Shown here in pieces: positions 1-38,316 of a stretch of 38,316 nucleotides of DNA (position 1 is the first letter of the stretch; the number at the start of each line of letters is the position of its first letter). The DNA lies in IMG/VR virus record IMGVR_UViG_3300046522_000049, positions 1 through 38,316 of that record; one strand, written 5' to 3'. This DNA is from a virus. The notes under the pieces were generated by a model. That model was given only the letters and a program-made list of their open reading frames with translations. It did not search any database and had not been told where the DNA came from. The translations under genes were made by a program, and so were the position numbers.

Positions 1-258
1 GTCGGTCTGGTTGTCGAGACGATCTGGGGCAAAGGCTACAAGATCGTGATGGCGGACGCCTCCGATGGCAACGCGATCAAGGATGCGAGCATTCGCATTC
101 GCACACCCGGCTCGGCGCAGCGCTGGCGTCCGGAGCATGACGAACAGCTCCTCGACCTGATCCGTCGTAAGTACAAGGTTGCCGCCTGCGCCTCCATCAT
201 GAAGATGCCGTTCATGGCCGTAGAGCGCCACTACAAGCGCCTTCAGTCGCTGGTCTGA
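1..258 (+). CDS. Partial DNA-binding protein: winged-helix end fused to a SANT/Myb-like segment
   Basis: The frame is open from base 1, so the 5' end lies outside the window. The first 15 codons read VETIWGKGYKI in their middle, the typical end of an OmpR/PhoB-type winged helix (the wing hairpin, usually ETVWGxGYR). The same frame continues without a stop into a segment (RWRPEHDEQLLDLI onward, then a second helix and AVERHYKRLQSL) that looks like a short SANT/Myb-like or GcrA-like helical DNA-binding unit. A separate start at 49 (ATG) is possible, but no ribosome binding site is obvious and the upstream frame looks coding, so one fused protein is preferred. It is probably an early transcription regulator, followed after 10 bases by the GcrA-like gene. 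Confidence 0.6.
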   Translation, partial: VGLVVETIWGKGYKIVMADASDGNAIKDASIRIRTPGSAQRWRPEHDEQLLDLIRRKYKVAACASIMKMPFMAVERHYKRLQSLV

Positions 259-268
259 GGAGGTCGAT

Positions 269-748
269 ATGCTACGCACTCCATTCTCATGGACAGATCA
301 GAACATCGCCATCCTCCGGCAGATGGTTGCCGAGGGGCACTCCGCAAACGAGATAGGCTGCAAGCTCGGCACGTCTCGCAACTCGGTCATCGGCAAAGCA
401 ATGCGGATGGAAATCGCACTTGCCGGTAGCCGTGCGAAACCATCCAGGCGGGCGGGCAAAGCCCCGAAGAGCGTACCGCGTTCTCCCCGTCCTGTTGCCT
501 GCGACGAGGCTGAACCTATTGTCTTCATCCCGGAGCCCGAAGTTCCGGAAGCGGTCGCGCCGGTCGAGTTCGCCTTGCTGGAGGCGCATCACTGCAAATT
601 CCCAATCGACGACAACATCGGTCCCCATATGTTCTGCTGCGGCGGGCGTCGGCTCTACGGTTCGTATTGCGCCGAACATGCAGCCATCGCGCGCGGACGG
701 GGCACTGAGAGCGAGCGTAAGGCTACCTCCGTCGGGAGGGCTTGGTGA
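269..748 (+). CDS. GcrA-family cell-cycle regulator homolog
   Basis: This 159-residue protein matches the GcrA layout. An N-terminal helix-turn-helix starts with FSWTDQNIAILRQM and contains NEIGCKLGTSRNSVIGKAMR, followed by a basic, proline-rich linker. A C-terminal Cys/His-rich part follows (HHCKFPIDD at about residue 107, then MFCCGG and GSYCAEH). In Caulobacter and relatives, GcrA binds RNA polymerase sigma70 domain 2 and activates promoters carrying methylated GANTC sites. A phage copy would be able to steer sigma70 holoenzyme. The start at 269 has a GGAGG six bases upstream. The gene overlaps the next by one base (TGATG). Confidence 0.85.
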   Translation: MLRTPFSWTDQNIAILRQMVAEGHSANEIGCKLGTSRNSVIGKAMRMEIALAGSRAKPSRRAGKAPKSVPRSPRPVACDEAEPIVFIPEPEVPEAVAPVEFALLEAHHCKFPIDDNIGPHMFCCGGRRLYGSYCAEHAAIARGRGTESERKATSVGRAW

Positions 749-1413
749 TGACGTGGATCATGGGCTTCGATCCCTCGAAATACACCGGATATGCTCTCTA
801 CAGCCCTGAAGCTCGACGCCGAGACAACAACTGCGCCCATGTCAATTGCGGCGTGTTGGAAGTGCCAGCCAAGGCAGACCACTACTTCACCGGCGACCAG
901 ATCTCCCGCAAGGTGCAGGCGCTCATCCTCGATCACAAGAAAGAGCATGGCCGCGCTCCAGACTTCGCAGTTCTGGAAGAGGCCGCACTCGCCAATATCG
1001 GGAACACCAGCGCTGACGCCATGATTTACGCCTGGATATCTGCGACTGCGGTCGTGGGTGTATTGGCAAATTGGGGCATCCCATACGCGACCCTTCCCGC
1101 CGGTACGTGGCGATCAATGTTCTTCGGGGCAAAATTCAAACCACCGCAAAAGCCAGTCAAAAAGAATGGGCAGCAGGTTCTCGACAAGTACGGCCGACCG
1201 AAATTCAAGAACGACTGGAAAACGCCAGCTATCCAAGAAGTTGAGAGGCTGGGCGTCAAGCTTCCATCTACCAAGGCGCTAGCCGATGACGCCGCCGAGG
1301 CAGTCGCCGTGGCTCTGTGCTGGGAACACAACGAGATGAAGTTTCACGCCAAGCGGTATCAAGAGCCGTGGATTGCGCTCCGCATGCAGCGCAATGAGAG
1401 GGCGGTAGCATGA
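748..1413 (+). CDS. RuvC-like Holliday-junction resolvase / RNase H-fold nuclease
   Basis: This 221-residue protein has the acidic residues of a RuvC-type RNase H fold: MGFDPS near residue 8 (first Asp), VLEEA near 75-77 (Glu), and ADDAAEAVAVA near 180 (paired Asp). The middle GNTSADAMIYAWISATA helix and the strand GIPYATLPAGTWR are also typical of RuvC (binding surface and Pxx-W/K motif). It probably resolves branched replication or recombination intermediates before packaging. Starts at 742 (TTG) and 745 (GTG) are possible, but ATG 748 overlaps the previous stop in the usual TGATG pattern. It overlaps the methyltransferase gene by 4 bases. Confidence 0.82.
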   Translation: MTWIMGFDPSKYTGYALYSPEARRRDNNCAHVNCGVLEVPAKADHYFTGDQISRKVQALILDHKKEHGRAPDFAVLEEAALANIGNTSADAMIYAWISATAVVGVLANWGIPYATLPAGTWRSMFFGAKFKPPQKPVKKNGQQVLDKYGRPKFKNDWKTPAIQEVERLGVKLPSTKALADDAAEAVAVALCWEHNEMKFHAKRYQEPWIALRMQRNERAVA

Positions 1414-1976
1414 CGGTCACCGCATCGAAATACGCTCGGGCCGAGAACGATCTCTACCAAACAGAGCCATGGGTGACAGACGCGCTTCTAAGGCACTTCC
1501 CGGTCGACTGGATGACCGTGTGGGAACCGGCGGCCGGCAACCACCTTATGGCCGATGTTCTCAAGGAAAAGGCCGACACGGTCTATACCTCTGACATTGC
1601 TGTCTATGACAGAGCGCACGACTCCCTCTACGACTTCTTGAAGCCGCATGGTGTGTGGCCCGACGTCTCCGCTATCATCACCAACCCGCCTTACGGCAAG
1701 GGTAATCGAGACGCCAAGCTCTTCGCCGAGTATGCCCTGACCCGGTGCAAAGGATTGGTGGCGCTCCTCCTGACCGCGAAGTTCGATTTCGGGAACACCC
1801 GAAAGCATTTGTTCCAGAACAATCCTCGCTTCGCCGCAAAGATCTCCCTCACGGATCGCATCAGTTGGACCCTCGACGGTGTTACCGGCACCGAGGACCA
1901 TGCCTGGTACGTCTGGACAGAGAAACCGCGCCTCCCGCGCTCGCCAGTCATCCTTTACGCTGGGAGGAGCGCATGA
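1410..1976 (+). CDS. SAM-dependent DNA methyltransferase, N6-adenine type (NPPY)
   Basis: This 188-residue protein has an SAM-binding motif I (VWEPAAGNHLM, about residues 37-47) and a catalytic NPPY motif (ITNPPYGKG, about residues 90-98). This alpha-type order is seen in N6-adenine or N4-cytosine DNA methylases. It is short and has no evident target-recognition domain, like many phage orphan methylases. The gene lies in the coupled early operon, two genes after the GcrA homolog. It could protect phage DNA from restriction or alter host methylation marks. The target sequence cannot be told from the sequence. Confidence 0.8.
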   Translation: MTVTASKYARAENDLYQTEPWVTDALLRHFPVDWMTVWEPAAGNHLMADVLKEKADTVYTSDIAVYDRAHDSLYDFLKPHGVWPDVSAIITNPPYGKGNRDAKLFAEYALTRCKGLVALLLTAKFDFGNTRKHLFQNNPRFAAKISLTDRISWTLDGVTGTEDHAWYVWTEKPRLPRSPVILYAGRSA

Positions 1977-3430
1977 ACGCTCCCAATCGCGATTTCACGC
2001 CCGATGCACGCCTTATGGACGGCATCTCAGAAGATGATGTTGTCAAAGCCGAGCAACTCATACTGTCGGGCATTCTCAACAAAAATGATATTCTGGCATC
2101 CTGCGGCCTCGAGCCTCATGACTTTTTGGAGGGGCTGCATCAAATTGCCTTCTCGGCCGCACAACAGCTATTTACAGGCCATCAGGTAGCAGACGCTTCA
2201 ACGCTCAAGCCGTTTGTGCCGAAGGTGATGGATAAGCTGGAGATCTCGCCAGCAGACTACCTTGAGAGGCTGCAAAAGGCAGGGTTCTATACGCTCCCGC
2301 AAGAGTTCGACGCCAAGCTCCAGATCGTCAAGTGGGCTTCGGTATCCCGACAGCTTGAAAGGGAAGCCGACTGTATCGCCAGTCTGGCGCAAGAAGGCCA
2401 CTCACTGCTCACCCTCGGAGACGAGATCGAACATCTCGAGCAACGGTTGAAGGATCTTCGCTCGCGCTTCTCCGAGACGAAGGCGGTCAAATCTCCGGGC
2501 TCGCAATATCTCTCAACATTTCAAGCCTCCACCAAGCGCGACGGCCTTGTCGGCGTTCCGATCGCCCTGCCGGAGATAGCCAAGGTTCTATCGGAACCGG
2601 TCTTTGAAGCTGGGAATCTCTACGGGCTCCTGTCGTCGAGCGGCGAGGGCAAATCCTCCCTCACCATGCAGCTCATCTACCACGCGGTACAGAAGGGGCA
2701 TCCAGTCCTCTTTCTTTCCTATGACCAGTCCCCAGCCCAGTGCGTCCGGCAGATGATTTCCCAGGTTCATCAGATCAGCGGCAGCCAGCAGCGCGAGCCG
2801 ATGCGCCTGATGTCCCAGACCGAGCAGGACCGGTGCGTCACCTTCGCCAACTGGATCAATGCCCAGCCGTTCGACATCATACGCTGCCAGCGGGAAGGCG
2901 TTGACAGGCTGATGGCCTATGCCCGCCGGTTCATCAAGAACCGCTCAAACTCCAAAACCCCGTTCATCGTCCTTGACCACATCGGCAAGGTGAAGCCGAA
3001 GAACGACAAGCTATCGGCCGACAGGATCTCTGGAGATGTCACCGTCGAGTTCAAAGCCCTGGCTGATGAGCTCGGTGCATCCGTCCTCATCCTCAACCAG
3101 AGGAACGGCGAAAGCGGCAAGCGGCAGAACCCGAGACCGATCGCCAAGGACCTGTACGGCGGCGAGAACGCCCGCGCCGACTATGACGCGGTGATCACCC
3201 TCTACCGACCGGAAAAGTACAAGAAGGAAATGGAGAAGGTCGCAGCCACGCCGCAGGACTGGAAGGTCATCAACACCGTCTTCGGGTCGGAGATCGAAGG
3301 AATCGCCGAGATCGCCGCGATCAAAGTCCGTTGGGGCGATCCCACGATTGTCGAGCGCGTCAACTTCGATGCTGCCTTCACCCGATACGTTTCCATGCGC
3401 CAAGAGCGCCCAGCGGAGTTGGATCTTTGA
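1973..3430 (+). CDS. DnaB-like replicative helicase
   Basis: This 485-residue protein has a helical N-terminal DnaB-like region (AEQLILSGILNKNDILASCG onward), a linker with coiled-coil propensity (about residues 140-180), and a RecA-like motor. Walker A reads LSSSGEGKSS near residue 220, where the usual first Gly of the loop is Ser. Walker B reads FIVLDHIGKV near residue 330. Later motifs include SVLILNQRN and LYGGENARADYDAVITLYRP, typical of DnaB motifs 3 and 4. The frame is open further upstream, but the ATG at 1973 is in the ATGA overlap with the methylase stop and has GGAGG just before it. It would unwind DNA at the phage fork. No phage primase is seen in the window. Confidence 0.88.
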   Translation: MNAPNRDFTPDARLMDGISEDDVVKAEQLILSGILNKNDILASCGLEPHDFLEGLHQIAFSAAQQLFTGHQVADASTLKPFVPKVMDKLEISPADYLERLQKAGFYTLPQEFDAKLQIVKWASVSRQLEREADCIASLAQEGHSLLTLGDEIEHLEQRLKDLRSRFSETKAVKSPGSQYLSTFQASTKRDGLVGVPIALPEIAKVLSEPVFEAGNLYGLLSSSGEGKSSLTMQLIYHAVQKGHPVLFLSYDQSPAQCVRQMISQVHQISGSQQREPMRLMSQTEQDRCVTFANWINAQPFDIIRCQREGVDRLMAYARRFIKNRSNSKTPFIVLDHIGKVKPKNDKLSADRISGDVTVEFKALADELGASVLILNQRNGESGKRQNPRPIAKDLYGGENARADYDAVITLYRPEKYKKEMEKVAATPQDWKVINTVFGSEIEGIAEIAAIKVRWGDPTIVERVNFDAAFTRYVSMRQERPAELDL

Positions 3431-3816
3431 ACCAGCTTGCCTTCCGCTTCGATCCTTTACCGGCTCCGCCCGTCGATGACTTGCCGAGGTGGTTTGAGAC
3501 GAAGCTCGATAAGAAGGGCACCAGCTACCTGAAGATTGGCATCATGCGCAACGCAGACGGCACGTGGAGCCGCAGCACAAGAGACAACCTCCAAGGCTGG
3601 TGCGGGCATGGGGGTCCTTTCTACGGCGACCGGCCGACGTTTGCAGCCGCTTTGGAATGGGCCATCCGGGATCTTCGCAAAAGCTACCAGTGGAAGTCTG
3701 AAGACCGCCACGACAGCGTTCAAACCGATCGCCACCGCGCCATGGGGCGGGCTGGGCTGGAATGGCTAGACGAACTCGCCGCAGAACATGGGATCCAACT
3801 GAGGACAGACGCATGA
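3427..3816 (+). CDS. Hypothetical early protein
   Basis: This is a 129-residue protein of unknown role. The start is taken as TTG 3427, which overlaps the helicase stop by 4 bases (TTGA). The frame is open upstream, but that part lies wholly inside the helicase gene. Visible content is a beta-rich N-terminal half with PRWFETKLDKKGTSYLKI and a WCGHGGPFYGDRPTF segment, then an amphipathic helix and a hydrophilic C-terminus. No catalytic motif is clear. Position just after the helicase suggests a role in replication, but this is only context. Confidence 0.6.
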   Translation: MNQLAFRFDPLPAPPVDDLPRWFETKLDKKGTSYLKIGIMRNADGTWSRSTRDNLQGWCGHGGPFYGDRPTFAAALEWAIRDLRKSYQWKSEDRHDSVQTDRHRAMGRAGLEWLDELAAEHGIQLRTDA

Positions 3817-4052
3817 AAAACAAGCTCATCGACCTGAACAACCATCTCTTTGCCCAACTTGAGCGCCTCAGCGAAGAGGAGATGACGCCCGACCAGATTG
3901 AGAACGAGGTCAAGCGCACGGAAGCGATCGTCGCCGTCAGCCAGCAGATCGTGCAGAACGCCGATCTCGCCCTAAAGGGTGCCAAGCTGGTTGCAGAGCA
4001 TGGCGCTTACGTCGGCAAATATCTCCCCATGATCGAGGCCAAGTCAGAATGA
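3813..4052 (+). CDS. Hypothetical small helical early protein
   Basis: This 79-residue, almost entirely helical protein begins MKNKLIDLNNHLFAQLERL and contains an acidic stretch (SEEEMTPDQIENEVKRTEAI) followed by VSQQIVQNADLALKGAKLV. Proteins of this general form, one next to an HNH gene, recur in phages of proteobacteria, but I know no assigned function. The start ATG 3813 overlaps the previous stop (ATGA), and the end overlaps the HNH gene by 4 bases. A start at 3762 is rejected because it would overlap the previous gene by 55 bases and lacks this coupling. Confidence 0.7.
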   Translation: MKNKLIDLNNHLFAQLERLSEEEMTPDQIENEVKRTEAIVAVSQQIVQNADLALKGAKLVAEHGAYVGKYLPMIEAKSE

Positions 4053-4699
4053 AGGGCCGGGCTATCGCATATTCAGCCGGGGAGATGGCATGGCTTGAGG
4101 CCAACCGCTTACTCCCGATAGCTGACTTCCACCGCGCATTCGTCGAGCGGTTCGGTCGAGACGTGTCTGCACAAAACCTCCACGCTCTCCGCAAGCGTAA
4201 GGGCTGGAAGACTGGCCGAACCGGTCATTTCGCCAAGGGTGCCGAGCCGATGAACAAGGGCAAGAAATGTGCGCCTGGTACTGGCGGGCTCCATCCGAAC
4301 GCTCGACGGACGCAGTTCAAGAAGGGCCAAGAGCCGCACAACACCAACTATCTCGGCCACGAACGGGTGTCGAAGGACGGGTATGTCGAGGTCAGCATCG
4401 ACGAGGTGAACCCGCACACCGGATACGAGCGCCGCTATGTCCTGAAGCATCTGCATGAGTGGGAGAAGGTCAACGGTCCAGTACCCGAAGGCCATTGCCT
4501 CAAGTGTGTCGATAGCAACCGGCTCAACACCGATCCTTCCAACTGGACACTGATCCCCCGCGCACTCCTGCCTCGTCTCGGCGGAAGATTCGGCATGGAC
4601 TACGACGGGGCCGAGCCAGAGGTAAAGCCGTCAATCATGGCCGTGGCGAAACTGCAGCATGCCGTCAAAGAGGCCAAGACCAAAGCGAGGCGAGCATGA
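4049..4699 (+). CDS. HNH endonuclease-type protein
   Basis: This 216-residue protein starts with a helix-turn-helix-like region (AWLEANRLLPIADFHRAFV, then VSAQNLHALRKRKGWKT). It follows with a Gly/Lys-rich section (FAKGAEPMNKGKK, FKKGQEPHNTNYLG) and ends with an HNH core: VLKHLHEWEKVNGPVPEGHC, then VDSNRLNTDPSNWTLIPR. This layout is common in free-standing phage HNH proteins of the HNH_3 type. Such genes may be selfish nicking enzymes or may serve the phage in replication or packaging. It is in frame with the operon logic (4-base overlaps on both sides), so it appears to be a resident operon member rather than an insertion. Confidence 0.8.
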   Translation: MKGRAIAYSAGEMAWLEANRLLPIADFHRAFVERFGRDVSAQNLHALRKRKGWKTGRTGHFAKGAEPMNKGKKCAPGTGGLHPNARRTQFKKGQEPHNTNYLGHERVSKDGYVEVSIDEVNPHTGYERRYVLKHLHEWEKVNGPVPEGHCLKCVDSNRLNTDPSNWTLIPRALLPRLGGRFGMDYDGAEPEVKPSIMAVAKLQHAVKEAKTKARRA

Positions 4700-5052
4700 G
4701 CAACCGCTTCGACGCTGGAGCAATGAAGACGCCGAGCGGCTGGATAGGTTTCTATCGCCAGGTCCACCGCTCGACCAACTTCGTTTTACGCGATGGAAAG
4801 CGCGACGTTATCTTCGCCACCCAGGCGGAAGCCAAAGAGGCCGCGTGGAAAGCGTTCTTGGATTATCTGAACTCTCCGATATCGGGGCTCATCATTTCGA
4901 CAGAGGCAGCGGCGGACAGCGCCGACTCTCTCTTTCCCAACCTCAAGCCGATCTATCGCAAAGGCCGCAAGATCGAGGTCACGAGGTCGGCCGCAAATCT
5001 CCTCCAGAAAGGCAGTGCATGCACCCGTAATCACACAGCAAAGGAACTTTGA
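4696..5052 (+). CDS. Hypothetical early protein
   Basis: This 118-residue protein has a beta-strand-rich N-terminus (WIGFYRQVHRSTNFVLRDGK, then DVIFATQAEAKEAAWKAFLD). This is reminiscent of a small AP2/integrase-type DNA-binding three-stranded sheet plus helix, but the match is weak. The C-terminal part is basic (YRKGRKIEVTRS). The start overlaps the HNH gene by 4 bases. Its stop lies one base before the ATG of the ExbB-like gene. Confidence 0.6.
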   Translation: MSNRFDAGAMKTPSGWIGFYRQVHRSTNFVLRDGKRDVIFATQAEAKEAAWKAFLDYLNSPISGLIISTEAAADSADSLFPNLKPIYRKGRKIEVTRSAANLLQKGSACTRNHTAKEL

Positions 5053-5053
5053 C

Positions 5054-5566
5054 ATGCTGACGAATCTCTTGATGTATCGGCTCCTCATCTGGAATGCGAT
5101 TGGAATCGCCGCGGTGATCTGGGCCTGGCTCCACGGTTACGTCCAGATCCTCTTCAAGGGCGAGACGACCGGCATAGGCTATCTGATGGTGGCGGTCTTC
5201 GTCGTCGGGCTTGCATCGCTCTGCGCGCGGGCCAGAAAGGTATCGATCGGCCTCAATGATCTGAAGCAGCGCCGCATCGTCGACGCTTCAAAGTTCGCAA
5301 TCAAGAATTCCCATATCGGTCACATCGCGGTCTGGCTGGTGACGCTTGGGTTGATCGGCAACATGTTCGGCTTTGCTCATGCGGTTGAAGGGATGGATGT
5401 GTCGAGCGCGACGGAGGCGCTGCATTCGGTCTCGATCATGATCGCCGGGATGAAGATCGCCTTTTACACGACGCTGATCGGGACTTCGCTCGGCCTCTGG
5501 CTGCAGGTCAATTTCGTCATGCTCTCCACAGCCACGGCACTCCTGCAGAAGGATGCAGGCCAATGA
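5054..5566 (+). CDS. MotA/TolQ/ExbB-family proton-channel-like membrane protein
   Basis: This 170-residue protein has four predicted membrane segments (about residues 9-27, 38-57, 86-106 and 123-152). The last two carry the family signature: LGLIGNMFGFAHAV (TolQ/ExbB LGLLGTVxGMxxAF) and GMKIAFYTTLIGTSLGL (family GIxxALxTTxxGLxxAIP). In the known families, five such subunits surround two ExbD/TolR/MotB subunits and turn ion flow into motion. ATG 5054 is preferred over 5015 because AAGGAA lies about 8 bases upstream and 5015 would overlap the previous gene. It is shorter than ExbB or MotA, lacking a large cytoplasmic loop. The next gene overlaps by 4 bases and encodes a matching partner. Confidence 0.8.
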   Translation: MLTNLLMYRLLIWNAIGIAAVIWAWLHGYVQILFKGETTGIGYLMVAVFVVGLASLCARARKVSIGLNDLKQRRIVDASKFAIKNSHIGHIAVWLVTLGLIGNMFGFAHAVEGMDVSSATEALHSVSIMIAGMKIAFYTTLIGTSLGLWLQVNFVMLSTATALLQKDAGQ

Positions 5567-6174
5567 GCAAGCCCAGCGACGAAGTCAATGGCATAGCCTT
5601 CCGCGACGTGCTGATGAATGCGCTGATCGGAATGGCGGCCACGCTCCTGATCATCCTTGCGGCCTCGCAGATCCATGCGCAGTTGCAAGCCTCAGCCGAG
5701 CCTCCGGGCAATCTGACCGTCTATGCCGCATGGCCGGCCGGTGACACAGATGTCGATCTCTGGGTTGTTGGTCCGGCGGAGCCTGTCCCGGTTGGGTATT
5801 CCAACAAATCCGGCGTTATCTGGAACCTGCTGCGCGATGATCTCGGCCTCATGCCGGATGCAACAGCCCTGAATTTCGAAAATGCGTATACCAGAGGCGT
5901 GGTTGCCGGCGAGTATACCCTGAACTTGCACTGCTTCAGGTGCCCGCAACTCCCTGTCCCGGTCGATGTGATCGTCTCGATCAACGACGGGAAGGACGGC
6001 AAGTCATCGAGCAGGACCATCCTTACGTCAAAAGTCGAACTGACGAGACAAGGTCAAGAGAAGACCGTCGTGACGTTCAAGATGGATAAGGACGGCAACG
6101 TCGACAAAGCCAGCATGAACAACGTTTTTCGACCGCTTCGTTCAGCGAAGAAAGCCCAAGGAGGGCAATCCTGA
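5563..6174 (+). CDS. ExbD/TolR/MotB-like single-pass protein with DUF2135-like periplasmic domain
   Basis: This 203-residue protein has a short cytosolic N-terminus and one membrane helix (about residues 14-36). Asp15 sits at the start of the helix in FRDVLMNALIGMAATLLIIL, the place of the ion-binding Asp of MotB (ADFMTAMM) and ExbD. The outer part has a beta-sandwich-like section (LTVYAAWPAGDTDVDLWVV, then GEYTLNLHCFRCP) that resembles DUF2135 (DxDLxV...GxYxL). The C-terminus is basic and charged. No OmpA-like peptidoglycan-binding motif is seen, unlike MotB. It is translationally coupled to the ExbB-like gene before it and to the membrane protein after it (TGATG), which supports a three-part complex. 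The function is unknown. Confidence 0.7.
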   Translation: MSKPSDEVNGIAFRDVLMNALIGMAATLLIILAASQIHAQLQASAEPPGNLTVYAAWPAGDTDVDLWVVGPAEPVPVGYSNKSGVIWNLLRDDLGLMPDATALNFENAYTRGVVAGEYTLNLHCFRCPQLPVPVDVIVSINDGKDGKSSSRTILTSKVELTRQGQEKTVVTFKMDKDGNVDKASMNNVFRPLRSAKKAQGGQS

Positions 6175-6665
6175 TGAATACCGTCATTTCCTCATGGATC
6201 GTGCTCACGGTCATCTTAGGCGCCTGCGCGTGGGTGGCGGTATGGTCCCGTCGTCCTACTCGCCTGCGGCTCCTGTCTGTTGCCGCTTTTTTCTTAAGCA
6301 GCCCGGTTGCGCTCGTCTCTCTCGCCGTCTGCCTCGGCTGGCCGGTTCCATTGATCGGCGGCGTGACCGGTCCATCCGGTGATTACCTGATCCTCGGTTC
6401 CAAGCTGATGCCGAACGAGGCCATCTATATCCTCATCGATCTCGGCAATGCTCCCCGCTACTACGTTCTGCCGTGGAACCAGGATGTTGCAAAGCAGATC
6501 CAGGACGCGATCGACAATCAATCCCAGATGCAGGTGACTATCCCACCTTACGAAATGTCGTGGGAGCGGAGGAAACCTTTGTCCTTCCACGAACTGCCAC
6601 AGCCGAAGGTTCTTCCCGATAAGCCGCGACAGGCCGAAGCGCCGGCGCATTTCGACAGCATCTGA
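6174..6665 (+). CDS. Membrane protein, third member of the ExbB/ExbD-like cassette
   Basis: This 163-residue protein has two hydrophobic segments near the N-terminus (about residues 5-24 and 30-60, the second long and containing VALVSLAVCLGWPVPLIGGV). A soluble domain follows with DYLILGSKLMPNEAIYILID and YYVLPWNQDVAKQIQDAID, then a proline-rich tail (FHELPQPKVLPDKPRQAEAP). I recognise no family. The start shares a base with the previous stop (TGATG), so it is very likely made with the two motor-like proteins. A gap of 15 bases with GGGGAGGGAAGG follows before the nucleotidase gene. Confidence 0.6.
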   Translation: MNTVISSWIVLTVILGACAWVAVWSRRPTRLRLLSVAAFFLSSPVALVSLAVCLGWPVPLIGGVTGPSGDYLILGSKLMPNEAIYILIDLGNAPRYYVLPWNQDVAKQIQDAIDNQSQMQVTIPPYEMSWERRKPLSFHELPQPKVLPDKPRQAEAPAHFDSI

Positions 6666-6680
6666 AGCGGGGAGGGAAGG

Positions 6681-7169
6681 ATGAAGAGACCTCACGTCTA
6701 TCTCGACCTCGACGGCGTCATGGCCGACTTCGATGCTCACTTCCCGGCGCTGTTCGGTATCGATCACCGCGGCATGGCCGATGATGCGATGTGGTCCACC
6801 ATCAACAACCACCCGAGCTACTTCCGCGACATGCCGCTATGCCCCGGTGCCAAGGAGTTCTTCGACCGCATCTCGTGGCTGAACCCGATCATCCTCACGG
6901 CGTGCCCGAGCTCCAACTACGCCCACGTAGCGCGTCAGAAGCGGGAATGGGTCCGGGAGCATCTGTCGACCACCTGCCACGTCCTGCCGGTCATGGGCGG
7001 CCGCAACAAGCCGCTCTTCATGCACTCGCGCGGGGACATCCTCATCGATGACTTCGAGAAGAACATCAACGCCTGGAAGCTTGAAGGCGGCTTCGCAATC
7101 CTCCATCGCGACTTCAAGACGACGCGCGATGAGCTTGAACGTGAAATGGTAAGGAGTGCAGCAGCATGA
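6681..7169 (+). CDS. HAD-family 5'(3')-deoxyribonucleotidase-like protein
   Basis: This 162-residue HAD phosphatase has all main motifs: VYLDLDGVMADFD near residues 7-17 (nucleophile Asp9 and Asp11), IILTACP near 70-76 (motif II Thr), NKPLF near 107 (motif III Lys) and ILIDDFEKN near 120 (motif IV acidic pair). The Asp-x-Asp-Gly-Val start and small cap (FGIDHRGMADDAMW) match NT5C-type enzymes that remove phosphate from dNMPs. In phages, such enzymes tune nucleotide pools. A purine-rich ribosome binding site (GGGGAGGGAAGG) lies upstream of ATG 6681. Confidence 0.8.
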   Translation: MKRPHVYLDLDGVMADFDAHFPALFGIDHRGMADDAMWSTINNHPSYFRDMPLCPGAKEFFDRISWLNPIILTACPSSNYAHVARQKREWVREHLSTTCHVLPVMGGRNKPLFMHSRGDILIDDFEKNINAWKLEGGFAILHRDFKTTRDELEREMVRSAAA

Positions 7170-7669
7170 CTATCGAAGAGCTTATCGAACGACTAGAAAA
7201 GAGCGAAGGCCCAGACCGATGGGTTGATGCCCGTCTGGACGCGATCTTCCGCGTCGGATCGAAGAAGATGCAGGAGCCTGGCTACGACTGGGCGTGGGAC
7301 AATTTCCCGGTATGGGCGCATCGCAAAGATATCCGTGGGCAGTGCGGCGTTCAGCACGACGACGGCAATCTCGGCATGGTCTGGGATAGCCTTCCTTTTA
7401 CAGCCTCTATCGATGCTGCAGTGGAGCTCTGCAATCGGGTTCTCCCCGGCTGGGCATGGCGTGTCGCAACCTGCTGCGTATCGGATGATGCGTGGGTATT
7501 CCCAGACTTCAACAGCCCAGAGCACGGCGAACGGCTAAAGCGGGAAATCAATCAGGAACTTGATTGGGCTGACCTCACAGACGTCGATCTCAGGCCGCCA
7601 GGACGACAAGCAATAGCCCTCTGCATCGCCGTACTCAAAGCCAAACAAGCTATGGAGGCGGCAGCATGA
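7166..7669 (+). CDS. Phage ABA-sandwich domain protein, function unknown
   Basis: This 167-residue protein starts ELIERLEKSEGPDRWVDARL and has FTASIDAAVELCNRVLPGWA in the centre and RQAIALCIAVLKAKQAM at the end. This pattern (leading LI-x-RLE helix, PFTASIDAA, tryptophan-rich strand, closing ALCIAxLKA helix) is typical of the small phage ABA-sandwich family found in many phages, for which no activity is known. It is coupled to the neighbours by 4-base overlaps on both sides. Confidence 0.65.
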   Translation: MTIEELIERLEKSEGPDRWVDARLDAIFRVGSKKMQEPGYDWAWDNFPVWAHRKDIRGQCGVQHDDGNLGMVWDSLPFTASIDAAVELCNRVLPGWAWRVATCCVSDDAWVFPDFNSPEHGERLKREINQELDWADLTDVDLRPPGRQAIALCIAVLKAKQAMEAAA

Positions 7670-8478
7670 CCCTAGCCGTTCGTAACTACTCCTCCGGCGC
7701 GGAGAACATCGCTACAGCGCACGCTATCCGGCAGAAGCTGATGAAGCCCGCCAATGCATACCGCCCGCCTGTGGTGGCCATCGTCGTGTCAAATCCGCCG
7801 CCTGTCCGCCGCCGCTTTGACCTTCCTTTATGGAAGCGCAAAGAGATCGACTTCAACGAGCACGTGAAGGCATGGGAGTGGAACCGCGTGCCGATGTTCA
7901 ACCGGACGCGAAAGTACATTGCCACCCGATGCGCCGAGCTTGGCGTCGACTGTGACGAAATCATCGGCATGAGCCTGTCGAGAACCGCGACTGAACCGAG
8001 GAGTCTTATCTGGTACGAACTGAGAACCAACTTCGGTATGTCCTATCCGGCCATAGCTCGAGAATTCAGCGGACGCGATCATACGACGATCATGTTCGGG
8101 GTGAAGCGCATCGCCAAGCTCAAGGGCTTGGTCGCGCAAGGGAAGGCCAACAGCCTCGACAGGCTGGTGAAGGACCGGGACTTGAACGATCTCGTCCATC
8201 AGGACTTCCGGCTCGGCATGTCGATGATGGATCTGGCAATCAAATACGACCTATCCGCTCCGGCTCTCACAGCCATCGTCAAGATCGAGAAATGGGAGCG
8301 CGACAAGCGGGACAAGAACAACACATCCCGCTCGGCAAGGATCAACTACGCCGAGCTGCGGCGGGAATGGGAATCTGGCGTCGGCGTTCAGCGGCTTGTC
8401 GCTTGGCATGGGGTGTCTGAGCGCACCATCCGACGCTTGGTTAGGGATAACGGCTGGACGAGGAAGGGGAAGGAATGA
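7666..8478 (+). CDS. DnaA domain-IV-like DNA-binding protein with C-terminal HTH
   Basis: This is a 270-residue protein. Residues about 100-150 read ATEPRSLIWYELRTNFGMSY followed by PAIAREFSGRDHTTIMFGVK. This is the helix-turn-helix and signature of the DnaA C-terminal DNA-binding domain (GGRDHTTVL in DnaA). No AAA+ ATPase motifs are present, so it cannot be a full initiator. The last 60 residues (INYAELRREWESGVGVQRLV, then VSERTIRRLVRDNGW) form a second, resolvase-type helix-turn-helix. It could bind DnaA-box-like sites, either to start phage replication or to compete with host DnaA. The N-terminal 90 residues are basic and unassigned. Confidence 0.75.
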   Translation: MTLAVRNYSSGAENIATAHAIRQKLMKPANAYRPPVVAIVVSNPPPVRRRFDLPLWKRKEIDFNEHVKAWEWNRVPMFNRTRKYIATRCAELGVDCDEIIGMSLSRTATEPRSLIWYELRTNFGMSYPAIAREFSGRDHTTIMFGVKRIAKLKGLVAQGKANSLDRLVKDRDLNDLVHQDFRLGMSMMDLAIKYDLSAPALTAIVKIEKWERDKRDKNNTSRSARINYAELRREWESGVGVQRLVAWHGVSERTIRRLVRDNGWTRKGKE

Positions 8479-8930
8479 TCGATCACCCGGAAGCTATGGC
8501 CATCTTCGAAGAGTTCGACGTCGAAGTCGTTCCGAAGAACGTCATGCCCAAGCACGGGCAGACGAGGGCGGTGGCTTCTCTGGATCGCATCAGGCGCCGC
8601 CATGGAAGGCAGCACGCGCGGTTCGTGGTCATGACGCTGGTGGAGACCGCTAACAACGACACAGCGCTTGATGAGACCGGTTTATGGGCTACCAGCGATA
8701 TCATCCTGGCATTCCGGAAGAACTACCCGTCGATCATGGAGCGCGATGTCTCTCGCTTCCTTGCCTTCTTTGACGGTGTACCGGTTGGAAGGCTGCAGCT
8801 GTGGTGCCTCGGTCTTGATGGTATAACGAACAAGCGTGCTGCGTTGGTTGGATTGATTTGGGAAAGGGCCTGCCGAGTGTTTGGCGACCCGCAAATGGAA
8901 CTCCTTGACGATCGGAGAATGAGCGCATGA
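8475..8930 (+). CDS. Hypothetical early protein
   Basis: This 151-residue protein has a basic stretch with conserved-looking RIRRRHGRQHARFVVMTLVE and a helical C-terminal half (TSDIILAFRKNYPSIMERDV, then LWCLGLDGITNKRAALVGLI). No motif with known activity is visible. It is coupled by 4-base overlaps to the DnaA-like gene and to the next gene. Context suggests an accessory replication or regulation role, which is inference. Confidence 0.6.
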   Translation: MIDHPEAMAIFEEFDVEVVPKNVMPKHGQTRAVASLDRIRRRHGRQHARFVVMTLVETANNDTALDETGLWATSDIILAFRKNYPSIMERDVSRFLAFFDGVPVGRLQLWCLGLDGITNKRAALVGLIWERACRVFGDPQMELLDDRRMSA

Positions 8931-9562
8931 TGACAGGACGAGAGATAGGCGAACGGTTCATTCGGGCGGTCCAGATCATGGAAGGGCTGTATCGTGTAGG
9001 CCCAGGCGGAGGCAGTGGATCTTGGATCGCCATCCCGTACACCCAGGCCGACAAGAACGGCTGGGGTTCCGAACGCCTCGCTGCCGAGCGTCAAGCGTTC
9101 TGGAACTCGATCAACAATGCTCCGAAGCCATGGGAGATCAGCCAGGCAGAGGAAACCCTCGGGTGGCTGTCATTCGTCACCAAGGAAGATGAGCGCGTAT
9201 GCCTCACCTCATGGGCTCGGTGCATGGCAACCGACAGCATATTCAAGCAATGGTGCAAGCGGATTGATATTCACCCAGAGACCGGAAGGCGCAGAAAAGA
9301 GCGGGCTATCTTGCGTATTTTGTTAGCGTTGGACCGCAAGACATTGCAGAATAACGATATTGACGTTTCAGACATGTTGCCAGATACCCCTGAAATCGGC
9401 GATAAACATGTCAACATCGCAGAAGACGCGACCTACTGGAGAAGGGACGATGCAAGGCCAAGTGCCTGCGACTTCGACAGAACGCTAGAGCGGTTCGATT
9501 GGGCTGAAGCCCAGAACGCAAAGCGGCGACAGCGAGAGGCAAAGCGACGACAGGCCGCGTGA
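8927..9562 (+). CDS. Hypothetical protein resembling DUF6362-type phage proteins
   Basis: This 211-residue protein is mainly helical, with a strongly basic end (KRRQREAKRRQ). The central part (ERVCLTSWARCMATDSIFKQWCKR followed by GRRRKERAILRILLAL) recalls DUF6362-like proteins, which carry a helix-turn-helix-like segment near terminase genes. This match is from memory and is not strong. It is the last gene of the early operon and is followed by inverted repeats and a strong terminator. The last 60 codons use less GC (for example the region 9340-9420) than the rest of the operon. Confidence 0.5.
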   Translation: MMTGREIGERFIRAVQIMEGLYRVGPGGGSGSWIAIPYTQADKNGWGSERLAAERQAFWNSINNAPKPWEISQAEETLGWLSFVTKEDERVCLTSWARCMATDSIFKQWCKRIDIHPETGRRRKERAILRILLALDRKTLQNNDIDVSDMLPDTPEIGDKHVNIAEDATYWRRDDARPSACDFDRTLERFDWAEAQNAKRRQREAKRRQAA

Positions 9563-9616
9563 AACATGTCTCAGACGATATGTTAAGGAAACGCAATTTC
9601 GTTAACACGATCACAG

Positions 9617-9648
9617 CCCGTTCCAGCCACTGGGGCGGGTTTTTCTTT
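9617..9648 (+). terminator. Rho-independent terminator at the end of the early operon
   Basis: A 10-bp stem (CCCGTTCCAG with CTGGGGCGGG, two G-U pairs) around a 3-base loop CCA is followed at once by TTTTTCTTT. It stands 55 bases after the last early gene and 11 bases before the small lipoprotein gene. Confidence 0.85.
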
Positions 9649-9658
9649 GGAGAGCGAG

Positions 9659-9778
9659 ATGACCCGCCCCATCCTCATCCTCGCCGCCATCGTCATAGGC
9701 GCGACCATCCTCGCTGCCTTCCTGTCCGGCTGCCAGTCATACCAGCCTCCCGGCGAGGGGATCTGGCGGGCGCTCTAA
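9659..9778 (+). CDS. Small lipoprotein (39 residues)
   Basis: A short frame from ATG 9659 encodes MTRPILILAAIVIGATILAA followed by FLSGCQSYQPP. This is a hydrophobic signal ending in a classic lipobox LSGC, with Cys25 as the lipidation site. GGAGAG lies at a good distance upstream. The mature part would be only 15 residues before TAA 9776. Small lipoproteins are common in phages (o-spanins, entry-exclusion proteins), but the lysis spanin pair is elsewhere (36281-36911). The next 150 bases look coding in the -1 frame, so the true product may be longer (see findings). Confidence 0.6.
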   Translation: MTRPILILAAIVIGATILAAFLSGCQSYQPPGEGIWRAL

Positions 9779-9930
9779 TCACCAATTCAGCGGCCATACT
9801 CCAGCCTGCCCAACCAGCGACAGGCCACAAGACTTCGCTCATCCCTGAGAAGGGCGCCGGGGCCGCACAAGGCACTTCGCCGGCGCAAGCGGGTAAGCTG
9901 GACACCACCCATCAAGAGGCAATCCGATGA
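9775..9930 (+). other. Coding-like stretch in the -1 frame after the lipoprotein
   Basis: From about 9775 the frame one base behind the lipoprotein frame reads LITNSAAILQPAQPATGHKT and then GAGAAQGTSPAQAGKLD. It ends at TGA 9928-9930, which overlaps the next ATG by the ATGA pattern used by real genes here. No ATG, GTG or TTG start is at its beginning. It could be the C-terminal part of the lipoprotein gene reached by a -1 frameshift, the result of a one-base error or mutation, or a remnant. The composition looks protein-like (Ala/Pro/Gly/Thr). Confidence 0.4.
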
Positions 9931-10064
9931 AGAAGCCATCGCCAGCCGAGGCAAAGCGGAAGCTCGACGCCGCCACCAAGACCAAGCTGACCACTCAGAA
10001 GGAATGGGCCAAGGTCATCAAGACCGCCGAGTCCGTGCTGAAGTCGGCAGGCATCAAGTATTAA
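9927..10064 (+). CDS. Small basic hypothetical protein (45 residues)
   Basis: The frame from ATG 9927 encodes MKKPSPAEAKRKLDAATKTK and continues LTTQKEWAKVIKTAESVLKS to a TAA at 10062. It is lysine-rich and helical. The start overlaps the preceding open frame by 4 bases, and AGAGGC upstream could serve as ribosome binding site. The role is unknown. Its place before the terminase genes is where phages often carry small uncharacterised genes. Confidence 0.5.
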   Translation: MKKPSPAEAKRKLDAATKTKLTTQKEWAKVIKTAESVLKSAGIKY

Positions 10065-10074
10065 GGGGATTGCC

Positions 10075-10299
10075 GTGAGCAAGTCTTCGGTTGTCATCCT
10101 ACTCATCACCGCCGGCGCCTTCACGGCAGCCGTGGCTAAGCAAGAGCAGGTCAAGCCGGATCGCCCGATCCCATCCATTCAAAAGCCCATTGCGGCAAAG
10201 ACGACCTGCAGGCCGATCAGAATAGACTTCTGGGTCCAGGACAAGGACGGGAAGCTCAAGCTCGTCGGATATACGATCGTTGCCGGGTCGTGCGGATGA
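10075..10299 (+). CDS. Small secreted or membrane-anchored hypothetical protein
   Basis: This 74-residue protein starts at GTG 10075 with AAGGGG upstream. The first 20 residues (SKSSVVILLITAGAFTAAVA) form a signal peptide or membrane anchor with an AVA-type cleavage site before KQEQ. The mature part has two cysteines (TTCRPIRIDFWV and AGSCG near the end), which may form a disulfide in the periplasm. The function is unknown. Confidence 0.6.
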   Translation: MSKSSVVILLITAGAFTAAVAKQEQVKPDRPIPSIQKPIAAKTTCRPIRIDFWVQDKDGKLKLVGYTIVAGSCG

Positions 10300-10316
10300 G
10301 GAGTGGTCTTTAAGCC

Positions 10317-10790
10317 ATGCCAGTCCTGAAGAACGCACGGCACGAGAAGTTCGCTCAAGGTCTCGCCAAGGGCAAGACGGCTGAAAAAGCATATGTCGAT
10401 GCAGGGTTCAAAGCCAACCGGCACAACGCAGCCGCGCTAGCACGTTCGCAACACATTTCAACACGTTTGAAGGAATTGCAGACGAAGGCTGCCGAAAAGG
10501 CCGGTGTGACCATCCAGAGCCTCACAGACGAGCTTGACGCGATCAAGAAGGCAGCCGCAGGCGCGGGACAGCATTCGGCAGCCCTTGGGGCGGTAATGGG
10601 CAAAGCCAAGCTGCATGGTCTGCTGATTGAGAAGAAGCAACACTCCGGCCCGAATGGCGGCGCGATACCCATTGACCTGACCAACGTATCGGATGAGCAA
10701 CTTGCAGCACTCAAGGCCATCTTCGGTCCTCTTGCCGGTGGAACCGGCGATGATGATGAGGGCGATCCGAGCGGAGGAAGCGAAGCGTAA
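10317..10790 (+). CDS. terS: Terminase small subunit
   Basis: This 157-residue protein has the Terminase_2-type N-terminus: NARHEKFAQGLAKGKTAEKA then YVDAGFKANRHNAAALARSQ, a helix-turn-helix that binds the packaging site. A helical oligomerisation part (ISTRLKELQTKAAEKAGVT) follows, and an acidic tail ends it (GTGDDDEGDPSGG). It overlaps the large subunit gene by about 40 bases. It recognises phage DNA and passes it to the large subunit. Confidence 0.85.
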   Translation: MPVLKNARHEKFAQGLAKGKTAEKAYVDAGFKANRHNAAALARSQHISTRLKELQTKAAEKAGVTIQSLTDELDAIKKAAAGAGQHSAALGAVMGKAKLHGLLIEKKQHSGPNGGAIPIDLTNVSDEQLAALKAIFGPLAGGTGDDDEGDPSGGSEA

Positions 10791-12234
10791 GGCGGGAGCC
10801 GAGCGTGACCGTGTTGCCAAGGATGCGGAGCGTATCCGAGTGCGCTGCAAAACCCTCGCCGGTTTTGTTCGTGAAGCATGGCATGTGCTGGAGCCGAAAG
10901 TACCGCTGGTCTGGGGCTGGCCGTTGGATGCAATGTCGCAGCACCTCGAGGCTGTCACTACAGGGCAGATAACGCGGCTGCTGACCAACTGCCCGCCAGG
11001 CTTGATGAAGTCGCTGCTGCACAGCGTGTTCTGGCCAGCATGGGAATGGGGACCGGCTGGCCTTCCACATATGCGCTATCTCGCGTCGTCCTACAGTCAG
11101 GATAACGTGATCCGCGACAATTCGAAGATGCGCCGGCTGATCGAAAGCGACTGGTTCCAGGCACTGTGGCCGGACCTGAAGCTCTCCAAGGATCAGAACG
11201 CAAAGGGCAAGTTCGAGAATACCGCGACAGGCGGCCGTGAGGGCAGGGTGTTCGCATCCATGACCGGCGGTCGCGGCGATCGGGTGATCATCGACGACCC
11301 GCACTCGACGGAAACGGCAGAGAGTGATGTCGAGCGGCGGAACACGATCCGCATATTTCGCGAATCTATATCCGACCGCCTGAACGATCTCGACAAGTCG
11401 GCGATCGTGATCATCATGCAGCGGCTCCATTCGGACGATGTGTCCGGCACCATTCAGAAGCTCGGGCTTCCCTATGAGCATCTGTGCCTGCCGATGGAAT
11501 ACGAAGGCTCAACGAAGACGACATCGATCGGCTTTAGCGACCCGCGCCGTTATGACGGGGAACTCCTGCTGCCGGAGCGGTTCAGCCGCCATGCTGTGGA
11601 CGACCTGAAGATTGTCAAAGGCCCTTATGCCTATGCAGGCCAGTATCAGCAGCGGCCAGTGCCTCGTGATGGCGGCCTGTTCAAGCGGGAATGGTTCGAA
11701 GGCAAGATCATTCGGCAGGCACCGGAAGGCACGCGCTGGGTCCGCCATTGGGACTTGGCGGCCACGAAGAAGGTGACGGCGGCCAGAACAGCCGGCGTGA
11801 AGCTCGGCAAGACGCCCGACGGCAAGTTCGTGGTCGGGCATGTCGCCAAGACGCAGGACGAAGGCAACGCTGTTCGCCGGCTGATCAAGGCAACGGCCGA
11901 GGTCGATGGTAAGAAGGTGGATATCAGTCTTCCGCAAGACCCTGGCCAAGCTGGCAAGGTTCAAGCGCAGGACATGGTTGCCATGCTCGCGGGCTGGAAG
12001 GTCAAGGCGCAGCCGGAAACGGGTGACAAGGTCACGCGCGCCGAACCGTTCTCCAGCCAGTGCGAAGCCGGCAACGTCTACATCGTCGAAGGCGAGTGGA
12101 ATCAAGACTATCTCGACGAGCTGTGCATGTTTCCCGGTGGTTCCTTCAAGGACCAGGTTGATGCCTCGTCGGGAGCTTTCGCCGGTCTCATGACCAAACA
12201 ACACGTCACGACATCGGAAGAGCTTCGGATATGA
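10750..12234 (+). CDS. terL: Terminase large subunit
   Basis: This is the packaging motor and headful nuclease, about 494 residues. The ATPase part has a deviant Walker A, TNCPPGLMKSLLHS (about residues 77-90), typical of phage terminases that replace the Gly-rich loop, and Walker B DRVIIDDPHS (about 177-186). The nuclease part is RNase H-like, with VRHWDLAATKK near 335 and DISLPQDPGQAGK near 395. The start is among three tandem ATGs (10750, 10753, 10756). 10750 is chosen because GGTGGA lies six bases upstream. The frame is open to 10693, inside the small subunit gene. It ends in an ATGA overlap with the portal gene. Confidence 0.9.
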   Translation: MMMRAIRAEEAKRKAGAERDRVAKDAERIRVRCKTLAGFVREAWHVLEPKVPLVWGWPLDAMSQHLEAVTTGQITRLLTNCPPGLMKSLLHSVFWPAWEWGPAGLPHMRYLASSYSQDNVIRDNSKMRRLIESDWFQALWPDLKLSKDQNAKGKFENTATGGREGRVFASMTGGRGDRVIIDDPHSTETAESDVERRNTIRIFRESISDRLNDLDKSAIVIIMQRLHSDDVSGTIQKLGLPYEHLCLPMEYEGSTKTTSIGFSDPRRYDGELLLPERFSRHAVDDLKIVKGPYAYAGQYQQRPVPRDGGLFKREWFEGKIIRQAPEGTRWVRHWDLAATKKVTAARTAGVKLGKTPDGKFVVGHVAKTQDEGNAVRRLIKATAEVDGKKVDISLPQDPGQAGKVQAQDMVAMLAGWKVKAQPETGDKVTRAEPFSSQCEAGNVYIVEGEWNQDYLDELCMFPGGSFKDQVDASSGAFAGLMTKQHVTTSEELRI

Positions 12235-13658
12235 GCAATACTGTCGCCACGACGACCGATACTCTCGATGCCGCCGAGCAGAAGCGCGCCTTGCCGCGGA
12301 CGTTGATGGGTGGCACAGATGCCATGCGCAAGGCTGGCAAGACCTATTTGCCGCAGGAAGCTGCCGAGAGCGAAGCCGCCTACAAGGACCGGTTGGCGCG
12401 AACCTTTCTGTTCAACGGCTTCAAGAAGACCGTGAAGGACATGGCCGGCAAGGTGTTCACCAAGCCGGTGCAGATGGGTGATGATGTTCCGGCCAAGCTG
12501 AAGACCTATGCCGAGAACATCGATCTGACCGGGCAGGGGCTCAACAACTTCGCCTACGCCGTGTTTGAAGCGGGGATGGTTGACGGGATCTCGTACATCC
12601 TCGTCGAGATGCCGCCGGCCAAACCGAATGCGACCCGCAAGGATGATATCGACAGTGGTCGCCGGCCGTATCTGGTTCTAATCGAAGCCTGCGCGTTGAT
12701 CGGCTTCAAGTCGACCACAATCAACGGCCGCCACGTCCTGACGCAGGTCAGGATCATGGAGACGACAACCGAGAACGATCCGGAAGACGAGTTCAACCAG
12801 ATCGAAATCCAGCAGGTCCGCGTCTTCGACCGAACCGATGTTGGCGTTCTGTTCCGCGTCTACCGCCTGCTGAAGAAGGAAGGCAAGGAGGAGTGGGGTA
12901 TCGTCGATGATGGCATGACAAGCCTTGCAGACATCACCCTCGTCCCGTTCTATGCCAACCGAACCGAGTTCATGGTCGGCGAGCCTCCGCTTGAGGATCT
13001 GGCTTTCACCAACCAGGCGCACTGGCAGTCGGCCAGCGACCAGCGCAACATCCTGCACGTCGCCCGCGTCCCGATGCTCTTTGCCAAGGGATTCGGCGAG
13101 GAAGACAAGCTCGTTGTCGGTGCCAACAGTTTCACTCGCACGACGTCCGAAAACGCGGACATGAAGTATGTCGAGCATACCGGTGCAGCGATCGGCGCTG
13201 GCCGTGATGACCTGAAAGACCTTGAGTTCCAGATGCAGACGCTCGGTCTTGAATTGCTGATCCCGAAACCGGGCGGCCAATCGGCCACGGGCGCGGTGAT
13301 CGACCAGGGCAAGATCAACTCGCCGCTGGCAATGATGGCGGACAATCTCAAGGACGCGCTAGAGCAGGCTTTCGGCTACATGGCCGAATATGACGGGCTC
13401 GGCAAGGATGCGGGCGGTTCGATCTCGGTCAATACCGACTTCGGCCTGTCATTGCGCGATGCTGCAGAAATCCAGGCGATCCTTGGCGCTTACAATGCTG
13501 GCCTGATCAGCCGTGAGACGGCATGGAAGGAACTGAAGCGGCGCGGCTTCCTGATGGATGATTTCAAGCCGGAAGACGAGATAGAGAAAATCGAACAGGA
13601 CGGTGAAGCGCTCGGCCTGATCAAGCCTCCGGTGGACAACAATGCCAACAGCGAATGA
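12231..13658 (+). CDS. Portal protein (DUF4055 type)
   Basis: This 475-residue protein has the DUF4055 pattern: GKTYLPQEAAESEAAYKDRL near residue 40, then NGFKKTVKDMAGKVFTKPVQ and a central domain with EPPLEDLAFTNQAHWQSASD (the lid helix before the stem). Proteins of this family are dodecameric portals placed between terminase and a Mu-F-like protein, as here. It forms the DNA channel at the capsid vertex. It overlaps the neighbours by 4 and 17 bases. Confidence 0.85.
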   Translation: MSNTVATTTDTLDAAEQKRALPRTLMGGTDAMRKAGKTYLPQEAAESEAAYKDRLARTFLFNGFKKTVKDMAGKVFTKPVQMGDDVPAKLKTYAENIDLTGQGLNNFAYAVFEAGMVDGISYILVEMPPAKPNATRKDDIDSGRRPYLVLIEACALIGFKSTTINGRHVLTQVRIMETTTENDPEDEFNQIEIQQVRVFDRTDVGVLFRVYRLLKKEGKEEWGIVDDGMTSLADITLVPFYANRTEFMVGEPPLEDLAFTNQAHWQSASDQRNILHVARVPMLFAKGFGEEDKLVVGANSFTRTTSENADMKYVEHTGAAIGAGRDDLKDLEFQMQTLGLELLIPKPGGQSATGAVIDQGKINSPLAMMADNLKDALEQAFGYMAEYDGLGKDAGGSISVNTDFGLSLRDAAEIQAILGAYNAGLISRETAWKELKRRGFLMDDFKPEDEIEKIEQDGEALGLIKPPVDNNANSE

Positions 13659-14706
13659 GGAAGCCCTCGACGCAGCCGTCCGCCACCAGATCGGCTTGCT
13701 TCGGTATTCCTCATCGGTGGTGAAGAAGGTTGTCTCGCTACTCAATCGCATCGATGACCGGCTGGTGGCCGAGATCGCCAAGCGCGGTATCGGCGACGAG
13801 AGCTTCACCCAGCGGCGGCTCAACCTGCTGCTGGACTCGGTACGTGCGATCATTGCCGAAGCCTATGGCAGGGCAACGACGTCGCTGAATGACGAACTGA
13901 AAGACCTGGCGGGCTACGAGCGGGATTTCCAGCTTGGCTTGCTCGGCAAATCGCTGCCGGTGCGCTGGGATTTCATCAAGCCGACCAGTGCGCAGCTCTA
14001 TGCCGCTGTCACCGCAAGGCCGTTCGAAGGCCGGTTGCTGAAGGACTGGTATTCCGATCTCGAGGCCGGAGCCTATCGCCGGCTGCGCGACACGATCCGC
14101 ATGGGTTATGTCGAAGGCCGGACGACGGACCAGATCATCAGGGACGTTCGCGGCACCAGGGCGCAGCAATACAAGGATGGTGTGCTGGAGATATCCAGAC
14201 GCGGTGCTGAGGCGACGGTTCGCACGGCGATCAACCACACCGCCACGGTTGCCCGCAACGAGGTCTACAAGGAGAACGCCAGCGTCATCAAAGGCGTGAG
14301 ATGGGTTTCAACTTTGGATGCACGCACCAGCGCTGTCTGCCGCGGTCGTGACGGCAAGGTCTATCCGCTCGACAGCGGCCCTCGTCCTCCGGCGCATATC
14401 AATTGCCGATCGTCCACGGCGCCGGTGCTGAAGTCGTGGAAGGAAATGGGCATCAACCTGAAGGAAGCCCCGGAAGGCACGCGCGCATCGATGGACGGAC
14501 AGGTGGCGGCCTCGGTCACCTATCAGGACTGGCTGAAACGGCAGCCGAAAGAGGTGCAGGACGACATCCTCGGGGTGTCTAAGGCACAGCTCTTCCGCAA
14601 GGGCGATCTGCCACTCGACAGGTTTGTTGACCGCGCCGGACATGAGTATACATTGGATGAGCTTCGCCAACGTGAGAGCGAAGTGTTCCAGAAGGCCGGC
14701 ATTTGA
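13642..14706 (+). CDS. Head morphogenesis protein, Mu gpF / SPP1 gp7 family
   Basis: This 354-residue protein has a helical N-terminal half and a C-terminal Mu-F domain. The domain reads INHTATVARNEVYKENASVI, then GVRWVSTLDARTSAVCRGRD and PPAHINCRSSTAPVL. This WxxxxDxRTxxxCxxxxG...PPxHxxCRCxxxP pattern is the known signature of minor head proteins injected or placed at the portal. The coupling to the portal gene (17-base overlap) is usual. Confidence 0.88.
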   Translation: MPTANEEALDAAVRHQIGLLRYSSSVVKKVVSLLNRIDDRLVAEIAKRGIGDESFTQRRLNLLLDSVRAIIAEAYGRATTSLNDELKDLAGYERDFQLGLLGKSLPVRWDFIKPTSAQLYAAVTARPFEGRLLKDWYSDLEAGAYRRLRDTIRMGYVEGRTTDQIIRDVRGTRAQQYKDGVLEISRRGAEATVRTAINHTATVARNEVYKENASVIKGVRWVSTLDARTSAVCRGRDGKVYPLDSGPRPPAHINCRSSTAPVLKSWKEMGINLKEAPEGTRASMDGQVAASVTYQDWLKRQPKEVQDDILGVSKAQLFRKGDLPLDRFVDRAGHEYTLDELRQRESEVFQKAGI

Positions 14707-14972
14707 CGGACAAGCTCCAACGCTTTCGGGTAATTCCTGGCGGACCTGCCGGCGACGGCGAGGCGAAGCCGAAGGCGTATCGTGCAAGGAAGCGCGGCGA
14801 GCCGGAAGTCCTGACCTGCAGTGAATGCGAGAAGGACACGGGCGTCGCAACGGCGCTCACCTTTGAAATGAAGCAGGGCCGGATGATCCGCGACGGGCAA
14901 CCGTTCGGCGGGTCGAAGGTCATCTATTGCGGCCATTGTCTGGCACGCGGCAAGCTGACCAAGCTCATCTGA
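14703..14972 (+). CDS. Small zinc-ribbon-like phage protein
   Basis: This 89-residue protein starts at TTG 14703, overlapping the previous stop by 4 bases (TTGA). Two CxxC knuckles (LTCSEC near residue 38 and YCGHCLARGK near 75) are spaced as in a zinc ribbon. The N-terminus is basic (YRARKRGE). Similar small Zn-ribbon proteins sit after head-morphogenesis genes in several alphaproteobacterial phages. The role is unknown. Confidence 0.65.
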   Translation: MTDKLQRFRVIPGGPAGDGEAKPKAYRARKRGEPEVLTCSECEKDTGVATALTFEMKQGRMIRDGQPFGGSKVIYCGHCLARGKLTKLI

Positions 14973-14987
14973 TCTCAAGGAACACCG

Positions 14988-15647
14988 TTGATTAATGTCG
15001 CCTGTGTGCTGCGCTCGGGCGGCACCTACACGTCCGAGCACGTCGCAAGGCTCAGAGACGGTGTGCGGGCGAACCTCGGCGATCATCGCTTCCTCTGCCT
15101 GTCGGATGTCGACGTGCCTTGTGAGCGCGTCCCATTGATCGAGCTTTGGCCCGGTTGGTGGAGCAAATTGAATTTGTTTTCACCGCAAATCGCGGGCGAC
15201 ATGCTCTATTTTGACCTCGACACCATCATCACAGGCGACCTGTCCGACATGGCCGCCATCAACCGCCTGACCATCATGCGGGACGTCTATCGGCCCGACG
15301 GGCTGCAGTCGTCGGTGATGTTCATCCCGCAAGCCGATAAGCGGCAGGTCTGGGAGACGTTCACAGAAGCGCCGGACGAATACATGGCGCAATACTCGTC
15401 CGGAGGCGACCAAGCGTTCCTTGAGCCGCTATGGGGCGGTGGCAAGGCTGCCATTTGGCAGGATGCTCTTCCGGGGCAACTCGCCTCATTCAAAGCAGAT
15501 CACATCGCAGAGCACGGCATCCCGACGAATTGCCGTGCGGTCATCTTCCACGGTCGGCCTCGGCCTTGGGAAGTTAATTGGCTTGAACCTCTTCAAGGAA
15601 GGCAGAACTTATGTCCAAGGGTAATACATTCGAGAACGATCTGCTGA
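14988..15647 (+). CDS. Glycosyltransferase-like protein (GT-A fold, DxD)
   Basis: This 219-residue protein begins at TTG 14988 with AAGGA upstream. It has a GT-A-like core: NVACVLRSGGTYTSEHVARL, then HRFLCLSDVDVP, PGWWSKLNLFSPQIAGDMLY followed by FDLDT (the DxD metal/sugar-nucleotide motif near residue 76), and VIFHGRPRPWE near the end. This resembles small glycosyltransferases that use nucleotide sugars. It lies among virion genes and overlaps a fibre-like gene, so it may modify a virion protein or host surface sugar. The acceptor cannot be told. Confidence 0.75.
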   Translation: MINVACVLRSGGTYTSEHVARLRDGVRANLGDHRFLCLSDVDVPCERVPLIELWPGWWSKLNLFSPQIAGDMLYFDLDTIITGDLSDMAAINRLTIMRDVYRPDGLQSSVMFIPQADKRQVWETFTEAPDEYMAQYSSGGDQAFLEPLWGGGKAAIWQDALPGQLASFKADHIAEHGIPTNCRAVIFHGRPRPWEVNWLEPLQGRQNLCPRVIHSRTIC

Positions 15648-16039
15648 AGCTGATCTTCAACGCAACAGCCATCGCCAACATCGCAGACAATGCCGCGTCT
15701 TCGCCGCTGACCAACCTCTACGTGGCGTTGCACACGGCAGATCCTGGTGAAGCCGGTAGCCAGACCACCAGCGAATGCGCCTATACCTCCTATGCCCGCG
15801 TCGCCGTGGCGCGCACCTCGGGCGGCTTCACGGTCACGGGCAACTCGGTTTCGCCGGCCGCGAGCATCGACTTCCCGGCCGCAACTGGCGGATCCGAAAC
15901 CGCGACGTACTTTTCGATTGGTACGGACGTCTCGGGCGCTGGCAAGATCCTCTATTCCGGTGCGATCTCACCAACCATCTCGATCTCTTCGGGCGTCACG
16001 CCGCGCCTGACCACCGCTTCTACCGTCACTGAAGACTAA
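15611..16039 (+). CDS. Virion fibre-like structural protein
   Basis: This 142-residue, beta-rich, Thr/Ser/Ala-rich protein contains LTNLYVALHTADPGEAGSQT and YARVAVARTSGGFTVTGNSV. The LYVALHTADPGEAG / EayTsYARVaV pattern is a widely shared phage structural family, often labelled tail fibre, though its true place (capsid or tail) is uncertain. It overlaps the end of the glycosyltransferase gene by 37 bases in another frame. GGAAGG lies upstream of ATG 15611. Confidence 0.7.
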   Translation: MSKGNTFENDLLKLIFNATAIANIADNAASSPLTNLYVALHTADPGEAGSQTTSECAYTSYARVAVARTSGGFTVTGNSVSPAASIDFPAATGGSETATYFSIGTDVSGAGKILYSGAISPTISISSGVTPRLTTASTVTED

Positions 16040-16074
16040 GCGGAGGCGCATGACTTAGAGAGGGGAGGTCTTAG

Positions 16075-17001
16075 ATGTCGTATATTTGGGACCACTCCAC
16101 TAAGGTTTATTCCGGAACAGAGAACAGCGATTCCGCCCTAACCCTCGGAATGACTTTCCAGACCGTTGAGTCTGTAGAGATCACGCATATCTCGTTCTGG
16201 AAGACCTCCAATGATACGGACACCGCTCGTACGATCGGTATCTATAACGATGCTGGAACCCTGATCGGTACTGGCTCTTCGTCGGGTGAGCCGACAGGGA
16301 CTGCGCAGTGGCTTGATATAGCGCTGGACACACCGCTCACAACGACTGCGTCAGCCTGGTACACCGCCGCCGTGTTCCATCCCGGTGCCTATTATCCGGC
16401 GACAAGTTCCTATTTCAACGTCGGCTACTTCAGCGCTGATGGTAAAGTCTACGCGGCTTCCAGTGAGGAAGCCTCAGCGGCGACCGCTGTCGACGGGAGT
16501 GGTTCGTTCCACTACGGCGGATCCATCGGATACCCTGACGGCACGTTCAACGCCGCTGACTACTGGATCGATGTAAAATATTCGACTTCGGGTGGTGGTG
16601 TTGTCGAAGGCGCAGGCTCGGCCGCCGGTTCCGCTATTGCAGCAGCCTCAGGAAAGGCGATCAAGAGCGCTGTCGGTAGCGTGGATGGTGTAGGCTCCGC
16701 TGCCGCTACCGGTCGTCCTAGAGCCGCTACGACGGGTTCAGCCGCTGGATCATCTCAAGCAAGCGCAGTCGGCGCCAAGCGGGTTGCCGTTGCCGCAAGC
16801 GCGGCCGGTCACTCGACGGCGCAGGCAACCGGATTCACTTCCGGCATCGTCTCGGCGGTTGGGACTGCGGCCGGAACGTCAACAGCCCATGGCACCTTCG
16901 TCTTACAATCCGTAGCCGAGAGAACACTGTCGGTCTCCGGCGAGCAGCGCGGGCTTCTGGTCCCCTCTGAGGATCGAACGCTCCAACTGATAGGTGAATG
17001 A
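16075..17001 (+). CDS. Fibre-like protein: DUF4082-like head, Gly/Ala/Ser repeats
   Basis: This 308-residue protein starts at ATG 16075 with a strong GAGGGGAGG site. Residues 1-170 resemble DUF4082 (LGMTFQTVESVEITHISFWK, then WYTAAVFHPGAYY and a closing YWIDVKYST), a beta-sandwich found in surface proteins. Residues 175-280 are five imperfect 20-22-residue Ala/Gly/Ser repeats (TGSAAGSSQASAVGA, VGTAAGTSTAHG). The C-terminus has two copies of a short motif (ERTLSVSGE, DRTLQLIGE). It is probably a virion decoration or fibre protein. The repeat type is shared with the tail tip protein (29207-33553). Confidence 0.65.
   Translation: MSYIWDHSTKVYSGTENSDSALTLGMTFQTVESVEITHISFWKTSNDTDTARTIGIYNDAGTLIGTGSSSGEPTGTAQWLDIALDTPLTTTASAWYTAAVFHPGAYYPATSSYFNVGYFSADGKVYAASSEEASAATAVDGSGSFHYGGSIGYPDGTFNAADYWIDVKYSTSGGGVVEGAGSAAGSAIAAASGKAIKSAVGSVDGVGSAAATGRPRAATTGSAAGSSQASAVGAKRVAVAASAAGHSTAQATGFTSGIVSAVGTAAGTSTAHGTFVLQSVAERTLSVSGEQRGLLVPSEDRTLQLIGE
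16606..16905 (+). repeat. Imperfect ~60-bp in-frame tandem repeats, five copies
   Basis: Five degenerate units encode variants of VGSAAGTSxASAVGA plus a variable 5-7-residue spacer. Copies are 20-22 codons long. The DNA is less conserved than the peptide pattern, which points to selection on the protein. A second array of the same unit is at 32558-32857. Confidence 0.6.
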
Positions 17002-17291
17002 CAATGCTGCAATGGCCGGATAAGGACGGAGACGAGAAGCTCGATTACTCCTTCGATTGGACCGATCGCCTCGGTACGGACACCATCGACAATTCCACGT
17101 GGGAGATCTCGGGGGATGACTCGGTGCTCGTGGTTTCCGGATCTCCGGCCCCGTCGTTCTCGACGACCGCGACCATCCTCTGGCTGACCGGCGGCACCAA
17201 CCGGCTGACCTACACGATCACCAATACCGTCACCACGGCAGGCGGGCGCATCATGCAACAGAGCGCGAAGCTTAGGATCAAGTCCAAATGA
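16998..17291 (+). CDS. Small beta-rich phage structural protein (fibre/adaptor type)
   Basis: This 97-residue protein has the pattern DYSFDWTDRLGTDTIDNSTW, then TATILWLTGGTNRLTYTITN and AGGRIMQQSAKLRI. This (YxFDWxxxLGtDTIxxStW ... WLsGGTxxxxYtiTNxvtTaxGR) is a common phage family with an immunoglobulin-like or small beta-sandwich fold, often called a fibre-tail adaptor or head fibre. It overlaps the previous and next genes by 4 bases. Confidence 0.7.
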   Translation: MTMLQWPDKDGDEKLDYSFDWTDRLGTDTIDNSTWEISGDDSVLVVSGSPAPSFSTTATILWLTGGTNRLTYTITNTVTTAGGRIMQQSAKLRIKSK

Positions 17292-17923
17292 GCATCAATA
17301 TCCCCGCCGGCTACCGGCTGGAGCGCGGCCTCCTATGGCCGGCAGACGACCGGGACTGTGCGGCCGTCGTCTTCGACACCGTGCCGGACATGGACCATGC
17401 GCTGAAACACTGCCGGAAATTCGATCTGGTCGTGCAGGCCGGCGGCAACATGGGCGTATGGGCCCTGTCGCTGGCTGAGAAGTTCACGCGGGTGATCACC
17501 TTCGAGCCGGACCCGATCAATTTCCGGGCGCTGGTCCATAACACCTCGACAGCGGAGAACATCCTGTCGCTGCCGTGTGCCTTGGGATCGAAAGGCGGAA
17601 CGTGGTGCGATCTGGAGCGCGAGGCGGGCAATGCCGGCGCCCATCAGGTTACGATGGGGGATATCGCGCCGATCGTCACGCTCGACAGCCTGAACCTGCC
17701 GGCGCTGGATCTGCTCTATCTCGACATCGAAGGCTTCGAGATGATGGCGATCATCGGCGGGCTCGAGACCATCGTGAAGTTCAAGCCGGTGATTGCGATC
17801 GAGGACAAGGGCCTGTCGGAGCGCTACGGCTACAAGCAGGGGCAGGCCGAGAAGTTCCTAGCCTCCCATGGCTACGAGGTCGTAGCGCGGCCACACCGCG
17901 ACGTGGTGATGGCATGCCCGTAA
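17288..17923 (+). CDS. FkbM-family SAM-dependent methyltransferase
   Basis: This 211-residue protein has a Rossmann SAM site (LVVQAGGNMGVWALSLAEKF near residue 47, VITFEPDPINFRAL near 75) and the FkbM closing motif LLYLDIEGFEMMAI near 142. The final residues (SHGYEVVARPHRDVVMA) are also FkbM-like. FkbM enzymes methylate sugar or natural-product hydroxyls. It is rare inside a virion gene block and, with the two glycosyltransferase-like genes around it, suggests O-methylation of a glycan. The 4-base overlap with the structural gene before it shows that it belongs to the same operon. Confidence 0.82.
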   Translation: MSINIPAGYRLERGLLWPADDRDCAAVVFDTVPDMDHALKHCRKFDLVVQAGGNMGVWALSLAEKFTRVITFEPDPINFRALVHNTSTAENILSLPCALGSKGGTWCDLEREAGNAGAHQVTMGDIAPIVTLDSLNLPALDLLYLDIEGFEMMAIIGGLETIVKFKPVIAIEDKGLSERYGYKQGQAEKFLASHGYEVVARPHRDVVMACP

Positions 17924-18474
17924 AGACGTGCCTCGTCCTCGGCGGCGCTTCCTGCGTCTGGGATGATCTGGAGCAAGCGAAGGAGTTCGGTCCATTTGAC
18001 GCGACCATCGCCATTAACGACATGCTGGCGCATTACCAGGGCCAGATTGATTTCGCTGTCTCGCTTCATCCCGAGAAATATGCCGAGTGGATGGCAGGGC
18101 GGGATGCCAAAGGCTACCAGCGCCCGAAAGTGTTTGTAGCGCATTCGAACAACACCGAGCAGGGCAGGCAGAAGGCTTTCCCGCTCGATATCGTCATGGA
18201 CTATCGTTGGCCGGGGATGTCGGCATCCGGATCGTCCGGGCTCTTCGCGGTCAAGGTGGCGGTTGAACAAGGCTTTGACCGGATTATCCTTTGCGGCGTG
18301 CCGATGGACGGCAAGCAATCGCATTTCTTCGACAAGACCCCGTGGAGCGAGGTCCATTCGTTCACGGAAGCATGGTCGATCGCTCACGAGTTCATCCGGA
18401 ACGTCACCCGATCGATGAGCGGCAATACCAAGGAATGGCTAGGCTATCCCTCCAAGGATTGGCTCAAGTCGTAA
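17914..18474 (+). CDS. Rossmann-fold protein resembling GT42/DUF115-type glycan enzymes
   Basis: This 186-residue protein starts at ATG 17914, overlapping the FkbM gene by 10 bases. Features: CLVLGGASCVWDDLEQAKEF (Rossmann start), FDATIAINDMLAHY, FAVSLHPEKYAEWM, and SGSSGLFAVKVAVEQGFDRI followed by ILCGVPMDG. The SG-x-A...G(F/Y)xxIxLxGxx pattern recalls the GT42 sialyltransferases and DUF115 proteins, where it lies in the nucleotide-sugar site. This is a fold-level resemblance, not a proven activity. It ends just before a terminator. Confidence 0.55.
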   Translation: MPVKTCLVLGGASCVWDDLEQAKEFGPFDATIAINDMLAHYQGQIDFAVSLHPEKYAEWMAGRDAKGYQRPKVFVAHSNNTEQGRQKAFPLDIVMDYRWPGMSASGSSGLFAVKVAVEQGFDRIILCGVPMDGKQSHFFDKTPWSEVHSFTEAWSIAHEFIRNVTRSMSGNTKEWLGYPSKDWLKS

Positions 18475-18498
18475 CCCCGACAACTCCAACCCGACCCG

Positions 18499-18530
18499 AA
18501 CCGCCCCGGTGTGAAGCCGAGGCGGTTTTT
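18499..18530 (+). terminator. Rho-independent terminator before the scaffold gene
   Basis: A 7-bp stem (AACCGCC with GGCGGTT) encloses a 15-base loop and is followed by a T-run. It separates the portal-to-glycan genes from the scaffold and capsid genes, so these may be transcribed at different levels. Confidence 0.7.
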
Positions 18531-18572
18531 CATGGGGCGCGATGCCCCTTCAACCAGCGAGAGGCTGATCAC

Positions 18573-19337
18573 ATGGCTTTGAAATTCGCAGTCGATTCCC
18601 TTGACGACGTATCCGAGGCGCACCGCGATCTCTACACCGAGAAGGATGGCAAGTTCGTCCTGTCGGTCGACGGGCTCGAAGACAATTCCGGCCTGAAGAA
18701 GGCGCTGGAGACCGAGCGTGAGACCCGCAAGAAATACGAAAAGCAGATCAAGTCATGGGAGCGCACCGGCAAGACGCCGGATGAAATCGCTGAGCTGCTC
18801 GCCAGCGCCGAAGAGGCGGAACGGCAGAAGCACGAAAAGGAAGGCAACTTCGACGCCCTCCTGAAGCAGCATCAGGGCAAATGGGACAAGGAACGGTCTG
18901 ACCTGGCGGCAGAGCTTGAGGCGGCGAAGGCATCCGAACGCGGCGCCATCGTCAACACCTCGCTGATGGCCGCCCTGACCAAGGCCGGCGCGACGGAAGA
19001 GGGTATCGACCTTCTGCCCGATCGACTGTCCAGCCGCATCAAATTCGATCGCGATGGCGACAAGCGCGTCATCAACATCGTGGCCGCCGACGGTGTGACA
19101 CCGCTCGCTGGCTCATCCAAGGACGGCACGGCAACCTTTGACGACCTCGTCAAGGAAGCCGTCGACAAATACCCGTCGCTCTTCAAGGGCAGCGGGGCAG
19201 GGGGCAGCGGGAAGCAGCCCGACAGCAAGGCCGGGAGATCCGGTATCACCAAACGCTCTGACCTCAAGACATCGAAGGATCGCGCAGCGTTCATCGATGA
19301 GCACGGCCTCGAGGCTTATCAGAAGCTTCCGGTCTGA
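18573..19337 (+). CDS. Capsid scaffolding protein
   Basis: This 254-residue, highly charged, coiled-coil-rich protein lies directly before the major capsid gene. Residues 45-120 form a long coiled coil (LETERETRKKYEKQIKSWER, then AEEAERQKHEKEGNFDALLK). The C-terminus is basic with a conserved-looking helix (SKDRAAFIDEHGLEAYQ). These are the features of scaffolding proteins that guide HK97-fold capsid assembly and are then removed. The start at ATG 18573 has GAGAGG upstream. The frame is open to 18291, but that overlaps the previous gene and the terminator. Confidence 0.85.
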   Translation: MALKFAVDSLDDVSEAHRDLYTEKDGKFVLSVDGLEDNSGLKKALETERETRKKYEKQIKSWERTGKTPDEIAELLASAEEAERQKHEKEGNFDALLKQHQGKWDKERSDLAAELEAAKASERGAIVNTSLMAALTKAGATEEGIDLLPDRLSSRIKFDRDGDKRVINIVAADGVTPLAGSSKDGTATFDDLVKEAVDKYPSLFKGSGAGGSGKQPDSKAGRSGITKRSDLKTSKDRAAFIDEHGLEAYQKLPV

Positions 19338-19381
19338 TCAGAGCGGAAATCGCAACCCGGTTTGACTGAAAGGATCTCACA

Positions 19382-20353
19382 ATGGCAACCGGCAAAGCAT
19401 CCGATTTCAAGGTCTATCAGGAATACCTGCAGACCCGCATGACCGAAATCCTCACCCAGAACGGCGACGCATTCAACGCCGCTTCGAATGGCGCAATCGT
19501 CATGACGACGGCGTCCAAGCGCGGCGACTACGAATACGAAGCCTTCTTCAAGTCGATCTCCGGTCTCGCATCGCGCCGTGACACGACTTCGGTGTCTAGC
19601 GCAACCGACCTCGCCCTCACCCAGGACGAGTTCATTCGCGTCAAGCTGAACCGCAAGATCGGCCCAGTTGCGAACACCCGCGACTCGTTCCGCAAGATCA
19701 TGGCCCGTTACAGCCAGACCGAGTTCACCGATATCATTGCTGAGCAGGCATCCAACGCCCAGCAGCTTGATATGCTGAACTCCGTCCTGCGTGCCGGCCG
19801 TGCTGCCCTCGCCAACCAGTCGAGCGTCCTCTACGACGGCACGGCTGGCACCATGTCGACGGCAACCCTCGTCAACGGCCTCGCCAAGTTCGGCGATGCT
19901 GCTGACAAGGTCGTCTGCTGGGTCATGCACTCGAAGGCCTACTTCGACCTCGTCCAGTCGCAGATCACGGCGAACATCGACGGCATCTCCAACTTCAACG
20001 TCCAGACCGGCACCCCGGTCACGCTGAACCGCCCCGTTGTTCTCTCTGACTCTGCGGCGCTCATCGCGGGTTCGCCGAGCCAGTACTACACCCTCGGTCT
20101 GACTGCTGGCGCGCTGCTGGCGGAAAGCTCCGAACAGGATGACATCGTCATCGACGAAGTCACAGGCAATGAAAACCTGATCGTCCGCATTCAGGGTGAA
20201 TACGCCTTCAATGCCGGCGTGAAGGGCTTCAAGTGGGACGTCGCCAACGGCGGCGCCAACCCGAACGATACCGCGCTTGCGACCGGTTCCAACTGGGACA
20301 CGGCCGTCACGTCCTACAAGGACTTTGCGGGCGTCGTCATCTCGACTGACTAA
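19382..20353 (+). CDS. Major capsid protein (HK97-like fold)
   Basis: This 323-residue protein is directly after the scaffold, with an AAAGGA ribosome binding site. Features of a coat protein are FRKIMARYSQTEFTDIIAEQ, DGTAGTMSTATLVNGLAKFG (helix before the A domain), VVCWVMHSKAYFDLVQSQI, TGTPVTLNRPVVLSDSAAL and a closing GVKGFKWDVANGGANP. Gene usage is highly regular (frequent optimal C-ending codons), as expected for the most abundant virion protein. The size matches a compact HK97-fold coat with a separate scaffold. Confidence 0.85.
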   Translation: MATGKASDFKVYQEYLQTRMTEILTQNGDAFNAASNGAIVMTTASKRGDYEYEAFFKSISGLASRRDTTSVSSATDLALTQDEFIRVKLNRKIGPVANTRDSFRKIMARYSQTEFTDIIAEQASNAQQLDMLNSVLRAGRAALANQSSVLYDGTAGTMSTATLVNGLAKFGDAADKVVCWVMHSKAYFDLVQSQITANIDGISNFNVQTGTPVTLNRPVVLSDSAALIAGSPSQYYTLGLTAGALLAESSEQDDIVIDEVTGNENLIVRIQGEYAFNAGVKGFKWDVANGGANPNDTALATGSNWDTAVTSYKDFAGVVISTD

Positions 20354-20362
20354 TTGAGCGAG

Positions 20363-20388
20363 TGACGGGGTCAGCAATGGCCCCGTCA
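20363..20388 (+). terminator. Hairpin after the major capsid gene (possible weak terminator)
   Basis: An 8-bp perfect stem (TGACGGGG with CCCCGTCA) and 10-base loop stand 9 bases after the capsid stop. The T-run after it is poor (TCATCTTAT), so it may act as an RNA-stability element or a partial terminator that keeps capsid mRNA high compared with the genes after it. Confidence 0.45.
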
Positions 20389-20415
20389 TCATCTTATCAA
20401 GCCAAGGGACTGACG

Positions 20416-20667
20416 ATGTCTGAAAAGCCGATTGCCTATGAGCCGCATCCGGTATCGCCGGAGCGCAAGGCCGAACTCGTCGCCGCTGGTTTCAGGATCA
20501 TCGATGCGGTGTATGCGCCGAAGGGGATTGTGAGCGGATCCAAGCCCGTTGCGCTATCCGATGACGAACTGCGCGCGGCAATCAAGGAAGCGACGGGCAG
20601 AGCCCCGCATCCGCAGACCAGCCGCTTCAAACTGCAGACCCAATACAACGCCCTGACCGCGGAGTAA
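20416..20667 (+). CDS. Small hypothetical virion-region protein
   Basis: This 83-residue protein has an AAGGGA site 9 bases before ATG 20416. It starts MSEKPIAYEPHPVSPERKAE and contains GFRIIDAVYAPKG, a pattern seen in small phage proteins placed after the capsid gene with a possible head-tail or capsid-accessory role. An alternative start at 20362 is inside the hairpin and less likely. The function is unknown. Confidence 0.65.
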   Translation: MSEKPIAYEPHPVSPERKAELVAAGFRIIDAVYAPKGIVSGSKPVALSDDELRAAIKEATGRAPHPQTSRFKLQTQYNALTAE

Positions 20668-20672
20668 GACCA

Positions 20673-21242
20673 ATGGCCCTTGATGCGACGGTAGGCGGTG
20701 CGAACGCCGACAGCTACGCCACGCTGGCCGAGTTCAAGGCGTATGCCGACTCCATCGGCTTCGTGAACAGCTATTCGGACGATGATGTCGAGACCGCCAT
20801 GCGCAAGGCGACCCAGTATCTTGATCGCGCCTATCGCGGCAAGTGGAAGGGTTTTCGCTCCGATCGGGATCAAGCCCTCGCATGGCCGCGGACATCCAGC
20901 CAGGACTTGCCGGTCAACTTCCTGACGCCTTCGTTCACAACCGGCGTCATCGACGAGGACGGTTATGAAATCCCGTCCAACATCGTCCCGAAGCAGGTCA
21001 AGGAAGCCGAATACGAGGCAACCATTCTCAGCCTCGGTGGCTCAGACCTGCTGCCAACCTATCCGCGCGGCAATGCCATCAAGCGTAAGAGGGTCAAGGC
21101 TGGTCCGGCAGAAGTCGAAACCGAATACATGGAAAGTGCGTCGACCCGCGACCGCTATCTGACCATCGAGGGGCTGCTCTACGGTCTCACCAATAGCCAG
21201 CCAGGCGCGACGTCGGGCTCCGGCACGCTGATCAGGGCATGA
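20673..21242 (+). CDS. Head completion / DnaT-like family protein
   Basis: This 189-residue protein has the pattern VGGANADSYATLAEFKAYAD, then EKAMRKATQYLDRAY-type helix (actual: ETAMRKATQYLDRAYRGKWK) and QALAWPRTSSQDLP. This family carries the name putative DnaT-like ssDNA-binding protein in databases, but the position after the capsid gene and the helical connector form match head-tail connectors (adaptor) such as gp6-like proteins. The head-connector role is preferred. Confidence 0.75.
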   Translation: MALDATVGGANADSYATLAEFKAYADSIGFVNSYSDDDVETAMRKATQYLDRAYRGKWKGFRSDRDQALAWPRTSSQDLPVNFLTPSFTTGVIDEDGYEIPSNIVPKQVKEAEYEATILSLGGSDLLPTYPRGNAIKRKRVKAGPAEVETEYMESASTRDRYLTIEGLLYGLTNSQPGATSGSGTLIRA

Positions 21243-21264
21243 ACGAGAAGCTGGAGAACGTCTG

Positions 21265-21504
21265 ATGGCCATCTCTCTTGTGGAAAAGCGCCGGGAAATC
21301 GACCACGAAGTCATCGATATCCTTGAGGACGCGCTCGCCCTTGCTCGTGAGGGCAAGATACGCGATCTCGTCATCGGCTACACGGACGATGAGCAAGGGT
21401 TTTTCACCCGCTGCACCTATGAGCGCTTCATCGCGGCGCTCGGTCTTGCGGAAATGCTCAAGATCGATGTGGCGAATACGGCCGATCAAGGGACGGAAGG
21501 CTAA
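21265..21504 (+). CDS. Small hypothetical protein between head-tail genes
   Basis: This is a 79-residue protein, helical at the N-terminus (SLVEKRREIDHEVIDILEDA) then LVIGYTDDEQGFFTRCTYER. No family is recognised. It starts at the base where a preceding 8-codon open frame stops (21239-21265), so it may be translated by coupling. It ends overlapping the next start by one base. Confidence 0.6.
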   Translation: MAISLVEKRREIDHEVIDILEDALALAREGKIRDLVIGYTDDEQGFFTRCTYERFIAALGLAEMLKIDVANTADQGTEG

Positions 21505-21893
21505 TGAGCACGACGGTTGCCGCCATTGCAGCAGAAGCCTTTACAGCGGTCGCTGAGGAGCTTCCGGACGTCATCAAGTCCTGCACCATTACCCGCACCG
21601 TGCAGGGAGCCTACGACGCCACCACGGGCGCTTATAGCGTCACGACCACCACCTACACCGGGCGCGCGCTGATCGCGACTGGCGGCACGGTGGAGGGCGG
21701 TGTTGCGAGCACCATCAAGGATATGTTCCCGAACTATGTCGCGGGTCCGGCTGACGTGGTGATCTTTATCGAAGGGCTTTCGACCGCCCCGAAGGAAAAT
21801 GACACGGTCACGATCGGCGGGGTTGCCAGAACCATCAAGGCAGCGGGCGATATCGTCGGCGCCGGCTCTTTCTATGTGGTGATCGCGGTATGA
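21504..21893 (+). CDS. Head-tail joining protein
   Basis: This 129-residue protein starts with a helix (VAAIAAEAFTAVAEELPDVI) followed by a beta barrel-like part (CTITRTVQGAYDATTGAYSV, TTTYTGRALI and ENDTVTIGGVARTIKAAGDI). The layout matches head-tail joining/stopper proteins (gpFII/gp16-like). The location between the connector and the HK97 gp10-type gene is the usual one. Confidence 0.7.
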   Translation: MSTTVAAIAAEAFTAVAEELPDVIKSCTITRTVQGAYDATTGAYSVTTTTYTGRALIATGGTVEGGVASTIKDMFPNYVAGPADVVIFIEGLSTAPKENDTVTIGGVARTIKAAGDIVGAGSFYVVIAV

Positions 21894-21951
21894 CCAACAT
21901 TGTCGCCGTAGCCTCTGATCGCAGCCATGTGCTCACCGAGGAGGCGACCAG

Positions 21952-22095
21952 TTGGACGTGGTCCAGATGCTCGACGCTCAAGGTGACGAGACGGACGACC
22001 CTGACGAGGCGATGGTCGTGATTGTCCGGGTGCCGAATGGCAGGTTTGGTGTGGTCGATCTCAGCTATTTCACCGAGAAGGCGGCGGTTCACTGA
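21952..22095 (+). CDS. Small hypothetical protein with TTG start (47 residues)
   Basis: A short frame from TTG 21952 encodes MDVVQMLDAQGDETDDPDEA followed by MVVIVRVPNGRFGVVDLSYF. A GAGGAGG site lies 7 bases upstream, and the stop shares a base with the next ATG (TGATG). The same frame has a stop just upstream (about 21916) and no other start, which makes the start choice firm. It is acidic and then beta-rich. It fills the 200-base gap between two head-tail genes. The function is unknown. Confidence 0.65.
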   Translation: MDVVQMLDAQGDETDDPDEAMVVIVRVPNGRFGVVDLSYFTEKAAVH

Positions 22096-22487
22096 TGGCC
22101 CAGAATGCCTTCGACTTCGCTCTCAGCCTTGAAAAGCTCGCGGAAGAGCTGACGGACGACCTGATGCAGCAAGTGACCCAGAAGCTCGCCATACAGGCGC
22201 TCTCTGGCGTGGTCTTGAAGTCACCGGTCGACACCGGTCGCTTCCGCGGCAACTGGAATGTCTCGATCGATACCGCTGATCGATCGGTCTCCGATGCAAC
22301 CGACAAGGAAGGCTCGGCCACCATCACCAAGGGAACCGGCATCATCTCCGCGGTCCCGCCATATCGCACGGTCTGGCTGTCCAATTCATTACAGTACGCG
22401 GCTCGCCTTGAAACGGGCTGGTCGAAGCAGGCGCCGGCCGGGATGGTTGCGCTCACGCTTGCCGAACTCGAAAGCCAACTGAGATGA
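22095..22487 (+). CDS. HK97 gp10-type neck / tail completion protein
   Basis: This 130-residue protein has the gp10 pattern: VVLKSPVDTGRFRGNWNVSI (the family SPVDTGxxRxxW motif), SAVPPYRTVWLSNSLQYAAR and LETGWSKQAPAGMVALTLAE. Proteins of this family sit at the head-tail interface or terminate the tail tube. It is coupled to genes on both sides. Confidence 0.85.
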   Translation: MAQNAFDFALSLEKLAEELTDDLMQQVTQKLAIQALSGVVLKSPVDTGRFRGNWNVSIDTADRSVSDATDKEGSATITKGTGIISAVPPYRTVWLSNSLQYAARLETGWSKQAPAGMVALTLAELESQLR

Positions 22488-22897
22488 GCCTGGAAACCGA
22501 ACGCGCCGCGCTGGAAGGCCGGTTCAAGACGGCGTGGGATTCCACCCACCCGACAATGAAGGTTGGCTACGATGGCCACACCTTCGAATTTGTCCGCAAC
22601 ACCACGTCGATCCGCCTCAAGATCGCCGATGGGGAAGCACAGCAGATCAGCTTTGGCGATCCCGGCAACAACCTGGTGCGCAACGTCGGCATTCTTCTTG
22701 TCCAGATCGCAACACCCGGCGGGGCAGGGACGGCTGGCATCCGCGCCCTCGAAGACGAGGTCATGGACCTTTACCGCAACCAGACATTCGGCGGCGTTCG
22801 CTGCCGCATTCCATACCCGATGGGCCGGGACGAGGAACCGCCATTCCTTGTTTCAACCATCTGCATCCCCTTCGAACGCGACGAGCATAACGGCTAG
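22484..22897 (+). CDS. Tail terminator-like protein (DUF4128 type)
   Basis: This 137-residue protein contains LEGRFKTAWDSTHPTMKVGY and VRNVGILLVQIATPGGAGTA, then LEDEVMDLYRNQTFGGVRCR. This pattern belongs to the phage tail terminator family (gpU/DUF4128), which caps the tail tube at full length. The position between the gp10-type gene and the tail tube gene agrees. A terminator hairpin follows 8 bases after the stop. Confidence 0.78.
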   Translation: MSLETERAALEGRFKTAWDSTHPTMKVGYDGHTFEFVRNTTSIRLKIADGEAQQISFGDPGNNLVRNVGILLVQIATPGGAGTAGIRALEDEVMDLYRNQTFGGVRCRIPYPMGRDEEPPFLVSTICIPFERDEHNG

Positions 22898-22904
22898 CAG
22901 CACT

Positions 22905-22928
22905 GCCCGGTTGACGGGCTTTTCTTTG
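22905..22928 (+). terminator. Rho-independent terminator before the tail tube gene
   Basis: A short GC-rich stem (GCCCG with CGGGC, 5-base loop GTTGA) is followed by TTTTCTTT. It lies 17 bases before the tail tube start, so readthrough or a second promoter is needed for the tail genes. Confidence 0.6.
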
Positions 22929-22944
22929 GTGAAAGGAACCCATC

Positions 22945-23886
22945 ATGAGCATTGCAGATACCTCAGGCACCCGCCTTGCCTACGTCGCGGAATCGACGGA
23001 AGGCACGACTCCCGCCTCTCCGACCTTCCAGAACCTCCGCTTTACCGGTGAATCCATCGTCGGTGAAAAGCAGACGGTCACCTCCAACGAAATCCGTCCC
23101 GACGGCAACGTCCCCGACGTCACCAAGGTCGGGCAGATGGTCTCCGGTGGCTTCGACTTCGAACTCACCTATGCGACTTTCGACAGCCTCTTGGAAAGCG
23201 CGCTGCTCGGCACCTGGGCGTCCGACGTCCTGAAGAACGGCCGTGATCGTCACGCCTTCACCCTTGAGAAGACCTTCGAGACCGGCGCGACTGATGTCTA
23301 CCGGCGCTATAAGGGATGCCTGATCAACACCACGACGCTGAACTTCCAGGCCAAGCAGATCGTCACCGGCAACATGACGCTGATGGGCCGGGATTTCTCG
23401 GCTGGTGCGGCTGCTCTCTCCGGGGCGACCTATACCGCGGGCAACACCAAGGCGGTGATGAACTGCTCGTCGGACTTCGCGTCCCTTGCGATCGGGGGTG
23501 TCTCCCCGGCGCTGCAGATCCGCTCGATCCGCCTCAACCTCAACAACAACCTGCGAGCACAAGACAAGATCGGCTCCTCGGCTCTGGCTGGCGTCGGTCT
23601 TGGCCAGCATGTCGTCACCGGCTCGATCGAGGCGTATCTCGAGAACAAGGCCGTGCTCGATCTGCTCGACAATCACACGGCCTCGTCGCTGTTGTTCACG
23701 GTCGGCTCGGTCTCGGGTGAGAAGTACACGATCAGCCTGCCGAAGCTCTATATGACCTCCGGCGATGCGGCGACACCGGGCAACAACCAGGACGTCATGG
23801 TCAATATGGACTTCCAGGCCGTGATCGACACGAGCGGCAGCCCTGCCAACAACTGCTCGATCAAGATCACCCGCGCGGTATCCTGA
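22945..23886 (+). CDS. Major tail tube protein
   Basis: This 313-residue, beta-rich protein starts with TRLAYVAESTEGTTPASPTF, the typical beginning of a siphovirus tail tube family, followed by LRFTGESIVGEKQTVTSNEI and RPDGNVPDVTKVGQMVSGGF. The latter half has RSIRLNLNNNLRAQDKIGSS and VTGSIEAYLENKAVLDLLDN. Polymers of this protein form the tail tube. A GAAAGGA ribosome site lies upstream of ATG 22945. Confidence 0.85.
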   Translation: MSIADTSGTRLAYVAESTEGTTPASPTFQNLRFTGESIVGEKQTVTSNEIRPDGNVPDVTKVGQMVSGGFDFELTYATFDSLLESALLGTWASDVLKNGRDRHAFTLEKTFETGATDVYRRYKGCLINTTTLNFQAKQIVTGNMTLMGRDFSAGAAALSGATYTAGNTKAVMNCSSDFASLAIGGVSPALQIRSIRLNLNNNLRAQDKIGSSALAGVGLGQHVVTGSIEAYLENKAVLDLLDNHTASSLLFTVGSVSGEKYTISLPKLYMTSGDAATPGNNQDVMVNMDFQAVIDTSGSPANNCSIKITRAVS

Positions 23887-24059
23887 TGGCAGTCGTCCGC
23901 ATCATCCCAACCCATGACTTCGACGGCTATCCGGACGGGCTGAAAAAGCAATCGTTCGCGGCAGGCGTCGAAGCCTCCGTCCCCGATCACTACGCCAAAC
24001 TGCTGGTCGCCAAGAATGCGGCGATCATGGCCAAGAAGACCTCTCCCGACAGCGAATAG
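23886..24059 (+). CDS. Small hypothetical tail-region protein (57 residues)
   Basis: The frame from ATG 23886, coupled to the tail tube stop by TGATG, encodes MAVVRIIPTHDFDGYPDGLK followed by KQSFAAGVEASVPDHYAKLL and a lysine-rich end. Small proteins of this kind recur between tail tube and assembly chaperone genes in phages. No function is known. Confidence 0.65.
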   Translation: MAVVRIIPTHDFDGYPDGLKKQSFAAGVEASVPDHYAKLLVAKNAAIMAKKTSPDSE

Positions 24060-24070
24060 CGTGCACGCTA

Positions 24071-24101
24071 GGCCGTGGCGGGTGTCGGGCTCGTCACGGC
24101 C
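24071..24101 (+). other. Hairpin between tail tube and chaperone genes
   Basis: A perfect 7-bp stem (GGCCGTG with CACGGCC) with a 17-base loop follows 11 bases after the small gene. There is no clear T-run after it, so it is more likely an mRNA element than a full terminator. Confidence 0.35.
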
Positions 24102-24131
24102 ACCCTTTCCCGACAATGAAGGACATCCCCG

Positions 24132-24554
24132 ATGAAAATTGATGGTTTCATACCAGCAGACAAGACGATCGCGCTCGAAGAGGGCGTGACCTTCCACTAT
24201 GCCACGCCGTATGGCGATGTGACGGTGATCTCCAAGATTGCCGGCGACGACAACGAAGAGTTCACGCAGGCCTTCGTCAAGCTCTCCCAGCGGCATCAGC
24301 GCGAGGCCAAGCTCGGGCAGGTGGATCCGGCCAAGCAGTTTGCCGACATCATCCGGCTCTACGCCACGACCGTTGTCCTGAAGTGGTCGACCACGGCGAA
24401 GTCGGACGGCAGGCCGATCGATCCGACCACTGACAATTTCGTGGCGATGATGGAAACCACCGCCTTCCGGCGCGTTTTTGCCCTGTTCCAGGAGGATTGC
24501 AGCGACCTCTCCAACTTCCGCAAGGTGCAGGAAGAGGCGGCCGCAAAAAACTAA
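24132..24554 (+). CDS. Tail assembly chaperone (G-like, zero-frame product)
   Basis: This 140-residue protein contains LEEGVTFHYATPYGDVTVIS and FADIIRLYATTVVLKWSTTA and ends with EEAAAKN before TAA 24552. It occupies the position of lambda gpG, between tail tube and tape measure. Such chaperones coat the tape measure during tail assembly and are not in the virion. The end of the frame carries a slippery sequence leading to a longer product (24132-24898). Confidence 0.82.
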   Translation: MKIDGFIPADKTIALEEGVTFHYATPYGDVTVISKIAGDDNEEFTQAFVKLSQRHQREAKLGQVDPAKQFADIIRLYATTVVLKWSTTAKSDGRPIDPTTDNFVAMMETTAFRRVFALFQEDCSDLSNFRKVQEEAAAKN

Positions 24555-24898
24555 TCGACGCCCTGCTCTGGAACCTGGAGTGGGGCGAACAGCTTGAATT
24601 CCTAGAGGACATCGAGCGAGACACCGGCAAACGTCCATCAGCACTGGATAGGCGGGTAACACCAGATCCCGGCAATGTTCTCTTCTGGAAGGCGTTCCAG
24701 ATCCTTTCCAGGGCTCGCCGATCATCGTTCGGCGGTCTCTCCGATATCGTCCTCGCGGACATTCTCGCCTATGCCGATCTGATCGGCCTCAAGGACTACG
24801 ATCTGCGGTCCCAGCTCTGCCGGATCATCATCGACATGGACGCGGCCTTCCTCGAATGGTTCCGCGCCCGCAAACCCAAACCGAAACCAAAGGTCTGA
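24132..24898 (+). CDS. Tail assembly chaperone GT fusion made by -1 frameshift
   Basis: Shifting one base back on the AAA/AAC codons at 24546-24551 joins the G-like frame to the overlapping frame reading KKLIDALLWNLEWGEQLEFL onward. The frameshift product is about 255 residues, of which the last 116 are the T-like part (contains SFGGLSDIVLADILAYADLI, ends with a basic KPKPKPKV tail). In lambda and many siphoviruses, gpGT is made by the same mechanism and is essential for tail assembly. The T-like frame has an upstream open part from 24497 but no good ribosome binding site. Confidence 0.8.
24545..24551 (+). promoter_or_regulatory. -1 ribosomal frameshift site (A AAA AAC)
   Basis: The heptamer A AAA AAC lies in the correct zero frame (GCA AAA AAC TAA), directly before the stop of the G-like gene. 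It is among the most efficient known -1 slippery sites. The overlapping -1 frame continues open for 344 bases to 24898. Downstream pairing was not modelled. Confidence 0.85.
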
Positions 24899-24902
24899 AG
24901 CC

Positions 24903-27650
24903 ATGGATAGAGGCGTATCGCTCTATATCGATCCGTCGGGCGCGCAGACCGGCGGTCGCGTGGTCAAGCGCGAGTTCCAAGAGATTGGACAGGCTGCGGT
25001 TACGGCCCAGCAGCGCATCGACCAGATGGCACAGGTGACGCGCCAGGCGGCGAAGTCGGCGCAGGATTCATTTCAGGTGATGGCGCAGGCGCAAGACGCC
25101 ATGCGCGCTAAGTTCAATCCGACGTTTGCGGTTCTCCAGCGCTACAAGCAGACGCAGGATGAAATTCGCCAGGCGCATAGGCTGGGTGCGCTATCGGTCA
25201 ATGAGATGTCGGCGGCGCTGTCCCGCGAGCGGCAAGCGTCATTGTCGGCCATTGCTGCGATCAAAGGCCACACCACTGCATTCGCGTCGAATACTGCGGC
25301 AATCCATGCGAACAACGCTGCTGCCCGCATGGCAGCATTTCAACGCACAAACCTGATCTTCCAACTGAATGACATCGGCGTTTCGCTCGCCTCCGGCATG
25401 AACCCGCTGATGGTTGCCGTCCAGCAGGGCAGCCAGATCAGCCAGATCTACGGCGGCCAGGGCGGCGTTGTCACAGCACTGCGCGAGACCGCGAACATGG
25501 CGGGTAATGCGGCGATGCGCTTCGGCAAATGGGGCGCGCTGCTCGCACCGATCGCCATCGGCCTTGCCAGCGTCAGGGAACAGGCAAGCATCGCACTGCG
25601 CGACACTGTCTCGTGGGGCGAGGTCATGGCCGCGACATTCCAAGTGATCCGCGACGGCCTGCAGTCCACCTTCGGGCCGGCCGTTTCGACCCTGCTCGAT
25701 CCGCTGTTCTACGCCTTCGACAAGCTCTCGTCGGCCGCCGTCGATATTGCCGAACTGGTGATCAATTCTTTCCGGGCGGCTGGCGCGGATATCGCCTTCG
25801 TGTGGGATCAACTTCCGAACGTCATTGGCGCGGCCTTTGTCGGCGCGGTTAACGCTGCGATCAAAGAGCTCAACAGCCTTGTGAAGGCCTCATCTGATGC
25901 GGTCGATTCCATCATCGCGGCATTCAACAAGATCCCCGGCGTCAACGTTCCGTCGATAAACGCCTCCAGCCAGGCAATCGCACCGCGCGAAAATCCCTAT
26001 GCCGACGCGCTTGCCAAGGCTGCAGATCAGCGCAACAGCAGCATTAATGACATCATGTCGAGCACGCCGATTCGCGACCTCGGCAGCGCCATCGTGGATC
26101 GGGTAGGCACGAACCGTGCCCGTGATCGCCTGTCGGACCTTGCGAATATGGATTTTTCGAAGTCCATCCAAGGCGCCAGCTCGCTCGGCACCGCCGTCGG
26201 AAGCGTTGCCACAGCAGGCAAGCAGGCATCCGGCACTGTCATCGATGTCAACCAGCAACTGAACGATTCCCGCCGGCAGACGCTTGCCACCTTCGAGCAG
26301 TCCGGTAGCCAGTTGCGCTCCATGAAAACGGAACTCAAGGACATTCAGGCAACACTTGCGGCAGCGGCACAGACGCCCGTTTCCGACGTCTTCGGCGCCG
26401 GCGTCGGCAAGGAAGCCTCCGGCGCGATCGAAGCCGCTGCTACGTCGATCCAGAAGGTGTTTGCGGCCCTCGACAACGGCTCTATCACCGCCCAGACGGC
26501 GCATGAGAGCCTGGAACTGATCCGCGGCAGCCTTCAGCAGATCGGCGGCGACAGCAAGTCCATCGATGCCTTCGTCAATGCGCTGATCAACGGCAACTTC
26601 CGGGTCCGCGATCTGGAATCGTCGATAAAGTCGCTGTCCCAGTCGATCATGAACATCCCGAACCGCACGATCGCGATCGGCATCCAGCAATACACGGTCC
26701 CGTCGTCTGGCGGTGGAACCAAGGGCGTCAACGTCTATGGCGGCAACGCTGACTTCTCGTATCAGGCCTATGACGTGGGCGGCGGCAAGACCGTCGGTGT
26801 GTCGGGCGGCAATGGCTCCTACGGTCTTCAGACGGGCCTTGTCAGCGCGGCCGACACCCAGGCGATGTACGAAACGCTTGGCTATGGTGGCGCTCGCGCG
26901 GCAGGTGGCCCGACGGATGCCGGCAAGACCTACCTCGTCGGTGAAAAGGGCCCGGAACTGCTCACCATGGCTGGGGCCGGTAACGTCACCAACTCCAACA
27001 GCACGGCATCGATCCTCTCGGGCGGCCGGGACACGCTGTCGCTGATCGAGGATCATCTCTACGGCGTAGTGCAGGAGCTGCGCATCCACACCAACTACTT
27101 CGAGACCTTCGAGAGTGATTTCACGGAGATGGTTGCCTGCCTCAAGGCGGTCGAATCCGGGATCGACTCGGTGGTCTCGGCGGCGCGCTCGTCGGCCAGC
27201 AGTTCCGTCTCGTCCGGTTCTTCGTCAGGCTCCTCCAAGAGCGGCAGCTATTCGTCGTCGGGATCGAGCTCGAACGCGGCGGTCGTTGACTACAACTCGG
27301 TCTATGCCGATTTGAACATCACCAACCGAAACGGTACGGGTGCCATCGGCTACCCTGTCTACAACATCACCCCCGGCATAACGGGTGGTCAGCACAACCC
27401 CGGCTTTGCTACGGGTGGCCAGATCATGCCCGGTGAAGACCAGCGCGTCGAGTTCTTCAAGAAGAACAGCGAGCGGGTGATCATCGTGGATGACAAAAAG
27501 GTGTCGGATGGGCGGGGCGGCGAGACTGCCAAGTCTGAAAGGCCGATCAGCCTGACGCTTCACTTCAACGGCGGCGACATGTCGGACAAGCGGTCGCAGC
27601 AGGCCATGGCCGATCAGTTCCGCCGTGCCGTCCAACAGGCAATGAGATAG
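24903..27650 (+). CDS. Tail tape measure protein
   Basis: This 915-residue protein sets tail length. The N-terminal part is helical with long Gln/Ala-rich coiled stretches (residues 20-150). The section LIFQLNDIGVSLASGMNPLM near residue 150, then VQQGSQISQIYGGQGG, matches the prophage TMP_2 family. A hydrophobic stretch (GALLAPIAIGLA, about residue 212) follows. The C-terminal third is unusual for a tape measure: a Gly-rich part with AGGPTDAGKTYLVGEKGPEL, then a Ser-rich linker (about residues 765-795), and a last hydrophilic domain. At about 1.5 angstroms per residue, the length would fit a tail of about 130-140 nm. It starts 4 bases after the chaperone stop. Confidence 0.88.
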   Translation: MDRGVSLYIDPSGAQTGGRVVKREFQEIGQAAVTAQQRIDQMAQVTRQAAKSAQDSFQVMAQAQDAMRAKFNPTFAVLQRYKQTQDEIRQAHRLGALSVNEMSAALSRERQASLSAIAAIKGHTTAFASNTAAIHANNAAARMAAFQRTNLIFQLNDIGVSLASGMNPLMVAVQQGSQISQIYGGQGGVVTALRETANMAGNAAMRFGKWGALLAPIAIGLASVREQASIALRDTVSWGEVMAATFQVIRDGLQSTFGPAVSTLLDPLFYAFDKLSSAAVDIAELVINSFRAAGADIAFVWDQLPNVIGAAFVGAVNAAIKELNSLVKASSDAVDSIIAAFNKIPGVNVPSINASSQAIAPRENPYADALAKAADQRNSSINDIMSSTPIRDLGSAIVDRVGTNRARDRLSDLANMDFSKSIQGASSLGTAVGSVATAGKQASGTVIDVNQQLNDSRRQTLATFEQSGSQLRSMKTELKDIQATLAAAAQTPVSDVFGAGVGKEASGAIEAAATSIQKVFAALDNGSITAQTAHESLELIRGSLQQIGGDSKSIDAFVNALINGNFRVRDLESSIKSLSQSIMNIPNRTIAIGIQQYTVPSSGGGTKGVNVYGGNADFSYQAYDVGGGKTVGVSGGNGSYGLQTGLVSAADTQAMYETLGYGGARAAGGPTDAGKTYLVGEKGPELLTMAGAGNVTNSNSTASILSGGRDTLSLIEDHLYGVVQELRIHTNYFETFESDFTEMVACLKAVESGIDSVVSAARSSASSSVSSGSSSGSSKSGSYSSSGSSSNAAVVDYNSVYADLNITNRNGTGAIGYPVYNITPGITGGQHNPGFATGGQIMPGEDQRVEFFKKNSERVIIVDDKKVSDGRGGETAKSERPISLTLHFNGGDMSDKRSQQAMADQFRRAVQQAMR

Positions 27651-27654
27651 CTAA

Positions 27655-28269
27655 ATGGTCGATCATTCCAGCGCCATCCTCTCCGACAAGTTGGCGGTCG
27701 GCTATACCTCCGGGCCGGAGTTCCTGACGGCCATCACGACGGTATCGAGTGGGTATGAACGTCGGAACGCCCGCAGGGCCAATCCCCGCTGGCGCTTCGA
27801 CTTCTCCATCGCCGAACTGGACGATGACCAGATCAGGCAGATGCTGGATTTCTACATGGGAAGGCGCGGCCCGCTCTATTCCTGGCTGCTCAAGGACCCT
27901 TGGAACTACCAGCTTATTGATGAAACGATCCTGACGGCGGCCGGCGGCGAGACCACGGCACAGATCATCAAGCGCTATGACGTCGGCGGCAATCCGTATT
28001 CGCGGACCATCCGCTACATCGCCTCTGGCACGCTCAAGGTCTATGTCGATGGCTCCGAGGATACCGGTGCCACGCAGACCAACGGCCTGATCACATTGTC
28101 TTCGGCACTTTCGGCCGGGGAGATCGTGACAGTTGGGTCCGACGCGACACCGACGGAGTATTACTTCCCCGTCCGCTTCCGGAACGATTTCGCCGGCCTG
28201 CAAATGTCGTCCCAATCCGCCAATTACGGCTCCATCCAGAGCTTTGACGCGCAAGAGGTGCTGGAATGA
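27655..28269 (+). CDS. Distal tail protein, DUF2460 family (gene transfer agent gp12-like)
   Basis: This 204-residue protein shows SSGYERRNARRANPRWRFDF, then LDFYMGRRGPLYSWLLKDPW and TIRYIASGTLKVYVDG. The (R)NArWsxPRxxfD...FYmaRrGxxxgFxfKDp pattern is DUF2460, found in the tail tip of the Rhodobacter capsulatus gene transfer agent and related siphoviruses. It probably forms the distal tail ring. Confidence 0.85.
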   Translation: MVDHSSAILSDKLAVGYTSGPEFLTAITTVSSGYERRNARRANPRWRFDFSIAELDDDQIRQMLDFYMGRRGPLYSWLLKDPWNYQLIDETILTAAGGETTAQIIKRYDVGGNPYSRTIRYIASGTLKVYVDGSEDTGATQTNGLITLSSALSAGEIVTVGSDATPTEYYFPVRFRNDFAGLQMSSQSANYGSIQSFDAQEVLE

Positions 28270-29207
28270 GGTCTGCGTCTGCGGCGCTGAAGAATGCCGC
28301 TGCATCGACGGTGACGACGCTCGGCTGGCTATGCCGTGTCACGACCATCGACGGGCAAGACGTCTACCTCAACAATTTCGGCAAAAACGTCACGGTTGAC
28401 GGGACTCTCTATCTCGGCAAGCCGGGGTTCGACATCGGCAATATCCGGGTGACGGACGGCCGCGATCCGCCTTCCGTGGAATTGGTCCTGCCGATCGACG
28501 ACGGCACGCCGATCCTCTTCAACTCGGCAGCACGGCGCAAGCTCGATCAGGCGCGCATCCGCCTCTACGTCATCGACCACGCCTCGCTTGAGAATATCGA
28601 GATCGGCTTCCAGTGGTATGTCGGGCAGGTGATCGCGCAGGACAGCCGCAAGGCGACGCTGGACGTTCGGGCCGCAGAGCGTGCGCAGCGCGAGCTGATG
28701 CTCAAGGTCTACAAGCCCGGTTGCCAGTGGAACCTTGGCGAAACCGGCTGTGGCGTCAACGTCGCCGGCTCATGGCAGGATAGCGTTGCCGTTGCCTCCT
28801 ATACCGACGCGTTCACCTTCACGATCTCAGGGGCACGGCCGGCAGCAACGGACGACTTCTTTGCCAATGGCGCCATCAAATTCACCTCCGGCGAGAATGC
28901 GGGCTTTTCCTACGCTGTCCGACGCTGGATCGACGCAACGAACACAGTGAAGCTCTGGGAGCCTCTACGGGCCCCTGTGGCGGCATCTGACACGGCTTTG
29001 ATCCATGCCGGCTGCGACAAGTCAACGGGCACGGGTGGTTGCGGCCGGTTCGCCAATACCGCACGGCGCTTCGCTTTCGATGATCTCCCGACGGGCGATC
29101 TGACATTCAACGTGGTGACTGTCGTGCCGAAGGAAGAGGAGACGTCTGGCTCTTCTGGTGGTGGTGATTACGTGCCTAGTGGCAGCAGCGGCGGTGGGTT
29201 TTTCTGA
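28266..29207 (+). CDS. Tail hub protein, DUF2163 / phage BR0599 family
   Basis: This 313-residue protein has the DUF2163 N-terminus (LGWLCRVTTIDGQDVYLNNF, then RRKLDQARIRLYVIDHASLE) and the BR0599 C-terminus (AGCDKSTGTGGCGRFANTAR, then RFAFDDLPTGD). Four cysteines at 153, 162, 250 and 259 in two CX8C pairs (PGCQWNLGETGCGV; AGCDKSTGTGGCGR) are in the arrangement that binds an iron-sulfur cluster in hub proteins such as lambda gpL; metal binding here is inferred. The C-terminal tail is Ser/Gly low-complexity (SGSSGGG, SGSSGGGFF). Confidence 0.85.
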   Translation: MRSASAALKNAAASTVTTLGWLCRVTTIDGQDVYLNNFGKNVTVDGTLYLGKPGFDIGNIRVTDGRDPPSVELVLPIDDGTPILFNSAARRKLDQARIRLYVIDHASLENIEIGFQWYVGQVIAQDSRKATLDVRAAERAQRELMLKVYKPGCQWNLGETGCGVNVAGSWQDSVAVASYTDAFTFTISGARPAATDDFFANGAIKFTSGENAGFSYAVRRWIDATNTVKLWEPLRAPVAASDTALIHAGCDKSTGTGGCGRFANTARRFAFDDLPTGDLTFNVVTVVPKEEETSGSSGGGDYVPSGSSGGGFF

Positions 29208-32200
29208 TGGCATTTGGCGGTTTCACCAAGAATCAGGATTACGGCCGCACCTTCACATGGCCGACTGATACCACCGAGCCTGTCGTCACGACGACCACGA
29301 CGAGCACCGAAACGATTGGCCTGCCATCGCCGCTTGGCGACAAGATCCCGCAGGGTATAGGCACGTTCCCGGTCAATGCGCAGCTCATCATCGATCCCGA
29401 TCTGCTGGGCAGCGTCACGCAGACCGAGACGGCCACAAGGGTCAACCTTGTGCTGGGCTTCTGTGAGACGACGCTCGGCGGCACCGTCCAACTGATCAAC
29501 CTCAAGGCCAACGACGCGTATATCTATCGCAACGAGGCGCCGACCCGTCCGTTTCCGGGTGTCATCCGCTTCTACGGCGGTGACCAGGCGGCCCTTGATC
29601 CGCTGCTCAGCGCCCATCTCACCAATCCGACCTATTGGCCAAGGCTCTCCTATGCGGTGCTCGAAGGCTTCGACATCGCGCCGTATGACAACCAGCTTCC
29701 TTCCTTCCAGGCGGAACTGGCGACCGTCGCCACGGTTAGCACGCTATCATCGGAAGAGGTCACCATCACGTTTGGTCCGACCTATGACGGCGGCGGGGAT
29801 ATCAGCAACGCCGTCGACAAGGTGCGTGGGCATTATTATCAGGCGGATTTCCGTGATGCGACCGGCGACGTCTATGTCCTGACCTTCGACATCGCGACCA
29901 ATGCCGAGATCTGCCGTGCCAAGCTGATCCATTCGACGACCATCAGCTATACCGGCTATTGGGTGTCGCTGGACGGTTCGGATTACATGGTCGGAGCCCT
30001 GCGGGAGACAGATCTGGGCTTCTGGCAGATGGCCCTGATCAACACCGTGACGGGGCAGGTCGTAACCCTTCTCGCCAACCTGTCGGAGTCAGGGACGACC
30101 TTCGAGCCCTATCCGATGGCGGCGCAACGGATCGCGAGCGACGCGGCGACGAAATACATCGTCTATTCCGACGCGCTCGGCACGACATCGAACGGCTACA
30201 GCAGGATGATGGTGACGGTGGCGGATATCACCGCCGGCACGCTCACCAACATCGCGCACCAGTTTTCCAACCGGGTTGCTGCGGCAGGCTCTGGTGAAAC
30301 GTCCTCTCTCGCTGTTGGTCCCGTGGTCGGTGGCCAGGCCCTGATATTCTTTACCGTCTTTGACGTGGGCGGCGGCGAGGACAACGTCGTCTGGAAAGCG
30401 GTATTTTCTCAGGCTGGCCTTGTTTCAGCATCAACCGTCTTCACCGGCACCAACTGTCGAGGCGTGGCCTATGATTTCTCGGACGGCAGGATCGTCGTCT
30501 ATGAGGCCGATGGCAGCCTGACGAAGGTCGATGCATCAGGCACGGAGATCTACTCGGTTGCCTCTGGCCTCACCGGTCTTAACCTCAATTATCTCCTCTA
30601 CGAGACCGGCGGCTTGTTTCAGTACAAGACCCGTCAGGGGTTTGCCGCCGCTCGCAACGGCGAGGACGATTTCTACCTGATCGACCTGTCGAACGGGTCG
30701 ACGACCAAGGTGCTGGACGGCGACGCCTATGATCAGGCGTCCGGTTACGACTATTACGATCAGACGAAGGGTTATTTCGTCACATGGTTTGCGACCATCG
30801 ATCCGGGCGTCACCCGCTGGACGCTGCCCCAAGCGACGATCCCGACGTCCGATCTGCAGAACATCTACACCAAGCTTGCGGAGTATCGCGGCAAGTTCTC
30901 GTCGGGCGATCTGGAATTCGACGGCTTCACCGGGGGAGAATGCTACGGCGTCGTCTATTCCTCGGACACCACGCTGGATAATGCGGAGCAGGACGCCAAC
31001 AACATCTTTGACGTGAAGATCGTCCCGTCCGACGGCAAGCGCAAATATGTAAAGGCAAAGCGCGACGGCTCGTTTTCTCTGGACGATACGATCGATGCCG
31101 ACGCCATCGTCGAGCAGGCGGATTTCAACATCCAGAAGACGATGGACTCCGATGAGCAGTCGCTGGTCGGGGCGCGCATCTCCTACATCGACAAGAACGC
31201 CAATTTCGAGCGGACTGATCAGGAGTACCGGCGGCCGGTCGGGATTTACTCGGTCACGCGCTCGGATCGTGTCGAAGACGTATCGACCAATTTCGTGCTG
31301 TCGTCAGATCAGGCGATGCAGGCAATCACGACGAAGGTCTACCGCTCGAACTTCGGTCTGGATGTCTATTCGTTCACGCTGGCACCGGAAAAGTTCTATC
31401 TCGAGCCGGCCGACATCGTGCAGTTCGACTTCGAAGGCTTCACCATTGTCGGCCAGATCAACGAGGCCAATCTTTCCGGTGAGTTGTTCAGCCAGGAACT
31501 GACCGTCACGCAATATGTGCAGGCGATCGATGCGACCTTTACCGGGATCGATATCAACCTGCCGGCACTGACGGATCCGTCGCGACTGACACGGTTCCTG
31601 TATCTCGATGCGCCGCTGCTGAGCCTTGGCGATGATCTTGGCGGGGCTGCGGTTCGCCAGTATGCGATGATGTCCGGTTACGGCTACACCGCGTTTCAGG
31701 GAGCCACGCTTTACCGCTCGTTCGATGGCCAGACTTACGGGGTGGTGACCTCACGCTATGGTGTGACGCCCGTCGTTGGCGTCCTGAAGTCCGTAACGGG
31801 ATCGCCTGACGCCACCGTCGAAGCCATCGACGCAACGACCGTGATCGAGGCAGCGATCCTGTCGGGCGATACGGACGATCTGGCGACGATCACCGAGGCC
31901 GAAATGCTGGCCGGCGGCAATAAGGCGCTGGTAGGCAGGGCTGGACGGTGGGCCATCATCTACTTCCAGACCGTGTCCGTCACTGACAAGACCGCCACGA
32001 TTTCCGACATTATCTGGTCCTCACCGTTCTACCAGACGTTCTTGGATTCGCTTGCAGCGGGTGACTATTTCGTTCTGCTTCAGACCGGCCATCATGTCCG
32101 GTTCTCGGGCGAGGTGACAAAGCTCGGCGATGATATCTTCTACAAGGCCGCGACGGACGCATTCCCAATCACCTCGGTACCGACGGAATCTCAGACCCTC

Positions 32201-33553
32201 GTCGGTCGGGCTGAAATGCCATTCCCGCCCTTGCACCTGAATGCCGTCGTCGATGGCTCGGATATCGATCTGTCTTGGGACTGGCGTTCCCGCCTGTATG
32301 CCGGCTCCATTCTGCCGGGATCGGATAACAGCCCACTCGGTGAAGCGACGCTGGCGTTCGAGATCGACATCATGGACGGTTCGACGGTCAAGCGCACGCT
32401 CTCGGCCACGACCAACAGCAAGACCTATCTCGCTGCGGATATCACGACAGACTTCGGCTCGATGCCGTCGACCCTCACGTTCCGTGTCTACCAGATCAGT
32501 GCTCTCGTCGGGCGTGGATATGTTGCCGAAAAGACCGTCAGCTTCGCAACGGATTCGGGCGCTGGATCGGCGTCTGGCGTGGGCACAGCATCGGCTGTTG
32601 GTGCAAGCACCTTTGCCGCCGTTGGCTCCGCAGCAGGGACGTCGACAGCGAGTGCTGTCTACGATCCTCCAGGCGCAGCGGTTGGGTCTGCCGCAGGAAC
32701 AAGCGCTGCCTCAGCCGTCGGCGCATCCACAGCGGCAGCAGCCGCAAGCGCATCAGGAACCGGAGCGGCGTCTGGTGTCGGCGCATCTAAAACAGCGGCC
32801 GTTGGTTCTGCGGCAGGAACGAGCACGGGCTCGGCGGTTGGTTCGGGAGTAACCAGCGACCCGAATTTCTCGAATGTTGTCCTTCTTCTCGGCTTTAATG
32901 GAACGGACGGCGCGACGACCACGAGCGATGAAAGCAGCGCCGGCCATACCATGACCTTCGTCGGCAATGCGCAACTCGATACCGCGCAAAAGAAATTCGG
33001 GACGGCGTCGGCACTGTTTGATGGAACCGGGGATTACATCACCACGCCGGACAGCGCGGACTGGGACTTGTCAGACAGCAACTCTGACCAGTTCACTGTC
33101 GAAACCTTCTTCCGACCGAACTCAGTAGCGGCCGGAACGCGCTCCCTGGTCGGGCAATACAAGTCAACAGGAAGCCAGTTGGCATGGGCGCTGCGGCAAT
33201 CAGCCAATGCCGTCACCTTCAGTATGAGCACAAGCGGGAGCGGTGCGACAACGACGCTATCATACACGGTCTCCGGCGATGCGCTTGTGGCGGGAACTTG
33301 GTATCACGTCGCGGTGGACAAGGATGCCACCGGTAAGGTCCGGCTTTATCTGGATGGCGTTATGAAAGCATCCAGCACGCCGGCCAATAGCAACATCTTC
33401 AACTCGACTGCCGTCCTAACGATCGGCGCGGACGACGGTGGCTCGAACGCCTACAACGGTTGGCTCGATGAAATCCGCATCACCAAGGGTGTTGCCCGCT
33501 ACGGCAGCGACACGAGCTTCACGCCACCAACTGCGGCCTTCCCTCGATCATAA
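29207..33553 (+). CDS. Large tail tip / central fibre protein with repeats and LamG-like lectin domain
   Basis: This 1448-residue protein is the longest in the window. Residues 1-1115 contain tail-tip baseplate features: QGIGTFPVNAQLIIDPD and LVLGFCETTLGGTVQLIN near the start (GTA gp15-like), TLAPEKFYLEPADIVQFDFE near 730, and a beta-rich connection. Residues 1117-1217 are five 20-residue repeats (VGSAAGTSTASAVGA plus spacer). Residues 1225-1440 form a concanavalin/LamG-like beta sandwich (ALFDGTGDYITTPDSADWDL, then TWYHVAVDKDATGKVRLYLD and GWLDEIRITKGVARYG). The lectin-like end probably recognises a host glycan. The gene starts TGATG-coupled to the hub gene. Confidence 0.8.
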   Translation: MAFGGFTKNQDYGRTFTWPTDTTEPVVTTTTTSTETIGLPSPLGDKIPQGIGTFPVNAQLIIDPDLLGSVTQTETATRVNLVLGFCETTLGGTVQLINLKANDAYIYRNEAPTRPFPGVIRFYGGDQAALDPLLSAHLTNPTYWPRLSYAVLEGFDIAPYDNQLPSFQAELATVATVSTLSSEEVTITFGPTYDGGGDISNAVDKVRGHYYQADFRDATGDVYVLTFDIATNAEICRAKLIHSTTISYTGYWVSLDGSDYMVGALRETDLGFWQMALINTVTGQVVTLLANLSESGTTFEPYPMAAQRIASDAATKYIVYSDALGTTSNGYSRMMVTVADITAGTLTNIAHQFSNRVAAAGSGETSSLAVGPVVGGQALIFFTVFDVGGGEDNVVWKAVFSQAGLVSASTVFTGTNCRGVAYDFSDGRIVVYEADGSLTKVDASGTEIYSVASGLTGLNLNYLLYETGGLFQYKTRQGFAAARNGEDDFYLIDLSNGSTTKVLDGDAYDQASGYDYYDQTKGYFVTWFATIDPGVTRWTLPQATIPTSDLQNIYTKLAEYRGKFSSGDLEFDGFTGGECYGVVYSSDTTLDNAEQDANNIFDVKIVPSDGKRKYVKAKRDGSFSLDDTIDADAIVEQADFNIQKTMDSDEQSLVGARISYIDKNANFERTDQEYRRPVGIYSVTRSDRVEDVSTNFVLSSDQAMQAITTKVYRSNFGLDVYSFTLAPEKFYLEPADIVQFDFEGFTIVGQINEANLSGELFSQELTVTQYVQAIDATFTGIDINLPALTDPSRLTRFLYLDAPLLSLGDDLGGAAVRQYAMMSGYGYTAFQGATLYRSFDGQTYGVVTSRYGVTPVVGVLKSVTGSPDATVEAIDATTVIEAAILSGDTDDLATITEAEMLAGGNKALVGRAGRWAIIYFQTVSVTDKTATISDIIWSSPFYQTFLDSLAAGDYFVLLQTGHHVRFSGEVTKLGDDIFYKAATDAFPITSVPTESQTLVGRAEMPFPPLHLNAVVDGSDIDLSWDWRSRLYAGSILPGSDNSPLGEATLAFEIDIMDGSTVKRTLSATTNSKTYLAADITTDFGSMPSTLTFRVYQISALVGRGYVAEKTVSFATDSGAGSASGVGTASAVGASTFAAVGSAAGTSTASAVYDPPGAAVGSAAGTSAASAVGASTAAAAASASGTGAASGVGASKTAAVGSAAGTSTGSAVGSGVTSDPNFSNVVLLLGFNGTDGATTTSDESSAGHTMTFVGNAQLDTAQKKFGTASALFDGTGDYITTPDSADWDLSDSNSDQFTVETFFRPNSVAAGTRSLVGQYKSTGSQLAWALRQSANAVTFSMSTSGSGATTTLSYTVSGDALVAGTWYHVAVDKDATGKVRLYLDGVMKASSTPANSNIFNSTAVLTIGADDGGSNAYNGWLDEIRITKGVARYGSDTSFTPPTAAFPRS
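32558..32857 (+). repeat. Five 60-bp in-frame tandem repeats in the tail tip gene
   Basis: Each unit encodes about VGSAAGTSTASAVGAS plus four to five variable residues, exactly 20 codons for units 2-4. One copy carries a different spacer (YDPPGAA). The same peptide unit occurs in the fibre-like gene at 16075-17001. Confidence 0.7.
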
Positions 33554-33583
33554 ATACACCTGAACGCCCAGAGAGGTGATTCA

Positions 33584-34618
33584 ATGCCCCCTCCGACCAC
33601 GAGCGATGACGAACTTCGTCTGACCATGCAGTTGTTTGCCGCCAACGGTTCAAACCAGGTCAAGACAGCGGCGGCCCTCGGCCTCAGTCGCGCTGGTCTG
33701 CAAAGCCGGCTTGCAAGTGCAGAACAGCGTGGGATTACCGCCGAAAAGCCGCTGGTCGAAATGCCTTCCTTCGTCCTAGAGGGCGACGAGGAAGAACCGA
33801 TCGAGGACATCCTGTCTCGCCAGCGCAAGGCGTTTGAACGCAAGCACAAGGCCGCCCAGGCGCGCAAATGGTTCCCGGTCTCGATCAAGGAGGAGAAGCC
33901 CTACGGCATCCTGTGGTTCGGGGATCCCCATATCGACAATGCCGGATGCAATTGGCCGCTGCTCGAGCGGCACATCGCCGTCTCTAGGCAGGATGGCGTT
34001 TACGGCGGCAACATCGGCGACACGACAGACAACTGGCCTTGGACCGGACGTCTCGCCAAACTCTGGGCTGAGGCCGATGTCTCCAGCAAGACCGCCAAGC
34101 GCATGGCGGAATGGTTCATGTTCGGGGCTGGCGTTAAATGGCTGGTATGGCTGATAGGTAACCATGACGCCTGGAATGGTGGCGACGAATTCTACAAGAA
34201 ACTGGGTGCCTATCAGATCCCGGTTCTGGACTGGAGAGCGCAATTCCGCCTCGTTCATAACAACGGCTCTGAAATCCGCATCGACGCCTCACATGGGCGC
34301 AAGGGTAATTCTATCTATAACCCTTCGCATGGCACGCTCAGAGACGCCAAGTTCGGCGAGGAAGCCGACCTTTGGGTGACGGGCCATATCCATTCCTTCA
34401 AGCTCGACCATTTCGAGATTGCCGAGCGGTCTCGCACGACATGGCTTCTCCAAACGCGCGGGTACAAGTGGCACGACCACTATGCCCATGTGAACGGCTT
34501 CGCGGAATACCAGAACGGCGCCGCGATCCTGTCGGTCATCGATCCGGAGACGGGGCGGGTTCAATGCTTCGCCGATCCGGAAGAGGGCGCGGATTTCTTG
34601 AAGTGGAAACGCAGATGA
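33584..34618 (+). CDS. Calcineurin-like metallophosphoesterase with N-terminal helix-turn-helix
   Basis: This is a 344-residue protein. The first 50 residues resemble a helix-turn-helix (SNQVKTAAALGLSRAGLQSR), then an acidic linker and the metallophosphoesterase core: GILWFGDPHIDN near 115 (D-x-H), YGGNIGDTTDNW near 143 (GD..DN), WLIGNHDAW near 190 (GNHD) and VTGHIHSFKLDH near 265 (GHxH). All metal ligands are visible. The substrate is unknown (DNA, RNA or nucleotides). It is preceded by GAGAGG and comes after the tail genes, coupled to the diphosphohydrolase gene by 4 bases. Confidence 0.82.
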   Translation: MPPPTTSDDELRLTMQLFAANGSNQVKTAAALGLSRAGLQSRLASAEQRGITAEKPLVEMPSFVLEGDEEEPIEDILSRQRKAFERKHKAAQARKWFPVSIKEEKPYGILWFGDPHIDNAGCNWPLLERHIAVSRQDGVYGGNIGDTTDNWPWTGRLAKLWAEADVSSKTAKRMAEWFMFGAGVKWLVWLIGNHDAWNGGDEFYKKLGAYQIPVLDWRAQFRLVHNNGSEIRIDASHGRKGNSIYNPSHGTLRDAKFGEEADLWVTGHIHSFKLDHFEIAERSRTTWLLQTRGYKWHDHYAHVNGFAEYQNGAAILSVIDPETGRVQCFADPEEGADFLKWKRR

Positions 34619-34917
34619 GCGAAGGCCGTAAGGACGATTCCCAAAAGGTCAGGATGGAACTGCTGCCGCCGGAACTGCTCGAAGGGACGGCAGCAATCCT
34701 CACCTTCGGGGCGAAGAAATACGAGGATCGCAATTGGGAAAAGGGCATGAGCTGGAGCCGCGTCTTCGGGGCCCTCATGCGCCATATGTGGGCTTGGTGG
34801 CGTAAGGAACCGGCCGATCCAGAAACCGGCCATTCGCACCTGTGGCACGCCGCGTGCTGCATCGCCTTCCTGATGGCCTATGAGCAACGCCAGACCGGCA
34901 AGGATGACAGACCATGA
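34615..34917 (+). CDS. dATP/dGTP diphosphohydrolase-like protein (DUF5664)
   Basis: This 100-residue helical protein contains MELLPPELLEGTAAILTFGA, then KKYEDRNWEKGMSWSRVFGA and the HLWHAACCIAFLMAYEQR end. This is the pattern of the DUF5664 (dATP/dGTP diphosphohydrolase N-terminal) family, a MazG-like all-alpha fold. In phages with diaminopurine DNA, a related enzyme removes dGTP/dATP, but no PurZ-like gene is in this window. ATG 34615 (ATGA overlap) is chosen over longer open starts. Confidence 0.75.
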   Translation: MSEGRKDDSQKVRMELLPPELLEGTAAILTFGAKKYEDRNWEKGMSWSRVFGALMRHMWAWWRKEPADPETGHSHLWHAACCIAFLMAYEQRQTGKDDRP

Positions 34918-35267
34918 AGATTTATGTTGCTGGGCCTATGCGCGGCATTCCTGAGTTCAATTTCCCGGCATTCCATACCGCGGCGGCGAAACTCCGGTCT
35001 GAAGGGCACTTTGTCTTCAATCCAGCCGAGCGCGATAACGAACGCCACGGCAAGGACATTTCCAAAGGCAACGCCAACGGGTGCGAAGAGACTGCCGCCA
35101 AGGAACACGGATTTTCGCTTCGAGTGGCTCTTGCGGAGGATGCTGAGTTCATCTGCCTCCATGCCGACGCTATCGCTCTTCTGCCTGGCTGGGAGAACTC
35201 GAAAGGTGCCAAGGCCGAGCTAGCGCTTTCCGTAGCGCTTGGCCACGAGGTTATCCACCTCTCCTAA
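34914..35267 (+). CDS. DUF4406 / nucleoside 2-deoxyribosyltransferase-like protein
   Basis: This 117-residue protein has the start MKIYVAGPMRGIPEFNFPAF, the typical IYVAGPMxGxxxxN of the DUF4406 and nucleoside deoxyribosyltransferase-like fold, then LPGWENSKGAKAELALSVAL (the LPGWxxSxGAxxE motif near residue 90). The fold binds nucleotides or nucleosides. It overlaps the diphosphohydrolase gene by 4 bases, so the two may act in the same nucleotide pathway. Confidence 0.82.
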   Translation: MKIYVAGPMRGIPEFNFPAFHTAAAKLRSEGHFVFNPAERDNERHGKDISKGNANGCEETAAKEHGFSLRVALAEDAEFICLHADAIALLPGWENSKGAKAELALSVALGHEVIHLS

Positions 35268-35279
35268 TAGGAACACCCA

Positions 35280-35483
35280 ATGAAATTCATCCGCAACAAG
35301 CGCCGTGTGCTGACGCGGTCGCTGTCGATGTATTGCGTCTATCTGGCGGGCCTGCTGGAAGTCGCGCCGTACATTGTCCCTTACCTCGACAGCTACATCC
35401 CGCGCTGGCTCTCCATCGCCTTTCTTCTCGCGGCTCCATTTGCTCGCGTCATCGATCAAGGGAACCTCAATGCCAATAAATAA
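35280..35483 (+). CDS. Holin-like membrane protein (DUF7940-like)
   Basis: This 67-residue protein has two hydrophobic segments (about residues 13-32 and 43-59: SMYCVYLAGLLEVAPYIV and WLSIAFLLAAPFARVI), with a basic N-terminus (KFIRNKRRVLTRS). The form is common for small phage holins of alphaproteobacterial phages. It overlaps the endolysin gene by 14 bases. It has not been shown to form holes. Confidence 0.65.
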   Translation: MKFIRNKRRVLTRSLSMYCVYLAGLLEVAPYIVPYLDSYIPRWLSIAFLLAAPFARVIDQGNLNANK

Positions 35484-36072
35484 GATCGTGCCGACCAAGC
35501 GCGGCAAGGCTGCCATCGCTGCTGCGATCATCGCGGCTGCCGTTGGTGGCTGGCATAGCCAGAGGGACACGTCGGCGACCGTTCACCCGCCGGCCGTCAT
35601 CCTGGCCAATGGCGCTTTGATCAAGACGTGGGAAGGGCTCGTGCTGAAAGCCCACTATGACCCGTACGCCAAGATTTACGACATCTGCTACGGCAAGACC
35701 CGGATCAACGGAAAGCCGGTAACGGCGGACATGTCGTTCAGCAGGGCTGAATGCGACGCCATGCTCGAAGACGATCTCTACACCGATTACTACCTGCCGC
35801 TGGTCAATAAGGTCGGTGCCTACAGGTCGTTCCCGATCAGCGTTCAAGCCTCGCAGCTCTCCGGCGCGTACAACTTCGGTGTCGATGGCATGGTCAACTC
35901 GACTGCGATGAAACTCGCGCTCAAGGGCCAGTTCCGCGAAGCCTGCGAAGCCCAGACCAAGTTTAACCGGGCAGGCGGCCAGGTCGTCCAGGGTCTCGTG
36001 AGGCGCCGTGAGATGGGCGACGCGCAGCGCATAGGCGAAGCAGAACTCTGTGTATCGGGGCTCCCATCATGA
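35470..36072 (+). CDS. SAR-type endolysin, GH24 lysozyme
   Basis: This 200-residue protein starts with a weakly hydrophobic, Ala-rich signal-anchor (about residues 13-28, KAAIAAAIIAAAVGGW) as in phage 21 R21. The GH24 active site follows: KTWEGL (Glu55) and HYDPYAK (Asp64). The Thr of the Glu-8x-Asp-5x-Thr triad is Asp71 in IYDICYGKT. Later parts match R21: FSRAECDAMLEDDL, GAYNFGVDGM and GGQVVQGLVRRREMGD. Cysteines at 73 and near 108, 163 and 195 may control activation. ATG 35470 is chosen over 35374. Confidence 0.85.
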   Translation: MPINKIVPTKRGKAAIAAAIIAAAVGGWHSQRDTSATVHPPAVILANGALIKTWEGLVLKAHYDPYAKIYDICYGKTRINGKPVTADMSFSRAECDAMLEDDLYTDYYLPLVNKVGAYRSFPISVQASQLSGAYNFGVDGMVNSTAMKLALKGQFREACEAQTKFNRAGGQVVQGLVRRREMGDAQRIGEAELCVSGLPS

Positions 36073-36281
36073 CCTCCACCAAGATCACGAATTACATCGT
36101 CTTCGGCCTAGCGATCCTGTCGTCGATCATTGGCGGCCTACAGGTCTTCGATTGGACGGCATTTTTCACCAAGGATCAGACGATCGCCATCATGAGTGGT
36201 CTGAATACCTTGGGTGTGATGATCAAGGGTTGGATGGCCACGGCCGAACTTATGGCCAAGTCCTTGGCGAGGTCGTCCTGA
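36069..36281 (+). CDS. Small membrane protein, second holin-like candidate
   Basis: This 70-residue protein has a first membrane segment (ITNYIVFGLAILSSIIGGLQ, about residues 6-25) and a second weaker one (about residues 42-66, with MSGLNTLGVMIKGWMATAEL). It is coupled to the endolysin (4-base overlap) and the spanin gene (TGATG). It could be a holin, antiholin or pinholin-type regulator of lysis time. Confidence 0.6.
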   Translation: MTSTKITNYIVFGLAILSSIIGGLQVFDWTAFFTKDQTIAIMSGLNTLGVMIKGWMATAELMAKSLARSS

Positions 36282-36679
36282 TGTGGGGAACGGTCGCCTG
36301 GAACTTCCTCGTTGCCCTCGCGAAAACCAAGATCGGCCGTTGCCTGATCGGTCTGGCGATCATCGGTTTTTTCTACTTGGGGTTCCGGATCTGGTTGCCC
36401 ATTCACGACGCGTCCGTGGCAAGAGAGGCGAGGGCCGGTTACGTCCTCCTTCAGGAAAAGCTCGCCGCCGAAGCGCTGGCGAATGAATACCGCCGGCAGA
36501 TCGTCCTTGCCCAGCAGATCCGCGAGCATGCCGATCGCGAAGCCGAACAACTCGACATCGAAGCACAGCAGAGGCGGGAAGCCGATGAGAAGGCAATTGC
36601 TGACGACAAGCAAGCTGACGGTGCCACTGTTGGCGCTGATGATCTCGATTGGCTTCAGCGGGTGCGCAAGCCTCGATAG
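36281..36679 (+). CDS. i-spanin (Rz-like)
   Basis: This 132-residue protein has one N-terminal membrane helix (about residues 19-38, RCLIGLAIIGFFYLGFRIWL) and a long charged periplasmic coiled coil (REARAGYVLLQEKLAAEALA through EAQQRREADEKAIADDKQ). The o-spanin gene starts inside it in another frame, as for lambda Rz/Rz1. Together they would join inner and outer membranes at lysis. Confidence 0.75.
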   Translation: MWGTVAWNFLVALAKTKIGRCLIGLAIIGFFYLGFRIWLPIHDASVAREARAGYVLLQEKLAAEALANEYRRQIVLAQQIREHADREAEQLDIEAQQRREADEKAIADDKQADGATVGADDLDWLQRVRKPR

Positions 36680-36911
36680 GCTACTGAGAGCAGCGGCCGA
36701 AAAGCAGGCCGAAGCGAAGGCCGGGGTCAATCTTCCCGATCTGCCGCCGGTCTGCACCCAGAAGATGCGCCGCATTACCCCACAGTTGGGCGAGAAATGG
36801 CGCGGTGTGCAATTGCGGTGGGAAACCGCCGCCGACGAGAAGGACGCGCTGACGGCCTTCTGTGCAGACTTTTATCGAACCGTACAAACTCAATACGCGG
36901 GGCCGCGCTGA
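36585..36911 (+). CDS. o-spanin (Rz1-like) lipoprotein
   Basis: This 108-residue protein starts at ATG 36585 inside the i-spanin gene (95 bases overlap, +1 frame). Its signal ends in the lipobox FSGC (Cys27 in LLALMISIGFSGCASLDRLL). The mature part contains a proline-rich NLPDLPPVCTQKM section and two more cysteines (CTQKM, AFCADF). It is longer than Rz1, like other rhizobial phage o-spanins. The AGGCGGGAAG upstream of 36585 could be the ribosome site. Confidence 0.75.
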   Translation: MRRQLLTTSKLTVPLLALMISIGFSGCASLDRLLRAAAEKQAEAKAGVNLPDLPPVCTQKMRRITPQLGEKWRGVQLRWETAADEKDALTAFCADFYRTVQTQYAGPR

Positions 36912-37210
36912 TGACCGAAAGCTGGATCGCATACATTGGGCCAATCGTCACCCTGCTCGGTTTCGTTCTCGGCGTCTGGTGGAAGGTGGAAGGCAAGATT
37001 ACCGCCGCTTCCGAAAAGGCGGAAAAGGCGTCTGCCGATCTCGCCGAACACAAACTGCATGTCGCAGAGACCTATGTGACCAAGGCAGGCATGCAGGAGC
37101 AGACCGGACAGATCATGCGCGCGATCGAAGGCGTTGGTAACCGGATCGACGGGCTCCACGAACGGCTTGACCGAGCCTTTGAACGATCCGCCGAGCGCAC
37201 GACGCGCTAG
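36911..37210 (+). CDS. Membrane protein with coiled coil, end of lysis block
   Basis: This 99-residue protein has a start in TGATG overlap with the o-spanin, one membrane helix (SWIAYIGPIVTLLGFVLGVW, about residues 4-23) and a charged helical part (KITAASEKAEKASADLAEHK, then GVGNRIDGLHERLDRAFERS). It resembles small phage proteins at the end of lysis or tail modules, with no firm function. It ends convergent to a minus-strand gene with stops sharing the tetramer CTAG. Confidence 0.6.
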   Translation: MTESWIAYIGPIVTLLGFVLGVWWKVEGKITAASEKAEKASADLAEHKLHVAETYVTKAGMQEQTGQIMRAIEGVGNRIDGLHERLDRAFERSAERTTR

Positions 37211-37518
37211 CGTTTGCCCTTCGGCTTCACTCTCGGCTCTGGTGGCCTGAATTGCTCGGCATTGGCATTCACGCTGATTCCGGCATCCTTTGCGGCCATG
37301 ATGAACGCCGCTCTGGCTGCCTCGGGGTTGGTCTGCTCCTGAAGAGCCCGTAGGCATGCACTAAGTGCTGCCTTCCATGCATCGCCCTGCTGATCCTCCG
37401 GCCACCTCGTGGTCAGTATCTCGCCCATCTGAGCGACCGATGTGACCCTGCGGTAAAGACCGGGGCGCTCCAGCGCTATCCCAAGCGGGCTGATTGGCAT
37501 TGAAGAGGGCTCGGGCAT
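37207..37518 (-). CDS. DUF982-family protein
   Basis: This 103-residue minus-strand protein contains VTSVAQMGEILTTRWPEDQQ, then GDAWKAALSACLRALQEQTN and PEAARAAFIMAAKDAGISV. The VxSVxxAxxxLxxxWP...AxxACxxALxGxxxPExAxxAFxxAAxEA pattern is DUF982, found in many copies in rhizobial genomes. It is transcribed against the phage late genes and adjacent to attP, so it is probably a moron acquired from a rhizobium and expressed in the lysogen. The function is unknown. Confidence 0.8.
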   Translation of the reverse strand: MPEPSSMPISPLGIALERPGLYRRVTSVAQMGEILTTRWPEDQQGDAWKAALSACLRALQEQTNPEAARAAFIMAAKDAGISVNANAEQFRPPEPRVKPKGKR

Positions 37519-37519
37519 A

Positions 37520-37792
37520 TCAGCCTCCGTTTATCTCCATCAGCCTATCATAATACTCCTCGACCATCCGAGAGGCTTCCCGAGCCGTCGCGACATAGCC
37601 GGTATTCGGCGTCAGCCGTCGCTTGACATTCGGTCCCCCATTGCCGGACCAATGCCATCGCCCATTCATCGGGCCTGATTCCTCAAGCCTGATCCGGCCG
37701 ACGGGCGTTTCCCCATCCCATGCCGCAAAGTCCCGATGGCCTTCTCCAGGCCATGTCTCAATCCACCGATACTTAGGTTTATATTCTTCCAT
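37520..37792 (-). CDS. Hypothetical protein, moron candidate
   Basis: This 90-residue minus-strand protein contains YRWIETWPGEGHRDFAAWDG, then GETPVGRIRLEESGPMNGRW and HWSGNGG. It is the first gene of a two-gene unit with DUF982, one base apart. The first of two neighbouring genes facing away from attP, it probably has its promoter between 37793 and 37860. The DGxxxGRIRLEExGPxxGxWxW pattern looks like a conserved small family of rhizobia, but I know no function. Confidence 0.6.
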   Translation of the reverse strand: MEEYKPKYRWIETWPGEGHRDFAAWDGETPVGRIRLEESGPMNGRWHWSGNGGPNVKRRLTPNTGYVATAREASRMVEEYYDRLMEINGG

Positions 37793-37860
37793 CTTCTAAT
37801 TTGACCCGTGAACAGATCGTGTCCGCCTCTCATGTTCGATATTGAACGAGACAGAAACAG

Positions 37861-38000
37861 AGTGACACGCCTATATTGGGATTGCTCACGTTTCTGGAAG
37901 CCTTCCAAGCTGAATACGCGGGTTCGATTCCCGCTACCCGCTCCAAGCTTTTCAACCACTTAGCAATACCGCGTGTCACTCCGTGTCACGCCGTGTCAGA
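37861..38000 (+). other. Phage attachment site attP with arm-type repeats
   Basis: The centre (about 37899-37945) copies the 3' half of a tRNA-Gly(UCC) gene from the anticodon loop (CTTCCAA) to the CCA end, including the T arm (GCGGGTTCGATTCCCGC) and acceptor strand TACCCGCTCCA. The 5' half of a tRNA is missing. On the left, AGTGACACGC (37861-37870) is the exact inverse of GCGTGTCACT at 37971-37980. The right side has three tandem 10-bp copies (37971-38000: GCGTGTCACT, CCGTGTCACG, CCGTGTCAGA). These are in place for integrase arm-type binding sites. The integrase stop codon lies in the last repeat. Confidence 0.75.
37899..37945 (+). other. attP core identical to 3' half of tRNA-Gly(UCC)
   Basis: About 47 bases from the anticodon-stem 3' side to CCA match a bacterial tRNA-Gly. 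The bases before 37899 cannot pair as an anticodon stem, so identity stops there. Integration in the host tRNA gene would rebuild an intact tRNA. Confidence 0.7.
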
Positions 38001-38316
38001 GACGGTTTTTCGCTCTGGCCTCGGCTACCTTCCGGCTTGCTTCCAACCCATCGCCACGGCTGTAGCGCCGCGTCGTCTTCGTCGTTGTGTGGGTGGCGAG
38101 GTCCCGAGCTGCTTCAAGCGAGCCCGTTGCTTCCACCGTCTCCGAAACCGCTCCGGCCCGCGAATCCATAGACCAGACGTCTTTCGACACGCCGGCCGCA
38201 TCGCGCACCTTCTTGAATTTTTCGGTGTAGCGGTTCTCCCAGTAGGGTTTTCCGTAGTCCTCATCGATGACCACAGGGCCGATATCCGGGATCCGGTAGG
38301 CCTTCAGCGCTTCCTC
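37996..38316 (-). CDS. Tyrosine-type integrase, C-terminal part (partial)
   Basis: The minus-strand frame is open at the right edge. The visible 106 residues are the catalytic C-terminus: a helix with YWENRYTEKFKKVRDAAGVS, then WSMDSRAGAVSETVEATGSL (Arg of the active site, in DSRAGA), AARDLATHTTTKTTRRYSRG (His in THT; Tyr nucleophile in RRY). The normal HxxR and [H/W]-x-Y arrangement is near-canonical, with S in place of the usual His of HxxR (S-M-D-S-R). It ends within the arm-type repeats next to attP. It probably integrates the phage at the tRNA-Gly gene. Confidence 0.85.
   Translation of the reverse strand, partial: EEALKAYRIPDIGPVVIDEDYGKPYWENRYTEKFKKVRDAAGVSKDVWSMDSRAGAVSETVEATGSLEAARDLATHTTTKTTRRYSRGDGLEASRKVAEARAKNRL

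Follow-up and report, generated by a model that had tools for sequence, protein, structure and literature searches.

Three overlapping genes, here called A, B and C, lie at positions 5054–6665 of the window, i.e., the whole 38,316-base virus record analysed here, and all of them encode membrane proteins. The same record carries genes for a terminase, a DnaB-type helicase, a resolvase, an HNH endonuclease and a deoxyribonucleotidase. The closest relatives of its large terminase, at about 50% identity, are those of rhizobial phages, and a megablast search against phages with the first 25 kb of the window as query returned a single 63-base match and nothing else. All three genes are on the plus strand: gene A (5054–5566) and gene B (5563–6174) share an ATGA overlap of the A stop and the B start at 5563–5566, and genes B and C (6174–6665) share a TGATG overlap of the B stop and the C start at 6172–6176, with AAGGAGGG upstream. 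Both overlaps, read directly from the sequence, are where the initial annotation, which described three coupled genes joined in this way, had placed them.

The predicted wheel and axle proteins

Gene A encodes a 170-aa predicted wheel subunit of the MotA/TolQ/ExbB/ZorA type with four membrane helices and without a long cytoplasmic tail. In the hydropathy profile the last of the four helices resolves into two peaks, and the loop charges are as in MotA, with a basic loop between TM2 and TM3 and an acidic loop between TM3 and TM4. The protein of the window itself matches the PADLOC ZorA1 model at 4.6e-7 and the Pfam family MotA_ExbB at an E-value of 0.0057, which is sub-threshold and is counted against the motor reading. 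Among 29 members of the A family, 22 match PF01618 (E ≤ 0.01; best 4.5e-11) and 28 match PADLOC ZorA1. When a profile of the 29 sequences was compared with the PDB, the six best matches were all ZorA/MotA motors (1.4e-6 to 1.1e-5), including ZorA 8qyy at 1.4e-6 and MotA 8gqy at 2.7e-6, and they were followed by an unrelated chain at 2.8e-3 and then by TolQ at 0.03. The part of A covered by the motor match is TM3 and TM4. In PHROGs, A has no match, and neither B nor C has a match above noise. The four helices and the motor signatures ascribed to A in the initial annotation are thus borne out by hydropathy and by the family profile, whose sole confident PDB matches are ZorA and MotA, and on sequence grounds the homology of A to motor wheel subunits of the MotA/TolQ/ExbB type is well supported.

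Conservation was followed through 69 distinct homologues. TM3 of A contains the motif G-L-I-G-[TN]-x-x-G (residues 99–106; 5348–5371, plus strand), in which G102 is kept in all 69 homologues and G106 in 68. Position 103 (codon 5360–5362), one of two polar positions, is Thr in 50 of the 69 and Asn in 16, and position 140 in TM4 (codon 5471–5473) is Thr in 68 and Ser in one, so that Thr or Ser is found there in 69/69. In Zorya and MotAB, the Asp of the B subunit packs against a Ser/Thr ring of the A subunit (PMC11890865); T/N103 would be expected to face the Asp of B, and Thr140 to be part of a Ser/Thr ring around it. The A proteins measured range from 137 to 248 aa, and many phage forms consist of little beyond the membrane core (137–148 aa); that of the window has few residues past TM4.

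Gene B encodes a 203-aa putative axle subunit of the ExbD/MotB/ZorB type, in which hydropathy reveals one membrane helix, at the N-terminus, with an outer domain behind it. Asp15 (codon 5605–5607, plus strand), at the predicted ion-binding place, lies towards the cytoplasmic end of this helix. It is invariant in the 29-sequence set and is present in 66 of the 69 distinct homologues, among which no other residue of the helix region reaches at least 90% conservation; the placing of Asp15 at the ion-binding position in the initial annotation agrees with this pattern. By sequence, none of the 29 B members matches ExbD in Pfam, and none matches the ZorB model of PADLOC.

The three exceptions have Ala at position 15 and come from related chromosomal loci that group together on the tree. 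In addition to the change of Asp to Ala in B, these gammaproteobacterial loci (L086, L087 and L089) have lost a glycine in TM4 of A and possess two tandem C genes. This is to be expected if the Asp is a working residue and the task of this group has changed, and the group is a natural loss-of-ion-site variant. The loss of the Asp in this small chromosomal group is also counted against the motor reading.

The outer domain of B and the third protein

The AlphaFold2 model of B (29 sequences; mean pLDDT 87) consists of a helix at residues 6–43 and then a beta-sandwich, and the outer domain of TerD-like fold comprises residues 49–186 (5707–6120, plus strand). Foldseek alone found nothing below 0.001 when this model was compared with the PDB. 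When VIA-align was run on Foldseek's own candidate list, the first place was taken by TerD 3ibz (Z 10.4, rmsd 3.5, 137 aligned), followed by 2qng, a Streptomyces protein related to TerD (9.3), TerD 2qz7 (9.1), 7jtk (9.0), 9a6r (8.6) and TerD 2kxt (8.4), after which the score falls to 6.3; TerD or TerD-like chains hence occupy places one to three and six. By hhalign, a TerD sequence profile aligns with B at a probability of 1.2%, and in Pfam one of the 29 B members matches TerD, at E 0.08. TerD proteins are usually cytoplasmic, and this usual place, together with a likeness to TerD by fold alone, is counted against the reading of B as a motor subunit with a periplasmic head.

The outer domain had been described as DUF2135-like. 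None of the 29 B members matches PF09906 (DUF2135), and hhalign of B against one DUF2135 protein gives a probability of 25.8%. The B profile also picks up domains of phage proteins of about 670 aa, at 3e-11 to 5e-7, and the record of one of them notes COG4676, which we take to be the YfaP/DUF2135 family; because of these matches the DUF2135 lead is sound. The earlier description therefore stands as a weaker link to DUF2135-type domains, but the fold itself is TerD-like (Z 10.4), and the head of B, as modelled, has a TerD-like fold akin to the DUF2135 type. Beta-sandwich domains of the TerD and DUF2135 kinds, including those of the 670-aa phage proteins, have this fold in common with residues 49–186 of B, but no ion-motor helix is attached to them and no A or C gene adjoins. 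Proteins of about 670 aa with a domain of the B-head type are encoded by Alteromonas AD45-P3 (L135, 2732–4741), DSS3_MAL1 (L136, 2735–4729) and Cronobacter CR3 (L137, 2735–4744); the AD45-P3 gene adjoins a gene for a MoxR-type ATPase.

The DxDL...DDxG...E residues of the head are invariant or almost so in the 69 homologues, and D63, D65, D92, D93 and E106, judged from the sequence, would fit calcium binding. The initial annotation had also remarked that B is without a peptidoglycan-binding OmpA motif, in keeping with a predicted head that is a TerD-like beta-sandwich and with the result for the ZorB model (0/29).

Gene C encodes a 163-aa protein for which hydropathy predicts two membrane helices, joined by a basic loop; a small domain comes after them, and the tail is rich in Pro. 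By the positive-inside rule, both termini would be outside (N-out, C-out) and the small domain would be periplasmic. Searches of C against Pfam, PDB sequences and PDB folds gave scattered single matches and no family, and none of the A-B-C loci examined has A and B without C. The novel third membrane partner that had been proposed is thus upheld in its two helices, in belonging to no known family and in accompanying A and B, but it is not specific to phages.

Gene order, distribution and neighbours

The order A-B-C on one strand is found in all 44 of the loci first collected (L001–L044), which include mutual copies, with 34 distinct phage B sequences in the tree; the collection was scanned with two narrower alignments, a nine-sequence alignment being too diverse. 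The same order is found in 20/20 further gammaproteobacterial loci and 14/15 alphaproteobacterial loci (34/35 chromosomal loci), the sole locus with the order A-C-B being L121 (7991–10037). Several phages have homing endonucleases or small genes in between A, B and C, and the order is retained. This conservation of order is far beyond chance. A search for the three genes in other rhizobial phages had been suggested, and such phage loci are among the 44/44 set. Non-conservation of Asp15 and loss of the gene order in homologues had been named beforehand as findings that would speak against the motor assignment, and neither is seen (66/69 for Asp15; 44/44, 20/20 and 14/15 for order).

Chromosomal copies were sought in three genome samples, each of which takes in the genome on which it was centred. 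A B homologue is present in 32 of 274 gammaproteobacterial genomes (30 at 1e-35 or better; about 11%, or one in nine), in 44 of 289 alphaproteobacterial genomes (35 at 1e-44 or better; about 12%, or one in eight) and in 5 of 298 Rhizobiaceae, four of them strong. Beside three of the four strong Rhizobiaceae copies there are genes for the protease or the phosphoesterase known from 16-3-like phages, so that these copies look like prophages. A-B-C is also found on large Azospirillum plasmids (megaplasmid; L138), with B at two places per record. Among 50,697 phage records, 27 carry the B gene of the set with confidence, some of them duplicated between databases, and their hosts are all rhizobia. 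The carriers are phage 16-3 (genes p038, p040 and p042) and its relatives, Pootjesviridae, N3_13-like phages and I1_18, in addition to the metagenomic UvsX-bearing phages (L017 and L038) and L016, and thus belong to several unrelated phage lineages; the phages nearest the window by terminase are absent among them. The set is therefore phage-encoded, as first described, but phages did not invent it, for copies on the chromosomes of Alpha- and Gammaproteobacteria are common.

The B tree has two main groups, in which phage and chromosomal copies intermix: gammaproteobacterial chromosomal copies are found with large rhizobial phages, and alphaproteobacterial copies with 16-3-like phages and the group of the window. 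The phage label changes at least twice on well-supported branches of this tree, whose bootstrap is not fully settled and which contains long branches, and more than one transfer is therefore likely.

In 24 collected 16-3-like loci, several of which are copies, a gene for a trypsin-like protease, apparently with a signal or anchor at its N-terminus, precedes A, and a gene for a phosphoesterase of the DNA-repair-exonuclease type follows C. This five-gene block is kept in 16-3-like phages and prophages (L004–L006, L010, L020–L036 and L041–L043); in N3_13-like phages, the trypsin-like protease is a few genes off. Bacterial copies are often alone, amid metabolic genes. In one bacterial group, L,D-transpeptidase and DUF302 genes are found upstream and a gene for a vWA-FHA membrane protein downstream, and in another a lipoprotein gene comes directly after C. 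Taken together, the protease, L,D-transpeptidase, lipoprotein and vWA-FHA neighbours point to the envelope. The vWA-FHA protein is joined to the set at L071, L073, L077, L082 and L089, most of which also have L,D-transpeptidase and DUF302 genes, and a lipoprotein gene is near C at L074, L078, L080, L081, L083, L127 and L128. A vWA gene that phage I1_18 carries near C was considered as a partner and set aside, as it differs in kind from that of the bacterial vWA-FHA protein.

In the window, Pootjesviridae phages, N3_13-like phages and UvsX-bearing phages, the set is amid replication genes. This place, found in most lineages, points to expression in an early or middle phase and argues against lysis or virion roles, but in the L016 phage the set is between the genes for the small terminase and the major head protein, and early expression is hence not universal. 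Some 16-3-like phages have a lysozyme gene within some kilobases of the set. Directly downstream of C in the window is a 5'-3' deoxyribonucleotidase gene (6681–7169), which in the relative L012 is several genes away. The HNH gene at 4049–4699, two genes upstream of A, matches phrog_1891 (HNH endonuclease); it was considered as a ZorE and discarded, being without a match to any Zorya model of PADLOC. A PADLOC scan of ten neighbours, including this gene, gave no Zorya match and no confident match to any defence model, consistent with the earlier remark that no ZorC/D/E-like gene is beside the set.

Comparison with known motors and proposed function

The A-B gene pair, the Asp in the B helix, the Ser/Thr in the A ring and the best profile matches of A are all shared with ZorA/ZorB. 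Zorya requires a long cytoplasmic tail on ZorA and a peptidoglycan-binding domain on ZorB (PMC11890865). In contrast, the A proteins of 137–248 aa are without such a tail, the head of B is TerD-like, C is obligate and no ZorC, ZorD or ZorE is present. Membership in Zorya is ruled out by the missing A tail, the B head and the neighbours, and the initial annotation was right that this is not a standard Zorya set, given that the tail, the peptidoglycan-binding domain and ZorC/D/E are all absent. With the MotA/MotB stator the set shares the topology of A, the Asp near the cytoplasmic end of the B helix and a MotA profile match at 2.7e-6, but the phage forms have neither a torque-generating cytoplasmic domain nor an OmpA-like anchor, and they are not beside flagellar genes. 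The ExbB/ExbD/TonB and TolQ/TolR/TolA systems also consist of two motor genes, with a small A, and then a third membrane protein reaching into the periplasm; they differ in that here the B head is TerD-like and C is a two-helix protein with no recognised TonB or TolA domain. A 2025 report describes a TolQ-like pentamer with vWA proteins bearing an Asp helix in Proteobacteria (PMC12204202). That motor resembles the present set in a B subunit with an unusual periplasmic head and in its occurrence in Proteobacteria, but the head there is vWA rather than TerD-like, and that report makes no mention of TerD, nor is a C-like protein described in the text consulted.

Judging by homology, by the conservation of the Asp and the Thr and by the stable gene order, A, B and C probably form a 5:2-type motor with an obligate third subunit that acts on the envelope. 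Here we infer a 5:2 stoichiometry, an ion flow, a topology in the cell and a task: A may form a wheel in the membrane, in which two B helices with Asp15 would form the axle, and the TerD-fold heads of B would be in the periplasm, joined there by the two-helix C as the obligate third subunit. Ions flowing past Asp15 and the Thr140 ring would then turn or pull the heads of B, together with C, against some component of the envelope. The set may be a mobile cassette, common to proteobacterial chromosomes and several phage lineages, that rhizobial phages would bring to hosts without a chromosomal copy. In phages, its likeliest job would be to alter the envelope of the infected cell or lysogen or to protect it, for instance by shutting out other phages or by keeping the envelope sound during phage replication. 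This reading as an envelope device draws on the hosts without a chromosomal set, the linked envelope genes and the proposal that TerD-type Ter systems in phages counter superinfecting phages (PMC7824862); we put forward the envelope-guarding or exclusion role tentatively, as a possibility somewhat short of even.

A motor for defence or superinfection exclusion resembling Zorya, which would sense envelope damage by an incoming phage and signal inward through other sensor or effector parts, appears rather unlikely. ZorA is the known family closest to A, the genome places in phages vary and the terminase-nearest phages are non-carriers, as for accessory genes, and the anti-superinfection proposal for TerD-type Ter systems of phages (PMC7824862) would suit it as well; however, the A tail and the peptidoglycan-binding domain of B that are needed in Zorya (PMC11890865) are absent, the neighbours match no defence model with confidence and chromosomal copies are often solitary amid metabolic genes. 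The conserved ion-path residues and the many phage A proteins cut down to the membrane core (137–148 aa) could instead be taken to mean that phage A and B admit ions and lower the membrane potential to stop rivals or aid takeover, without useful rotation. Such a leak needs neither a large conserved outer domain of B with invariant residues nor an obligate C, and a constant leak would be costly, yet bacterial chromosomes keep the set; we consider it improbable.

We attach very little probability to a motor that aids lysis or DNA passage, i.e., to a role in phage release or entry. The lysozyme gene within some kilobases of the set in some 16-3-like phages would accord with it, but the set is amid replication genes and not lysis or tail genes in the window, Pootjesviridae, N3_13-like and UvsX-bearing phages, and chromosomal copies exist. 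It is just as improbable that an ordinary bacterial envelope gene set was picked up by phages with no selected role: chromosomal copies are common and intermix with those of phages on the tree, but in several phage lineages the order and the Asp have stayed intact across a great divergence, even with insertions between the genes. The envelope device is thus likelier than an ion leak, a lysis or entry role or passive hitchhiking.

The motor type as such is already known, and a small number of bacterial systems with ion-driven 5:2 motors have been described. It is close to an even proposition, in our estimate, that A-B-C represents a class of envelope motor in its own right, powered by protons or sodium, with rotating heads of TerD fold, a dedicated third subunit and a bacterial envelope task, and that rhizobial phages have acquired it repeatedly in order to restore energy to the envelope of the infected cell or to seal it. 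In the open-licence literature, to which the search was confined and which is no proof of the absence of an earlier description, we found no description of a TerD-headed motor, of the C subunit or of a phage-borne motor of such kind. If the proposal is true, this would be, as far as the literature searched shows, the first report from viruses of a rotary motor driven by ions, and a motor that viruses carry, differing in its head and in having a fixed third subunit, would extend the known uses of the 5:2 engine. The analysis also brings to light a common, unannotated bacterial gene set, present in about one in nine of the gammaproteobacterial and one in eight of the alphaproteobacterial genomes sampled. 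Phage 16-3 and its host Sinorhizobium meliloti are classical laboratory organisms and offer a small, genetically tractable case.
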